Positions 1 through 53,548 of a stretch of 53,548 bases of DNA are shown piece by piece. Within the stretch, counting starts at the first letter, position 1, and each line of letters opens with the position of its first letter. Source of the DNA: Oscillatoriales cyanobacterium CG2_30_40_61 (lineage in GTDB: Bacteria > Cyanobacteriota > Cyanobacteriia > Cyanobacteriales > Microcoleaceae); contig MNYZ01000056.1 of assembly GCA_001873365.1 (NCBI GenBank), forward strand, positions 1-53,548. The letters run 5' to 3'. The notes beneath the pieces were generated by a model, which worked only from the letters and a program-made list of their open reading frames with translations, did not search any database and had not been told where the DNA came from. The translations under genes and the position numbers were made by a program.

Positions 1-108
1 GCAAGGGGAGCAGGGGGAGCAGGGGAGGCTGGGGGAGTAAACTATAACCTATAACCTATAACCCATTACCCATTACCCATTACCCATTACCTATAACCTA
101 TTTAGCCT
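1..108. repeat. Heptameric tandem repeats upstream of the first kinase
   Basis: A G-rich stretch (AGGGGGAGC-like units) is followed by tandem 7-mers ACCTATA and ACCCATT. These short tandem repeats are typical of intergenic DNA in filamentous cyanobacteria and recur at several places in this window. No gene is visible here. Confidence 0.8.
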
Positions 109-117
109 TTGAATTTT

Positions 118-1503
118 ATGCTTACAGCCAGTGCTGAATTTGTCCAACTGTGTCGCACCCAACTGTCCTTGACGGCGAGTTTGGGGGCGTCGTTGAGTGT
201 GGTCTATTTGGCGGAGGCGTGGGTAGATGAGGAACATAAAAAACTAATTCCGATTGCCAGCTATCCTGAAACATCCTTGGATAATTTGGATATTCGGGGT
301 TTGATGGGTTTACCTGAAACCTTTATCCCCAGTTTACCTCCTGGATTAACTATTGAACGGGCCGGACAAAGAAAGATCTTAAGACCGGCGGTGGAAATTG
401 ATGATTACTCAGAAACTTCTGGGCCAGGGGAAGACCCCCGACAACAAAGGAGTCAAAAGGTTTTGGCTTTAATTCAAGAGGATGTGGTCTTGGGATTTTT
501 AGTCACAGGACGCAATGATCGACCCTGGAATACGGAAGAATATGTTCAACTTCAGGCGATCGCCCATACCCTGGCCCTAGGCTGTATTTTGGATCAACGC
601 GCCCAATGGTTTGAGCAACAGTTAGACCGACAACAACATCTGCAAGGACAACAGGCTGATGCACTACACAATATTTTTCATCAACTTAAAAGCCCGTTAA
701 CGGCGGTTCGTACCTTTGGTAAATTATTATTAAAGCGACTGCTACCTGAAGATAAAAATTATCCTATTGCTAAGGGAATTTTACGTGATAGCGATCGGAT
801 TCAAGAACTATTAGAACAGGCGGATCAGACCTTAGAATCTACCCAAACCTCCCTGGGTTTGCCTCTAACACTGGAAGTGGCTACCCCTAGGGCTCAAAGC
901 CTTTTATTTTCGGCTCCTACCTTGCCCCTATTGCCCGCTTGTGATCAACTTGAACCCCTATTTTTATCGGAGGTATTATTACCTTTGATTATATCGGCGA
1001 CTGCGATCGCCCAGGAACGAAAACTCGGCTGTGAAGTTGATCTCCCTGAAAATCTGCCTCCCATCCAAGGCAATGCTAAAGCTCTGCGGGAAGTTCTGAG
1101 TAACCTCCTCGATAATGCCCTCAAATATACTCCCCCCGGGGGAAAACTCTATATTCGAGTTCAACTAGCCCCTCCTTCCCTAGATCCCAAAAACCTAAAC
1201 CCTCAAGTGGGGATTGGAATTAGTGATACTGGCCCAGGCATTCCCCCTGAAGATTTAGAGCATCTGTTTGAACGTCACTATCGCGGTGTTCAGGGGAATT
1301 CTGAAATTCCGGGGACGGGGTTGGGGTTAGCGATCGCTAAGGCTTTAATTCAACAAATGCAAGGAGAAATTCAAGTCTTTTCCCCCGCCGATCCCGCGTG
1401 GACATCCCCGGATCGGGACAAACCCGATGGCCGTTTCCCGGGAACTACATTTATCGTATGGGTACAGGTTGCCATCCCTGATCAAGAATTGAACTTAATT
1501 TGA
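118..1503 (+). CDS. GAF-domain sensor histidine kinase, Hik2/CSK-like
   Basis: This is a soluble two-component histidine kinase. The N-terminal half (about residues 10-165) looks like a GAF sensor domain. The H-box is FHQLKSPLTAVRTFGKLLLK with the phosphoacceptor His near residue 188, followed by the N-box NLLDNALKYTPPGG, the G1 box DTGPGIPPEDL and the G2 box GTGLGLAIAK. The long conserved TFGKLLLKRLLPED stretch after the H-box is what I associate with cyanobacterial Hik2 and the chloroplast sensor kinase CSK, which couple photosynthetic redox state to transcription; that assignment rests on memory of the family. No membrane segment is visible. The reading frame is open from a TTG nine bases upstream, but the ATG is the likelier start. 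No response regulator lies next to it. Confidence 0.8.
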   Translation: MLTASAEFVQLCRTQLSLTASLGASLSVVYLAEAWVDEEHKKLIPIASYPETSLDNLDIRGLMGLPETFIPSLPPGLTIERAGQRKILRPAVEIDDYSETSGPGEDPRQQRSQKVLALIQEDVVLGFLVTGRNDRPWNTEEYVQLQAIAHTLALGCILDQRAQWFEQQLDRQQHLQGQQADALHNIFHQLKSPLTAVRTFGKLLLKRLLPEDKNYPIAKGILRDSDRIQELLEQADQTLESTQTSLGLPLTLEVATPRAQSLLFSAPTLPLLPACDQLEPLFLSEVLLPLIISATAIAQERKLGCEVDLPENLPPIQGNAKALREVLSNLLDNALKYTPPGGKLYIRVQLAPPSLDPKNLNPQVGIGISDTGPGIPPEDLEHLFERHYRGVQGNSEIPGTGLGLAIAKALIQQMQGEIQVFSPADPAWTSPDRDKPDGRFPGTTFIVWVQVAIPDQELNLI

Positions 1504-1531
1504 TAGAATCATTCTTTCTCACCCCATCTTT

Positions 1532-1612
1532 ACCCAAAACCCAAAACCCAAAACCCAAAACCCAAAACCCAAAACCCATTACCTATTACCTATTACCCAT
1601 TCCCTATTACCT
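1532..1612. repeat. Tandem ACCCAAA / ACCTATT heptamers
   Basis: About six ACCCAAA units run into ACCTATT and ACCCATT units in the gap between the kinase and the next gene. The unit length is 7 bp, as in the other intergenic heptamer tracts of this window. Confidence 0.85.
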
Positions 1613-1625
1613 CCTATAAAAAACC

Positions 1626-2237
1626 ATGAGTGCATCCAGTAGCCCTGATGATAGTATTAATCAACCTATGACTTCCTCTCCTGCTTCAGAAGAAGGTTTA
1701 AATAAACCTCTGCCTTATGTTGTCCAAGAAGATATCATTTATCGGGCCGTTGAGCGAAAAACGGTTTGTCGGGTTTTGAGTCAAGCTCATATTGATGTTT
1801 CAATTCGTTGGTCAACTGCCCATCTTTATATCGGGATTCCTAGTACAATTTTAGCGGCTGTTGCTAGTGTACAAGCAATTAATAGTTTAGGGGGAGAGTA
1901 TCAATTAGTATCTGTTGTTATTGCAATTTTAGTAGCAATTCTCGCTCCTCTCTTGACTTTTTTAGATCCTAATGGTAGGGCTAATAATCATTTGAATGCT
2001 TCTCGGGTCTATGAACAAATGGCAGATCAATATGACTCTTTTATTCTCAAATGTCGCTTAGAACCTCGATCAATTCAAGAGGAATTTAATGATTTAACCC
2101 AGCTTAACTTTTCCTATAGTGAAGGCAAAAAATCCTTACCCGCCTGTCCCGAATGGGCATATCAGAAAGCGATTAATACCAATAATAACGTACAAAAACT
2201 GATGCCAACGGCGATAAAAAATTCCGCTAGAGAGTAG
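1626..2237 (+). CDS. SLATT-like two-helix membrane protein
   Basis: The 203-residue protein has a polar N-terminus, then two adjacent hydrophobic helices around residues 73-92 and 97-115 separated by a short hydrophilic turn, followed by a helical cytoplasmic tail rich in Tyr and acidic residues (EQMADQYDSFILKCRLEP). This arrangement of a paired transmembrane hairpin plus a helical tail resembles the SLATT domain, a predicted pore-forming effector often linked to nucleotide-second-messenger defence systems. No CD-NTase, SLOG or other partner gene is adjacent, so a defence role is not supported by context here. The assignment is a fold-level resemblance, not a firm family match. Confidence 0.55.
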   Translation: MSASSSPDDSINQPMTSSPASEEGLNKPLPYVVQEDIIYRAVERKTVCRVLSQAHIDVSIRWSTAHLYIGIPSTILAAVASVQAINSLGGEYQLVSVVIAILVAILAPLLTFLDPNGRANNHLNASRVYEQMADQYDSFILKCRLEPRSIQEEFNDLTQLNFSYSEGKKSLPACPEWAYQKAINTNNNVQKLMPTAIKNSARE

Positions 2238-2358
2238 AATTAGTTATCAGTAATTAGTTATTAGTTATTAGTATCAGGGTTAAGAGTTAACTATTGAGCC
2301 ATGGCTTTATACTTTTTAGCTGTATACTCTTTAACTGATAACTGAGCACTGATAACTG
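2238..2358. repeat. AGTTATTAGT / AACTGATAACTG repeat tract
   Basis: The gap consists largely of short degenerate repeats of TTAGTTATTAGT and ACTGATAACTGA. A related tract lies after pyrF near 24.95 kb. No terminator is obvious. Confidence 0.6.
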
Positions 2359-3006
2359 ATGAATGATTTAGAGGGATTAGAAATTACTTCAGGGGAAATT
2401 AAACATTGGAGTGGTATTCATAAAAATTTTCTGTACAGACCGGCGATCGCTAAAAAAATTATCGGGGAAGGGTTAAAAACCTTAAGTATTGCCGGGTTAT
2501 TATTAATTAGTTATTGGATTTGGAGTTTAATCTTCCCAGAATTTTCATTAATATTTATTGCTATTTACTTAATTATTATCATTCTATTAATAATTGAAGA
2601 TGTGATCAAAATTTGGTTAACTTTAACCCGTCCTGAATGTGTCAAACTCTTAAATCAAGTTGATCGTTATAATGCCATTGTCAAAGCATTAAATATTTAT
2701 CATCAACTCGAAGCTAAGGAACATCCCCAAGCAAAATTAGAAAATCGAGACAGAATTATTCAAGCCTTAAAATTAATTAGAGCCGAATTAATTAGGGGGT
2801 TAAAAATAGAACGTATCTTAAAAAAACATAAAAAATTTATTGCTAAAAATCCAGATTTTTTTGATCCAAATTTTACCCTCCTCACCTTCTTACAAATCGA
2901 AAAACCCACAACAGAACAGGGAATCCTCCTTTATCAAGCCTTTGAAATAGCCTCGGAAGTTCATCAACAATTAAAGCAACTTCAGGAGCAAAAAAAATCC
3001 CATTAA
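2359..3006 (+). CDS. Unknown membrane protein with basic coiled tail
   Basis: I do not recognise this family. The 215-residue protein has two strongly hydrophobic segments, about residues 41-58 and 61-83, rich in Ile and Leu, followed by a charged alpha-helical region (about 95-170) with many Lys, Glu and Arg residues and a C-terminal helix ending in KQLQEQKKSH. It follows the SLATT-like gene on the same strand, and the two have a similar architecture (two membrane helices plus a cytoplasmic helical tail). They could work together, but the 120-bp repeat tract between them argues against tight coupling. Confidence 0.6.
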   Translation: MNDLEGLEITSGEIKHWSGIHKNFLYRPAIAKKIIGEGLKTLSIAGLLLISYWIWSLIFPEFSLIFIAIYLIIIILLIIEDVIKIWLTLTRPECVKLLNQVDRYNAIVKALNIYHQLEAKEHPQAKLENRDRIIQALKLIRAELIRGLKIERILKKHKKFIAKNPDFFDPNFTLLTFLQIEKPTTEQGILLYQAFEIASEVHQQLKQLQEQKKSH

Positions 3007-3061
3007 ATGCTAGGCTTCGGTTAATATCCTGCCAACCATCCCCAAGCTTCAACAAATTTTG

Positions 3062-4396
3062 ATGAAAACACCAATGCGACCTAAAATTATTGTTCTCGAT
3101 GATGACCCCACAGGTTCCCAAACCGTCCATAGTTGCTTACTTCTGACCCAGTGGGATGTGGAAACCCTGCGACTTGGACTGGCTGACCAATCTCCGATTT
3201 TCTTTATTCTGACTAATACCAGAGCCCTAACCCCAGACCAAGCCGCCGCCGTTACCCGCGAAGTCACCCAAAATCTGAAACTAGCCCTGGCTGCCGAGTC
3301 CATTACCGACTTTCTGGTGGTGAGTCGTTCCGATTCTACCCTACGAGGTCACTATCCCGTAGAAACCGATGTGATTGCGGAGGAACTTGGCCCCTTTGAT
3401 GCCCATTTTCTGGTTCCCGCTTTTTTTGAAGGGGGAAGAATTACCCGCAATAGTATTCATTATTTAATCATTGATGGTGTGGAAACTCCAGTTCATTTAA
3501 CCGAATTTGCCAAGGATTCTGTCTTTGCTTATCAACATAGTTATTTACCCGATTATGTCACCGAAAAAACGAAAGGTTTGATTCCTTCGGAAAAAGTAGA
3601 ACAATTTTTATTATCGGATATTCGGATAGGAACGTTAACTCGATTAATGGGATTAACCGGGAATCAATGCGTAGTTGTTGATGGTGAAAATCAAGCGGAT
3701 TTTGATCAATTGGCTTCTGATATTATTACCGCCGCCAGTCAAGGAAAACGCTTTTTATTCCGAAGTGCGGCGAGTATTTTAACTTCTTTAGCGGCTTTAG
3801 GAAATCAACCGATTCCCGCCGAAGAAATGGCAAAATATACCCGTGATGGGAAACCTGGGGTGGTGATTATGGGTTCCCATGTTAAGAAATCTACCCAACA
3901 ATTAGAACAACTATTACAAGCACCTGGAATAGTCGGAATTGAGGTAGATGTTTCCCATTTATTAGAAGAAAGTGAGACTCAAAGACAGGAATTATTACAA
4001 CAGATTTTAGACCAAGTTTCTGTGATTCATGCTCAAGGTCAAACTCCGGTGATTTATACCAGTCGTCAAGAATTACAATTTGATACCGTAGAAATTCGGT
4101 TAGCTTTTGGAACTCAAGTTTCAGACTTACTGATGGATATTGTCAGGGGTTTACCGCCGGATATTGGATTTTTAATTAGTAAGGGTGGGATTACTTCTAA
4201 TGATGTATTAAGTAAAGGATTAGCTTTAAAAACAGCCCGATTATTAGGTCAAGTTTTGGCAGGTTGTTCAATGGTTAAAACTGCTTCTGATCATCCCCTG
4301 TATCCTAATTTACCTGTGGTTTTATTTCCAGGCAATGTTGGAGATGCGAACGGTTTAGCAACGGTTTATCAGCGTTTAAGTCAACCCCAAACCTAA
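3062..4396 (+). CDS. Four-carbon acid sugar kinase family protein (DUF1537)
   Basis: The 444-residue protein matches the four-carbon acid sugar kinase (DUF1537/OtnK-DtnK) family. The N-terminal domain begins with the DDDPTGSQTVH motif and contains SRSDSTLRGHYP. The C-terminal nucleotide-binding domain includes FLISKGGITSNDVLSKGL and the terminal VVLFPGNVGD. Characterised members phosphorylate 3-oxo-tetronate or tetronate-type C4 acids; the substrate in a cyanobacterium is not evident, since no aldolase or isomerase partner is nearby. The length is normal for the family. Start: ATG three bases after an in-frame TTG. Confidence 0.88.
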   Translation: MKTPMRPKIIVLDDDPTGSQTVHSCLLLTQWDVETLRLGLADQSPIFFILTNTRALTPDQAAAVTREVTQNLKLALAAESITDFLVVSRSDSTLRGHYPVETDVIAEELGPFDAHFLVPAFFEGGRITRNSIHYLIIDGVETPVHLTEFAKDSVFAYQHSYLPDYVTEKTKGLIPSEKVEQFLLSDIRIGTLTRLMGLTGNQCVVVDGENQADFDQLASDIITAASQGKRFLFRSAASILTSLAALGNQPIPAEEMAKYTRDGKPGVVIMGSHVKKSTQQLEQLLQAPGIVGIEVDVSHLLEESETQRQELLQQILDQVSVIHAQGQTPVIYTSRQELQFDTVEIRLAFGTQVSDLLMDIVRGLPPDIGFLISKGGITSNDVLSKGLALKTARLLGQVLAGCSMVKTASDHPLYPNLPVVLFPGNVGDANGLATVYQRLSQPQT

Positions 4397-4408
4397 ACTC
4401 AAAAATGT

Positions 4409-4496
4409 TAGGGTGCGTAGGGCGCAATTAATTAGTAAATCCAGTAATTAACAATTCGCCACACGCACCATCTTTTATTAATTAATAAAATTGGGG
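4409..4496. repeat. MITE-like element, copy 1 (partial)
   Basis: This stretch shares GGCGCAATTAATT, AATCCA(A/G)TAATTAA and CACGCACCATCTTTTATTAA with two longer copies at 5.55-5.69 and 6.04-6.21 kb. It ends in TTAATTAATAAAATTGG and lacks the right end of the others. Confidence 0.75.
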
Positions 4497-4520
4497 TGGG
4501 GTTTTTAATCAATTATAATA

Positions 4521-4958
4521 TTGTTCTACAATTTTAACATTATAGTAGGTAAGCCCTTGACTCAAAATCCAGAGTATGAAACTGAAAGATCTGCCTTAAT
4601 TGCAGAACTTCAAGCCAGAGGAATCAAGCATAATCCTGAAAAGATTATAAGAATCGCTAAAAGAGGAGATGGTAAAATTATATTTTTAGAGGAAGGGAAA
4701 TTAGAGCAAAAATCCTCTGGGCTTGCTCATATTTTAGATAAACATCAAGCTGATTTTGCAGAGCGTGGTATTTCTGAAGATCAAATTCCTGATGCAATCA
4801 TAAATGCTATTATTCAAGGAGTATTTATCTGCTACCAGAATCCCAGAATCAGGACAAGACCAATTTATGAATTTAACTTTAATGGTCAAATTCAGTATAT
4901 TGCTGTAACGATCAGTGATAATGGTTATATTGTGGGTGCTAATCCTAGTTCACTTTGA
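4521..4958 (+). CDS. PBECR-like toxin-domain protein, possibly 5' truncated
   Basis: The product (up to 145 residues) carries SGLAHILDKHQADF, an IPDAIINAI helix, RPIYEFNFNG and a terminal NGYIVGANPSSL. This pattern resembles the PBECR group (phage Barnase-EndoU-ColicinE5/D-RelE-like nucleases) found as toxin domains in phage and polymorphic toxin proteins; His of the HILDKH motif would be a candidate catalytic residue. The frame contains no ATG at all, so translation must begin at TTG (4521 or 4557) or the gene has lost its 5' end, and a MITE-like element sits just upstream. The gene lies 16 bp before a protein with an antitoxin-like tail, which supports a toxin-antitoxin unit. Confidence 0.6.
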   Translation: MFYNFNIIVGKPLTQNPEYETERSALIAELQARGIKHNPEKIIRIAKRGDGKIIFLEEGKLEQKSSGLAHILDKHQADFAERGISEDQIPDAIINAIIQGVFICYQNPRIRTRPIYEFNFNGQIQYIAVTISDNGYIVGANPSSL

Positions 4959-4974
4959 TTAGAGGTGATAAACA

Positions 4975-5535
4975 ATGCCGATAAAAATTAAACTCATGGC
5001 AGATTATGGTTGTGATCCATTATGGTGGGCTGGAGATCACAGGGTTGGCAATATTAATCTAGCTACTTTACCTTTAAGTCAAGAAACTATTCAACGTTTG
5101 TATAATTGGGCTGATGCTTTTGATGCACGATTAAACTTTGCTGATCCTTCTGATTCTCCTGAAGTTACACCGGAAGAAGTAGAACATTTTGAATGGGAAG
5201 GATTAAGTTTATGGAAACAGTTAAATCAGGAATTAGCACCTAATTATGAAGTAGTTTATTTTAGTAGTCATTTTCATAAAGTTTTTACTGATCCAGTTGA
5301 ATTAGAGGAAAAATTAAAGCTAAATCTGATGAAATTTAATCAAATTTCTTGGGAAGATGCTAGGGAAAATATAACTCAATTGTTTGAGCAAGTTGTAGTA
5401 AATCGAAATATTATTGTTATTAATCGTCCAGCAGGAGAAAGTGTGGTTTTAATGGCGATTGAAGAACTTAATGATTTAATAGCAACTGCTCATTTAGAAA
5501 ATAAAAAACAAACGATTGGCAAAAAAGATTATTAG
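4975..5535 (+). CDS. Antitoxin/immunity candidate with Phd-like C-terminal domain
   Basis: The 186-residue protein appears to have two parts. Residues 1-65 (KIKLMADYGCDPLWWAG, then LPLSQETIQRLYNWADAFDA) belong to a widespread uncharacterised bacterial domain. Residues about 122-172 (SWEDARENITQLFEQVV, IIVINRPAGESVVLMAIEEL) look like the Phd/YefM antitoxin fold, which binds DNA and neutralises RelE- or Doc-type toxins. An AGAGGTG motif precedes the ATG. The gene directly follows the PBECR-like toxin candidate, so I infer that it is the cognate antitoxin; a fused immunity-plus-Phd layout is not one I know. Confidence 0.6.
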   Translation: MPIKIKLMADYGCDPLWWAGDHRVGNINLATLPLSQETIQRLYNWADAFDARLNFADPSDSPEVTPEEVEHFEWEGLSLWKQLNQELAPNYEVVYFSSHFHKVFTDPVELEEKLKLNLMKFNQISWEDARENITQLFEQVVVNRNIIVINRPAGESVVLMAIEELNDLIATAHLENKKQTIGKKDY

Positions 5536-5550
5536 AATTGTGGGGACTAT

Positions 5551-5694
5551 GCGATCGCATTTTAACCTAAATCCTCCAGTTTGTAAGGCGCAATTAATTG
5601 ATTGGGAAATCCAATAATTAATAATTAGTCACCCGCACTATTTTTTATTAATTAACAACATTTTAGTGCGTGCACGGAGATCCCCGCACCCTCC
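5551..5694. repeat. MITE-like element, copy 2
   Basis: The element begins GCGATCGCATTTTAACCTAAAT, includes AAATCCAATAATTAA and TTATTAATTAACAACATTTT, and ends AGATCCCCGCACCCTC. Copy 3 follows the same order of blocks. The inner GTGCG/CGCAC words can pair, so the transcript would fold into a long hairpin. Confidence 0.8.
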
Positions 5695-5773
5695 AAAAAC
5701 TTTCTTGACTATAAAAAAAAATAATATATTATAGCTTTTAGTATAACTTAAACTTTTCTTTCAGGAGCGACTG

Positions 5774-5980
5774 ATGAACGACATTGAAAACCTGACGGAT
5801 ACAGAACAACTTATAACTGTGGGAGCTTCCTTAGTATTTTATTTTCTTCCCTGGATTATTGCTCTGTTTAAGTCCAAAAGAAATACAACCGCGATATTTT
5901 TGCTCAACATCTTTTTAGGATGGACAGTTATCGGATGGTTTATAGCACTGATTTGGTCAGCCACTAATGAAAAAGACTAA
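5774..5980 (+). CDS. Superinfection immunity-like small membrane protein
   Basis: The 68-residue protein has two hydrophobic helices and the pattern YFLPWIIALFKSKRN followed by IFLLNIFLGWTVIGWFIALIW. This matches the superinfection immunity protein family named after the T4 Imm protein, which blocks DNA entry of related phages; most bacterial members are untested. An AGGAG ribosome binding site lies six bases before the ATG, and a clear terminator follows, so it forms a single-gene unit. Its neighbours are toxin-antitoxin genes, consistent with an accessory islet. Confidence 0.75.
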   Translation: MNDIENLTDTEQLITVGASLVFYFLPWIIALFKSKRNTTAIFLLNIFLGWTVIGWFIALIWSATNEKD

Positions 5981-5990
5981 TTGAGAAAAA

Positions 5991-6028
5991 ATAAAGGCTT
6001 GATATCCTCTATTTCAAGCCTTTATTTG
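5991..6028 (+). terminator. Intrinsic terminator of the superinfection-immunity gene
   Basis: AAAGGCTTGA and TCAAGCCTTT form a 10-bp perfect stem with an 11-nt loop, followed by a short T-rich tail. Confidence 0.8.
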
Positions 6029-6036
6029 TGTTTAAA

Positions 6037-6206
6037 GCGATCGCATTTTAACCTAAATTTCTCAGAGATACTGGATTGAGATTTTGTGGGTTGCATAAGG
6101 AGCAATTAATTGAGTGAGAAATCCAATAATTAACAATTTGCTGCACGCACCATCTTTTATTAATTAACAACATTTTAGTGGGTGCGAGGAGATCCGCGCA
6201 CCCTCG
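6037..6206. repeat. MITE-like element, copy 3
   Basis: Same block order as copy 2: GCGATCGCATTTTAACCTAAAT start, AGCAATTAATTGA, AAATCCAATAATTAACAA, TTATTAATTAACAACATTTT and a GATCCGCGCACCCTCG end. Copies 2 and 3 flank the superinfection-immunity gene and its terminator in the same orientation. Confidence 0.8.
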
Positions 6207-6211
6207 AGAAA

Positions 6212-6484
6212 CTATAATTGGTTTCGTTTTACACCAATTCTGGTAACACCAAGAATAATCAAAAGCAGCCCAGAGAGTAGCCAAATTATTTCTGTAGGTA
6301 CCCCCAATACTTCACGACCAGGCCCATAAGCTAAACTAGTAGCAGTTACAATTAACCATATACCTAACCCAAAAGTAATCCAAAGTTTTGCTGCTGTAAT
6401 TGTTGGAGTATTATCCTCTATTTGAACAGGAAATATAAAACCCACAACACGTTCAACACCCTTAATAACGTTGTCTGATAGCAT
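6212..6484 (-). CDS. Unknown two-helix membrane protein
   Basis: I do not recognise this 90-residue protein. It has two hydrophobic helices (about residues 33-52 and 64-83) separated by GPGREVLGVPTE, and a basic C-terminus RIGVKRNQL. An AGGAG motif sits 3 bases before the first in-frame ATG (6490) and 9 bases before the second (6484); the second spacing is better, so I chose it. It ends right beside MITE copy 3. Confidence 0.55.
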   Translation of the reverse strand: MLSDNVIKGVERVVGFIFPVQIEDNTPTITAAKLWITFGLGIWLIVTATSLAYGPGREVLGVPTEIIWLLSGLLLIILGVTRIGVKRNQL

Positions 6485-6708
6485 TAGCATGAACTCCTAA
6501 TTTGTAAGATCAGATGATATTTAAAAATATTGATTTAATTATAAACTTAGTTTATAATTATTGTCATCCGTGTTTTCACTGATTTTTAAATAATTAATGA
6601 TCACAGCGTAGAGAAAATTATACTTACGCGATTCGTTATGTTCAGAATAACAAGATAAGATTTATTTATGTTGATGGTTTAGGGCGGGTAGTTAACCATA
6701 AGATTCTA

Positions 6709-7119
6709 CTAAATTAACTTAATAAAACCTGCTTGTTCAAAATGATGATCAGCCGTAAAAGCAATGTTAATATTCTCTTGTCTCATAACAACAAAACTGG
6801 TACAGTCAGTTAAACCCCATTCTTTATCAGGACGTTGTTTATAAAATTGCCATCCTGCTTTCCATAAATCTTGACTAGCTGGAATAATTAATAAAATTGG
6901 TAATAATAAAAGATTATCGATAAAATCAATAGTTTTTGATCGCACCGTAGGGGAGGAAATTGCATCAGCGACCTCCATTAAAACAAACTCTGTGGTAATT
7001 AAAGGATGTTTCTGCTTCATTAAATCATCCATAATTAATCGTGCTTTATCATGCAGATCATCACGACTATTTAGCAAAGCAATCCAAGCCGCAGTATCAA
7101 TAAAAATTTTATCAGCCAT
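6709..7119 (-). CDS. PIN-domain toxin, VapC-type
   Basis: The 136-residue protein is a PIN-domain RNase of the VapC group. The acidic residues typical of the fold are present: IDTAAW near the start (Asp8), EFVLMEVAD (Glu44/Glu48 region), a LTDCTSFVVM block (Asp near 104) and FTADHHFEQAGF at the end. Such toxins cleave tRNA or rRNA when freed from the antitoxin. The ATG overlaps the stop of the upstream partner (TGATG), so the pair is translationally coupled. No truncation is visible. Confidence 0.85.
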   Translation of the reverse strand: MADKIFIDTAAWIALLNSRDDLHDKARLIMDDLMKQKHPLITTEFVLMEVADAISSPTVRSKTIDFIDNLLLLPILLIIPASQDLWKAGWQFYKQRPDKEWGLTDCTSFVVMRQENINIAFTADHHFEQAGFIKLI

Positions 7120-7571
7120 CAGATTATTTTGGGTTTACCATAGAGATAATGATCGTGTTTTTCAGCTAAATCTGTAATTCCAGTATCAACGGTACAACGA
7201 TCAATCAAGTTGATAAGTTCATCCCAAGGGGAATCATTCACGGATAAAGGTTGATTCTGTTGATAGATTTCTAAGTCTTGATTTATCTGATCTGGATAAG
7301 TTTCTGCGTAATTCCAAGCGGTTTGTAAATCTTCAGCTTGTAAATGCGGAAAGTTTTCTAAGATTTGTAAATCACTCCAACCTAAACGGCGATAACCGAC
7401 TAATTTCCAAACCGGAATAGGAACACGCCCCACATTAGCAATTAATTCAGGTTGAGAGGTTTCTTTGGGTAAAAAATCATTACTTAAATTTTGAGCCAGG
7501 GTTTGAATCAATTGCAGTTTTTCAGCAGGTTTTAAATTATTGAGTTGTTTTTCTAACTGTTGAGCATTCAT
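7119..7571 (-). CDS. Antitoxin partner of the PIN toxin, with DUF433-like segment
   Basis: The 150-residue protein starts with a helical segment (EKQLNNLKPAEKLQLIQTLAQ), then LVGYRRLGWSDLQILENFPH and LQTAWNYAETYPDQI, which resemble the DUF433 winged-helix-like antitoxin domain, and ends with the linear stretch TGITDLAEKHDHYLYGKPK. The gene overlaps the PIN toxin by one base, the usual order for an antitoxin-toxin operon. I infer that the tail binds and blocks the PIN active site, as in other VapB proteins. Confidence 0.7.
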   Translation of the reverse strand: MNAQQLEKQLNNLKPAEKLQLIQTLAQNLSNDFLPKETSQPELIANVGRVPIPVWKLVGYRRLGWSDLQILENFPHLQAEDLQTAWNYAETYPDQINQDLEIYQQNQPLSVNDSPWDELINLIDRCTVDTGITDLAEKHDHYLYGKPKII

Positions 7572-7779
7572 CTTGATTATATCGTTGTTGTTACTAATAT
7601 TATGGCTTATTCCAATTTTAAATTAATAAAATCTCGATGTCAATGTGTTTTATCCCTACATTGTTGCCAATTTAAGAATAATCCTAGATAATTACATCAA
7701 GAAATGTTTTCAATGGTATATAATTATTGTATAATCATGATCCGATTTGCAATATTAATATTATCAGAGGAAATAACCC

Positions 7780-8160
7780 ATGATTCCAGGTGAATTGATT
7801 GTTAAAGAGGGTGAAATTGAACTAAATGTTGGCCGTCCGACTTTAAAGGTTAAAGTGGGAAATACGGGCGATCGCCCAATTCAAATTGGCTCCCATTATC
7901 ACTTTTATGAAGTTAATGAAGCTCTGAAATTTAAACGGGAAAAAACTAAAGGAATGCGGTTAAATATTCCGGCGGGAACTGCGGTAAGATTTGAGCCCGG
8001 AGATGAACAGGAAGTTGAGTTAGTTTTGATGGGGGGAAGTTTAGAAATCTATGGGTTTAATGGGTTAGTGGAAGGTCAGTTAAATTTGAATTTACCAGAA
8101 GCAGAGAAACAGGAAAAAAAAGAGAAGGTTAAGAAAGATAAGGGTAAGAAGAAAAAATAA
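7780..8160 (+). CDS. ureB: Urease beta subunit with Lys-rich tail
   Basis: UreB is the structural beta subunit of nickel urease, which hydrolyses urea to ammonia and carbamate. The family signature is clear from residue 1: [45 protein letters not shown] and [11 protein letters not shown]. After the normal end of the domain (about residue 105) comes a 20-residue tail of almost only Lys and Glu. An AGAGG motif precedes the ATG. ureC follows after 74 bp; ureA, which usually sits just upstream, is absent, and the VapBC pair occupies that position on the other strand. Confidence 0.95.
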
Positions 8161-8200
8161 TTTTAGTTTGACTTGGGCTTGTAGAATTAAATGATTGAAG

Positions 8201-8223
8201 AAAGCCCTAAAGGGCTTACTACT
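8201..8223. repeat. GCCCTAAAGGGCTTACTAC repeat unit
   Basis: A short palindrome-containing unit that recurs near 23.3, 24.1-24.2 and 26.7 kb. Here it lies between ureB and ureC. Confidence 0.7.
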
Positions 8224-8234
8224 GAAGGAGTAAA

Positions 8235-9953
8235 ATGAGTTATAAAATGGATCGACGGGCCTATGCAGAAACCTTTGGGCCGACGGTGGGCGATCGCATC
8301 CGGTTAGCGGATACGGAGTTAATTGTTGAAGTGGAAATGGACTATACAAATTATGGGGATGAGGTAAAATTTGGGGGTGGAAAAGTAATTCGAGATGGTA
8401 TGGGACAGTCTCCGATTTCCCGTGAAAATGGGGCGGTGGATTTGGTAATTACGAATGCTTTAATTATTGATTGGTGGGGAATTGTTAAAGCCGATGTGGG
8501 GATAAAAGATGGGAAAATTTATAAGATTGGCAAAGCGGGAAATCCCTATATTCAAGATAATATTGATATTATTATCGGCCCTTCCACAGAAGTGATTGCC
8601 GGGGAAGGAATGATCCTCACTGCCGGGGGAATTGATAGCCATATTCACTTTATTTGTCCTCAACAAATAGAGACTGCCATTGCATCAGGAATTACGACAA
8701 TGATCGGGGGTGGAACTGGCCCGGCCACGGGAACAAATGCCACTACTTGTACTCCGGGGGCGTGGAATATTTATCGGATGTTAGAAGCGGCGGAAGCGTT
8801 TCCGATGAATTTGGGATTTTTAGGCAAAGGAAATAGTAGTCAACCCCAAGGTTTAGTGGAACAAATTGTGGCGGGGGCGATGGGTTTAAAACTACATGAA
8901 GATTGGGGAACGACTCCGGCGACAATTGATACTTGTTTAACAATTGCCGATCAATATGATGTTCAAGTTGCTATTCATACGGATACTTTAAATGAATCGG
9001 GGTTCGTAGAAACGACCATTGCAGCGTTTAAAAATCGGGTAATTCATACTTACCATACCGAAGGGGCTGGAGGCGGTCATGCACCGGATATTATTAAGGT
9101 TTGTGGTCAGAAAAATGTCTTACCTTCTTCTACAAATCCCACCCGTCCCTATACGATGAATACCTTAGAAGAACATTTAGATATGTTGATGGTTTGTCAT
9201 CATTTAGATCGAAATATTCCAGAGGATGTGGCTTTTGCTGAGTCCCGAATTCGTCGAGAAACTATTGCCGCCGAGGATATTTTGCATGATTTAGGGGCAT
9301 TTAGTATGATTGCTTCTGATTCTCAAGCGATGGGAAGGGTGGGAGAAACTATTATTAGAACTTGGCAAACTGCCCATAAAATGAAGGTGCAACGGGGGCA
9401 ATTATCTGACCCAGAAAATACCACAGAAACCCATGATAATTTTCGGGTAAAACGTTATATTGCTAAGTATACAATTAATCCGGCGATCGCCCATGGAATT
9501 GCTGATTATGTGGGGTCAATTGCGGCAGGAAAATTAGCGGATTTGTGTTTGTGGAAACCTGCTTTTTTTGGAGTCAAACCGGAATTAGTGATTAAAGGTG
9601 GATTAATTGCTTGGGCACAAATGGGCGATGCTAATGCGAGTATTCCTACTCCTCAACCTGTCTATGGTCGTCCGATGTTTGGAAGTTTTGGAAAAGCAAT
9701 TTTATCTACGTCTTTAACCTTTATGTCTCAAGCGGCTTTAGAGGCAAAAATTCCCGAACAATTAGGGTTAAAAAAACAATGTGTAGCGGTTTCTGGAACT
9801 CGAAATATTAGTAAAGCAGATATGAAATTAAATGATGCTTTACCTAAAATTGATGTTGATCCTGAAACCTATCAAGTTAAAGCAGACGGACAATTATTAA
9901 CCTGTGAACCTGCGGAGGTTTTACCCATGGCGCAGCGTTATTTCTTGTTTTAG
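8235..9953 (+). CDS. ureC: Urease alpha (catalytic) subunit
   Basis: The 572-residue protein is the catalytic subunit of urease and has the usual family length. All nickel ligands and catalytic residues are present: His136 and His138 (GIDSHIHF), the carbamylated Lys219 and the substrate-binding His221 ([10 protein letters not shown]), His248 (AIHTDTLNE), His274 ([12 protein letters not shown]), the flap Cys321-His322 (VCHHLD) and Asp362 ([12 protein letters not shown]). A GAAGGAG motif precedes the ATG by six bases. It is downstream of ureB; the accessory genes ureD, E, F and G are not in this window. Confidence 0.98.
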
Positions 9954-9997
9954 TTGTTAGTTGGGTTGAGAAAAAAACAAGATATTAGGTACATCCC

Positions 9998-10030
9998 AAA
10001 AACCCAGTTTCTTTAAGAAACCGGGTTTTT
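9998..10030. terminator. Bidirectional terminator between ureC and fetB
   Basis: AAAAACCCAGTTTCTT and AAGAAACCGGGTTTTT form a nearly perfect hairpin with an A-run on one side and a T-run on the other, between two convergent genes. It also belongs to the AGAAACCGGGTTTCT repeat class seen near 41 kb. Confidence 0.85.
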
Positions 10031-10832
10031 AATCCCCTGATTTTGTTAACCGATCTAAACAAAGTTGATGGGAAGAATTAAGTAAAGCTTGCCATGCTAA
10101 TAATACCACTCCTAATGTTCCTAAAGCTGTGGCGGAGGCGATCGCAAAAATTATAATAACTTGATAACGCACCGCATCTAAAGGATTTGCTCCGGCTAAA
10201 ATTTGACCCGTCATCATCCCCGGTAAACTGACAATTCCCATCACCATCATTGAATTAATCATCGGGATCATTCCAGTTCTAATAGCGGCTTTAACTTCTT
10301 CGTGGGTTGCTTCCCAACGGGTTGCTCCTAATACTAATAAGGTTTCTATTTTTTGACTTTGATTAACTAAGGATTCCATGAATCTATCTAATCCTAAAGA
10401 AATTCCAGTCAGGGTGTTTCCTAATACCATTCCCAACAAAGGAATAAAGTATTGCGGATCATACCAAGGTTGGACTTGAATAATCCCAAGAGTTGTTAAA
10501 TTAGTAATCAGAAAAGATGAGATAAAAACCGATAATAAACTTCGCCAATAAATTCCCACAAATCTCCGAGAGGTTCGATTCACTCCCGAAATTCCAGCAA
10601 TTGTTGTCATAATCATTGCTAAAGCAATAATAGGAAAAGGATTAGATAGGGTAAACAGCCAATTTAAGACATATCCAACTAATAATAACTGCACCACCAT
10701 GCGCACACTAGCAATGATTAAGGATTGGGCTAGACCTAATTTTAATCCCAACGATAAAACAATATTAATCAGGATGAATAATACAGATAGGGCTAATTGT
10801 TCTAAACTAATCGGAATATAACTACTAGACAT
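10029..10832 (-). CDS. FetB-like ABC transporter permease (UPF0014)
   Basis: The 267-residue integral membrane protein has about seven hydrophobic helices and the UPF0014/FetB signature: LIIASVRMVVQLLLVGYVL, GISGVNRTSRRF, LVLGATRWEA and GMIPMINSMMVMGIVSLPGM. FetAB in Escherichia coli exports iron and helps resist peroxide; cyanobacterial members are mostly untested. The ATPase gene lies 21 bp upstream on the same strand, so the two form an operon that converges on ureC. Confidence 0.85.
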   Translation of the reverse strand: MSSSYIPISLEQLALSVLFILINIVLSLGLKLGLAQSLIIASVRMVVQLLLVGYVLNWLFTLSNPFPIIALAMIMTTIAGISGVNRTSRRFVGIYWRSLLSVFISSFLITNLTTLGIIQVQPWYDPQYFIPLLGMVLGNTLTGISLGLDRFMESLVNQSQKIETLLVLGATRWEATHEEVKAAIRTGMIPMINSMMVMGIVSLPGMMTGQILAGANPLDAVRYQVIIIFAIASATALGTLGVVLLAWQALLNSSHQLCLDRLTKSGD

Positions 10833-10853
10833 TTTAGGATAAATGAGATATAA

Positions 10854-11501
10854 TTATTGATCATAAACTAATTCTTGTTGAACTTGAGTTACCCGACGCA
10901 ATTGTTTAGGATCATGACTTGTCCAAATACAAGCTCTTTCGGGGTTTTCCGTTAACCAACGTTGAATTAAAGACTCAACTTGTTGCGTGGTTCTAGGGTC
11001 TAAAGATGCGGTAGGTTCATCTAATAATAACACTAAGGGATCTAATTGTAATCCTCTAATTAATGCCACTAATTGAGTTTCTCCTCCTGAGAGATTTTGG
11101 GTAGATTGTTTTAGAAAAGTAGGCGATCGCCCCACATCTAAAAGCCAGTTTTCTACCCGTTGCGGATTATAATATTTTTGACGATGAACTAATAAATTAT
11201 AAACCATTTTTAGATTAGTTTCTACCGTTCCTTCTAATAAAACTGGACGTTGATGTAAGTAAATAACTAAAGAACGATATTGAGGGATATAACATTGATT
11301 TAAAGGGCGATTTCCTAACTTAATTTCCCCCTCATTAACAGGATCTAACCCCGCTAATGCTCGCATTAACAGAGTTTTTCCGGTTCCTGTAGCCCCTACT
11401 AAACCCAAACACATCCCGGGGGATAATACCAAATTAACCCCCCGCCACACCCACCGAGATTGAATTTTACGACCAAGATTAATTGCAGATAATTGGCTCA
11501 T
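10854..11501 (-). CDS. FetA-like ABC transporter ATP-binding protein
   Basis: The 215-residue ATPase contains Walker A GATGTGKT (residues 36-43), the signature LSGGETQLVALIRGL, Walker B LVLLLDEPTASLD and the H-loop WTSHD. Short ATPases of this type pair with UPF0014 permeases such as the gene 21 bp downstream. I infer export of iron or another metal from the permease family; no metal-responsive operator is obvious upstream. Confidence 0.85.
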   Translation of the reverse strand: MSQLSAINLGRKIQSRWVWRGVNLVLSPGMCLGLVGATGTGKTLLMRALAGLDPVNEGEIKLGNRPLNQCYIPQYRSLVIYLHQRPVLLEGTVETNLKMVYNLLVHRQKYYNPQRVENWLLDVGRSPTFLKQSTQNLSGGETQLVALIRGLQLDPLVLLLDEPTASLDPRTTQQVESLIQRWLTENPERACIWTSHDPKQLRRVTQVQQELVYDQ

Positions 11502-11625
11502 TAGATATCATAAATCATTCTTTTTTATTCTATAGCAATTCTAAGGGAACAGGGAATAGGGAACAGGGAATAGAGATAATCCTTGCTCCTTTGTCTATTT
11601 TAAAAATATAGGAAGAAGAAAAAAG

Positions 11626-12381
11626 TCACACCGCCAAAAATCTCTGGATGACTTCTTGACTTAAATCTTGGGTAGCACCAGAAGCCACAATTCCGCCTTT
11701 TTGCATAGCATAATAACGGTCAGCTTGGCGGACAAAATGTAAATGTTGTTCCACTAATAAAACCGAAATTCCTGTTTTCTGAATAATTCCCCGTACCGCC
11801 GCTTCAATTTCTAAAATAATTGAAGGTTGAATTCCTTCGGTGGGTTCATCTAAAACTAATAATTGTGGTTTTCCCATTAACGCCCTAGCAATAGCTAACT
11901 GTTGCTGTTGTCCGCCGCTTAAATCTCCTCCCATCCGAGATAACATAGTTTTTAAAACTGGGAATAATTCAAAAATTTCATCGGGAATTTCTGGTTTTCC
12001 TTTCGGTCTTTTGGGTAATGCTTCTAACCCTAACAATAGATTTTCTTTCACCGTCACCCGAGGAATAACTTCCCGTCCCTGGGGAACATAACCAATGCCT
12101 AATCTAGCCCGTTTATTCGTGGCAACTTTAGTAATAGGTTGACCTTGAAAATAAATCTCACCCGTTTTAGGTTTAAGCAGTCCCATAATACTTTTTAATA
12201 GCGTGGTTTTTCCCACACCATTTCGCCCAATTAAACAGACCATTTGTCCGGGGGTAACATTTAAATCTACATCGCGTAAAATATGACTTTCCCCATAATA
12301 AACATTCAACCCAGACAATCTTAACATAATATCTGGCGGTGCTACAGATTCCATAACTGAGCCTTCTGTTATTCCAAACAT
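11626..12381 (-). CDS. urtE: Urea ABC transporter ATP-binding protein UrtE
   Basis: The 251-residue protein is the second ATPase of the high-affinity urea transporter and resembles LivF. It shows Walker A GRNGVGKTT, the signature LSGGQQQQLAIAR, Walker B LLVLDEPTEGIQPS and the H-loop LVEQHLHF. AGGAG nine bases upstream supports the start at MFGITEG over the internal ATG before LRLSGLNVYY, although homologues often begin near that point. It is the last gene of urtABCDE and is separated from urtD by a 112-bp gap full of heptamer repeats. Confidence 0.93.
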   Translation of the reverse strand: MFGITEGSVMESVAPPDIMLRLSGLNVYYGESHILRDVDLNVTPGQMVCLIGRNGVGKTTLLKSIMGLLKPKTGEIYFQGQPITKVATNKRARLGIGYVPQGREVIPRVTVKENLLLGLEALPKRPKGKPEIPDEIFELFPVLKTMLSRMGGDLSGGQQQQLAIARALMGKPQLLVLDEPTEGIQPSIILEIEAAVRGIIQKTGISVLLVEQHLHFVRQADRYYAMQKGGIVASGATQDLSQEVIQRFLAV

Positions 12382-12440
12382 TTTGACATTCTCCTAGGAT
12401 TAAAATTTAAACTTTATTTGATATAGCAGGTAATTGGGAA

Positions 12441-12499
12441 TTACGAATTACGAATTACCTATTACCTATTACCTATTACCTATTACCTATTACCTATTC
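12441..12499. repeat. Tandem ACCTATT heptamers at the urtD-urtE junction
   Basis: About seven ACCTATT units follow three ACGAATT-like units. The tract runs into the coding end of urtD, where the repeat itself supplies the TAG stop codon on the minus strand. Confidence 0.85.
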
Positions 12500-13240
12500 C
12501 TCTTGTTTTCCCAAATAAACCTCAATCACTTTGGGGTCATTTTGCACTTCATCCATATCACCTTGACATAATACCGAACCTTGATGTAAAACTGTTACCG
12601 TTCTGGCAATTTGTCGGACAAATTCCATATCATGTTCAATCACAATAATTGAGTGACTTTCGGCTAATGCTAAGAGCAAATTCCCCACATTTTCCGTTTC
12701 TTCATCCGTAAGTCCGGCCACGGGTTCATCTACTAATAATAAATCGGGAGATTGCGCTACTAACATCCCTATTTCTAACCGTTGTTTTTCCCCGTGGGAG
12801 AGTAACGCCGCCGGAAAATCTGCTTTAACAATTAATCCAATTGTATCTAAAAGTCCTGCAACATTTCTAATTTCTCCTCCAGTTGTCCGTTGAAATAAGG
12901 TAGGGAAAACATTTTTATTGCGGTTACAAGCTAAGTCTAAATTAGCTCTAACGGTTAAATTCAGATAAATTCTCGGGGTTTGAAATTTCCGCCCAACTCC
13001 AAAACAAGCAATCTGATATTCGGGCATTTTTTTCAAATTACGCCCTTTAAAAATAACCTGTCCTTCCGTGGGTTGAACTTTGCCCGTAATCACATCTAAA
13101 AACGTAGTTTTTCCTGCTCCATTCGGGCCAATAATTACCCGCAATTCCCCCACATCCATACTAAAATTTAAGTGATTGAGGGCCTTAAATCCATCAAAAC
13201 TAACGGTAACATCATTAATTTCTAAAATTTTAGCAGTCAT
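12494..13240 (-). CDS. urtD: Urea ABC transporter ATP-binding protein UrtD
   Basis: The 248-residue protein is the LivG-like ATPase of the urea transporter. Walker A is GPNGAGKTT, the signature LSHGEKQRLEIG is the variant typical of UrtD, Walker B is LLLVDEPVAGLTDEE and the H-loop is VIEHDMEFV. It starts four bases after the stop of urtC, which indicates co-transcription and coupled translation. The end of the frame reaches into a heptamer repeat tract, so repeat expansion could change its C-terminus. Confidence 0.95.
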   Translation of the reverse strand: MTAKILEINDVTVSFDGFKALNHLNFSMDVGELRVIIGPNGAGKTTFLDVITGKVQPTEGQVIFKGRNLKKMPEYQIACFGVGRKFQTPRIYLNLTVRANLDLACNRNKNVFPTLFQRTTGGEIRNVAGLLDTIGLIVKADFPAALLSHGEKQRLEIGMLVAQSPDLLLVDEPVAGLTDEETENVGNLLLALAESHSIIVIEHDMEFVRQIARTVTVLHQGSVLCQGDMDEVQNDPKVIEVYLGKQEE

Positions 13241-13244
13241 GGTT

Positions 13245-14423
13245 TTAATCTTTGGTTATTTTCTGTTCAAAGTCTTCTCTTTCTAACTGGAGTTCTGGGT
13301 CTTCTTCTAAACGGGGATAGGTCGCCACGGGCTTAGGAAATCCGAATAAAGCCCGAACTTGGTCAAAGCTAAAGTTTCTTACCCAACCCACAATTCCATC
13401 GGGTAATATGGTGACAACTATTAAGAATAACGCCCCTTGAAAAAATAGCCAAACTTCGGGGAATTGTTCACTTAATACGGTTCTTCCTAAACGTACTAAT
13501 AGGGTTCCTAAAATTGCCCCAATTAAACTTCCTCGCCCTCCCACGGCTACCCAAATTACCATTTCAATAGAAAAGGCAACATCCATGGCATTCGGGGTAA
13601 TAATTCCGGTTTGGACGGTATATAATGCGCCCGCAATTCCGGCAAATGCTCCCGAAATCGCAAAGACTAAAACCTTAAACCAAGTGGGATTATAACCGGA
13701 GAATCTCAACCGAAATTCATCATCTCTAATTGCAATTAATAAATTACCAAACCGTCCGCTAGTTAACCAACGGCAGATTAAATAGGTAGCAATTAAAAAC
13801 AGAATTGTGATTTCATAAAATGCTAACTGAACTGGAGCAGAACCGACAACAAATCCAAATATTTTATCCGTTTCTGTTTTCAACCCGTTCGTACCATTAA
13901 TTAGTTGTTGTTGACCATTAAAGAAGTTAAAGAAAACGATTAACGCCGCTTGGGTAATAATTGAAAAATACACCCCTTTAATTCGATTTCTAAAAACTAA
14001 ATACCCTAATAATCCGGCAACAATCCCCGGAATAATAATTACTGCAAATATAGTGAAAGGAAAAGAATAAAATGGTTTCCATAACCAGGGTAAATCATTG
14101 ACTCCATATAGGGTAAAAAAATCGGGGATTTCTCCGGCGGGAAGTTGCAATTTTAGATACATGGCTAGGGCATAACCACCTAATGCAAAAAAGATCCCAT
14201 GTCCTAAACTAAGTAACCCTGTATATCCCCAAATTAAATCAATTCCTAATGCGGCAATTGCTAAGGCAAGAAATCGACCCAATAGTTGTAAGCGAAAGGT
14301 GGGTAAGATTAGGGGCATAATTATGGCAAAAAACAAGCCTAGCCCCATAATGATTGCTCCTTCAAGCAGCTTCTTTTGGTGTTTCTGCTTCTTGGTTTGA
14401 GGTAAAATAATATCATTGTTCAT
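13245..14423 (-). CDS. urtC: Urea ABC transporter permease UrtC
   Basis: The 392-residue protein is the LivM-like permease of the urea transporter, with about ten hydrophobic helices and the motifs IDLIWGYTGLLSLGHGIFFA, NRIKGVYFSIITQA and VAVGGRGSLIGAILG. The N-terminus is basic (TKKQKHQKK) and the C-terminus is a charged cytoplasmic tail. Its ATG overlaps the stop of urtB by four bases, so the two permeases are translationally coupled. Confidence 0.95.
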   Translation of the reverse strand: MNNDIILPQTKKQKHQKKLLEGAIIMGLGLFFAIIMPLILPTFRLQLLGRFLALAIAALGIDLIWGYTGLLSLGHGIFFALGGYALAMYLKLQLPAGEIPDFFTLYGVNDLPWLWKPFYSFPFTIFAVIIIPGIVAGLLGYLVFRNRIKGVYFSIITQAALIVFFNFFNGQQQLINGTNGLKTETDKIFGFVVGSAPVQLAFYEITILFLIATYLICRWLTSGRFGNLLIAIRDDEFRLRFSGYNPTWFKVLVFAISGAFAGIAGALYTVQTGIITPNAMDVAFSIEMVIWVAVGGRGSLIGAILGTLLVRLGRTVLSEQFPEVWLFFQGALFLIVVTILPDGIVGWVRNFSFDQVRALFGFPKPVATYPRLEEDPELQLEREDFEQKITKD

Positions 14424-15583
14424 AGTTCGGCTGTTCTCCCTTTCTGTGGAAATATTCCTGATGGTTTAACTTGTAAAAAGGCAATAATTAATACAAAAAC
14501 TAATACTTTAGCCATACTGGTTGTGGCAAAAAAATTGAAAAAATCAACAAAGAAAGGCGAGGCGTTCATATTAGTTAATAATAGAGCCAGAGTTCCCGAA
14601 CCGATTAAATAACTGGTGACACCAATGGCGAAGGAAGCAATCACCGTCCCGAGCAGATTTCCTACTCCTCCCACCACCACTACCATGAAGGTATCAACGA
14701 TATAATTTTGTCCGGTATTAGGGCCGACTGAACCTAATAATGTAATCGCACATCCGGCAATTCCAGCGAGTCCTGAACCGATGGCAAAGGTGAGGGCATC
14801 AACGGTATCGGTGGGGATACCTAAACAGGCGCTCATGGTGCGATTTTGGGTGACTGAGCGAATCCTTAATCCCCAGTTAGATTTGTTGAAAAACCAATAA
14901 ATTCCGATTAAACAAAAAATTGTTAAAACAATAATAAAAACCCGAGCATAGGGAACTTGAAATGTGCCTAATTCTAATCCTCCTCGTAACCAAGGCGGGG
15001 CACTAACATCGACGTTTCTGGCACTAAACCAAGGTTTTGATAAGGCTTTTTGGCTTTGTCCAATAATTAATCCAATAGTCAGACCTATTCCTGATGATAA
15101 TAGGAATAAAACTGACATTGCCCACCTTTGAATATTATCCCAATTGGGACGGCGACGCAGTACCCATAATCCTCCGAAAAATAGCAAACAAAATATCGCA
15201 ATTGCAATTACAAAAGTGGTGCTAACACTGCGAACCAATTGTTGTAAAATTAAACTCACGCCCCAAGTTGCTAATAAGGTTTCTAAGGGTCTTCCATACA
15301 AAAATCTAATTACGCCTCTTTCTAAGGCTAATCCCGCTAAGGCTGTGACGATAAAAGCAATCGGAATAGCAAAAATAATATAGGTGCTAAACAGAGGTTC
15401 TCCTAACGGTCTGAAGATATTTTGAACCACAAAGGTTGTATAGGCTCCTAACATAATCAGTTCCCCGTGAGCGAGGTTAATCACACCCATAAGTCCAAAG
15501 ACAATAGCAAGTCCTAATGCTGCCATTAACAACACCGAACCAATGCTAATTCCGTTGAATATGGCTATTAATAAGTCTTGCAT
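14420..15583 (-). CDS. urtB: Urea ABC transporter permease UrtB
   Basis: The 387-residue protein is the LivH-like permease, with MGVINLAHGELIMLGAYT, TWGVSLILQQLVR, RMSACLGIP-type MSACLGIPTDTVDALTFAIG and VVVGGVGNLLGTVIA. These are characteristic of UrtB in bacteria that pair it with UrtC. It forms the membrane channel together with UrtC. The 235-bp gap to urtA is filled by palindromic repeats that may lower expression of the downstream genes relative to the binding protein. Confidence 0.95.
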   Translation of the reverse strand: MQDLLIAIFNGISIGSVLLMAALGLAIVFGLMGVINLAHGELIMLGAYTTFVVQNIFRPLGEPLFSTYIIFAIPIAFIVTALAGLALERGVIRFLYGRPLETLLATWGVSLILQQLVRSVSTTFVIAIAIFCLLFFGGLWVLRRRPNWDNIQRWAMSVLFLLSSGIGLTIGLIIGQSQKALSKPWFSARNVDVSAPPWLRGGLELGTFQVPYARVFIIVLTIFCLIGIYWFFNKSNWGLRIRSVTQNRTMSACLGIPTDTVDALTFAIGSGLAGIAGCAITLLGSVGPNTGQNYIVDTFMVVVVGGVGNLLGTVIASFAIGVTSYLIGSGTLALLLTNMNASPFFVDFFNFFATTSMAKVLVFVLIIAFLQVKPSGIFPQKGRTAEL

Positions 15584-15644
15584 TTTTAAGAAAAAACTCT
15601 AAATTAGGTCAGAAAACAGAAAGTTCCTTGATTTTTTTCTAAGA

Positions 15645-15795
15645 CTAGATCCCCCTAAATCCCCCTTCCCAAGGGGGACTTTGAATCCTTTAATTTCCCC
15701 TTTTAAAAAGGGAGACTTTAACTCTAATTTCCCCTTTTTTAAGGGAGACTTTAACTTCAAGTTACCCCCTTTTTAAGGGGGGCTAGGGGGGATCT
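15645..15795. repeat. Palindromic CCCCCTT/AAGGGGG repeat between urtA and urtB
   Basis: The outer arms GATCCCCCTAAATCCCCC and the matching AGGGGGGATC at the far end are inverted, and between them lie several smaller CCCCTTTT-AAAAGGGAGA hairpins. A related element lies after the CRISPR array near 29.0 kb. A transcript of urtABCDE would contain this as a long structured spacer. Confidence 0.8.
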
Positions 15796-15818
15796 AATTT
15801 GGGGTTAAAGTTAATTAA

Positions 15819-17114
15819 TTATGTCGTTTCCAGTTTGTATTTTTCCCCTTTTTTGGGATCAGTCCAGTCACAACCAAAGCCTTTTGTAGCCGGAACAAAT
15901 TGGTTCCAAGGAATCGGATCAACAGGGCCTTCGGTTGCCCAAACAATATTAAATAACCCATCATCCCGTACCTGTCCCATACGCACGGTTTTAGAAATAT
16001 GATGGTTAGGGAACATCGTAACTTTGCCCTCAGGAGCATCGAAACTTTGACCCACTGCCGCTAATCTGACCTTATCCAAATCATCAGCAGTTCCCGCTTT
16101 TTCAACGGCTTGTTTCCATAAATACACCATCAAATAAGCGGCTTCCATGGGGTCATTTGTCACCCGGTCTGGCCCGTATTCGGCTCTAAATGCTTCCACC
16201 CATTTCTTATTAGTAGGAGTGTCAACGGTTTGAAAATAGTTCCAGGCGGCATAGTGTCCTAAAAGGAAGTCTTTACCAATTTGTCGGACTTCTTCTTCAG
16301 CGATACTTACCGACATCACCGGATATTTTTCCGGGGTCATGCCTGCCCCTTGTAACTGTTTGAAGAAAGCTACATTGCTATCTCCATTCAAACTATTAAA
16401 AATTACACCGCCATCGGGTAATGCCTGTTTGATTTTAGTAATAATTGGGGTAACTTCCGTATTTCCTAACGGTAGGTAATCTTCTCCTACGGTTGTGCCG
16501 CCAATAGCTATTAATTGTTCCTTAATAATATTGTTGGCTGTGCGGGGAAAAACATAGTCGGAACCTACTAAGAAAAACTCCTTGCCTTTGTTATCAAATA
16601 ACCATTGTACGGCGGGTTCAATTTGTTGGTTCGGGGCGGCTCCGGTATAAAAAATGTTTTTAGAACATTCTTGACCTTCGTATTGAACCGGATACCATAA
16701 CATATGGTTTCTGGATTCAAATATATCTTTTACGGCTTTCCGACTCGCAGATGTCCAGCACCCAAAAACCGTGACAACCTTATCTTGGTCGATCAATTTT
16801 TGGGCTTTTTCGGCAAAAGTTGGCCAGTCAGAAGCGCCATCTTCAACGACGGCTTCAATTTGTTTACCAAGTACGCCACCATTGGCGTTAATTTCTTTAA
16901 TGGCTAATTTTTCCGCTTCAACAACGGTGGTTTCACTAATAGCCATTGTTCCACTCAAGGAGTGAAGAATCCCAACCTTAATGGTATCGCCACTGGGGGC
17001 TGTGCTATTGGTATTATTAGTAGCAGTGTTGGCACACCCTTTGAGAAGAAAAGTGCTTCCAAAGGCGGCTGAACCATAAACTAAGAATTTGCGTCTACTG
17101 AAATTTTTTTTCAC
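15819..17114 (-). CDS. urtA: Urea ABC transporter substrate-binding protein UrtA
   Basis: The 431-residue protein is the periplasmic urea receptor. The N-terminus has a twin-arginine-like SRRKFLVYG followed by a hydrophobic segment and a lipobox-like LLKGC (Cys27), suggesting a Tat-routed lipoprotein. The mature part carries the family blocks [38 protein letters not shown] and [10 protein letters not shown]. The start is GTG. It is first in urtABCDE behind an NtcA-type promoter with a leader of roughly 175 bases, so expression should rise when nitrogen is limiting. With ureBC 6 kb away, it feeds urea to urease. Confidence 0.96.
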
Positions 17115-17297
17115 GATGACTATTTAGCGATTTCAATTAAAAAGTTGCTGGGAGAATAGGTTATTTTCTTGACCCTATCTGCAACCCTAAATCGGTTGAA
17201 TTTAAACATCGAGCAGTGGATCAAAGCACTTAAAAACTAACAATTAACTGCGATTCGATGAAGATAGGGTAGGGGCAATTTCCTATTCAGGCTTTGT

Positions 17298-17339
17298 ATA
17301 CTAGAGGAATTCTATCGGTCAAATTGTAATCTACAATAC
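17298..17339 (-). promoter_or_regulatory. NtcA-activated promoter of urtABCDE
   Basis: GTA-ATCTACAA-TAC at 17326-17339 is a perfect GTA-N8-TAC NtcA site. Reading on the minus strand, exactly 22 bases separate it from TAGTAT (17298-17303), a TA-N3-T -10 box. This is the canonical spacing of class II NtcA-activated promoters. The expected transcription start is close to 17291. Confidence 0.9.
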
Positions 17340-17367
17340 AAAATATTATAATAGATAATTTTTCCAA

Positions 17368-19152
17368 TTAATTTTTTATATGACACGGTTCTTGATACAA
17401 AGGAACCGTAAATGTTACCGTTGATCCTAATCCTTCTCCGAGGCTATAAAACTTAACCGTTCCTCCCATGGTTTGGACTAATTTTTGGGAAATCACTAAT
17501 CCTAAACCCGTTCCCCCATATTGACGAGTATAGCCCCCATCCACTTGAGAAAAAGCCTTAAACAGTCGATCTTGTTTTTCAATAGGAACCCCAATTCCGG
17601 TATCTGCCACCCTAAATTCTACCACGCCCGGAAACTCTTGATTTTGAAAAACTAAGCTTTGTTTGAGGATGCCTAAACTAATATTAATTCCCCCTTCATG
17701 GGTGAATTTAATCGCATTTCCCACTAAATTTAACATCACCTGGAGTAACCGTTGATAATTGCCATAGATAATAACTTCATCGTCATAATCTGCTTTTTGG
17801 ATGGTAAAAGTCAATCCTTTTTCTTGAATTTGCGCCCGGGTAAAATGTTCAACTTCATCTAAAAGTTCATTCACCTTAATTAAAGCCAAGTCAATATCCA
17901 TTCTCCCGGCTTCAATTTTAGCAATATCTAAAACATCATTAATTAAGTTTAATAGGTGTAAAGCGGCTCGATGGGCTTCTTGAATAAATTCTTGTTCTTC
18001 TTCGGGATCATCTACCATCCCATCTAAAACCAACTTTAAAAACCCAATAATTCCATTTAAAGGAGTCCGTAATTCATGGGAAGTATTCGCCAGAAATTCA
18101 CTTTTTAACCGAGAAAGAGCCACGGCTTCCATGCGGGCTTCTTCTAGTTCTTGATAGAGGGTAGCATGGGCAATGGCAGTTCCGACATGGGTGGCTAATT
18201 CTCGGATAAATTCTACTTCGGCCGACGTCCATTGTCGAAAGCGATCGCACTGTTGCAAACTAATAATCCCATTGGGCTGATCCTGATAGGAGGTAGCCAC
18301 CACTAAAATAGAATAGCGTTTATAGGGATCATTCTCAGGGGAAGTGCGTTCCACCACCACCGGTTCTAGGGTAGCTAAAGCCTGTGTCCAGCCTAACTCA
18401 TGGGCAATGGACAAATCAAAACCCAACATCATGGGAAATTCCGAGCGGCGATATTCCGCCACCACCTGGGTTTGTTGTAAATTCCAATTATCCCCTTTTT
18501 CAAATCGATAGGGGCAGATAATACAACGACTCACCCCTAAAACCTGGCCTAAACTATTAACTGTTTGTTGCCAAATTTGCTTTAAATCTAAAGTGCGACG
18601 AATTTTTTGGGCAATTTGACTTAATAAAGTTTGATAAATATGGGAACTAGGAGAGATCGTCCGACACATCGTCCCGGCAATTTGGAGTAGCATTTTCTGC
18701 GGGATCTCCAAATTAGAAGGAAGGGAACGATAGGCAATAATCTCCGACCTACTTAGGTCTAAATTTTCCTCGGGTTGTTCGAGGACACGACCCATGACCA
18801 ATACCCGATCGGGTTTTCCATGAGAGACCAGAATTGGAGTCATGGTCAATTCTAATGGAATATATTGATCTTCATAGGCAAATGAATAAACAAATCGCTC
18901 AGGAATTAAACTTGTTAAAACCCGGTTCACTCGGTCTTGATAGGGAGAAAGGATAACCGGTTTAAAGTAGTCCCCAATTGATGATCCGATAATCCTATCT
19001 ACAGGTAAAGAATAGCGATCATTTGGTTGCCAACAAAAGGATAAATACTGACCAGCGGCATTTTGAACAAAAACCAGATCAGCACCCAAGTTCTGCCCGA
19101 TCTGATCAGCCGAAGTCGAACCTGCAAACTGAGAATTCTCGTCTAAGTTCAT
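17368..19152 (-). CDS. PAS/GAF sensor histidine kinase
   Basis: The 594-residue kinase has an N-terminal PAS-like region (about 20-130, ADLVFVQNAAGQYLSF), a GAF domain (about 185-335, ending TSAEVEFIRELATHVGTAIAHA), a HisKA domain with SHELRTPLNGI (His359) and an HATPase domain with NLVGNAIKFTHEGG, DTGIGVP and GGTGLGLVIS. There is no receiver domain and no membrane helix. A TTG 42 bases upstream is in frame, but the ATG is preferred. It lies upstream of the urt promoter and may be unrelated to urea. The stimulus is unknown, although GAF domains in cyanobacteria often bind bilins or nucleotides; no bilin Cys is evident. Confidence 0.88.
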   Translation of the reverse strand: MNLDENSQFAGSTSADQIGQNLGADLVFVQNAAGQYLSFCWQPNDRYSLPVDRIIGSSIGDYFKPVILSPYQDRVNRVLTSLIPERFVYSFAYEDQYIPLELTMTPILVSHGKPDRVLVMGRVLEQPEENLDLSRSEIIAYRSLPSNLEIPQKMLLQIAGTMCRTISPSSHIYQTLLSQIAQKIRRTLDLKQIWQQTVNSLGQVLGVSRCIICPYRFEKGDNWNLQQTQVVAEYRRSEFPMMLGFDLSIAHELGWTQALATLEPVVVERTSPENDPYKRYSILVVATSYQDQPNGIISLQQCDRFRQWTSAEVEFIRELATHVGTAIAHATLYQELEEARMEAVALSRLKSEFLANTSHELRTPLNGIIGFLKLVLDGMVDDPEEEQEFIQEAHRAALHLLNLINDVLDIAKIEAGRMDIDLALIKVNELLDEVEHFTRAQIQEKGLTFTIQKADYDDEVIIYGNYQRLLQVMLNLVGNAIKFTHEGGINISLGILKQSLVFQNQEFPGVVEFRVADTGIGVPIEKQDRLFKAFSQVDGGYTRQYGGTGLGLVISQKLVQTMGGTVKFYSLGEGLGSTVTFTVPLYQEPCHIKN

Positions 19153-19213
19153 TCGGATTAGGGACTGTGCATTGAACAGTAAATAGTCAATCAACTATTC
19201 ACTTTTTTACTGA

Positions 19214-19310
19214 TATAGCAACCGCGCCTAGCTATTAGGACTACTTATCGGCTGTCATTACCGCAGAGAGTGCGGTAATCCATGTCAATAGCGTTATGGC
19301 GACTGCTATA
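19214..19310. mobile_element. 97-bp MITE, copy 1
   Basis: The element begins TATAGCAACCGC and ends GCGACTGCTATA, so its ends form imperfect 12-bp terminal inverted repeats. It contains an internal hairpin ATTACCGC-GCGGTAAT. A second copy at 27679-27774 differs at only a few positions. The TATAGCAGTC end matches the end of the IS630-like element near 53.25 kb. Confidence 0.85.
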
Positions 19311-19388
19311 ACTGGTACGGGCGGGTTTTTTAGATCTTTGTTAATCACCTAAATTTCGATGAACCCGCCCCTACAACTGATAACCGAT

Positions 19389-19586
19389 TTAATCGTTCCA
19401 TTCTCCCCGGGGCGGAACTGGAGGATTTCTTTGCAGTGTCAAAGCTAATTCATCCTCGGGACGCTCTCCTCTAAGCCATTGGCGTAGGGCGGTTTCAATC
19501 ACCTTGCTAGGGTCATTACTAAGATGTTTAATCTGATTGAGTAACTCAGAATCGATGTGAATTGAAACTTCCACTTTTTGAGTCAT
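19389..19586 (-). CDS. Ribbon-helix-helix (CopG-like) small protein
   Basis: The 65-residue protein from the preferred start MTQKVEVSI carries the ribbon-helix-helix pattern VEVSIHIDSELLNQIKHLS followed by PSKVIETALRQWL. This fold forms dimeric DNA-binding antitoxins and repressors of the CopG, CcdA and ParD type. The tail is Pro- and Glu-rich (PPVPPRGEWND). No toxin gene is adjacent, so it may be an orphan antitoxin. An ATG ten codons earlier (19616) is an alternative start. Confidence 0.65.
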   Translation of the reverse strand: MTQKVEVSIHIDSELLNQIKHLSNDPSKVIETALRQWLRGERPEDELALTLQRNPPVPPRGEWND

Positions 19587-19843
19587 ATTCGGTGAAGAAA
19601 ATGTATTCTTTTCCATAACAAATTAGATCCTAACGCATAAAAATTTCCAACCAGAAGGAATAGCTACTACAGCATATTCCTACACACTTATCGCTCAAAA
19701 ATTCCCAGAATAACTTTTAAGCCCCTTGCTACCAAGCCCGACACAGGCTTACTCAGCCAGAGGTGCTATTTTCATTCTACTCTCCTCCCGGGAAAAATTG
19801 TTGACTTCTTGGGGTTGACTCTGGTAAGCACCCCAGGAGTCCC

Positions 19844-21772
19844 CTAGGGTTTGGTATAGGCTGAAGCAGGTTTAAACGCCGTTGCGGGCTTTCCACTTAG
19901 GGCTTGTGACATAAAGTCACGCCAGATCGGAGCCACCGTTGTCCCTCCAGTTGAGCCATAACTCAGGGGAGTATAATTGTCATTTCCGACCCAAACCGCC
20001 GTGGCCAAATCGGGAGTATATCCGGCAAACCAGATATCCCGTTCGGAAGAAGTAGTTCCGGTTTTCCCGGCCGCCGGACGTCCAATTTGGGCGCGAGTCG
20101 CTGTCCCCCGACTAATTACCCCTTGTAATACACTATTCAGGGATGCCACAGCCCATTGATCCAAGACTAATCGAGGTTTGGGGGTATTATCCAGTAAGAT
20201 ATTACCCTGACTATCGGTAACTTGCACAATAAAGGTGGGGTCAGAGTGCCAACCATCATTAGCAAAGGTCGCATAAGCTCCGGCCATTTCCATCGGGGTT
20301 AAATCCACCGACCCCAGAGGTAGGGAAATCACAGGTTCAATCGGACTTTTAATCCCCAGGACTCTACAGACCTCAATTACCTGATTCAGTCCCACTTCCT
20401 GACCGAGTTTAACCGCCGGAATATTCAAGGAACTCTCTAAAGCCGAACGAATACTCACCGCCCCGGAGAAACCGCCCCCGTAGTTTTGGGGAGAATAGTA
20501 GCCATAGCCATCGGGATAACTGACCGGATTATCATAAACCGTGGAATCCGGGCCATATTTGCCACTGGCGAAGGCGGCATAGTAAACAAACGGTTTAAAC
20601 GCCGATCCCGGCTGACGACGGGCTTGAATCGCTCGGTTATACTGACTGGTTTTATAATCGGCTCCACCCACCATAGCCTTAACAAAATGGGTGCGGGGGT
20701 CAATGGCAACTAAGGCAATTTGGCCATTTTCTAAACTGTTATAAATGCCTTGATAGTAAAGGTTTTCATGCCATTCACTGACGGTTTTCTCGGCCATCCG
20801 TTGAAAATTCATATCAATGGTGGTTTGAATCCGCATTCCCCCCTTGAGTACCGCCTCCCGACCAAAACGTTCAGAAAGCTCCTGAACAACGGCTTCCGTC
20901 ACATAGGGAAGACGGCTACTGCTAAAGGAGGTAATTCTGCCCACCAGTAAGTTTTGTTTCCTGGCTTCGGCTTCTTCTTGGGGTGTAATCCACTGAAGTT
21001 CCCGCATCCGCTTCAACACGGTTAACTGTCTTTGTTTGGCTTTTTTGTAATCCGCAAAGGGACTATAATCCTCTGGTGCAGGAATTAGACCCGCCATTAG
21101 TGCGGATTCGGCCAGGGTTAAATCCTTCGCCGATTTATTAAAATAACTGCGGGCTGCGGTTTCTACCCCATAGAGGTTATGACCCCAATAGACCTGATTC
21201 AGATACAGTTCTAAAATTTCGTCTTTTGATAAAATCTGCTCTAAACGAATCGCCATTACCGCTTCTGCGGCTTTACGGCTCATGGTACGATTCGGGGATA
21301 AAAATAGATTTTTCACTAACTGCATGGTCAGGGTAGAACCCCCTTCCACGGTGGAACCCTGTTCTAAGTTAGCGATGAACGCCCGGACAATCCCCGTCGG
21401 GTTAATACCTTTGTGATCGAAAAAATTGCTATCTTCAATCGCGATCACAGCCCGTTTTAGATGGGGAGAGATCTCGTTGAGGGAGACTACTTCACGGTTG
21501 GCTTCATCATGGAGGCTGGCTAGGGGAACCCCCTTAATATCATAGATATGGGTGGTTTCCGTGGGCACATAGTTCTGTAATACCCGCACATCAGGAAGAT
21601 TACGGAAACTTACCGCCAAACCGACTAACCCTCCAGCCACGACCGAACTGGTTAACATTGTAACGCCGAGTAAGGTTCCGGCTGTTACTTTGCTGACCGA
21701 CTGCACAAAGTCAAACAACGTTGAGGGGTTGTTGACCCTAACATCGCGTGGGATTGTATTAGTTGATGACAC
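19844..21772 (-). CDS. Class A penicillin-binding protein (PBP1A family)
   Basis: The 642-residue bifunctional cell-wall enzyme has a short cytoplasmic tail and a membrane anchor (about 30-55), then a glycosyltransferase domain with EDSNFFDHKGINPTGIVRA, GGSTLTMQLVKNL and ILELYLNQVYWG. A transpeptidase domain follows with the serine motif PGSAFKPF, SSLN and KTGTT. The start is GTG with GAGGGAG about ten bases upstream. It is monocistronic and divergent from tyrS. The length is normal for cyanobacterial PBP1-type proteins. Confidence 0.93.
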   Translation of the reverse strand: MSSTNTIPRDVRVNNPSTLFDFVQSVSKVTAGTLLGVTMLTSSVVAGGLVGLAVSFRNLPDVRVLQNYVPTETTHIYDIKGVPLASLHDEANREVVSLNEISPHLKRAVIAIEDSNFFDHKGINPTGIVRAFIANLEQGSTVEGGSTLTMQLVKNLFLSPNRTMSRKAAEAVMAIRLEQILSKDEILELYLNQVYWGHNLYGVETAARSYFNKSAKDLTLAESALMAGLIPAPEDYSPFADYKKAKQRQLTVLKRMRELQWITPQEEAEARKQNLLVGRITSFSSSRLPYVTEAVVQELSERFGREAVLKGGMRIQTTIDMNFQRMAEKTVSEWHENLYYQGIYNSLENGQIALVAIDPRTHFVKAMVGGADYKTSQYNRAIQARRQPGSAFKPFVYYAAFASGKYGPDSTVYDNPVSYPDGYGYYSPQNYGGGFSGAVSIRSALESSLNIPAVKLGQEVGLNQVIEVCRVLGIKSPIEPVISLPLGSVDLTPMEMAGAYATFANDGWHSDPTFIVQVTDSQGNILLDNTPKPRLVLDQWAVASLNSVLQGVISRGTATRAQIGRPAAGKTGTTSSERDIWFAGYTPDLATAVWVGNDNYTPLSYGSTGGTTVAPIWRDFMSQALSGKPATAFKPASAYTKP

Positions 21773-21976
21773 GTTTAATTTACTCCCTCAATGAACACAG
21801 GGCTACACAACATCTAGGGCTTGTAGATAGAAATATAACTTTTTTTAGCTTCTGGTGATAGCATATAACATTGACATTGTGCAGGTGAAGTACCTACATA
21901 ATAAATCAAAAAAAATTCCTATCCGGGATCAAGGTTAACGGATTTTACCCTAAATTGGCAAAAGAATTCTAAGATC

Positions 21977-23227
21977 ATGGCTATTAGTCCCTCTTCTGTA
22001 CAAATAGAATCGGCGGCGTCTCTACAAAATTTTCCCACCCTTCGTCGAGGGATTACTGAGATTTTCCCTGAAATTATCAATTCTCACAACCCCGATGAAA
22101 ATTTAGGTCAACGATTGTTAACCACCAATCGACCCCTAAGAGTTAAATTTGGCATTGACCCCACGGCGTCGGATATTCATTTGGGACATAGTATCCCGAT
22201 TCGCAAGTTACGCGCTTTTCAAGATGCGGGTCATATCGCAGTATTAATTATTGGGGATTTTACCGCTAGAATTGGCGACCCCACGGGAAAATCAGAAGTT
22301 CGCCGTCAATTAACTTCGGAAGATGTGCAGAAAAATGCTCAAACTTATTTAGAGCAACTGCGTCCGATTTTGGATTTTGATACCCCCGGACGGTTGGAAA
22401 TTCACTACAATTCCAAATGGTTATCCAAATTAGATTTACCGAAAATATTGGAATTATTGGCAACCATGACCGTCGGACAAATGTTAGCAAAAGAGGGTTT
22501 TTCCCTACGGTTTGAACAAGAAAATCCGATCTATTTGCATGAATTTCTGTATCCGTTAATGCAGGGTTATGATTCCGTGGCGGTGGAGGCGGATATTGAA
22601 ATCGGGGGGACGGATCAAAAGTTTAATTTAGCCGTGGGACGGGACTTACAAAGACATTTTGGACAAAAACCTCAATTTGGTTTATTAATGCCAATTTTAA
22701 TTGGGACGGATGGGGTACAAAAAATGTCGAAATCCCTAGGGAATTATGTGGCGTTATCGGAAGATCCGTTAGCGATGTATTCTAAATTGGAGAAAGTCCA
22801 AGATAATTTATTAAACCAATATTTTGAACTATTAACTAATCTCCCTTTGGATGAATTACCAGAAAATCCTAGGGAAAAGCAAAAGTTATTAGGGTTAGAA
22901 ATAGCCTCTCAATTTCATGGGAAAGAAGCGGCGTTAGAGGCTCAAAAAGCGTCTTTAACCTTAATTCAAGGGGATGCTAAAACCGCAGAAGCAGTCCCAG
23001 AGTTTTCCCTGGCTGAGATTCAATTTCCGGCTAAGTTATTTTATATTCTCAGTGCGAGTAAGTTATGTAAAACCAGCAGTGAAGCGCGGCGAGAAATTCA
23101 AGGAGGAGCGGTTAAATTAGATGGCGATCGCATTTCTGAAATTGATATAATATTTAATTCTATTGATGAATTAAAGGGTAAAGTTCTGCAAGTTGGGAAG
23201 AAGAAATTTATCCGTTTAATTTATTAG
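21977..23227 (+). CDS. tyrS: Tyrosyl-tRNA synthetase
   Basis: The 416-residue class I aminoacyl-tRNA synthetase charges tRNA-Tyr. The HIGH-type motif is HLGHS, in the block [20 protein letters not shown], and the KMSKS motif is intact ([10 protein letters not shown]). [17 protein letters not shown] and the C-terminal S4-like RNA-binding segment ([17 protein letters not shown]) are present. The sequence fits the TyrRS2/TyrZ-like subgroup used by cyanobacteria. It starts with a conventional ATG and is monocistronic. Confidence 0.96.
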
Positions 23228-23457
23228 TCCCTCGTTGCCATGCTCTGCATGGGAATGCTAATTTTCAGGCTCTGCCTCTAATCTTAACCTCGTAGTGAGT
23301 CCTTCAGGACTCAGCCCTAAAGGGCTTACTACGGTTTTCCACGTTCCAATGCTCTGCATGGGAATGCTAATTTTGAGGCTCTGCCTCTAATTTTATTATA
23401 ACAGGAGGCGGAGCCTCCTTTTGGCATTTCTAGGTAGAACCTAGAAACGAGGGGGGA
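23226..23457. repeat. Composite intergenic repeat with inverted arms
   Basis: Two copies of CCATGCTCTGCATGGGAATGCTAATTTT-type units, each followed by GAGGCTCTGCCTCTAAT, surround a CGTAGTGAGTCCTTCAGGACT plus GCCCTAAAGGGCTTACTAC unit. The end AGGAGGCGGAGCCTCCT forms a strong hairpin, and CCTCGTT at the start is mirrored by AACGAGGGG at the end. Confidence 0.75.
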
Positions 23458-24030
23458 CTAAAAAGGATTTAAAATTTGTTCAACTGTTAATTTTAATTCC
23501 GGAAAAGTTATAGAATTTATAGGATCTTTTTCTCTGATTTCTATAACTTCATATAAACCAGAAACTAAGGTTAAAATTGATATTTTTAATGCTTGTGGGT
23601 CAATAATCCAATATTCGGGAATACCTAAAGCTGCATATTCTGAACGTTTATAACGGTAGTCATCATCGGGGTTATTCGGACTAACAATTTCAACGACTAA
23701 TAAAGGAGGTTCTTCCAGAATAGCTGAGGATAATGTTCTGATAATTTGGTGCTGAGTTTCGGTCATTACTAATACATCAGGAATGCGAGATTTTCTAATT
23801 CCTGTTCTAACTCCTACAGTTCCAGGTCGCACCACCCAATCTAATGTTAAGCGACGGATCTCTATTTTAAATTGTTCTTGTATAAAATCAACAATATCCG
23901 AATGCCATCCACTTGCAGGAGTCATCGGAATTAATTCTCCATTAAACAGTTCAGACTTGAGATCGGTATCATCTTTATAATTGAGATAGTCTTCAAAGCT
24001 ATAGGTTTTAGTAAGGGTTTGCACCATCAT
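23458..24030 (-). CDS. Uma2 family endonuclease-like protein (DUF820)
   Basis: The 190-residue protein belongs to the Uma2/DUF820 family, a PD-(D/E)XK-like fold that is greatly expanded in cyanobacteria. The motifs are ELFNGELIPMTPASGWHSDIV, SRIPDVLVMTE, PPLLVVEIVSPNN and KRSEYAALGIPEYWIIDP; the D...E-x-V pattern carries the putative metal ligands. Its biological role is unknown, although mobile-element and repair functions have been suggested. It is flanked by repeat elements on both sides. Confidence 0.85.
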   Translation of the reverse strand: MMVQTLTKTYSFEDYLNYKDDTDLKSELFNGELIPMTPASGWHSDIVDFIQEQFKIEIRRLTLDWVVRPGTVGVRTGIRKSRIPDVLVMTETQHQIIRTLSSAILEEPPLLVVEIVSPNNPDDDYRYKRSEYAALGIPEYWIIDPQALKISILTLVSGLYEVIEIREKDPINSITFPELKLTVEQILNPF

Positions 24031-24111
24031 CAGTTCTTAGTCTCTAATTTACTGAATCCTGATATTATAAACTATATATTTTATTGGGATTTTAGCGATC
24101 GCTTTTCCCTC

Positions 24112-24221
24112 GTAGTGAGTCCTTCAGGACTCTTAGCCCTAAAGGGCTTACTACTGTTCCCTCGTAGTGAGTCCTTTAGGACTCTCATACGGTTTCTTAG
24201 CCCTAAAGGGCTTACTACGGT
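24112..24221. repeat. Two tandem CGTAGTGAGTCC...CTTACTAC elements
   Basis: Two units of CTCGTAGTGAGTCCT-AGGACTC followed by GCCCTAAAGGGCTTACTAC lie just upstream of pyrF. GTAGTGAG and CTTACTAC at the ends are near-inverted, so each unit could be a small MITE. Confidence 0.8.
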
Positions 24222-24233
24222 TTATAATTGAAA

Positions 24234-24947
24234 ATGAGCTTAGACAAAATTATTGTTCCCTTGGATGTTTCTACCAAAGAAGATGCGATCACTTTGGTGG
24301 AAAAATTGCCTCAAGTTACCTTCTGGAAAGTGGGTTTAGAATTATTTGTTGGTTGTGGCCCGGAAATTTTAACTTTCCTCAAATCTCAAGAAAAACGCAT
24401 TTTTCTGGATTTGAAATTCCATGATATTCCCAATACCGTTGCTGGCGCCTGTTGGTCTGCTTCTCGATATGGTGTGGATTTAATTACTATCCATGCAACG
24501 GCCGGAAAAACAGCCCTGAAAGCCGCACAAATCGCCGCCGAAGATGGGGCAAAGGAGGCGGGTTATCCCGTCCCCAATTTAATCGCTATTACCCTATTAA
24601 CCAGTTTAAATTATAGGGATTTAGCCTTTGATTTAAAAGTGCCTTTAGAATTACCGGAATATGCCTTACAAATGGCTTTATTAGCTCAAGAAAGTGGGTT
24701 AGCAGGAGCCGTTTGTTCCCCCCAGGAAGTCGCCCAACTCCGTCAAACCTGCGGGGATGATTTTCTATTAGTTTGTCCGGGGGTACGTCCGACTTGGGCA
24801 GAAAAAGGCGATCAACAACGCACCTTCACCCCCTCCGAAGCCCTCAAAGCCGGGGCGAATTATCTAGTAATTGGACGTCCGATCACCGCGGCCGATGATC
24901 CCGTTAAAGCCCTAGAACGTATTATTGAGGAAATCAACAACTGTTAA
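24234..24947 (+). CDS. pyrF: Orotidine 5'-phosphate decarboxylase
   Basis: The 237-residue enzyme performs the last step of UMP synthesis. The TIM-barrel motifs are complete: [21 protein letters not shown], the catalytic [25 protein letters not shown] and [18 protein letters not shown] is preferred over an in-frame TTG two codons earlier. The repeat tract upstream separates it from the Uma2 gene, and an ACTGATAACTG tract follows it. Confidence 0.96.
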
Positions 24948-25000
24948 CTGTCAACTAATAACTAATAACTGTTAACTGTTAACTGATAACTGATAACTGA
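24943..25000. repeat. AACTGATAACTG repeat tract
   Basis: Degenerate short repeats of GTTAACTG, TAATAACT and GATAACTG fill the gap between the convergent pyrF and crtH genes. Confidence 0.7.
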
Positions 25001-26545
25001 TTATAGTTTTAGGTCAACGGCGACCCGATGGGCGCAGGCGAAGCCGGAGAAGGCGACGGCGTTTAATCCTTGGCCTGGGAAAGTGCTATCACCGACACAA
25101 TATAACCCCCGGATGGATGTGCGGTTAAAGGGCATTCCTAGGAGTCCTTTTAATTTATGGACGGGAATTGGGCCGTATGTTCCATCCTGTCGGTTTAGAA
25201 AGCGACGGTGCGATCGCGCGGTTCCCACTTCCATATAATCTAACCCGGCATCTAAACCGGGGAATAGTATTTCTAAACGGTCAATAATTCTGCCTGCGGC
25301 TCGTTCTTTTTTGGCTTCATATTCTGATTCGGGTAATTGTTGCCAATCATCAATCCAACTAGGAGTAAAAGCATGAATAATATGATAACCTTCCGGGGCT
25401 AAACTTGGATCTAATAAAGTGGGAATGGAGACAAAAATTGTGCCTTCGGGTTCCTCCATTTTATCCCAATTTTCCACAATAATATGGTGACAGTCGATTT
25501 CTGGCGGTAAGACGGAGGCTTCTACTCCTAAATGTAAACTCAAGAAACTGGGGGATTTTTGATAGCGTTCTCGCCATTTTTTTTCCGCCCTAGGTATGGA
25601 TTCTGGGGGAATTAATTTACCAAAGGTATCCCAACGGGTGGCATTAGAAACTATTCTTTTTGCTCGATAAACTTTACCATCAACGAGTTCTACTCCAACG
25701 GCTATTCCATTTTCTAATATAATTTGTTTGACTCGGGCTTTATATTGAATTTGTCCGCCAAATTTTTCTAATCCCTCGACTAATTTAATCGCAATTTGAC
25801 CGACGCCGCCTTTGGGATAGTTAATTCCTCCATAATGGCGATCGGAAAATACCATTCCGGCGTTGATCATAGGAGTTAAATCGGCTGGAACTACTGACCA
25901 GCAGTAACATTCAATATCGATAAACTTTAAGAGTTCAGGATCAGTAATATAACGTTTGGCAATATCTCCGACATTTTGAGGTAAATATCGGACTAACCCC
26001 AGACAGGAAGCGGGTTCTTGAAAAAATACCCGGATTAAATAGCGCGGTTCTTCCAAAGATAGCAACTCCATGGAGTTCAGACAGTTAAAGACGTTCCAGC
26101 ATTGAGCATAAAATTTACGAATTCCTTTTTCTTCCTGGGGGAAGCGGGTGATCAGTTCTTGCAAAAATTTCTCATAATCTCGATGTACCCGTAATTTAAA
26201 ATCATTGGGTAGGTGATAATGGATTTGCACCGGATCGGGAATGGTTTCTAGGGTGACATCTACGGCTTGCAGGGCGCGGGTGAGCAGGTTGGTGGTGCCC
26301 TTATCCCCAAAGCCAAAAATCATGGATGCACCAACATCAAATCGATATCCGTCGCGCTCAAAATATCCAGAACTACCGCCGGGGATGATATAGCTTTCTA
26401 GGACAAGAACTTTCGCACCCTTGGTCGCCAATTGGGTCGCCGTCACCAGTCCCCCAATACCAGAACCAATGACAATCACATCAAATTCCTGATCGGAGTC
26501 AGAACCAGATCGAGCAAAAGACTGGGATAGGTTAGAAACAGGCAT
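25001..26545 (-). CDS. crtH: Carotenoid isomerase (prolycopene isomerase) CrtH
   Basis: The 514-residue flavoprotein isomerises poly-cis-lycopene to all-trans-lycopene in carotenoid synthesis. The FAD-binding motif [20 protein letters not shown] is at about residues 25-45, followed by [24 protein letters not shown]. The C-terminal flavin motif is [22 protein letters not shown]. It is closer to CrtISO than to CrtI/CrtP desaturases because of [10 protein letters not shown] and the [15 protein letters not shown] block. ATG is preferred over a TTG three codons upstream. Confidence 0.93.
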
Positions 26546-26680
26546 GACTGTCAACTCTCTTAAGCATTTCTTGACTGTACAGTGTAGCGTCTTCCCGTCA
26601 AATCAGAGAGTTCAATTTTCACTGTTTTAATCAAAAAGCCCTGACTGTTAGCTATTAGCTGTTGCTCCCAGTGTTGGAAA

Positions 26681-26739
26681 GAAAGTCCTAAAGGGCTTAC
26701 TACGGGCCCCCTGAAAGAAAGCCCTAAAGGGCTTACTAC
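26681..26739. repeat. Two CCTAAAGGGCTTACTAC units
   Basis: Two direct copies of GAAAG(T/C)CCTAAAGGGCTTACTAC sit in the 443-bp gap between the divergent crtH and ilvH genes. The rest of that gap shows nothing I can name beyond an AT-rich stretch before ilvH. Confidence 0.75.
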
Positions 26740-26988
26740 AAAAAAATCCGGGGTCAGTCTACCATTGCCGACTGGCCCCGTTTGCCGATCCTTTTGAGAG
26801 GAGAACACTGAAAATTAATATAGCTTTGTTGATAATTATTGTCAATACCTTGAGAAATTTTTTTTGCCTTGACCTGGATAGGGTACTGGCGGGGGATAGT
26901 TTTGTGGCTCTGGATTCGGTGTACAATTGATGATTAATATAGTTAGTTTTAAGTCGGGAGCGTAGTCCCTGATTAATTTGTAGCCAGT

Positions 26989-27519
26989 ATGAAACACACC
27001 CTATCTGTTTTAGTGGAAGATGAAGCCGGAGTCCTGACGCGCATTGCGGGTTTATTTGCCCGTCGGGGGTTCAATATTGAGAGTTTGGCCGTGGGCCCGG
27101 CGGAACAATCGGGGATTTCTCGAATTACAATGGTGGTTCCTGGGGATGACCAGATTATTGAACAGTTGACCAAACAACTCTACAAACTGATCAATGTTCT
27201 GAAGGTGCAGGATATTACGGAAGTTCCCTGTGTGGAACGGGAGTTAATGCTATTGAAAGTTAATTACAATAGTAGTACCACTCGTTCTGAGATTATTGAG
27301 TTAGCGCAGATTTTCCGGGCGCGGGTTGTGGATATTGGGGATGATGCCTTAACTATTGAGGTGGTGGGCGACCCGGGAAAAATGGTGGCTATTGTCCAGG
27401 TTTTAGGTAAGTTTGGAATTCGGGAAATTGCTCGGACGGGCAAAATTGTCTTGGTGCGGGAGTCGGGGGTAAATACGGAATTCCTGAAAACTCAAGCTCC
27501 GGTGGAAGCGAGATTTTAG
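26989..27519 (+). CDS. ilvH: Acetolactate synthase small (regulatory) subunit
   Basis: The 176-residue protein is the regulatory subunit of acetohydroxyacid synthase and confers valine feedback. The N-terminal ACT domain begins [20 protein letters not shown] and includes [13 protein letters not shown] and SRITMVV. The C-terminal half, with [22 protein letters not shown], is the usual second domain. The length is normal. The catalytic subunit gene is not in the window, as is common in cyanobacteria. Confidence 0.96.
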
Positions 27520-27521
27520 CT

Positions 27522-27560
27522 AGGTAATAGGTAATAGGTAATAGGTAATAGGTAATAGGT
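27522..27560. repeat. Tandem TAGGTAA heptamers after ilvH
   Basis: Five direct copies of the 7-mer AGGTAAT begin three bases after the ilvH stop codon. Confidence 0.9.
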
Positions 27561-27634
27561 TATGAGCAGGTTATATAGTGCTACGCGCTATGGTTAGGAC
27601 ATTTATGAATCCTGAAACCCTTTCACTCCTTACT

Positions 27635-27663
27635 GTTCCGGTGTTCCGGTGTTCCGGTGTTCC
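27635..27663. repeat. Tandem GTTCCGGT octamers
   Basis: About three and a half direct copies of the 8-mer GTTCCGGT lie in the non-coding stretch between ilvH and the CRISPR leader. Confidence 0.85.
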
Positions 27664-27678
27664 CGCTCATCGTAGCGC

Positions 27679-27774
27679 TATAGCAACCGCGCCTAGCTAT
27701 TAGGACTACTTATCGGCTGTCATTACCGCCTTAGTGCGGTAATCCATCTCAATAGCGTTATGGCGACTGCTATA
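27679..27774. mobile_element. 97-bp MITE, copy 2
   Basis: This copy has the same TATAGCAACCGC start, internal ATTACCGC-GCGGTAAT hairpin and GCGACTGCTATA end as the element at 19214-19310, and differs from it mainly in the hairpin loop. High identity points to recent movement. Confidence 0.85.
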
Positions 27775-28004
27775 CAAGGTTTAGTATTTTCCTAACCTTC
27801 ATGGGTAGTGCTATATTCTGCTTCTCAGATTTGTGGGACGTTTTGACTCGGATTTGATTAACAAATTGGGGTTGAGCGTCCTATTTTATTGGGGTTTGGG
27901 GATTGTAAGGTTTTGTGAATTTTTTTTATTTGTTGTCGCAAGAAGCTAGAAAGCCTGATTCGGTCAGAATGGAAGCTTTTTTGAGATTTTTATGGATTTG
28001 GGGG

Positions 28005-28033
28005 TTGACTCGTTAGGGAAATTCGGTTATAGT
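28005..28033 (+). promoter_or_regulatory. Promoter in the CRISPR leader
   Basis: TTGACT, 17 bases, TATAGT: a near-consensus housekeeping promoter pointing into the CRISPR array. The transcript would start about 125 bases before the first repeat. The orientation agrees with the GAAAC 3' end of the repeats. Confidence 0.65.
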
Positions 28034-28167
28034 CTTAAATATCGAGGGATTTAAGGGTTCGGGCAGTTAAAAACAAGCTGTTTTTGTTTTTATACCAGCC
28101 ATACATCCGTAGTCTCGCGCAAACGCACTTTGAAAACTAAACAGCGTAAGGTTTCCATCAGGGTAGG

Positions 28168-28926
28168 GTAGTTTTCTACCTTTTCCCCGCAAGGGGACGG
28201 AAACGGGAAATGGTACCAGTTGGGCGATTTGATACTGACTGACTCACAGCTGATGTAGTTTTCTACCTTTTCCCCGCAAGGGGACGGAAACATATTTTCC
28301 CAGGAACCTTTCTCGCAGTAATCCTTATTGTAGTTTTCTACCTTTTCCCCGCAAGGGGACGGAAACTTGGTAAACCCGTTTTTAGCTCCCTCAACACAAG
28401 CCTTGAGTAGTTTTCTACCTTTTCCCCGCAAGGGGACGGAAACGTTATCGTCACGGTAGCGTATAGGTGCTATCGACCATTCCGTAGTTTTCTACCTTTT
28501 CCCCGCAAGGGGACGGAAACTTGGAGATTTCCAATTGAGAGAGTTCTTCAAAGTGTAGTTTTCTACCTTTTCCCCGCAAGGGGACGGAAACAAGGGGGAT
28601 ATCTTTCACATCATCTTCATCAAACCAGTTGTCCTCATCAAGTAGTTTTCTACCTTTTCCCCGCAAGGGGACGGAAACACGGACGCTACATGAGCTATTA
28701 CCCGCCCCTTATTTTCCCCCTCGTAGTTTTCTACCTTTTCCCCGCAAGGGGACGGAAACCTGACTCGCTTGATATAACTCGGTAAGTTCCGATTGAGTGT
28801 TGCTGTCGGTGTAGTTTTCTACCTTTTCCCCGCAAGGGGACGGAAACTGGTTAAAGACTTTCTTAATCTTGGCCAATTCCATCGTATGTGTAGTTTTCTA
28901 CCTTTTCCCCGCAAGGGGACGGAAAC
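28168..28926 (+). CRISPR. CRISPR array, ten 37-nt repeats
   Basis: Ten identical repeats begin at 28168, 28255, 28330, 28407, 28484, 28555, 28642, 28723, 28811 and 28890. Each starts GTAGTTTTCTACC, contains the CCCC-GCAA-GGGG hairpin and ends ACGGAAAC. The nine spacers are 50, 38, 40, 40, 34, 50, 44, 51 and 42 bases, a wide spread that fits type III arrays better than type I. The 3' ACGGAAAC would form an eight-base crRNA 5' tag if transcription runs along the plus strand, as the leader promoter suggests. No cas gene is within the window. The identical repeats suggest an actively maintained array. Confidence 0.98.
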
Positions 28927-29010
28927 ATATTGTAGGCCGTTCATCTGTGTCAACTTAACGCTAAAAGTAGGCGATTAAACCAGAATTCACGCGCTATCTG
29001 ATCCCAAGTC

Positions 29011-29090
29011 AATGATCCCCCCTAACCCCCCTTAACAAGGGGGGAACAGGAGATCCAAGTCCCCCTTGGGAAGGGGGATTTAGGGGGATC
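29011..29090. repeat. Palindromic GATCCCCC...GGGGGATC element
   Basis: Arms GATCCCCCCTAACCCCCCTT and AAGGGGGATTTAGGGGGATC are inverted, with inner AAGGGGGG and CCCCCTTGGGAAGGGGG segments. It is related to the urtA-urtB spacer. The remaining bases up to 29290 show only a short CCAAAATCAGGGGTTTTGG hairpin. Confidence 0.8.
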
Positions 29091-29290
29091 TAATCTCGGC
29101 TATAATCGGGGGTTTTCGGCGGTCGTTGACACCAATGATGGCCGTTCGCCCCTACACCGCTCCGCTATAAATCCCCAAAATCAGGGGTTTTGGGTTTTTT
29201 ACCAAAAAAGTTGATTTTTAAGTCATTTTTACAAAAAATTGTTAGAATAGATAAAGGTGAGCGATCGCGCAGTGTCGAAACTCATCAGAA

Positions 29291-29737
29291 ATGATCATGA
29301 ATCAAGAAGATTGTTTAGCCGTTTATCAGGCACTTGTAGAGATGCTAAACCCTCTAAAATTGGGGTGGGTGGCCGAACAAGTTGCCGATGTTATTAGTGC
29401 CGGAAAAACTACCGAAGAACTGGTATCAGGACGGAAATCTCCTGATTTAAAATTAAACTATTATAGCCCCCAAGAACAACTTTTACTTTTAATTAATGCG
29501 ATTGAGAAATCCGTAATTAATACCGGAGAAATTGAAACGGAAATCCTAGATATTTTCCGCCATGAAAGCCAAAATAGTGATTTAAAACCGGAATTGAGAT
29601 TTACCTCCTCGGTGGAGGGACAAGGTACACTGTTTAAATATAGTATGGAATCTGTTAATAGCCGCAAAGAACACCGCCAAGAATTAAAAAAATTGCTGGA
29701 ACAATTACGTCAGGAGATGGAAACCAATGTCGATTAA
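29291..29737 (+). CDS. Unknown helical protein, first gene of a two-gene unit
   Basis: I do not recognise this 148-residue protein. It is acidic and mostly helical: LAVYQALVEMLNPLKLGWVA near the start, a central SPQEQLLLLINAIEKSVINT helix and a charged C-terminal coiled coil (RKEHRQELKKLLEQLRQEME). No membrane segment or catalytic motif is visible. A second ATG two codons in (29297) is an alternative start. The gene overlaps the next one by 11 bases, so the two products are probably made together and may form a complex. It lies 364 bp after the CRISPR array. Confidence 0.6.
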   Translation: MIMNQEDCLAVYQALVEMLNPLKLGWVAEQVADVISAGKTTEELVSGRKSPDLKLNYYSPQEQLLLLINAIEKSVINTGEIETEILDIFRHESQNSDLKPELRFTSSVEGQGTLFKYSMESVNSRKEHRQELKKLLEQLRQEMETNVD

Positions 29738-30398
29738 TACTGCCTTACTGGATAATATCAATCAACAGTTAAAACAAAGTTTAAATCCCGATCTCCAAAC
29801 TGCTAGAGATTTTGAGGATTGGTTTAAATTCTATATTTTTAATATTATTATCAAAGCCGCTCGCAATGAAGGAGCCTTAGTTTATTATAAAGATGTTTTG
29901 AAAAGAAATCCAGAAACCTTAGTGTTTCGGAGACGGGCGGGACAAATTTATGATCTGACCCAACCCTATACCCATGCCGTAATTCAATTTGAACAAAAAC
30001 CACCTTTAGAAATTCATTTGGGAGTTAAAATTCATGGGCGTTTAAGAGTATTATATGATAGTGATGTTTGTGTTCTGTATAAAATGGAGGCTGATAGTTG
30101 TCGAACTAATCAACGAGAACCCCGGGCATCTCGAATTTTTATAGCAATTAACTGTCAATATTACGCCTCGGAATTGCGACTAGAATTTGCCCAAACTTTT
30201 CTAGCTTTTTCTTCAGAATTAAGGGTGGCAGGGGATTGTTATTTTGTGTCTAATAGTTCTTCCCTGGCCGTTGCTAAACTTTTGGCGAGTCGCAAACGAA
30301 AATGGGAATATGATATTGTGCCGAGTGCAAGCAATAATGTCAATCGGTTAATGTATGAATTTCAGACAAAATTTAAGGACTTCAAAGCCAGAAGTTAG
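29727..30398 (+). CDS. PD-(D/E)XK nuclease-like protein with altered active site
   Basis: The 223-residue protein has a helical N-terminus (TARDFEDWFKFYIFNIIIKA) and a core that resembles an uncharacterised nuclease-like family in which I expect HECDV and AIECKFY at the catalytic strands. Here the equivalents are YDSDVCVL (about 110) and AINCQYY (about 146), so the acidic residue and lysine of the ExK motif appear replaced by Asn and Gln. Further family-like blocks are EIHLGVKIHGR and CYFVSNSSSLAVAKLL. I infer a fold without normal catalysis, possibly a nucleic-acid-binding or pseudo-nuclease subunit. The family match is from memory and moderate. Its 3' end is repeated at 36990-37020. Confidence 0.55.
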   Translation: MSINTALLDNINQQLKQSLNPDLQTARDFEDWFKFYIFNIIIKAARNEGALVYYKDVLKRNPETLVFRRRAGQIYDLTQPYTHAVIQFEQKPPLEIHLGVKIHGRLRVLYDSDVCVLYKMEADSCRTNQREPRASRIFIAINCQYYASELRLEFAQTFLAFSSELRVAGDCYFVSNSSSLAVAKLLASRKRKWEYDIVPSASNNVNRLMYEFQTKFKDFKARS

Positions 30399-30401
30399 CC
30401 A
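30371..30401 (+). repeat. Left 31-bp direct repeat flanking the fluoride island
   Basis: ATTTAAGGACTTC... to ...GAAGTTAGCCA covers the last codons (FKDFKARS) and stop of the nuclease-like gene. The same 31 bases with two changes occur at 36990-37020. Confidence 0.85.
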
Positions 30402-30430
30402 GTGGTTACACCGGATATTTTTAGTTAGGG

Positions 30431-30967
30431 TTAAGATTCTTGAGCTTCAAATACCTGTTGCGTAAAGGTTTGGAAATCTTCTTCACAGGCAGTTAGCTCT
30501 GCCAATGCAGTTGCATAACTAGAAGCATCAAACAAATCACGATCGCGTATTTTGGGCAACCATGATCGCAATTTTCCTAACTCCACTTCATTTTCATCTA
30601 GCTCGGCAAAGGTCAAGTTATTAATCTCGCGTTCATGGGCCAATTCTTTATGAAAATCTTGGCAACGTCCCAAAAATTCTTTGTACTCCTGATCAGATTG
30701 CTGTTGAAATTTCTGAATTAACAGAGAGTTTTGCTCAGGATCAGCAATTGTCACCGTCAATAAATCCGCTTCTCCACCCGCTTCCAGAATTTCTAGCTTC
30801 AATTTTTCTAACTGTTGTTGTAGTGGCTCTTGTTGAGGTAATACACAAACAGACTGCTGTAAATACAACCCACCCCAGCCCTTGAGTTTACGCCAGATAT
30901 AAACGCGCTTGGTTGATGGTTGGGCAGGGACACGGTAAATTAGGAGATTCCAAGACTTTTGGCTCAT
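30431..30967 (-). CDS. ChrB N-terminal domain-like protein
   Basis: The 178-residue protein resembles the N-terminal domain of ChrB, the chromate-responsive regulator: SWNLLIYRVPAQPSTKRVYI, WRKLKGWGGLYLQQSVCVLP and LEILEAGGEADLLTV. The ChrB C-terminal domain is missing. In other bacteria ChrB-type proteins accompany the ChrA chromate exporter; no chrA is seen here. It is the last gene in the minus-strand fluoride unit, after a 207-bp gap. An upstream in-frame TTG-like start is possible, but the ATG before SQKSWN is preferred. A damaged second copy of part of this gene lies at 35801-35906. Confidence 0.7.
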   Translation of the reverse strand: MSQKSWNLLIYRVPAQPSTKRVYIWRKLKGWGGLYLQQSVCVLPQQEPLQQQLEKLKLEILEAGGEADLLTVTIADPEQNSLLIQKFQQQSDQEYKEFLGRCQDFHKELAHEREINNLTFAELDENEVELGKLRSWLPKIRDRDLFDASSYATALAELTACEEDFQTFTQQVFEAQES

Positions 30968-31174
30968 AGTAAATTCTAATATTTTGGCGATTTGCAAGAT
31001 AAGTGTTGCATTTTTAAATTGCTATGAACTCTACTATATGCCTTGGGATATTTTTAAGATTTAAGAGATAGCTTGAAGTTAAAGTAATCTGTAAAGTATA
31101 GCAATCAAACTCAATTTAGAAGGTTTTCAATAAATTTTCTGGGTTTTAATTGAAGTTTCAATAGGGTGTAATTG

Positions 31175-32071
31175 CTATGAATAGAAAGTTTTCATGATCT
31201 TCAAAGCGCGATAGGTGTTTTCAATCTCAGGAAGTCCTAAAGGCATACGGGCAAATCCGCCTCGATCCATTTGACATATCCGTACAAACTGAATTGCTGA
31301 ATCAAGATAGGGAATTTCCATTTGCAACAGGAGACTGGCAAAAATGCCCGCATATACGACCTCTATATGTGTCAAAATTCCAGATTCTGTAAGGGTGAAT
31401 CCAGTCTGCGGAACCTGAAGACGCTGAATGAATTGGCGAGTATCATCCATCTGACTCAGGCTAGAATCTAGTTCTTTTAGCAGTGCTAAACTCCAATATG
31501 TATCAATTATGTTCGGTTGAATCGCAAAGCCACCTTGATTTTTTAAACTCAGAACAAATTCGATAATTTGCTGGCGATCGCCGATAATTGCACCGAGTTT
31601 CTTGGTTCTCACTTTTCTTAGCAGCCAAGGCAGATTAGCACCTGATTCATTTGGGTAAATTGCTTCTGGCAATACAATTTCCAGACTTTCAAGAATATGT
31701 AGCCAAGATTCATCTAAATCCAATTCATCCATTTGGTAAAGTGCATACAAGGGAAAGTAAAGGTAGTTAAAGGCATAAGCACTATGAACGATAGGTGTTT
31801 TAGAATGGATTTGAGATAAGATTTTGTCTGGAGAGAAAAGTCGCGTTTGCAGATCCCCCAAGACTTGATGGAGATAGGCTTTTACCTGATGACGATGGGG
31901 GATATCTCGCCCAATCAATTGAAAAGATGACACGGCAAAAAACGTATCTCTAGGATTTGGTTCCTCCAGATATTCCATCTTGTAAGTACAGAAGCCACCA
32001 TTGGTACATTGCTTGCTGCTCAAATATTGAATAGCACGTTCTACAGTTTCATCTGTCTGTAGATTTGACAT
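31175..32071 (-). CDS. Terpenoid cyclase/prenyltransferase-like repeat protein
   Basis: The 298-residue protein consists of alpha/alpha repeats of the prenyltransferase and squalene-cyclase toroid type, seen as AIQYLSSKQCTNGGFCTYK, EFVLSLKNQGGFAIQ, FIQRLQVPQTGFTLTESG and FVRICQMDRGGFARMP, each with a QxxGGF-like core. No DXDD or zinc-binding prenyltransferase motif is obvious, so catalysis is doubtful. The family appears in many bacteria without known function. Context is the fluoride-resistance unit, with DUF190 upstream. GGGG eight bases ahead of the internal ATG supports the chosen start over one six codons earlier. Confidence 0.65.
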   Translation of the reverse strand: MSNLQTDETVERAIQYLSSKQCTNGGFCTYKMEYLEEPNPRDTFFAVSSFQLIGRDIPHRHQVKAYLHQVLGDLQTRLFSPDKILSQIHSKTPIVHSAYAFNYLYFPLYALYQMDELDLDESWLHILESLEIVLPEAIYPNESGANLPWLLRKVRTKKLGAIIGDRQQIIEFVLSLKNQGGFAIQPNIIDTYWSLALLKELDSSLSQMDDTRQFIQRLQVPQTGFTLTESGILTHIEVVYAGIFASLLLQMEIPYLDSAIQFVRICQMDRGGFARMPLGLPEIENTYRALKIMKTFYS

Positions 32072-32232
32072 TTTAGATACCCCATTCACGTTAAAGTCGA
32101 TTTAGTTAAACATATTCTATCAGTGGCCTAGATCATCAAGATCTTGAATGTCCAGCGATCGCCCAACCCTGCTCCTAAAGGTCTATTCGCACCAACCCGT
32201 GGTCATGTAAGAATTTTCGCAATTTAGCGATC

Positions 32233-32565
32233 TCAAAGTTTAGAGCCATGATGAACCACATTCATTGTTTCCAGTGTGACTAATCCTTGCGTCACTATTT
32301 CTTTTACCAGAGGTAGAAAACTGGCGATCGCCTCCTCAGAATCAATAATTAGCACCAAAATGGGTAATTCTGAGGAAAGCTCTAGGATTCTAGCAGTATG
32401 AATTTTACCTGAGTCGCGCATTCCAAAGCCTTCAATCCCTCGCAGGACTGTCGCTCCAGAGATACGATGTTTTTTAGCCTCTTCTACTAATGCCATATAC
32501 ACTGGTCTGCCTTGCCATTGATCCGATTCATCGACATAAGCAATTAGACGTTGCCAAGTTACCAT
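32233..32565 (-). CDS. DUF190 family protein
   Basis: The 110-residue protein is a stand-alone DUF190 domain, which has a predicted PII-like ferredoxin fold: WQRLIAYVDESDQWQGRPVY, ISGATVLRGIEGFG and LPILVLIIDSEEAI. In many genomes DUF190 genes sit next to crcB, as here. GGGAGG precedes two consecutive ATG codons; the second has the better spacing. A regulatory or ion-sensing role for the CrcB channel is an inference from gene neighbourhood. Confidence 0.88.
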   Translation of the reverse strand: MVTWQRLIAYVDESDQWQGRPVYMALVEEAKKHRISGATVLRGIEGFGMRDSGKIHTARILELSSELPILVLIIDSEEAIASFLPLVKEIVTQGLVTLETMNVVHHGSKL

Positions 32566-32611
32566 CATGACCTCCCTATAATTTACTGGTAGCACTACTT
32601 GATGCTGAAGC

Positions 32612-33025
32612 TCATGGTAACCGCCTTGCTAAGTAGCTACCCAGTTGTAAACACAACACCCCAAACATAGCACTACCAATCCAATACAGTGAGGTGATCC
32701 CCAAATTGGCTATAGTCAGTAGCTTTTCTGCATCGAGTTGGTAAGATGAAAAGGTGGTGTATGCACCTAAAAAACCCACCGCAATAATTAGACGGAGATC
32801 GGGTGAGATGACAGTTCTTTCCAAAGCAAGTGTGGTAAAAAAGCCCATCACAAAAGCACCAGAAAGATTAATAAAAAATGTGCCAAAGGGAAAAGCCGTG
32901 CCTAACCATTGATTAAATCCCAACGTGAGATAGTAACGACTCAAGGCTCCCGCGATCGCCCCAAAACTAATCGCTAAAGGCGCACGAAGGTTAGGATTAT
33001 TAGATCGTAGCTGTTTTTGTCTCAT
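32612..33025 (-). CDS. crcB: Fluoride channel CrcB/Fluc, subunit 1
   Basis: The 137-residue four-helix membrane protein is a Fluc fluoride channel subunit. It shows the family motifs GALSRYYLT, GTFFINLSGAFVMGF with the pore Asn, and VGFLGAYTTFSSYQLDAEKL with the Phe-box region. Two different crcB genes lie in tandem, which suggests a heterodimeric, antiparallel channel as in other tandem pairs. The gap to the next crcB is 30 bp. Fluoride leaks out through the channel down its electrochemical gradient, protecting enolase and pyrophosphatase. Confidence 0.95.
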   Translation of the reverse strand: MRQKQLRSNNPNLRAPLAISFGAIAGALSRYYLTLGFNQWLGTAFPFGTFFINLSGAFVMGFFTTLALERTVISPDLRLIIAVGFLGAYTTFSSYQLDAEKLLTIANLGITSLYWIGSAMFGVLCLQLGSYLARRLP

Positions 33026-33055
33026 CTTACTCGCTGCAAATTATTCACTTAAAAA

Positions 33056-33457
33056 TTACCCGATGACCTTAGCTAAAGCAATTCCAATTTCGAGGCAGAT
33101 CCCTCCAAACACAACACTTCCCAACCAGTAGAACATTGCTTTTTTTTGACTACCACTCCGCAGTAGCACAGAAGTGTCAAGTGCATAGGTAGAGAAGGTA
33201 GTATAGGAGCCTAAAAAGCCTGTTGTAATCAAAAGTTGCAGTTCTGAGGAAGTGATTACCCGCTCGATCGCTAATGTGGCAAAAAATCCCATTAATAGCG
33301 AGCCAGATAAATTAATCATAAAAGTACCATAGGGAAAATTTGTTCCTAACCATTGAGCTATGCCAATTGTGAGATAGTAGCGACTTAATGCACCTAAAAT
33401 TGCTCCAAAACTAACCGCCAAAGGAGATATCAACTGAGGATCGACAATATTAATCAT
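33056..33457 (-). CDS. crcB: Fluoride channel CrcB/Fluc, subunit 2
   Basis: The 133-residue subunit is similar to its neighbour: GALSRYYLTIGIAQWLGTNF, GTFMINLSGSLLMGFFATLA and TTGFLGSYTTFSTYALDTS. The two copies are clearly diverged paralogues rather than a recent duplication. Its ATG overlaps the stop of the CLC gene by four bases (ATGA), so translation of the CLC exporter and this channel subunit is coupled. Confidence 0.95.
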   Translation of the reverse strand: MINIVDPQLISPLAVSFGAILGALSRYYLTIGIAQWLGTNFPYGTFMINLSGSLLMGFFATLAIERVITSSELQLLITTGFLGSYTTFSTYALDTSVLLRSGSQKKAMFYWLGSVVFGGICLEIGIALAKVIG

Positions 33458-35166
33458 GGGGTTAATTCTTCACAGCGCAACAAAACCACTCTTACCTCCT
33501 TAAGTTCATCAGTATGTGCAGCGAGAAAGCTCCGTAACTTATCTTCTTGATCAATTAGCTCAAGACATTGAGGAAGCTTATGATGGGGAAATTCATGGTG
33601 ATCGTGAGAAAGAGCATCACCTTTCAAAAATCCCGATGAGACGCGATGCACGACCACTTGCTCAATGCCAAACTCCTCGGCACGAGTCGCCAAATAATAA
33701 GCGAGAGGGGTCGGAGTTAATTTTTGCCAAAATGTTGTCTGCGGTAAACGGGCACCAAAGTGAAAGTAGAGTCGCAAAGCTGTTAAATCATTCATTTCTA
33801 TTTCTTCTCCTCGATGTACAAATCCCCAGAAATGGAGGTCATTGAATAAGTGAATTTCTTGGGCTACCTTTTTTTCAAGCACCTTGGCAGTTTCTAGCGC
33901 ATGGGCGGCTAAAGTTAAGCCCTCCTTGATGGGCATAAAGTGGTATTTACTAGAGCCGATCTGCTGAGCGCTATAGATACCAGAATGACTAGAGGCAAGA
34001 TAGCTCATAGTGCAAGCGATCGCGATAAATACGCCAGATTCCATGCCAAAAAGTTCAATTCCCATTAATGTTGCTGCGATCGGCGTATTAGCAGCACCGC
34101 CAAAGACTGCCACAAATCCCATTCCCGCGAGTAAAGGTGCGGATAAGGGCAGGATTAATGACAAAGCATTTCCTAAAGTTGCACCAATAAAAAATAGTGG
34201 GGTCACTTCACCACCCTTAAAACCTGCGCCCAAAGTCAAAGCTGTTAAACCGATTTTAGCGGCAAAATCCCAAGGTGGTAGCGGCATCTCAAAGGCATTT
34301 ACTATTGTAGGAATCCCTAAACCAATATATTTAGTGGAACCGATCGCCCAAACAATCAAAGCGACAATGACACCACCAATCGCAGGACGTAAAGGAGCAT
34401 AGGATATTTTCGATTTAAAAAAGTGACTAAATTTATGAGTAATTTTTGCAAAAAACATTGCTACTAGGCCAAAAACAATCCCCGCTACAATTGCGGAAAT
34501 TAAGGCTATGGGGGTTACTACGGGAACTAATGGGGCATGGCGGTATGCAGTGTGATGTAATCCCAGATTTAAGGTAATCCGATCGCCCACAACTGCGGCT
34601 ACTAAACAAGGAAAAAGTGCATTATGGTTAATTGTGCCAATAGCTAAAACCTCTAAACCAAAGATTGTTCCTGATAAGGGAGTCCCAAAAACTGAAGCAA
34701 ATCCACCACTGAGCCCAGCCATTAATAAAATGCGACGATCACTAGGTTTGAAATTGAATATCTTCGTCAATTGATCGGCAAGAGAAGCTGCAATTTGTAA
34801 GGCCGTGCCTTCTCGACCTGCGGAACCTCCAAATAAGTGAGTTAAGGTAGTTCCAAATAACACCATTGGAGCCATCCGCAAAGGAATAATCTTTTTAGGA
34901 TTGTGAATCTCTTCCAATAAAAGATTATTTCCCCCTTCTATGGTTTTACCATAGCGATAATAAAGCCAACCACTAAGTAATCCTCCCAAAGGAAGCAAGG
35001 CGATAATCCACAAGTGCGCCTCTCTCCAATCAGTTGCCCATTCTAGCGAAGCCAACAGAGCAGCAGAACCTAACCCCGAAAGAATACCAACAATGCAAGA
35101 AATAATAAACCACTTGCTGAGTTGCAAAATGATCTTAAAAAGTTCAAGTTGAGAAAAGTATTTCAT
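33454..35166 (-). CDS. CLC-F type fluoride/proton antiporter with DUF190-like C-terminus
   Basis: The 570-residue membrane protein is a CLC transporter. GGNNLLLEEIH (residues 78-88) replaces the GSGIP chloride motif, and GGSAGREGTALQ with the gating Glu119 follows; both are features of the fluoride-specific CLC-F branch. About twelve helices end near residue 420. The last 107 residues (from 464) include PLAYYLATRAEEFGIEQVVV, HRVSSGFLKGD and LELIDQEDKLRSFLAAH, which align by eye with the DUF190 protein encoded two genes downstream. I infer a fused PII-like regulatory domain. Fluoride riboswitch control is expected. Confidence 0.92.
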   Translation of the reverse strand: MKYFSQLELFKIILQLSKWFIISCIVGILSGLGSAALLASLEWATDWREAHLWIIALLPLGGLLSGWLYYRYGKTIEGGNNLLLEEIHNPKKIIPLRMAPMVLFGTTLTHLFGGSAGREGTALQIAASLADQLTKIFNFKPSDRRILLMAGLSGGFASVFGTPLSGTIFGLEVLAIGTINHNALFPCLVAAVVGDRITLNLGLHHTAYRHAPLVPVVTPIALISAIVAGIVFGLVAMFFAKITHKFSHFFKSKISYAPLRPAIGGVIVALIVWAIGSTKYIGLGIPTIVNAFEMPLPPWDFAAKIGLTALTLGAGFKGGEVTPLFFIGATLGNALSLILPLSAPLLAGMGFVAVFGGAANTPIAATLMGIELFGMESGVFIAIACTMSYLASSHSGIYSAQQIGSSKYHFMPIKEGLTLAAHALETAKVLEKKVAQEIHLFNDLHFWGFVHRGEEIEMNDLTALRLYFHFGARLPQTTFWQKLTPTPLAYYLATRAEEFGIEQVVVHRVSSGFLKGDALSHDHHEFPHHKLPQCLELIDQEDKLRSFLAAHTDELKEVRVVLLRCEELTP

Positions 35167-35198
35167 AGGAAAAGAGCTTGATATATGGAATTAGTCAG

Positions 35199-35630
35199 CT
35201 AGGACACAAGCCCAGAAGACTGCGGCGCAAAGCCCAACAACAGCCCAGTTAAAAAATCAAACTGAAGTAACCACATAGAGGCTCATGCAATGGCGATCAC
35301 CTCACAAGCAGCAGGCAAAAATCCTAATCTCAGTGCCACAGTCCCGTGTTGCGTCAATTTTTCTCGATCAAGTCCCAGCCCTGCCTTGATCAAAATCACC
35401 ATCACGGCGATCGTGCGGAATAACTTAGCTGAAGCTAACACCTCGGGGCTAATCACATTACCCACCTGTGAGCCTAAGAGAATTCCCACCAATACCATAC
35501 CGACCAGTGCGAGAGCCCTCAATCGCCGAGCGATCTGCCCGCCAAAAAATCCCATCACCAAAATCCAAATAATACTTTCTAACATCATGTCACGTTGAAT
35601 TTGAAATGCTGAACGTGACTTGTCGCGCAA
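35199..35630 (-). pseudogene. Decayed CPA-type cation/proton antiporter, N-terminal remnant
   Basis: The open part encodes about 115 residues of a sodium/proton-antiporter-like N-terminus: WILVMGFFGGQIARRLRALA, LVGILLGSQVGNVI and GLGLDREKL. The frame stops at TGA (35283-35285), but reading through it gives a further 27 homologous-looking residues (ASMWLLQFDFLTGLLLGF) before a TAG. The remaining two thirds of a normal antiporter are absent, because the CLC gene starts 30 bp later. It is the first coding sequence after the fluoride riboswitch, so its leftover may act as a short leader peptide or just be debris. Start: most likely the ATG before LESIIW (35585). Confidence 0.75.
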
Positions 35631-35683
35631 AGATTGATCAAGGCATTTGCAAAGTCCTACTCTTCCGCAACAAGTCGGAATAA

Positions 35684-35760
35684 GTAGGAGCTATCAGCCT
35701 TATAAACGCTATGCAAGGAATAACGTAGGGCGGTTTCGGCAAGCTCCATTGCCATCATCA
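35684..35760 (-). ncRNA. Fluoride riboswitch (crcB motif)
   Basis: Read on the minus strand, the sequence has GGCAATGGAGCTTGCC, then GAAACCGCC, a 7-bp helix ACGTTAT-ATAGCGT, and GGCTGATAGCTCCTAC. These follow the order of the crcB RNA motif: P1 hairpin GGCA-TGCC, the AAACCGCC junction, P3 closed by GCC-GGC, the CTGAT segment and the CTCCTAC end. The loop GGAGCT pairs with AGCTCC to form the pseudoknot that encloses the fluoride-magnesium site. It lies upstream of the minus-strand fluoride genes; a TTCCG-CGGAA hairpin 3' of it could be part of the expression platform. Confidence 0.9.
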
Positions 35761-35800
35761 CTTTTATAGCACTTTTGTAGCAATTTTCAACAAGCGATCA

Positions 35801-35906
35801 TGCGAAGTTATTAATCTGTCCTTCATGGGCTAATTCCCGGTGAAAATCTTGGCAACGTCCCAGAAATTCTTTGTACTCCTCAAATGAAACAAATGTTGCA
35901 TTTTTA
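35801..35906 (-). pseudogene. Relic of a second chrB-like gene
   Basis: Bases 35801-35880 align without gaps to 30611-30690 inside the ChrB-like gene, including GAAAATCTTGGCAACGTCC and ATTCTTTGTACTCCT. The next stretch has TGTTGCATTTTTA, which also lies just upstream of the intact gene. The part between these is deleted, so this is a damaged paralogue on the same strand. Confidence 0.8.
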
Positions 35907-35977
35907 TTCCCTAACTGTTATCCTCTGATTGTAACAAGTGTTGCAGTAGAAATTATTGGGAATTGGGAGGAATCTCT

Positions 35978-36940
35978 GTGATTATTTTGTGGATAGTGGT
36001 GATTCTGGTCGGAGTTGCGATGATCGTTTGGGGGGCAGAAACCTTTGCGAAGCACTTGGGTGGTGCAGCCGTGAGGTTGCAGGTGAGTAGCTTTGCCCTG
36101 GCTCTATTACTCGCAGGAGCCGAACCTGAAGAACTTGCCACCACGATCGCGGCCACCTTAAAAGATGCACCTGCGATCGCCTTTGGTGATGTGATTGGCG
36201 CGAATATTGCTATTTGTTTAGTGGCTTTGGGGGTGGGGGCGATCATTGCGCCTCTGCCCTTTGGCAAACAAGTCATGCGCTATGCCCTATTTGCATTTCC
36301 CATTGGTGTAGCGGCGGTGGGTTTTATTTGGGATGGTCGAGTTGATCGGATTGAAGGGGCGATCTTACTTGGGCTTTATGTTCTCTATCTCGGCGTGATC
36401 TGGTTTGTGGAACGGAAGCCGCCAGCGATGGGAGAAACTGGAGCAATTGAAGAAGCAGAGGAAGAAATTGCTCACGGAGGCGAACAAAAGGGACGAGTTG
36501 GCAAAGAACTTTTATTAGTCGGTGCGGGTTTGGTGGCCATGGCGCTCGGTTCAGTGATGTTAGTGGAGGCTGTGCGCCAGATTACCGATGTTGAGTCGAT
36601 GCAAAGCACTTTATCTCTGACTGTTGTTGGTTTTGCAACTGCCTTTGAACTGGTGATTTTATGTTGGACAGCAGCACGAAAGGGTGCGACCGAAGTGGTG
36701 GTGGCGGGTGTAGTTGGTTCTTTTGCCTATAACGTGACTATGACTTTAGGAGCCGCCGCTCTGATCCGTCCTTTAAATATTGTCGATGCGACGCTCTTAC
36801 ATAAACCTGCGATCACCATGTTAATCGCCTTGGTTTTAGTAATTGCGATCGCCACTCCTAAAAAGCAAATTAGCCAAAAATCAGGATGGTTTCTCGTTGC
36901 TTCCTATCCATTGTTTCTAGCAGGAATGCTTTTACTGTAA
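35978..36940 (+). CDS. CaCA-superfamily sodium/calcium exchanger-like antiporter
   Basis: The 320-residue membrane protein has about ten helices and two internal repeats. The first alpha repeat reads AGAEPEELATTIAATLKDAP with GDVIGANIAICLVALG; the second reads FATAFELVILCWTAARKGAT with VVGSFAYNVTMTLG. This is the calcium/cation antiporter fold, although both motifs differ from the usual G(N/T)S-x-PE form. A hydrophilic acidic loop (EEAEEEIAHGGEQKG) joins the halves. GTG at 35978 is chosen because GGGAGG lies seven bases upstream; a TTG fifteen bases earlier is inside that site. It is divergent from the fluoride operon. The cation is unknown. Confidence 0.82.
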   Translation: MIILWIVVILVGVAMIVWGAETFAKHLGGAAVRLQVSSFALALLLAGAEPEELATTIAATLKDAPAIAFGDVIGANIAICLVALGVGAIIAPLPFGKQVMRYALFAFPIGVAAVGFIWDGRVDRIEGAILLGLYVLYLGVIWFVERKPPAMGETGAIEEAEEEIAHGGEQKGRVGKELLLVGAGLVAMALGSVMLVEAVRQITDVESMQSTLSLTVVGFATAFELVILCWTAARKGATEVVVAGVVGSFAYNVTMTLGAAALIRPLNIVDATLLHKPAITMLIALVLVIAIATPKKQISQKSGWFLVASYPLFLAGMLLL

Positions 36941-36989
36941 TTCCAATTCAACAAAAATAAAATTATGAAAGTATGGTCGGATTCACCAT

Positions 36990-37020
36990 ATTTAAAGACT
37001 TTAAAGCCAGAAGTTAGCCA
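36990..37020 (+). repeat. Right 31-bp direct repeat flanking the fluoride island
   Basis: This copy has 29 of 31 bases in common with the end of the nuclease-like gene at 30371-30401. It would encode FKDFKARS plus stop, but no gene body precedes it. Confidence 0.85.
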
Positions 37021-37106
37021 AATGTCCCCGAATCTGCAACAATATTAGAATCCCTGATCGGAATAGATTGGGGAATCTGGTTTTTTTAGTAAAGTCAAAA
37101 ATAGTG

Positions 37107-37553
37107 ATGAAAGTTTATCGTTCAATTTTGGCCTGTGTCTTAGTCCTAGTCACAACGTTTGTGGTCGGTTGCAGTTCTCCAAAGGCGGCAATTCCCACCA
37201 CCTACACGGAAATTCAAATTCAACAGATCCAAAAACATAACACGGATATTTTAGCCCTGCGCGATCGCTTTACTACCGAACTTCCCCGGTATATTAGCGC
37301 TCGGAATTGGGTACAAGTGGATACCTTTGTACATGGGCCATTGGGTTCATTGTTGCAAGAAATGAATTATATTACTAAAAATTTGTTGCCCGATGCCCAG
37401 CCGAAAGCTCGTGAATTGTCCAGAGAAGTGTTTGAACATTTAGTTACGGTTTCCAAAGCCGCAGAAGCCCGTGATCCCATTCAAGCGGCATCAGGATATC
37501 AGGAAGCACTCAAAGATTTAGATTCATTTTTGAGTTTAGTTCCTAACGCTTAA
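37107..37553 (+). CDS. psbQ: Photosystem II protein PsbQ (CyanoQ)
   Basis: The 148-residue lipoprotein is the extrinsic PSII subunit CyanoQ, which stabilises the oxygen-evolving complex on the lumenal side. The N-terminal signal ends at a lipobox VVGCSS (Cys23). The helical bundle carries ARNWVQVDTFVHGPLGSLLQ, ARELSREVFEHLVTVSKAAEA and YQEALKDLDSFLSLVP, blocks typical of CyanoQ. The ATG before KVYRSIL is chosen because it begins the signal peptide. Confidence 0.85.
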   Translation: MKVYRSILACVLVLVTTFVVGCSSPKAAIPTTYTEIQIQQIQKHNTDILALRDRFTTELPRYISARNWVQVDTFVHGPLGSLLQEMNYITKNLLPDAQPKARELSREVFEHLVTVSKAAEARDPIQAASGYQEALKDLDSFLSLVPNA

Positions 37554-37565
37554 TTAAACTCAATA

Positions 37566-37745
37566 TTTTGTTGTTGCGTTGTTGCGCTTTAGCGCGCTCT
37601 TTTATTTCCGTTGTTGCGCTTGGGCGCTCTTTTATTTCTCAGGGCTTCACCCCAATAACGGATAAAAATAAGGGCTAAAGCCCAACAACTTATAAGAGGG
37701 GCTAAAGCCCAACAACTTATAAGAGGGGCTAAAGCCCAACAACGT
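37566..37745. repeat. GTTGTTGCGC and GGGCTAAAGCCCAACAAC repeats
   Basis: Two GTTGTTGCGCTT-GGCGCTCTTTTATTT units are followed by a tandem AAGAGGGGCTAAAGCCCAACAACTTAT unit in about two and a half copies. GGGCT-AGCCC stems occur in each. The tract separates psbQ from the oxidoreductase gene. Confidence 0.8.
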
Positions 37746-37761
37746 TTTTTTAAGATTTTTT

Positions 37762-38883
37762 ATGAATCATATTGTTATTATTGGTTGCGGTGTAGTCGGG
37801 GCTACCATTGCCTATGAACTCTCCCAAAATCCTGATTTAAAGATTACTGTTATTGATCAAAATCCTCCGGCTCAAGGCTCAACGGGCGCAGCCCTGGGGG
37901 TTTTGATGGGAATTATTAGCCAAAAAATAAAGGGACGAGCCTGGCGACTGCGAGAGTTTAGTATGCAGCGTTATGAAAGTTTAATTCCTGAATTGGAAGC
38001 AATTACAGGTAAAATTATTCCTTTTAATCGTCAAGGTATTTTATTATTATCCTATGAAGAAGATGAATTAGAAAAATGGCAAAATTTAATTGCTTTACGG
38101 CGTTCTCAAGGATTAGAATTGCAATGGTTAGATCAAGATCAAGTTAAGGTTAAATATCCCCAGATTAATCCTGAAAAACTATTAGGTGCAGTCTATTCTC
38201 CCCAGGATCGACAAGTTGATCCAACAGCCTTAACTTTGGCTTTAGTTGAGGCGGCTAAAAGTCGAGGTGTGACGTTTCAATTCGGGATAAAAGTAGAATC
38301 TTTGGAAATAGTAAAAACGGCAAATAATCAGCAAGTTTGTCAACAGATAAAAACCAGTACAGGAGAATTAAATATTGATTGGGTTGTGATGGCTGCGGGG
38401 TTGGGAACAACACGGTTAATTTCTGATATTGCTGTAGAAAATAATCGGGAAAAATTGATTAATATTCGTCCAGTTTTAGGACAGGCTTTGCAAGTTAGTT
38501 GTCTTCAACCCCTAGGAAATTTAGGATTTGAACCCGTAATTACGGGGAATGATATTCATGTTGTACCATTAGGAAATGCGGAATATTGGATTGGGGCGAC
38601 GGTGGAATTTCCCGAACACGGAGATGAAATTTTAGCTAATTCTGAACTATTGGATTTAGTCTTAAAAGGTGCGATCGCAATATGTCCGGCTTTGGAAAAT
38701 GCAACTATTATTAAGCAATGGTCGGGGTTACGTCCGCGCCCTGACGGGATTCCAGCCCCGGTGATTGGGAATTTACCCGGGTTTAAGAATATTCTATTGG
38801 CTACTGGACATTATCGCAATGGTGTGTTATTAGCACCAGCAACGGCGGATCAAATTCGCGAGATGATCGGGGTTGAGGGTTAA
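37762..38883 (+). CDS. FAD-dependent oxidoreductase, glycine oxidase/DadA-like
   Basis: The 373-residue flavoenzyme belongs to the DAO family. The dinucleotide-binding motif IVIIGCGVVGATIAYELSQ is at the N-terminus, and the C-terminal block LRPRPDGIPAPVIGNLPGF with ATGHYRNGVLLAPATA is the flavin/substrate motif of ThiO-type glycine oxidases and D-amino acid dehydrogenases. ThiO supplies iminoglycine for thiamine synthesis; no thiazole synthase is fused or adjacent, so the substrate is open. Confidence 0.85.
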   Translation: MNHIVIIGCGVVGATIAYELSQNPDLKITVIDQNPPAQGSTGAALGVLMGIISQKIKGRAWRLREFSMQRYESLIPELEAITGKIIPFNRQGILLLSYEEDELEKWQNLIALRRSQGLELQWLDQDQVKVKYPQINPEKLLGAVYSPQDRQVDPTALTLALVEAAKSRGVTFQFGIKVESLEIVKTANNQQVCQQIKTSTGELNIDWVVMAAGLGTTRLISDIAVENNREKLINIRPVLGQALQVSCLQPLGNLGFEPVITGNDIHVVPLGNAEYWIGATVEFPEHGDEILANSELLDLVLKGAIAICPALENATIIKQWSGLRPRPDGIPAPVIGNLPGFKNILLATGHYRNGVLLAPATADQIREMIGVEG

Positions 38884-39100
38884 AAAAAGGTGGGATCTAA
38901 AATAAATCAACCCGCAGCAGGGTGACAAGATTGCCATAAACCCGTCAAATCTCTCTGAGTATAAATACTCGATCTGGTTTTTTTCAAAAAAGCTGTAGCT
39001 TACGTTACAAAATTTTAAGATTTTTACCTATTTCATCCACTTTCAATCAAAGCAACTATATAATAGAGGGGTAAGCACAAAAGATTATCTAAAAAAGTCC

Positions 39101-39256
39101 ATGTTAAACACAAACCTACGCAGAAACTCCATTAAACTGTCTGATGTCCACCGGGCCAATATCCAAAAAAGACTGGAACACCGCTTAGAAGTCGCTAGAG
39201 CCAATGGAGATGAGAATTTGATTCGTGTTCTCGAAGCTGAAATGCGCCAGGTCTAA
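39101..39256 (+). CDS. Small conserved-looking 51-residue protein
   Basis: ATG to TAA encodes 51 residues, starting MLNTNLRRNSIKLSDVHRAN, with QKRLEHRLEVARANGDENLI near the C-terminus. The protein is basic and helical. I recall similar short proteins in cyanobacteria but know no function. It is followed by an intrinsic terminator, which supports its being a true transcript unit. No strong ribosome binding site is seen. Confidence 0.6.
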   Translation: MLNTNLRRNSIKLSDVHRANIQKRLEHRLEVARANGDENLIRVLEAEMRQV

Positions 39257-39352
39257 GTTATTCCTTGATCAGATATTTGTATTCAGCTAGGCGGTGGGAA
39301 AACCCATTTCCGTTAACATTAGTCCTAGAAGAATTTATGATTAAAAATTCCT

Positions 39353-39385
39353 AAAGCCTGGTGATTTTACATAACCAGGCTTTTT
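39353..39385 (+). terminator. Intrinsic terminator of the small gene
   Basis: AAAGCCTGGT and ACCAGGCTTT form a stem around a nine-base loop, followed by a T-run. Confidence 0.85.
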
Positions 39386-39398
39386 GGTGTTTATATAT

Positions 39399-39550
39399 AG
39401 GAATAGGTAATGGGTAATACTTCGACTTCGCTCAGTAACAGGGTAATGGGTAATATAAAGAGTTTACCTCCCCTGCTCCCCCTGCGGTCACTGAGCCTGT
39501 CGAAGTGCCCCCTGCTTCCCCTGTTCCCTGTTCCCTGTTCCCTGTTCCCT
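39399..39550. repeat. Short tandem and inverted repeats before aspC
   Basis: GGTAATGGGTAATA-type heptamers, the inverted pair ACTTCGACTTCGCTCAGT and CACTGAGCCTGTCGAAGTG, and CCCTGTT tandem units fill the gap between two convergent genes. Confidence 0.75.
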
Positions 39551-39551
39551 A

Positions 39552-40721
39552 TTACCCAATTTTAGATTGAACAAATTCCTCTAAACGTTTGATGCCTTTT
39601 TCAATAGTAATTAAATCCGTTGCGTAGGATAAACGAATATGGTCATCAGTTCCAAAAGCGTGACCGGGTACGGCGGCTATGTGTTTTTCTTCTAGTAATA
39701 AATTACAGAAGTCAACGGAATTTAAACCCGTTTTGTCAATATTAATGTACATATAAAATGCCCCATCGGGTTTGAGACAACTAATCCCGGGAATTGCATT
39801 TAATAACTTGAACATTACTTCCCGTCGTTTTGCAAAAGCTAGACGCATTTCTTCTACACAATCAAGGGAGTTTTCTAAAGCGGCGATCGCACCATATTGA
39901 GCAAAAGTACAAACATTAGATGTACTATGACCTTGTATCCGAGTTGTGGCTTTAATAATATCTATATCCCCCGCTAAATATCCCAGACGCCAACCTGTCA
40001 TGGCAAAGGATTTAGCAAAACCACTACTAATTAAAGTGTATTTATAGCTTTCGGGATTAGCGGCTGCAATACTTAAATGTTGAGCATCATCATAAATAAT
40101 TTTAGAATAAATTTCATCCGAAACCACTAAAATACCCGCTTCCACAACTACTTCAGCTAAAGCGCGAATTTCCTCCGGGGTATAAACCATTCCGGTCGGG
40201 TTAGAAGGAGAATTTAAAACAAAAAGTTTGGTCTTTGGTGTAATAGTTTGGCGCAGTAATTCTGGGGTGATTTTATAACCAGTTTCTGCACCCGTTGGCA
40301 CAATAACTGGAATCCCTTCTACCAGTTTTACCATTTCAGGATAACTTAACCAATAGGGAGACGGAATAATCACTTCATCCCCAGGATCAATCACCGCCAC
40401 CATCAAATTATAGAGGGAATGTTTACCCCCATTAGTAACAATAATATTGTCACTTTTATAGTCTAAACCTGTTTCTTGACTTAAGGTTTGAGCAATTAAG
40501 GATCGTAGCTGGGGTTCCCCTGCTGCTGGGCCATAGCGAGTTTTGCCTTCATCCAGGGCTTTTTTAGCCGCAGCAACAATATGTTTCGGGGTATCGAAGT
40601 CCGGTTCGCCTACGCTAAAATTTAAGACATCCATCCCCTCAGCTTTCATTGCTTTTGCCTTCGCTGAGATCGCCAGCGTTACAGACGGTGGAACTTTTTC
40701 TACTCGCGCTGCTAGCTTCAT
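39552..40721 (-). CDS. Aspartate aminotransferase (class I/II, PLP-dependent)
   Basis: The 389-residue enzyme interconverts aspartate and oxaloacetate with 2-oxoglutarate. It shows the class I motifs: [51 protein letters not shown], the PLP lysine block [19 protein letters not shown], and the C-terminal Arg in HIRLSYA. It resembles the Ib-type cyanobacterial AspC, which may also act as a prephenate aminotransferase. The upstream region is AT-rich, with a palindrome-rich repeat further up. Confidence 0.92.
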
Positions 40722-40907
40722 ACTTTAAAAATCTGTAATTTGCTGTTTCAATCTTTAGATCTTAGGAGGGGGATTGCATAGTGGCAACCCATTTGTTATA
40801 GGATGATAACATTATATTATAATAATTGCTAGTATTTTTCTACAACAAATCTTAATCTGTTGAGGTTAAGGAGCGATTATTTAGGGTTAAATATTAAGAA
40901 AAATTCA

Positions 40908-41164
40908 AGAAACCGGGTTTCTGCTGTAATCTTTGATCCTTAACAGAAATTTTGTTAAAGAACAAGAAACCGGGTTTCTGCTGTAATCTTTGATCCTTAA
41001 CAGAAATTTTGTAGAAACCCGGTTTCTGAGTAGAAACCGGGTTTCTGCTGTAATCTTTGATCCTTAACAGAAATTTTGTAGAAACCCGGTTTCTGAGTAG
41101 AAACCGGGTTTCTACTGTAATCTTTGATGCTTAATAGAAATTTTGTTAAAGAAACCCGGTTTCT
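40908..41164. repeat. Tandem 57-67 bp repeat containing AGAAACCGGGTTTCT palindrome
   Basis: Four units begin at 40908, 40965, 41032 and 41099. Each has AGAAACCGGGTTTCT, then CTGTAATCTTTGATCCTTAA and CAGAAATTTTGT. Units 3 and 4 also carry an extra inverted GTAGAAACCCGGTTTCTGA. The last unit runs into the stop codon of the DUF928 gene. The rest of the 440-bp gap before aspC shows nothing I can name. Confidence 0.9.
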
Positions 41165-41906
41165 AGGGTTGACAACAAGGACTTAAGGGTTCATTAGCTA
41201 AACTTTCTAACCCAATAGAATTTAATAACTCTTTCCACTCCTGTAAAATCTTTGGATCTTGAGGTTTTTCCTGCCGCAATACTGCTAATAAAGTTACGGT
41301 TTCATACCATAATCCGTTTTGAGCATAAACTTGAATTTGTTCTAGGGGTGTAGTAGCTTTTTCTAACTGACGAATTAAGGTTTCATTGGGGTTAATTCGG
41401 GCGATCGCCCCTTCAACCATATCATCCTCAGCCCGCAATCTGGGATTACACTGATAGAAAAATTGCCAACGATATTGTTTACCCACTTCTAACATCGGTG
41501 CAGATTGGGGTAACTTAAATTTGACGATTCCAGGGGTTCCCGTCAAAGGCATTTTCTGTTTAAATATTTGATTATCTTCTTCATCTAACAAAACAAATTC
41601 TACCTCTCTAGGGGGAGTTGAACTGTAGGGAACATAAATCATAAATGTGGGATATCCTGATAAGGTTAACCCTATATTATTTTCAGGAATTAATGCAGTT
41701 AAGGGTTGAGAAACCGCCGGACAATTGGTGCGACTGGATGAACCTTGACGATCTTCAGTGGTGGATTCATCCTGATCTGGAGGTTGAAATTCAACGGCGA
41801 CTTCTTGAGCAGATAAAGGGTGTTGGGCAACCCCAGATTTTGTTGGATTTAATGCCATTAAAATTCCGGCTAAAACAAATAATAAAAATAACTTTAGGTG
41901 CTTCAT
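41163..41906 (-). CDS. DUF928 domain protein, secreted
   Basis: The 247-residue protein begins with a signal peptide (HLKLFLLFVLAGILMALNP, cleaved near SGVAQ). The mature part has the DUF928 pattern ALIPENNIGLTLSGYPTFMI, YVPYSSTP, VEFVLLDEEDNQIFKQ and YRWQFFYQCNPRLR. It belongs to a cyanobacterial family of unknown function. It is the last gene of the sigma factor-DUF1822-CHAT/CHASE2 unit, and should act outside the inner membrane. The open frame extends far upstream into the CHASE2 gene on a wrong frame, so the ATG at the signal peptide is the true start. Confidence 0.85.
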   Translation of the reverse strand: MKHLKLFLLFVLAGILMALNPTKSGVAQHPLSAQEVAVEFQPPDQDESTTEDRQGSSSRTNCPAVSQPLTALIPENNIGLTLSGYPTFMIYVPYSSTPPREVEFVLLDEEDNQIFKQKMPLTGTPGIVKFKLPQSAPMLEVGKQYRWQFFYQCNPRLRAEDDMVEGAIARINPNETLIRQLEKATTPLEQIQVYAQNGLWYETVTLLAVLRQEKPQDPKILQEWKELLNSIGLESLANEPLSPCCQP

Positions 41907-42000
41907 GGATGAGAGTAAAATCCTGTATTTTTTAGTAATTGGTGGAATTGAATCTACCTTAATATCTTTATTGACCCACAATATAGGTTTTACGCAATTC

Positions 42001-44292
42001 TTATATTTTTTTATTAAACTGCGATCGCCACACCCAAAACCCCGCTCCCACCAACCCGAATAACGCTGGAACCAAAGGAACCCAAATCGCCGCCAAAAAC
42101 AACCCCCAAGACACCGCATACAAGACGGCGGCTGTGGTTGCCAAGGTGATTATAATTCCGCGATCGCTTATAAACATAGCTAAAACCCCCCCTAACAGCG
42201 TCCACAACCCGATCCAGAGTGCATCTGTCCATTTTGACCCGACTTTTAACAACGGACGATTATCTAAAACCGCAGACAGAATTTGACTAACCATTTGCGC
42301 CTGAATTATTAATCCTCGCACTTCGTGATCTGGGCTATAAGGAGTGCGATGACCTTCATCTTTAGCGCTGGTGGCATTAACACCGATTAAAACTAATTTA
42401 TCTTTAATTAGATTGGGATCAACTTCACCATTAAGAATTTGTGTAAACGTAACTTCCGGGGCAATGGGTTCTGATAATCGATAGTTTAGCATAATTTGAT
42501 ATCCTTTTCCATCGGATTTTGGATAAAATCCGATATCAGATTCCATCGGTTTTAAAATAATATTACCCAATTTAATTTGATCTGGCGGCAGGTTTTGGGG
42601 TTGAATTCCTTGTTGTTTTAAATAATCAAAGGCGAGTTGAATTGCTAAAGAACGTTCGGTTTGACATCCTTGAGAATTATTGATAAATAAAAGTTGACGG
42701 CGTAAAATTTGATCAGGATCGCGCATCACATCATTAAATCCAACTTGCAGACTTGGAGCATCGGGGGGAGCGGGCATACCGGAATCAGTTTTATCAGGTT
42801 TTTTACAAATTAAAAATAGATTATTTTGGGTTTGAAATTGATTAATTAAGCTTTGATATCCCGGTTCAACAGGCAGATCTCGATAAAGATTTAATCCAAT
42901 AGTTCGGGGTTTATATTCAGCAAGTTTTTGTAAAAATTCAGTAAGAATTTGATCGGGAACAGTCTGGTTTACGAAGGCTTTAATTTCTGCTTCTGTGATG
43001 GTGATTAATAATAAACGATTATCCTGTTTTTCGATAGGGCGCGATCGGATCATTTGATCATAAACTTTTAACTCCCAAAATTGTAACCATCCCCCCTGAC
43101 GAATTAAACAAACTAATAGAGTAATAGTTAAACTGATAAATCCGATTTTCTTAATTTCGTTAAATTTAAAATTTGGTAACTGATATATATTTTTACGACG
43201 TTTTAAATCTTGCCAACTGACAGAAACAATGGCTGGATTTTGACAAATTACGGGCAACCAACTGCCACAGGGAAAGCGATTTTCTAAGATGTATAATCTT
43301 TCCCTCGCTTGTCGCACTGCTAAATATAAAGATTGACCTTGAGAAAATGCTTGTAAAAAATGTTTTAAAAAAGTTTGGGCTACAACATCAGGCACAGGTT
43401 CGCGCATAACAATGGTTTGGGGAATATTTAATTGAGCAAGTTCCGTGGCTAAACCTAAACCATCACAGGAATTAAAAATAGCAATTTGTAACCCTTTTTC
43501 AATCGCTTTTCTAAAAGCAGGTAATAACGTTTTAATCGAGACTTTATCTTGATGATTAATTTTAAAAGTCCCTGATTTTTCCTGTTCTTGACTTTCACTA
43601 TGTCCGGCAAAAAAGAGAATATCCCAACCTTTTGAATCCCATAAAGCCCGATCTAGTTGCTGTTGACTAGGTTCGATTAAAAATACGGTTTCTGTCTGGG
43701 GTAAAGCGGTTAAAATCCTTTGATCTTCTGTAATATCAATTCCAGTTTTATTCCCTAAAATGGCTAAAATTCGGATTTTTGAACCCGGGACGGATAGGGA
43801 GGTTTTTCGAGTGTATTGGGGCTGACTCAGGGCTAATTCGGCGCGAGGATAATCGTGAAAAAAATGCCATAATTGCCAGGGTAAATGTCGGACTTTAAAA
43901 TCAGAGGTTTCTAAAATTATTTCAATTTCATCAGTCGGTTGTAACGCCGAACGTAACTGTTGATCAATGGTACGAAATTCTTCAAAATGAAGCCATTGAT
44001 TAAACTGATGAATATATTGGGTACAGATTTCCTGAAGTTCGACTTCAGAAACATGGGTAATATCTTCTTGTTCTAATTCAATCCGAGATGAAATACCTAA
44101 AGTGTGATAGAGTTCTTGATAAATAAACCGCCAACGTTGATAAAAGGTGATCAATTCTGGTGCAGCAGGTAAACAACCGATTATTTTTATCGGACGTGGA
44201 TTTTCTGAGTCCCATAATCGTGCTGTTACTAAAGGAAATCCTGCTGTTAATGAACCTTTTCCTAAATCAAGAATAACAAATTTTTCTGTCAT
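42001..44292 (-). CDS. CHAT-CHASE2 membrane protein
   Basis: The 763-residue protein joins a cytoplasmic caspase-like CHAT domain to a CHASE2 sensor. The CHAT part (about 130-360) has the catalytic pair in ILFFAGHSES (His231) and IAIFNSCDGLGLA (Cys276). A membrane helix at about 382-400 precedes the CHASE2 domain (starting FWELKVYDQMI), which contains LVLIGVNATSAKDEGHRTPY, and three hydrophobic helices close the protein. In most CHASE2 receptors the output domain is C-terminal; here it is N-terminal. I infer an extracytoplasmic sensor that controls a protease. It follows the DUF1822 gene by 93 bp. Confidence 0.85.
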   Translation of the reverse strand: MTEKFVILDLGKGSLTAGFPLVTARLWDSENPRPIKIIGCLPAAPELITFYQRWRFIYQELYHTLGISSRIELEQEDITHVSEVELQEICTQYIHQFNQWLHFEEFRTIDQQLRSALQPTDEIEIILETSDFKVRHLPWQLWHFFHDYPRAELALSQPQYTRKTSLSVPGSKIRILAILGNKTGIDITEDQRILTALPQTETVFLIEPSQQQLDRALWDSKGWDILFFAGHSESQEQEKSGTFKINHQDKVSIKTLLPAFRKAIEKGLQIAIFNSCDGLGLATELAQLNIPQTIVMREPVPDVVAQTFLKHFLQAFSQGQSLYLAVRQARERLYILENRFPCGSWLPVICQNPAIVSVSWQDLKRRKNIYQLPNFKFNEIKKIGFISLTITLLVCLIRQGGWLQFWELKVYDQMIRSRPIEKQDNRLLLITITEAEIKAFVNQTVPDQILTEFLQKLAEYKPRTIGLNLYRDLPVEPGYQSLINQFQTQNNLFLICKKPDKTDSGMPAPPDAPSLQVGFNDVMRDPDQILRRQLLFINNSQGCQTERSLAIQLAFDYLKQQGIQPQNLPPDQIKLGNIILKPMESDIGFYPKSDGKGYQIMLNYRLSEPIAPEVTFTQILNGEVDPNLIKDKLVLIGVNATSAKDEGHRTPYSPDHEVRGLIIQAQMVSQILSAVLDNRPLLKVGSKWTDALWIGLWTLLGGVLAMFISDRGIIITLATTAAVLYAVSWGLFLAAIWVPLVPALFGLVGAGFWVWRSQFNKKI

Positions 44293-44319
44293 ATTTTATT
44301 AAGTTGCGTAGAGACGCGC

Positions 44320-44353
44320 CATGTAGAGACGTTGCAGGCAACGTCTCTACATG
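44320..44353. repeat. Perfect 16-bp inverted repeat
   Basis: CATGTAGAGACGTTGC and GCAACGTCTCTACATG are perfectly inverted around AGG-like loop bases, between the DUF1822 and CHAT-CHASE2 genes. A related GTAGAGACGCG lies beside it. It may be an RNA hairpin within the operon. Confidence 0.85.
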
Positions 44354-44385
44354 GGAATATGTAGCAAACATTAAGGGATTTCATA

Positions 44386-45315
44386 TTAAAAAATAAATGT
44401 TTCTGTAATAGATGCCTCAGCCAAACGAACGGTAACACTAAATTGTTCTTCTGGCATTCCTCGGAATCGAGGTAGCTGCATATAATTATCCTGTAAACGG
44501 GATTGAACTTCTGATAAAATTGCACCTGTTTCTGATAATAAAATTAGTTGAATATTAGGAGGTAAATGGCGATCTTGGGGGGTAGGATATAACCGAACCC
44601 TAACCGCAATTCGTCCTTCTGTTTCTGGGGTTAATGCTACCCATAATACAACAGATTGACTCCCCAACTGCATTTTTAAATCAATTAATTTTGCCCCTTG
44701 AACAAACTCCTGATCACGGCCGGATAAACTTCTTAATCCTAAAGTGGGTTGGCGAGAAACCGACTGCCAAAATCCTGTCCATTCATCCATTAACCATAAA
44801 CTTAATCGCACAGGAATTGGAAATTCTAACCGTTGAGGTGAATTTAAGTGAACTAATAATTCTTCAATGGGTTGTAACTGTGCTAGGGGTAGGATTTCCT
44901 GAGTAATATTTTGGACAAAGCCTAAAATTTCTGCTGTTTTCAAGTTATCAAAAATTCGCACCACCACATATCCAATACGGTCAATTTGTACTTCTGGAGG
45001 AATGCTCACCATTTCTTGTCCTTCCCGCACCGGACGACATTCTAAACGTCCCACCCCGGTTATTTGCAAATCTGCCACATTTGCACAGAGTTGAATAATA
45101 GGATTCCAACTATCACTCGCCTTTAATTCCGTGGCAATTTGCATCCATTCTAAATAACAATTAACTCCCCAGACCGCTAAGGTATTGAGATAAACCTGTT
45201 CTCGCTTGCCTCCTTTGGGATGTTGTAAGGCAAATTTTGTAGCAATATCCCTGGCTTTCTGGGATATGATAATCGGTAAACTGTAATCTTCTAAATTAAA
45301 ACGTTGATTAATCAT
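44386..45315 (-). CDS. DUF1822 family protein
   Basis: The 309-residue protein is a cytoplasmic cyanobacterial DUF1822 member. Recognisable blocks are FALQHPKGGKREQVYLNTLA, VNCYLEWMQIATEL, VGYVVVRI and LQDNYMQLPRFRGMPEEQFS. No catalytic motif or membrane helix is visible. Its gene lies 52 bp after the sigma factor gene and before the CHAT-CHASE2 gene. Members of this family are usually next to such sigma factors, so a partner or inhibitor role is a fair guess. Confidence 0.85.
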   Translation of the reverse strand: MINQRFNLEDYSLPIIISQKARDIATKFALQHPKGGKREQVYLNTLAVWGVNCYLEWMQIATELKASDSWNPIIQLCANVADLQITGVGRLECRPVREGQEMVSIPPEVQIDRIGYVVVRIFDNLKTAEILGFVQNITQEILPLAQLQPIEELLVHLNSPQRLEFPIPVRLSLWLMDEWTGFWQSVSRQPTLGLRSLSGRDQEFVQGAKLIDLKMQLGSQSVVLWVALTPETEGRIAVRVRLYPTPQDRHLPPNIQLILLSETGAILSEVQSRLQDNYMQLPRFRGMPEEQFSVTVRLAEASITETFIF

Positions 45316-45367
45316 TTTTTTCCTCTTTTCTAACTTCTAATTCTTAATCCTTCTTTAGAAGCCTTAA

Positions 45368-46009
45368 CTATTCAAGATATCCCTGTGAGCGGGCAAAATT
45401 ACGCAAAAGCCCGCGACATTTTCGCTCATAAAAGCTACTTAAGGTACTGACGGCAACTCCCAACTCATGGGCTAGTTGTTCCCAGTTGGTTTCTGGAGGG
45501 AGGCGACTTAAAATTAACAATTGACAGGTGATGTCTGGACGTCCGCGAACGTGGGTGCTGCCCAACTCTCCAGTAGGATCGGTTTGTGCCCAGTGACGAA
45601 CTTCTTCTAACATCGGGGGAATATCGGGAGGTGCTTTTAATGTATCGATCAAATTAATATTTTCGTAGAGGGGAATATCAATAGAAATATAACGTTTTTG
45701 CTGTTGTTGCTGTTTTCGATAACAGTCTTTTAACCGTCCTTTTAAATAAACATTTAGCCAGGTTATTATACTAGCTCTGGCTGGGTCATACTGCGCCGCC
45801 GTCGTCGCTTCACAAAGATTTAGGTACAGAAAAGTCATGGTGTTTTGCCATGCGTCTTCGTAGTCTAGTGTGGACTCATGCCACAATTTACCGGATTTTT
45901 GAATGAGCCGAATAATTTGGGTAAAACCCTGACGACGTTCTACACTGGTGGGAGCGTGTTTGCAAGTTTCAGCAATTAATTGGCGCAGTTGTTCATCAAG
46001 TCCAGTCAT
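45368..46009 (-). CDS. Sigma-70 family (ECF-like) sigma factor
   Basis: The 213-residue protein has a region 2-like core (LDYEDAWQNTMTFLYLNL, then SIITWLNVYLKGRLKDCYRKQ) and a C-terminal helix-turn-helix of region 4 type (NWEQLAHELGVAVSTLSSFY, ERKCRGLLRNF). It is shorter than group 1 and 2 sigma factors and lacks regions 1 and 3. It heads the minus-strand unit and is divergent from the TPR-CHAT gene, with only about 100 bp between them. I infer that it drives one or both of these transcripts. Confidence 0.88.
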   Translation of the reverse strand: MTGLDEQLRQLIAETCKHAPTSVERRQGFTQIIRLIQKSGKLWHESTLDYEDAWQNTMTFLYLNLCEATTAAQYDPARASIITWLNVYLKGRLKDCYRKQQQQQKRYISIDIPLYENINLIDTLKAPPDIPPMLEEVRHWAQTDPTGELGSTHVRGRPDITCQLLILSRLPPETNWEQLAHELGVAVSTLSSFYERKCRGLLRNFARSQGYLE

Positions 46010-46110
46010 TTAGATTTTAGATTAACTTTGTTTTAATGAAATAGTAGGGTAAGTTCCAATATAAGTTAAAATTTTATCAAATAAAGTAGATATTTTTGAT
46101 TCTAAAGGTT

Positions 46111-48522
46111 ATGGGTTTTAATATTTCCCGTTGGGGTCTTTTTACAATTACAGTCTTAATGCAATTACAATGGGGCTTGATGATCCCTGTGGCATTCGCT
46201 CAGTCCCATGCTGAATTAGATCAGATGTATAATAGGGCATCAGAACAGATTGATCAAGGAAATTTCACCCAAGCTGTGATCACATTAGAGAAATTATTGG
46301 CGATCGCACAACAACAAAAAAATCAGTTTTTAGAAGCCACGGTTTTTAATAATTTAGCCCTAGTTTATCGGAATCAAGGTAATAATAATTTAGCCTTAGA
46401 AACCGCTACCACAGCCTTAAAAATTTATCAACAATTAAACGATGATGCAGGTATTAGTGTAGCTTTAAATAATCAAGCCACTGCTTATCTGAGTTTAGGT
46501 CAATATCCCCAGGCAATTCAAGGGTTTGAACAATCTTTAAAATTAGTTCGGAAACTGGGCGAAAAGTCGGGAGAAGTTAATATTTTATCTAATTTAGGAG
46601 CGATTTATAGAACTTTAGGACAACATCAAAACTCCTTATCTTACTTTCAACAAGCCTTAACTATTATTAAAACCCTAGATGATAGCCGGACGGAAGGAAT
46701 TATTTTCAATAATATCGGTACGGCTTATATTTCTTTAGGCGAATATGAACAAGCAAAAATTGCCTTTGAGCAATCTTTAAAATTAGCAAAAAAATCACAG
46801 GATGCTCAAGGTATTGGTCAAGCTATAATTAATTTAGGGGGAGTTTATGAACGCTTTCAAGAGTATGATCAAGCCTTAAATTTATATCAAGAAGGCTTAC
46901 CGATAATGGAAAAAGTCGGAGATTTAGAAGCGGTTGGGCAAGCATTGAATAATATCGGTTATATTTATCGCCTCCAAAATCAATATCCTCAAGCTTTTGA
47001 GTTCTATAAAAAAGCCTTAGAAGTTCGCCAAAATATCCAAGATAAACGGGGAGAAGCGGTAACATTAATTAATTTAGGTGTGGCTGAGTTTGCAGTTGGA
47101 AAACTTGCCCAAGCCAATCAAAATCTCTATTCTGCAATTAAAATTTTTGAGTCTTTACGTCCTGGGTTAAGTGATCAGAATAAAGTCTCTTTCTTGGAAA
47201 CTTTTTCAAAAAGTTATGGGGTTTTACAACAGGTATTAATTGAGCAAAAACAAATTGAGAAAGCGTTAGAAGTTGCCGAACGCGGCAGAGCTAGAGCGTT
47301 TGTTGAGTTGGTAGCTCAAAATAATATATCACCGGAAAAATTAACTAAAATTTCCGTAAAACCACCCAACTTTTCGGATATTCAAAAAGTTGCTAAAACA
47401 CAAAATGCCACATTAGTTGAATATTCAGTTATTGCTGATCAATTTAAGCAAAATTCTACCCTGTTAATTTGGGTAATTAAACCCGATGGTAACGTGCAGT
47501 TTCGGTCTGTTGATTTAACGAATTTAAAGACAGATAATCTTGTTCCTATGTTAAGTACAGAAGAACTGCCACCAACACCTCCCCTAAATAAGCTAATTCG
47601 GGGAACTCGTGTTAGTTTAGAATCAGGGATTTCAGGGCTAATAGCAAATGATGTTACCAATAAACAATTAAATAAACTGTATCAACTTTTAATTGAACCC
47701 ATTGCGGATTTATTACCTAAAAATCCTCAAGATCGAATTATTTTTATTCCCCATCAAGACCTATTATTAGTTCCTTTTCCGGCCTTAGTTGATCAACAGG
47801 GAAATTATCTAATTCAAAACCATACTATTTTAACTTCTCCATCAATTCAACTATTACAATTAACCGCCGAGCAACAAAAACAACAGCCAAGAAATGGGGT
47901 AAAAACTGCTTTAGTTGTGGGTAATCCTAAGATGCCTAAAGTAGCTTTATTACCCGGAGAAGAACCTAAACTTTTACAACCACTTCCAGCCAGTGAAAAA
48001 GAAGCGATCGCCATTGCTAAAATTCTGCAAACCGAACCGTTATTAGGTGAAATAGCAACGGAATCTAAGGTAATTCAACTAATAGAAAATGCCCGTTATA
48101 TTCATCTAGCCACTCACGGAATTTTGAGTGATTTAACTGAGTCTGGAATTCCAGGGGCGATCGCCCTTTCCCCCTCTGGCTCCGATGATGGTTTACTCAC
48201 CTCCGAGGAAATTCTCCAGTTAAATTTAACGGCTGATTTAGTAGTATTAAGTGCTTGTAATACGGGAGCAGGAAGCATTACCAGCGATGGAATTTTAGGG
48301 TTATCTCGTTCCTTAATAGCTGCTGGTGTTCCCAGTTTAATTGTATCTCTGTGGAAAGTGGACGATACTCCCACCTTGGAATTGATGCAAACATTTTATC
48401 AGCAACTCCAACAAACCGATGATCAAGCCCAAGCCTTGCGCCAAGCAATGTTAATCACGATGAAAAATTATCCTAAACCTGAACATTGGGCGGGTTTTAT
48501 TATCATCGGCCAAGCTAATTGA
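46111..48522 (+). CDS. TPR-CHAT caspase-like protein, exported
   Basis: The 803-residue protein starts with a signal peptide (hydrophobic about 10-28, cleavage near AFA-QS at 30). Next come about eight tetratricopeptide repeats (40-345) of the form LNNLGxxYxxLGQYxQAxxxFEQSL. A linker and a C-terminal CHAT domain follow, with IHLATHGILSD (His669) and LVVLSACNTGAG (Cys716). CHAT proteins are caspase relatives; TPR-CHAT proteins include the protease partner of type III-E CRISPR. This one appears to act in the periplasm. It is divergent from the sigma factor operon. ATG is preferred over a TTG five codons upstream. Confidence 0.9.
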   Translation: MGFNISRWGLFTITVLMQLQWGLMIPVAFAQSHAELDQMYNRASEQIDQGNFTQAVITLEKLLAIAQQQKNQFLEATVFNNLALVYRNQGNNNLALETATTALKIYQQLNDDAGISVALNNQATAYLSLGQYPQAIQGFEQSLKLVRKLGEKSGEVNILSNLGAIYRTLGQHQNSLSYFQQALTIIKTLDDSRTEGIIFNNIGTAYISLGEYEQAKIAFEQSLKLAKKSQDAQGIGQAIINLGGVYERFQEYDQALNLYQEGLPIMEKVGDLEAVGQALNNIGYIYRLQNQYPQAFEFYKKALEVRQNIQDKRGEAVTLINLGVAEFAVGKLAQANQNLYSAIKIFESLRPGLSDQNKVSFLETFSKSYGVLQQVLIEQKQIEKALEVAERGRARAFVELVAQNNISPEKLTKISVKPPNFSDIQKVAKTQNATLVEYSVIADQFKQNSTLLIWVIKPDGNVQFRSVDLTNLKTDNLVPMLSTEELPPTPPLNKLIRGTRVSLESGISGLIANDVTNKQLNKLYQLLIEPIADLLPKNPQDRIIFIPHQDLLLVPFPALVDQQGNYLIQNHTILTSPSIQLLQLTAEQQKQQPRNGVKTALVVGNPKMPKVALLPGEEPKLLQPLPASEKEAIAIAKILQTEPLLGEIATESKVIQLIENARYIHLATHGILSDLTESGIPGAIALSPSGSDDGLLTSEEILQLNLTADLVVLSACNTGAGSITSDGILGLSRSLIAAGVPSLIVSLWKVDDTPTLELMQTFYQQLQQTDDQAQALRQAMLITMKNYPKPEHWAGFIIIGQAN

Positions 48523-48640
48523 CATCCTTCGTTTTCCCCAAAAACCTTAATTTTATACAATTGATTAAAACTAGAGATATAATAAACCGATACGCATAGC
48601 GCGTTTTGTTATCCCTTATTCTTGAGCTTGATTTTACTCG

Positions 48641-51259
48641 ATGCTAAATTTTTACTTTGATCCAGAAACCAATACCCACAAATCCTTTGAGTTACCAGGC
48701 GCTCGTCCCCATTATAACCCTGACCGTCCGGGTCAGGTAGAACATATTTTTCTGGACTTAGTTCTCGATATTCCTAATCAAAGTTTTAAAGGAACTTGTA
48801 CCCTACATTTGAATCCGGTTAAAAGTGGTATCGAAACCTTAACTTTAGATGCCGTTAACTTAGAGATAAAAGATGTAAAAATTGAGGAAAATCCGCAGGA
48901 ATTTGACTATGATGGCGAACAATTACAGATTTATCTGAATCAACCCACAACCGTCAATCAATTAATTAAAATTGTGATTAATTATTCCGTTACCAATCCC
49001 CAACGCGGACTTTATTTTATTAGTCCCAATAAAGATTATCCCGATAAACCAATTCAAGTTTGGACACAGGGAGAAGATGAGGATTCTCGGTTTTGGTTCC
49101 CTTGCTTTGACTACCCCGGACAACTAGCAACCTCAGAAATTCGGGTACAGGTTCCTAAACAATATTTAGCGATTTCTAATGGTGAATTAATTGACACCGA
49201 AACTAAAGGCAAAACTAAAATTTATCATTGGTCACAAAAACAAGTGCATCCCACTTATTTAATGACCTTAGCGGTGGGAGATTTTGCCGAAATTAAGGAG
49301 GAATGGAATGGAATACCTGTACTATATTATCTGGAGAAAAATCGCCAAGAAGATGCTCTAAGAAGCATGGGAAAAACTCCAAAAATGATTGAGTTTTTCT
49401 CTAAATATTTTGGGTATGTATATCCCTATCCTAAATATGCTCAAGTTTGTGTGGATGATTTCATTTTTGGCGGGATGGAAAATACCTCAACTACCCTATT
49501 AACAGATCGCTGTTTATTAGATGAACGAGCTACCCTAGATAATCGTAACACAGAAAGTTTAGTTGCCCATGAATTAGCCCATCAATGGTTCGGGGATTTA
49601 GTAGTAATTAAACATTGGTCACACGCTTGGATTAAAGAAGGCATGGCGACCTATACTGAGGTATTATGGACGGAACAGGAATATGGCAAAGATGACGCGG
49701 CTTATTATCGTTTAAATCAAGCCAGAAACTATTTTTCTGAGGATAGTTCTCGTTATCGTCGCCCCATTGTTACCCATATTTATCGGGAAGCAATTGAACT
49801 TTACGATCGCCATTTATATGAAAAAGGCGCTTGTGTTTATCATCTAATTAGAACTGAATTAGGAGATGAACTATTCCAAAAAGCAATTCAAACTTTTGTT
49901 CAAGATAATGCCCATAAAACCGTAGAAACTATTGATTTATTACGGGCGCTGGAAAAATCAACCGGAGCTAATTTACTCCCCCTATTTGATCAATATGTGT
50001 TCCGGGGCGGACATCCTGATTATAAAGTCTCCTATAGTTGGGATAATCATAATAAATTAGCCAAAATTACGATTAAACAAAATCAAGCCACCGATAGCGA
50101 TAAACTCAGCGAGACCAACCTGTTTGATTTGAAAATACCGATTGGTTTTGGCTATAAACCCGAGAAAAAATCCCCGGAAACCGAGGTAAAACTTAAAACC
50201 TTTACGGTGCAGGTTAATGAAAAGGAACAAACCTTCTATTTTCCCTTAGAAGAAAAACCCGCTTTTATTAGTTTTGATGTTAATAATAATATCCTGAAAA
50301 CCGTAACTTTAGATTATGCGGTGGCGGAATTAAAAGCCCAATTACACCATGATCCTGACCCAATTTCTCGGATTTATGCTGCTAAAGCCTTAGCCAAAAA
50401 AGGCGGATTAGAAGCAGTTAAAGCCCTATCTAATGCTTTAAAAAATGATAGCTTTTGGGGGGTACGGGTAGAAGTAGCTAAACAATTAGTGCGGGTGAAA
50501 TTAGATCAAGTTTTCCCCGGATTAATTGAAGGATTAAATGATCAGGATGCCCGGGTCAGACGGGCGGTGATTAATAGTTTAGCTAAACTGAAAACCACGG
50601 AAAGTTATCAAGTATTAAAACCCCTTTTAGAAAAAGGCGATCCTAGTTATTTAGTTGAAGCATCAACCGCCGCCGCCCTGGGAGAAATTGCCGCTACCCA
50701 TCTGGAGGATAAACATTTAGTTGAACAAACCGTTAAACTATTAAAATCTGTTCTCAAAGAGCGGGAAGGCTGGAATGAAGTGGTGCGTTCCGGGGCAATT
50801 TCAGGACTGAGTAAAATGAAAACCTCAGAAGATGCCTTAAACTTGATTTTAAAGTATACCGCCCCCGGTATTCCCCAGGCTTTGCGGTTAACTTCAATTC
50901 GGGCTTTAGGGAGTATTTCCACTGGTCAAACCCCGACCAATACCGAACGAATTGTACAACGGTTGGAAGAACTATCAAATGAGGCTTTTTTCCTGACTCA
51001 AGTGGCCGTTGTCGGCTCCCTAGAACAGATGGAAACCCCGAAAGCCATGGATGTGCTGCAATCTTTAGCAGACCAAACCTTAGATGGACGAGTTCGGCGG
51101 CGGGCGGAAGAAGCGATTCAGACGGTTCAAGGAAAAATCGGTTCTGAATCGGCGTTGAAAAAACTGCGGGAGGAATTCGACAAAATCAAAAAGGAAAATC
51201 AAGACCTGCGGAGTCGTTTGGAAACCTTGGAAGCTAAAAGTAAATCCAGCAAATCGTAA
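48641..51259 (+). CDS. M1 family aminopeptidase with HEAT-like C-terminus
   Basis: The 872-residue metallopeptidase removes N-terminal residues from peptides. The zinc site is HELAHQWFGD (His310, His314) with the third ligand Glu333 in WIKEGMATYTE, and the exopeptidase motif FGGMENTST lies about 30 residues earlier. The C-terminal 300 residues contain HEAT-like repeats (ISRIYAAKALAKKGGLEAVK, DARVRRAVINSLAKL) and end in a Lys/Glu coiled coil. There is no signal peptide, so it is probably cytoplasmic. It is monocistronic. Confidence 0.92.
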   Translation: MLNFYFDPETNTHKSFELPGARPHYNPDRPGQVEHIFLDLVLDIPNQSFKGTCTLHLNPVKSGIETLTLDAVNLEIKDVKIEENPQEFDYDGEQLQIYLNQPTTVNQLIKIVINYSVTNPQRGLYFISPNKDYPDKPIQVWTQGEDEDSRFWFPCFDYPGQLATSEIRVQVPKQYLAISNGELIDTETKGKTKIYHWSQKQVHPTYLMTLAVGDFAEIKEEWNGIPVLYYLEKNRQEDALRSMGKTPKMIEFFSKYFGYVYPYPKYAQVCVDDFIFGGMENTSTTLLTDRCLLDERATLDNRNTESLVAHELAHQWFGDLVVIKHWSHAWIKEGMATYTEVLWTEQEYGKDDAAYYRLNQARNYFSEDSSRYRRPIVTHIYREAIELYDRHLYEKGACVYHLIRTELGDELFQKAIQTFVQDNAHKTVETIDLLRALEKSTGANLLPLFDQYVFRGGHPDYKVSYSWDNHNKLAKITIKQNQATDSDKLSETNLFDLKIPIGFGYKPEKKSPETEVKLKTFTVQVNEKEQTFYFPLEEKPAFISFDVNNNILKTVTLDYAVAELKAQLHHDPDPISRIYAAKALAKKGGLEAVKALSNALKNDSFWGVRVEVAKQLVRVKLDQVFPGLIEGLNDQDARVRRAVINSLAKLKTTESYQVLKPLLEKGDPSYLVEASTAAALGEIAATHLEDKHLVEQTVKLLKSVLKEREGWNEVVRSGAISGLSKMKTSEDALNLILKYTAPGIPQALRLTSIRALGSISTGQTPTNTERIVQRLEELSNEAFFLTQVAVVGSLEQMETPKAMDVLQSLADQTLDGRVRRRAEEAIQTVQGKIGSESALKKLREEFDKIKKENQDLRSRLETLEAKSKSSKS

Positions 51260-51513
51260 AACCCGATGCTAGGCGCGATCAATTTTTCGAGCTTGAAGGG
51301 TAAAAACCTTGTATAGAAATGATCTCCCCCCTATTGAATAATAATTCAACCTTGAGACGTCAAAAACTTAACGTGATTTAACGTTTGATTGAGTCCCAAA
51401 CGGGGAGATTTAAGTTAACTTACAAGAAAGAACAATCAAACAGGTTAGATAGTTGTACTCGACCCCCTACTTGATCAATTCTCCGTCGGTGAATGAACTA
51501 TGATCAGATTTCT

Positions 51514-51554
51514 TTTTTGACAAACCGTGCAATTTTTGTCAAAAAGGCTACAAT
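51514..51554 (+). promoter_or_regulatory. Inverted repeat and -10 box upstream of sigA
   Basis: TTTTTGACAAA (51514-51524) and TTTGTCAAAAA (51535-51545) form a perfect 11-bp inverted repeat with a 10-bp spacer. TACAAT (51549-51554) follows four bases later and could be a -10 box with a start near 51561. The palindrome occupies the -35 region, as an operator would. The remaining parts of the 503-bp gap show no gene. Confidence 0.5.
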
Positions 51555-51762
51555 CGAAAAGGTCTTGGCGTCATCCAATGATCACCTTTGAATATTTGCC
51601 TTCACTATGCTAGGACTGAGGTGGGTTACGATGACTCACTCAGTAACTCGCTGGGTAAATATTTAAACCTGGATTCAGTGTGTCACTGGTTCAGGAGTCT
51701 ATTAATAGACATCTTTATTCTGTAATTAATTTTTACTAATTGAGGAGCATGAGGAACGCGGC

Positions 51763-53055
51763 ATGACCCAAAGTAACAACGGACTTGCAATCACACATCC
51801 ACTGGAGAAACAAGTTGTTAGCACTGACAATAAAAATAAATCCTCCATCATCATGCAGGAGAAACAAGTTGTTGGCGCTGACAATAAAAATAAACCAGCC
51901 ATGATCACACTTGGAAAACCAGTTGATAGCCTTGAAAATAAAAAGAAATCCTCGATTACCGATTTAGATGATATTGATGAACCAGATGCAGAGGATCTAA
52001 TTGAAGAAGAAGAAGAAATTTTAGAGGATGTGAGCGGGGAGGAAGATGACGAGAGCAAGGTTGCAAAAGGAGCTAAAGCTCGCCGTCGAACCCAAACGAA
52101 GAAAAAACACTTTACAGAAGATTCGATTCGTCTCTATCTGCAAGAAATTGGTCGGATTCGTTTATTGCGCGCCGATGAAGAAATTGAACTCGCGCGTAAA
52201 ATTGCCGACCTCCTCGAACTAGAGCGAATTCGAGAAAAATTGATGGAACATTACGACCGCGAACCCAATGAGCAGGAATGGGCAACCGCCGTTGAAATGA
52301 GGCTACCAGAATTCCGCCGCCGTCTTTATATAGGCCGTCGGGCAAAAGATAAGATGGTACAGTCTAACCTCAGACTGGTGGTTTCTATTGCCAAAAAATA
52401 TATGAATCGGGGTCTATCTTTCCAAGATTTGATTCAAGAAGGCAGTTTAGGATTAATTAGAGCCGCCGAGAAATTTGATCACGAAAAAGGTTACAAATTT
52501 TCCACCTATGCGACCTGGTGGATTCGTCAGGCTATTACTAGAGCGATCGCCGATCAATCTCGGACAATCCGACTACCAGTTCACCTGTATGAAACCATTT
52601 CTCGAATTAAAAAAACTACCAAGTTACTGTCTCAAGAAATGGGTCGTAAACCCACGGAAGAAGAAATCGCAACTCGCATGGAAATGACCATCGAGAAGTT
52701 ACGGTTTATTGCTAAATCGGCTCAACTTCCGATTTCTTTAGAAACACCGATTGGGAAAGAGGAAGATTCTCGTTTAGGAGATTTTATTGAATCCGATGGC
52801 GAAACTCCTGAAGATCAAGTTTCTAAGAATCTATTACGAGAAGATTTAGAAAATGTATTAGATACCCTCAGTCCCAGGGAAAGAGATGTACTGCGTTTGC
52901 GTTATGGGCTAGATGATGGTCGGATGAAGACATTGGAAGAAATTGGTCAGATTTTTAATGTCACCCGGGAACGGATTCGTCAAATAGAGGCGAAAGCTTT
53001 AAGAAAGTTACGTCATCCTAACCGGAATAGCATTTTGAAAGAGTATATCCGTTAA
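51763..53055 (+). CDS. sigA: Principal RNA polymerase sigma factor SigA/RpoD
   Basis: The 430-residue protein is a group 1 or close group 2 sigma-70 factor. Region 1.2-2 has [20 protein letters not shown] and [20 protein letters not shown], region 2.3-2.4 has [20 protein letters not shown], and region 4 ends [20 protein letters not shown]. The size and the strong match point to the primary factor. The N-terminus contains an 18-residue unit three times (positions 14-67), then an acidic stretch. GAGGA seven bases before the ATG supports the start. A long leader of about 200 bases with a palindrome in the promoter suggests regulation. Confidence 0.92.
51802..51963 (+). repeat. Three 54-bp in-frame repeats in sigA
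   Basis: Units begin at 51802, 51856 and 51910 and encode [36 protein letters not shown] and [18 protein letters not shown]. The first two are more alike than the third. Confidence 0.9.
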
Positions 53056-53186
53056 TTGCGGTTATTTCTGTCAGGGTTGAAACAATTTGATCCTGAGAAA
53101 CAAATTTTTTGATTATCCTCTTTTGAGGATAGCTCGGGCTGCAATTTATCAACCCTTTTATTGAAAGATTAGGGTTAAAGATTAAC

Positions 53187-53232
53187 CTGCCGAAACAGAC
53201 TTTTAAAAAATCTAAAGTTTCGGCAGATTTTT
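53187..53232 (+). terminator. Intrinsic terminator of sigA
   Basis: CTGCCGAAAC and GTTTCGGCAG form a perfect 10-bp stem, followed by ATTTTT. The 130 bases between the sigA stop and this hairpin show no gene. Confidence 0.9.
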
Positions 53233-53247
53233 GTTATTTATGTTATA

Positions 53248-53257
53248 TATAGCAGTC
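53248..53257. mobile_element. Probable left end of an IS630-like element
   Basis: TATAGCAGTC lies about 50 bases before the transposase start and equals the outer 10 bases of the MITE ends at 19310 and 27774 (read inverted). The element continues beyond the window. Confidence 0.55.
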
Positions 53258-53304
53258 CTAAATCATTATCAAGAGCATGATATAATGATATACACTACTT
53301 GATT

Positions 53305-53548
53305 ATGACAATAAAAATTATGAATGACTTACAACAGGCAGAAAAAGAGCGGAACAAAGAAATAGCTGAATTAGAAATTTTAATTGAGAGTAATCTTTCG
53401 GCAAGAGAACTAAAACGAGCAATAGCTGTCAGGATGGCGCTCACCGGTAAAATTTACCGTGAAATCAGCCAAATTTTAGGTGTAAGCGAATTTTTTGTTG
53501 GGCATTGGAAAAAAGTTTTTAAAGGCAAAGGAATCGCTGGATTAAAAC
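53305..53548 (+). CDS. IS630-like transposase, N-terminal part (runs off the window)
   Basis: The 81 visible residues contain NLSARELKRAIAVRMALTG, then the helix-turn-helix YREISQILGVSEFFVGHWKK and FKGKGIAGLK. This matches the N-terminal DNA-binding part of IS630-family transposases, as found in the short first frame of cyanobacterial elements. An in-frame ATG at 53320 is an alternative start. The catalytic DDE part would lie beyond the edge. A TATAGCAGTC inverted-repeat end lies upstream. Confidence 0.75.
   Translation, partial: MTIKIMNDLQQAEKERNKEIAELEILIESNLSARELKRAIAVRMALTGKIYREISQILGVSEFFVGHWKKVFKGKGIAGLK

Follow-up and report, generated by a model that had tools for sequence, protein, structure and literature searches.

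The closest described counterpart of the locus analysed here is the EACC2-caspase system, whose authors we take to be Kaur et al. In its eLife 2021 description (PMC8195603), the sections on EACC2 report that genes for an ECF sigma factor and for DUF1822 adjoin those of EACC2-caspase proteins in most TRADD-N-independent cases, and propose that the caspase triggers transcription. These sections also suggest activation of the EACC2-caspase through autopeptidase activity, set EACC2 in a context of apoptosis and immunity, list CHASE2 among the C-terminal domains seen in the TRADD-N-linked group, and call DUF1822 a TPR protein.

The window, that is, the whole 53,548-nt stretch of DNA analysed (Oscillatoriales cyanobacterium CG2_30_40_61, a Planktothrix-like organism; contig MNYZ01000056.1), holds five neighbouring genes, and open reading frames together with domain searches place all of them where the initial annotation had put them, with sigma factor, DUF1822, CHAT-CHASE2 and DUF928 on the minus strand and TPR-CHAT divergent. 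The minus-strand genes would encode an ECF-type sigma factor of the short class (45368..46009; 213 aa), a DUF1822 protein (44386..45315; 309 aa; PF08852, 7.8e-74), an EACC2-CHAT-CHASE2 membrane protein (42001..44292; 763 aa; CHAT 7.4e-15, CHASE2 6e-59) and a DUF928 protein with a predicted N-terminal signal peptide (41163..41906; DUF928 5.7e-64). The DUF928 reading frame spans 41163-42119, and if it began at 42119 it would run into the CHAT gene; ATG 41906 is the start that yields the signal peptide, and with it the intergenic gaps on the minus strand are 52, 93 and 94 bp. On the plus strand, the TPR-CHAT protein (46096..48522; CHAT 2e-70, TPR) starts at TTG 46096 or ATG 46111 and also has a predicted signal peptide. 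A crude signal-peptide rule is positive for 135/138 DUF928 and 58/82 TPR-CHAT relatives, although it is a weak rule that also flags 26/156 DUF1822 and 51/152 EACC2 proteins. The genes flanking the locus code for an M1 peptidase, a sigma-70 factor with four regions and an aminotransferase.

The structure model of the membrane protein, from which domain borders were read by eye, has an EACC2-like N-terminus (~1-118), CHAT (~119-355), a TM helix (377-399), CHASE2 and three C-terminal TM helices. His231 and Cys276 lie in the CHAT protease domain, which maps to 43228..43938; the segment from the TM helix through the CHASE2 sensor to the last three helices maps to 42004..43170 (both minus strand; the latter from domain search and model). 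The probable EACC2 identity of the N-terminus rests on architecture, model and fold match. By structure comparison the model is similar to separase, to SAVED-CHAT and to Csx29, the protease of type III-E systems, and the predicted topology agrees with a cytoplasmic CHAT domain and an external CHASE2. The dyads reported in the initial annotation are borne out: His231/Cys276 is present in 114/114 EACC2-CHAT-CHASE2 proteins, the window copy and duplicates between samples included, and His669/Cys716 of TPR-CHAT is correct if counted from ATG 46111, becoming His674/Cys721 from TTG 46096. Of 83 proteins that the TPR-CHAT model picked up, 78 keep this exported-type pair, 4 have a gap there and 1 is changed.

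With the EACC2-caspase system as outlined in PMC8195603 the locus shares an N-terminal alpha+beta domain, a caspase domain, a variable C-terminus, and ECF sigma and DUF1822 neighbours; the catalytic His and Cys, a variable C-terminus (CHASE2 in this copy) and both neighbours are all found in the window. A second EACC2-CHAT copy in the same genome is without CHASE2 and has pentapeptide repeats ahead of CHAT. The locus differs in DUF928, which has 0 occurrences in PMC8195603, and in the exported TPR-CHAT, which does not figure in its EACC2 account. Of the protease-gated sigma system first proposed for these genes, the conserved set, the dyads, the fitting topology and the Csx29-like model speak in favour, but the core is not new: the inner half (EACC2-caspase, ECF sigma, DUF1822) was already predicted in those sections of PMC8195603, and it is the outer half and its link to a CHASE2 receptor that this analysis adds.

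Other described systems are more distant. The model of the membrane protein matches structures of Csx29 from the type III-E CRISPR CASP system (Csx29/Csx30/CASP-sigma), as presented in the part of PMC10028731 considered. The protease here, in contrast, is membrane-bound with a CHASE2 sensor, and against the Csx29 family NF041237 TPR-CHAT scored 19.5 bits (cut-off 300) while the membrane CHAT gave no match. Cas7-11 (gRAMP) is much larger than 872 aa, and no ORF of its size occurs in the window, the largest, at 872 aa, being the M1 peptidase. DdvA, which is presumably from Myxococcus xanthus and, to judge from its name, presumably carries its anti-sigma part on the membrane protein itself, is a transmembrane anti-sigma factor whose structures (PDB 8rot, 8rw5) were matched by our membrane protein model in Foldseek (E 1e-5), probably through the CHASE2/TM part. 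A search of the PDB with the CHASE2 sequence found nothing to back this match, domain searches of the membrane protein matched no anti-sigma family, and in place of a cytoplasmic anti-sigma domain there is an EACC2-CHAT protease, DUF1822 being a separate protein. HetF is a CHAT-type caspase. According to the pertinent part of PMC12288457 it could degrade PatU3, and so may hold a regulator in check by degrading it in cyanobacteria, yet the match to it is only a trace (NCBIfam E 0.005, 15.2 bits vs a cut-off of 1200). A Trichodesmium erythraeum metacaspase-CHASE2 protein (PLoS One 2012, PMC3501461) likewise joins a caspase-fold protease to CHASE2 in the same predicted topology; in the passages on it, it is a single sequence called a metacaspase, and a sigma/DUF1822 operon does not appear.

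We read the locus as a transmembrane signalling operon whose sigma factor would be controlled through DUF1822, the target of a CHASE2 receptor-protease, and give this reading a probability of about 0.45. It draws on gene order, co-occurrence, intact dyads, predicted folds, the DUF928-CHASE2 link and the DUF1822 clade signature. The five neighbouring genes recur together widely and have the look of a signal line running from outside to inside, from exported proteins through a receptor-protease to a transcription factor. TPR-CHAT and DUF928, both predicted to be exported, would act in the periplasm with the CHASE2 sensor; the EACC2-CHAT protease on the cytoplasmic side would receive the signal that CHASE2 relays through the membrane; and the protease would act on DUF1822, a putative partner dedicated to the neighbouring ECF sigma factor, whose activity would change. 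Most likely DUF1822 would be an anti-sigma factor, cut or displaced by the protease so that the sigma factor is freed. We infer that DUF1822 would bind the sigma factor, inhibit rather than activate it and be cleaved, that the outer steps would follow the order given, and that a ligand and a regulon would belong to the system.

The conservation of the set is apparent in a named sample of 80 loci selected by EACC2-CHAT similarity, in which CHASE2-bearing members have DUF1822 at most two genes upstream in 62/71 cases, a sigma gene at most four upstream in 59/71 and DUF928 at most three downstream in 45/63. CHASE2-bearing members of the EACC2-centred sample gave 10/12, 10/12 and 10/11, respectively, among the matches listed. 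Both sets of counts agree with the co-occurrence first supposed and contradict a random one. Around DUF1822-centred genes (best-scoring among the matches listed) the sigma gene lies directly upstream in 45/57 and EACC2 at most two genes downstream in 29/56, so sigma-DUF1822 is the smaller core. The DUF1822-, DUF928- and EACC2-centred loci are the best-scoring rows among the matches listed, and the CHASE2-centred set consists of 40 places hand-picked among the matches listed, EACC2 loci being left out. Rows were dropped if DUF1822 was shorter than 250 or 290 aa, as were four DUF1822 genes judged ambiguous and loci without neighbours at contig ends, and the frameshifted CHASE2 genes of L084 and L105 were scored as lacking CHASE2. 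The locus samples share some genomes, and dyad and tree counts include near-duplicates.

Assignment of the sigma factor is weak from the single protein, which matched TIGR02937 at E=9.6e-4, under that model's cut-off, and gave no sigma match in a Pfam search by itself. The two PDB entries matched best by a profile of 16 relatives were RpoE (2q1z, E 0.002) and SigK (4nqw, E 0.003), which is why a putative ECF-type sigma factor is preferred as the best reading of the 45368-46009 product. Because the model for long sigma factors was built from genes directly upstream of DUF1822, the upstream genes were checked separately with NCBIfam TIGR02937; 39/45 in the DUF1822-centred loci (best-scoring among the matches listed) and 49/67 upstream sigma genes in the named sample matched it alone at E<=0.001. 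SigJ was set aside as the long sigma factor because, in the relevant part of PMC6495340, sigJ appears monocistronic in Nostoc punctiforme.

Doubtful, if still a serious alternative, is a role in which DUF1822 helps the sigma factor as a positive partner or adaptor, EACC2-CHAT docks, or cuts itself or another target, and anti-sigma cleavage plays no part. Consistent with such a role, 24/147 pooled DUF1822 genes have no EACC2-CHAT within six genes, all 24 coming from the DUF1822-centred sample (best-scoring among the matches listed), and the sigma gene is directly upstream in 21/24 of them. CHAT is therefore not a universal control of DUF1822. In the AF2 model of DUF1822 (pLDDT 87.7) an alpha/beta N-domain is followed by a C-terminal beta-sandwich. 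No PDB fold matches it at E<=0.001, so that a resemblance to Csx30 or to any known anti-sigma factor is not supported. Nor is DUF1822 predicted to be a TPR protein, contrary to the statement in the EACC2 sections of PMC8195603, a domain search finding no TPR match at E<=0.1. The autopeptidase activation proposed in those sections would also suit an adaptor. The observation against it is a private C-domain signature: CHAT-linked DUF1822s form one clade marked by an RxxDNYIQLxxFxGxxxExFS-like segment at residues 273-294 (44434..44499, minus strand), and Gln280, Leu281 and Phe292 occur together in 114/119 of them vs 0/24 EACC2-less proteins. This fits a direct CHAT-DUF1822 relation, although docking alone would fit too, and in a tree of 143 tips the two groups are separated by one change, so that a single evolutionary event underlies the contrast, a point against the main reading. 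The segment may serve docking or cleavage; the model shows an ordered stretch there (block means 94-96), which a typical cleavage loop would not be, and some of the proteins lack its basic residues. It is the best contact candidate in a search for a CHAT cleavage motif, though within an ordered region. R195, in a less ordered linker, is kept in 117/119 CHAT-linked and 21/24 EACC2-less proteins and so is not CHAT-specific. No site can be named.

Distances between partners were compared across 62 operons, identical ones having been removed from 64. Partial rank correlations were 0.79 for sigma-DUF1822, 0.22 for DUF1822-EACC2 and 0.37 for CHASE2-DUF928, and reached 0.21 for DUF1822-DUF928 although contact between these two is not expected. 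Among long sigma factors (n=33) the sigma-DUF1822 value drops to 0.18 [-0.15, 0.55], with 0.45 for sigma-EACC2 and 0.31 for DUF1822-CHAT; in the 40 operons with TPR-CHAT that for CHASE2-DUF928 drops to 0.20 [-0.02, 0.38]. These operon distances gave no phylogeny-proof sigma-DUF1822 coevolution. Short DUF1822 accompanies short sigma in 30/34 pairs and long sigma in 6/98, but in a tree of 120 tips sigma type changes twice and DUF1822 length five times (9 and 6 changes if unknown sigma is scored as long), never on one branch, so shared descent explains the link and coevolving inserts were dropped.

On the outer side, DUF928, sometimes with TPR-CHAT, tracks the CHASE2 receptor and is rare after EACC2-CHATs without CHASE2. 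It lies at most two genes downstream in 36/41 loci with CHASE2 vs 0/20 without (pooled, partly conditioned samples, among the matches listed), and at most three downstream in 10/11 vs 0/9 in the EACC2-centred sample (again among the matches listed). It is also at most two genes away from 19/41 EACC2-less CHASE2 proteins in the set hand-picked among the matches listed: 11/17 cyclases, 2/2 histidine kinases, 1/7 Ser/Thr kinases and 5/15 others. The genome of the window itself has two loci where a CHASE2-cyclase is accompanied by DUF928 and CHAT but not by DUF1822. DUF928 thus keeps its initially annotated place in the conserved set, but it belongs to the CHASE2 side. The association has limits, CHASE2 being absent within two genes of 26/47 DUF928-centred genes (among the matches listed) and TPR-CHAT being not CHASE2-specific (in the named sample, 29/47 with and 6/10 without CHASE2). 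A single change divides the CHASE2 domains of EACC2 proteins from those of cyclases, and three changes divide the DUF928 proteins, so output swaps are rare and the idea of frequent ones was rejected.

A fuller version of the signalling reading, which we consider unlikely, is a two-compartment protease relay: exported CHAT and DUF928 would prime or gate CHASE2, cytoplasmic CHAT would cut DUF1822 and switch the ECF sigma factor, and TPR-CHAT/DUF928/CHASE2 would be a standard sensing cassette plugged into sigma/DUF1822, cyclase or histidine kinase outputs. Unlikely as well is the reverse direction, DUF928 and TPR-CHAT being outputs of the sigma regulon that remodel the surface and not inputs to the receptor. 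Both proteins look exported, and among the neighbours of EACC2-CHASE2 genes one cluster, with 53 members from 42 loci, includes a protein with a TPS secretion domain (one member scanned); yet DUF928, often with TPR-CHAT, adjoins CHASE2-cyclases and CHASE2-histidine kinases in examined neighbourhoods without DUF1822, and a promoter motif common to the genes was not found. Improbable, too, is a stress-triggered self-killing or defence module with the CHAT proteases as effectors, even though CHAT/caspase domains are known in such systems and the passages on EACC2 in PMC8195603 point that way: PADLOC assigned TPR-CHAT nothing beyond TPR-type models and a single weak oxidoreductase label, and the other four genes no model, the flanking genes are those named above, and the predicted endpoint is a sigma factor. 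Chance adjacency of the five genes can be dismissed, since the gene order recurs across several locus samples.

If the signalling reading is true, caspase-fold proteases would be everyday signal converters from membrane receptor to transcription in cyanobacteria, outside CRISPR. DUF928 and DUF1822, families seldom named in the literature searched, would gain a testable role, and an interchangeable sensory cassette would stand ahead of cyclases, kinases and sigma factors.

Autoregulation through a conserved ECF promoter was considered and rejected: the GGAACTT at the sigma gene of the window is GGTACTT in L157 and GGGACTC in L186, its closest relatives among the collected loci, and no conserved promoter motif was found upstream of the sigma or TPR-CHAT genes compared. 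GGAACTT is nominally commoner upstream of short sigma genes (4/45, compared with 1.2% of the 1624 other genes). These four sites, however, have no common position, one being next to the start codon and another beyond it, and upstream of TPR-CHAT genes it occurs in 0/72. Directly 3' of DUF928, a tandem array of AGAAACCSGGTTTCT hairpins with a period of 67 (40908..41164, no strand assigned) possibly marks the end of the transcription unit.

Four minus-strand genes, encoding a sigma factor (45368-46009), DUF1822 (44386-45315), CHAT-CHASE2, an EACC2-CHAT protein (42001-44292), and DUF928 (41163-41906), lie divergent from a TPR-CHAT gene (46096-48522). The best reading of this arrangement is an order in which CHASE2 would serve as receptor, with DUF928 and TPR-CHAT beside it on the outer side, and would signal to the EACC2-CHAT protease, which would act on DUF1822 and, through it, on the sigma factor. 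The core of the idea in the initial annotation is already in print as a prediction, in an eLife 2021 article (PMC8195603). That article describes EACC2-caspase proteins with variable C-termini, lists CHASE2 as a C-terminus of the TRADD-N-linked group, places an ECF sigma factor and DUF1822 in most TRADD-N-independent neighbourhoods, and proposes autopeptidase activation with sigma as a possible final step. A literature search, with subscription journals mostly outside its coverage, found no report linking DUF928, CHASE2 and TPR-CHAT to this system.

The predicted topology is consistent with a membrane-spanning protease. The CHAT-CHASE2 model (pLDDT 85.5) comprises, from N to C terminus, an alpha/beta part, the CHAT protease, a transmembrane helix (377-399), CHASE2 and three transmembrane helices; since the N-terminus, judged by eye, carries no signal peptide, CHAT would most simply be cytoplasmic and CHASE2 periplasmic. 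The membrane CHAT's His/Cys dyad, noticed in the initial annotation, is conserved at both positions in 114/114 EACC2-CHAT-CHASE2 proteins, a sequence pattern that fits a working protease. Foldseek matches (E<=0.001) include separase, a SAVED-CHAT filament, Csx29 complexes, ciliary central-apparatus entries and the transmembrane anti-sigma factor DdvA. The DUF1822 model (pLDDT 87.7) combines an alpha/beta domain with a beta-sandwich rather than showing a TPR fold, and had no PDB match at E<=0.001. DUF1822 shares no more than an outline with Csx30, the middle protein of type III-E; PMC10028731 gives Csx30 two predicted domains and a linker, with the cleavage site in a small loop within the C-domain.

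The expected co-occurrence of the families was borne out near CHASE2-bearing EACC2-CHAT genes (n=72) of the named sample, 80 loci selected for their resemblance to the EACC2-CHAT alignment: DUF1822 in 62/71, sigma in 59/71, DUF928 in 45/63, and TPR-CHAT within six genes in 29/47. Without CHASE2 (n=17) the counts are 10/16, 11/16, 2/16 and 6/10. In 20 EACC2-centred loci, the best-scoring of the matches listed, the same four families give 10/12, 10/12, 10/11 and 0/4 with CHASE2, and 10/11, 7/11, 0/9 and 1/6 without. Sigma, DUF1822 and DUF928 are all present for 64 of 113 EACC2-CHAT-CHASE2 proteins (at least 650 aa; contig-end loci and a few duplicates included), and TPR-CHAT as well for 42. Across genomes of the class, DUF1822 occurs in 244/388 and DUF928 in 286/388; EACC2-CHAT occurs in 161/242 genomes. 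At two loci (L113, L115) TPR-CHAT sits on the same strand between sigma and DUF1822, so the unit there runs in a single direction. At another (L110), one sigma gene is flanked by two head-to-head DUF1822/EACC2-CHAT-CHASE2/DUF928 sets.

Sigma and DUF1822 form the inner module. Among DUF1822-centred loci, the best-scoring of the matches listed, sigma lies directly upstream in 45/57, but just 29/56 have EACC2 among the next two genes downstream. The window sigma is weak in single-sequence search, but when a 16-sequence profile is run against the PDB, RpoE and SigK head the hits. Sigma factors of about 400 aa, with a long insert separating regions 2 and 4, are common DUF1822 partners. Counts made with our long-class model (about 400 aa) are partly circular, since the model's training genes were themselves taken from the position upstream of DUF1822. 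When upstream genes were scanned singly against NCBIfam, TIGR02937 (sigma-70 family, E<=0.001) matched 39/45 adjacent genes in the best-scoring DUF1822-centred sample and 49/67 in the named sample; for the remainder the sigma call is based on our own models. Long-insert genes at four loci (L069, L079, L097, L065) matched at 1e-27 to 1e-31.

In a tree of 143 DUF1822 proteins, one change splits 119 CHAT-linked from 24 EACC2-less members (no EACC2-CHAT within six genes), the latter a separate clade (L061, L072, L085, L108, L164, L165 and others) with sigma directly upstream in 21/24. Near the C-terminus, Gln280, Leu281 and Phe292 occur jointly in 114/119 CHAT-linked proteins versus 0/24, Phe284 in 115/119 versus 0/24, and Asp276 in 112/119 versus 0/24. 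This signature is a clade difference based on a single event, because the EACC2-less clade carries conserved features of its own (40 columns among long forms). TPR-CHAT adjoins one EACC2-less gene (L065).

Partial rank correlations over 62 operons look like a chain from the outside to sigma: CHASE2-DUF928 0.37 [0.14, 0.54], CHAT-CHASE2 0.46, EACC2-CHAT 0.23, DUF1822-EACC2 0.22 [0.09, 0.34] and sigma-DUF1822 0.79 [0.71, 0.83], with DUF1822-DUF928 at 0.21 and DUF1822-CHAT at -0.06; bootstraps were drawn over related operons, and phylogeny stays in the intervals. In 40 TPR-CHAT-bearing operons, CHASE2-TPR-CHAT is 0.33 [0.10, 0.56] and CHASE2-DUF928 only 0.20 [-0.02, 0.38]. The pattern is fragile because sigma-DUF1822 falls to 0.18 [-0.15, 0.55] among long sigma factors (n=33), where sigma-EACC2 is 0.45 and DUF1822-CHAT 0.31, and CHASE2-DUF928 (0.57) and EACC2-CHAT (0.38) persist.

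The outer module also accompanies other outputs. In a hand-picked set of 41 CHASE2 proteins without EACC2 (40 loci among the matches listed), DUF928 lies within two genes of 19 and TPR-CHAT within five of 10; DUF928 adjoins cyclases (11/17), histidine kinases (2/2), Ser/Thr kinases (1/7) and others (5/15). The window's own genome holds two CHASE2-cyclase loci with DUF928 and CHAT, and the available part of PMC5587647 reports Nostoc punctiforme WD40 genes adjoined by CHASE2 and DUF928. Strict DUF928-CHASE2 pairing is disfavoured by 26 of 47 DUF928 genes, the best-scoring of the matches listed, that lack CHASE2 within two genes. Two loci without CHASE2 (L064, L080) run sigma, DUF1822, a protein of ~1660-1680 aa, then DUF928; the large protein of L064 is nSTAND-WD40. 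The commonest further neighbour cluster near EACC2-CHASE2 genes (53 genes, 42 loci; e.g. L092:11638-14265) includes a TPS secretion-domain protein of the filamentous-haemagglutinin type, from one member scanned.

The source genome comprises 4.8 Mb in 119 contigs. Its closest named relative found, Planktothrix sp. PCC 11201 (L186), shares the five genes in identical order, with 92% identity across EACC2-CHAT. Scanned flanking genes encode an aminotransferase, an FAD oxidoreductase, an M1 peptidase and a sigma-70 factor (regions 1.2 to 4). Immediately 3' of DUF928 is a tandem array (40908-41164, period 67) of palindromic AGAAACCSGGTTTCT units whose plus-strand hairpins score like terminators, and the 93-bp DUF1822/CHAT-CHASE2 gap holds a palindrome, GTAGAGACGTTGCNNGCAACGTCTCTAC (44323-44350), resembling a dispersed repeat. 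A second system on contig 20 of the same genome (L056) encodes a sigma-like protein (219 aa), DUF1822 (413 aa), a 163 aa ORF and a 1071 aa pentapeptide-repeat protein with CHAT.
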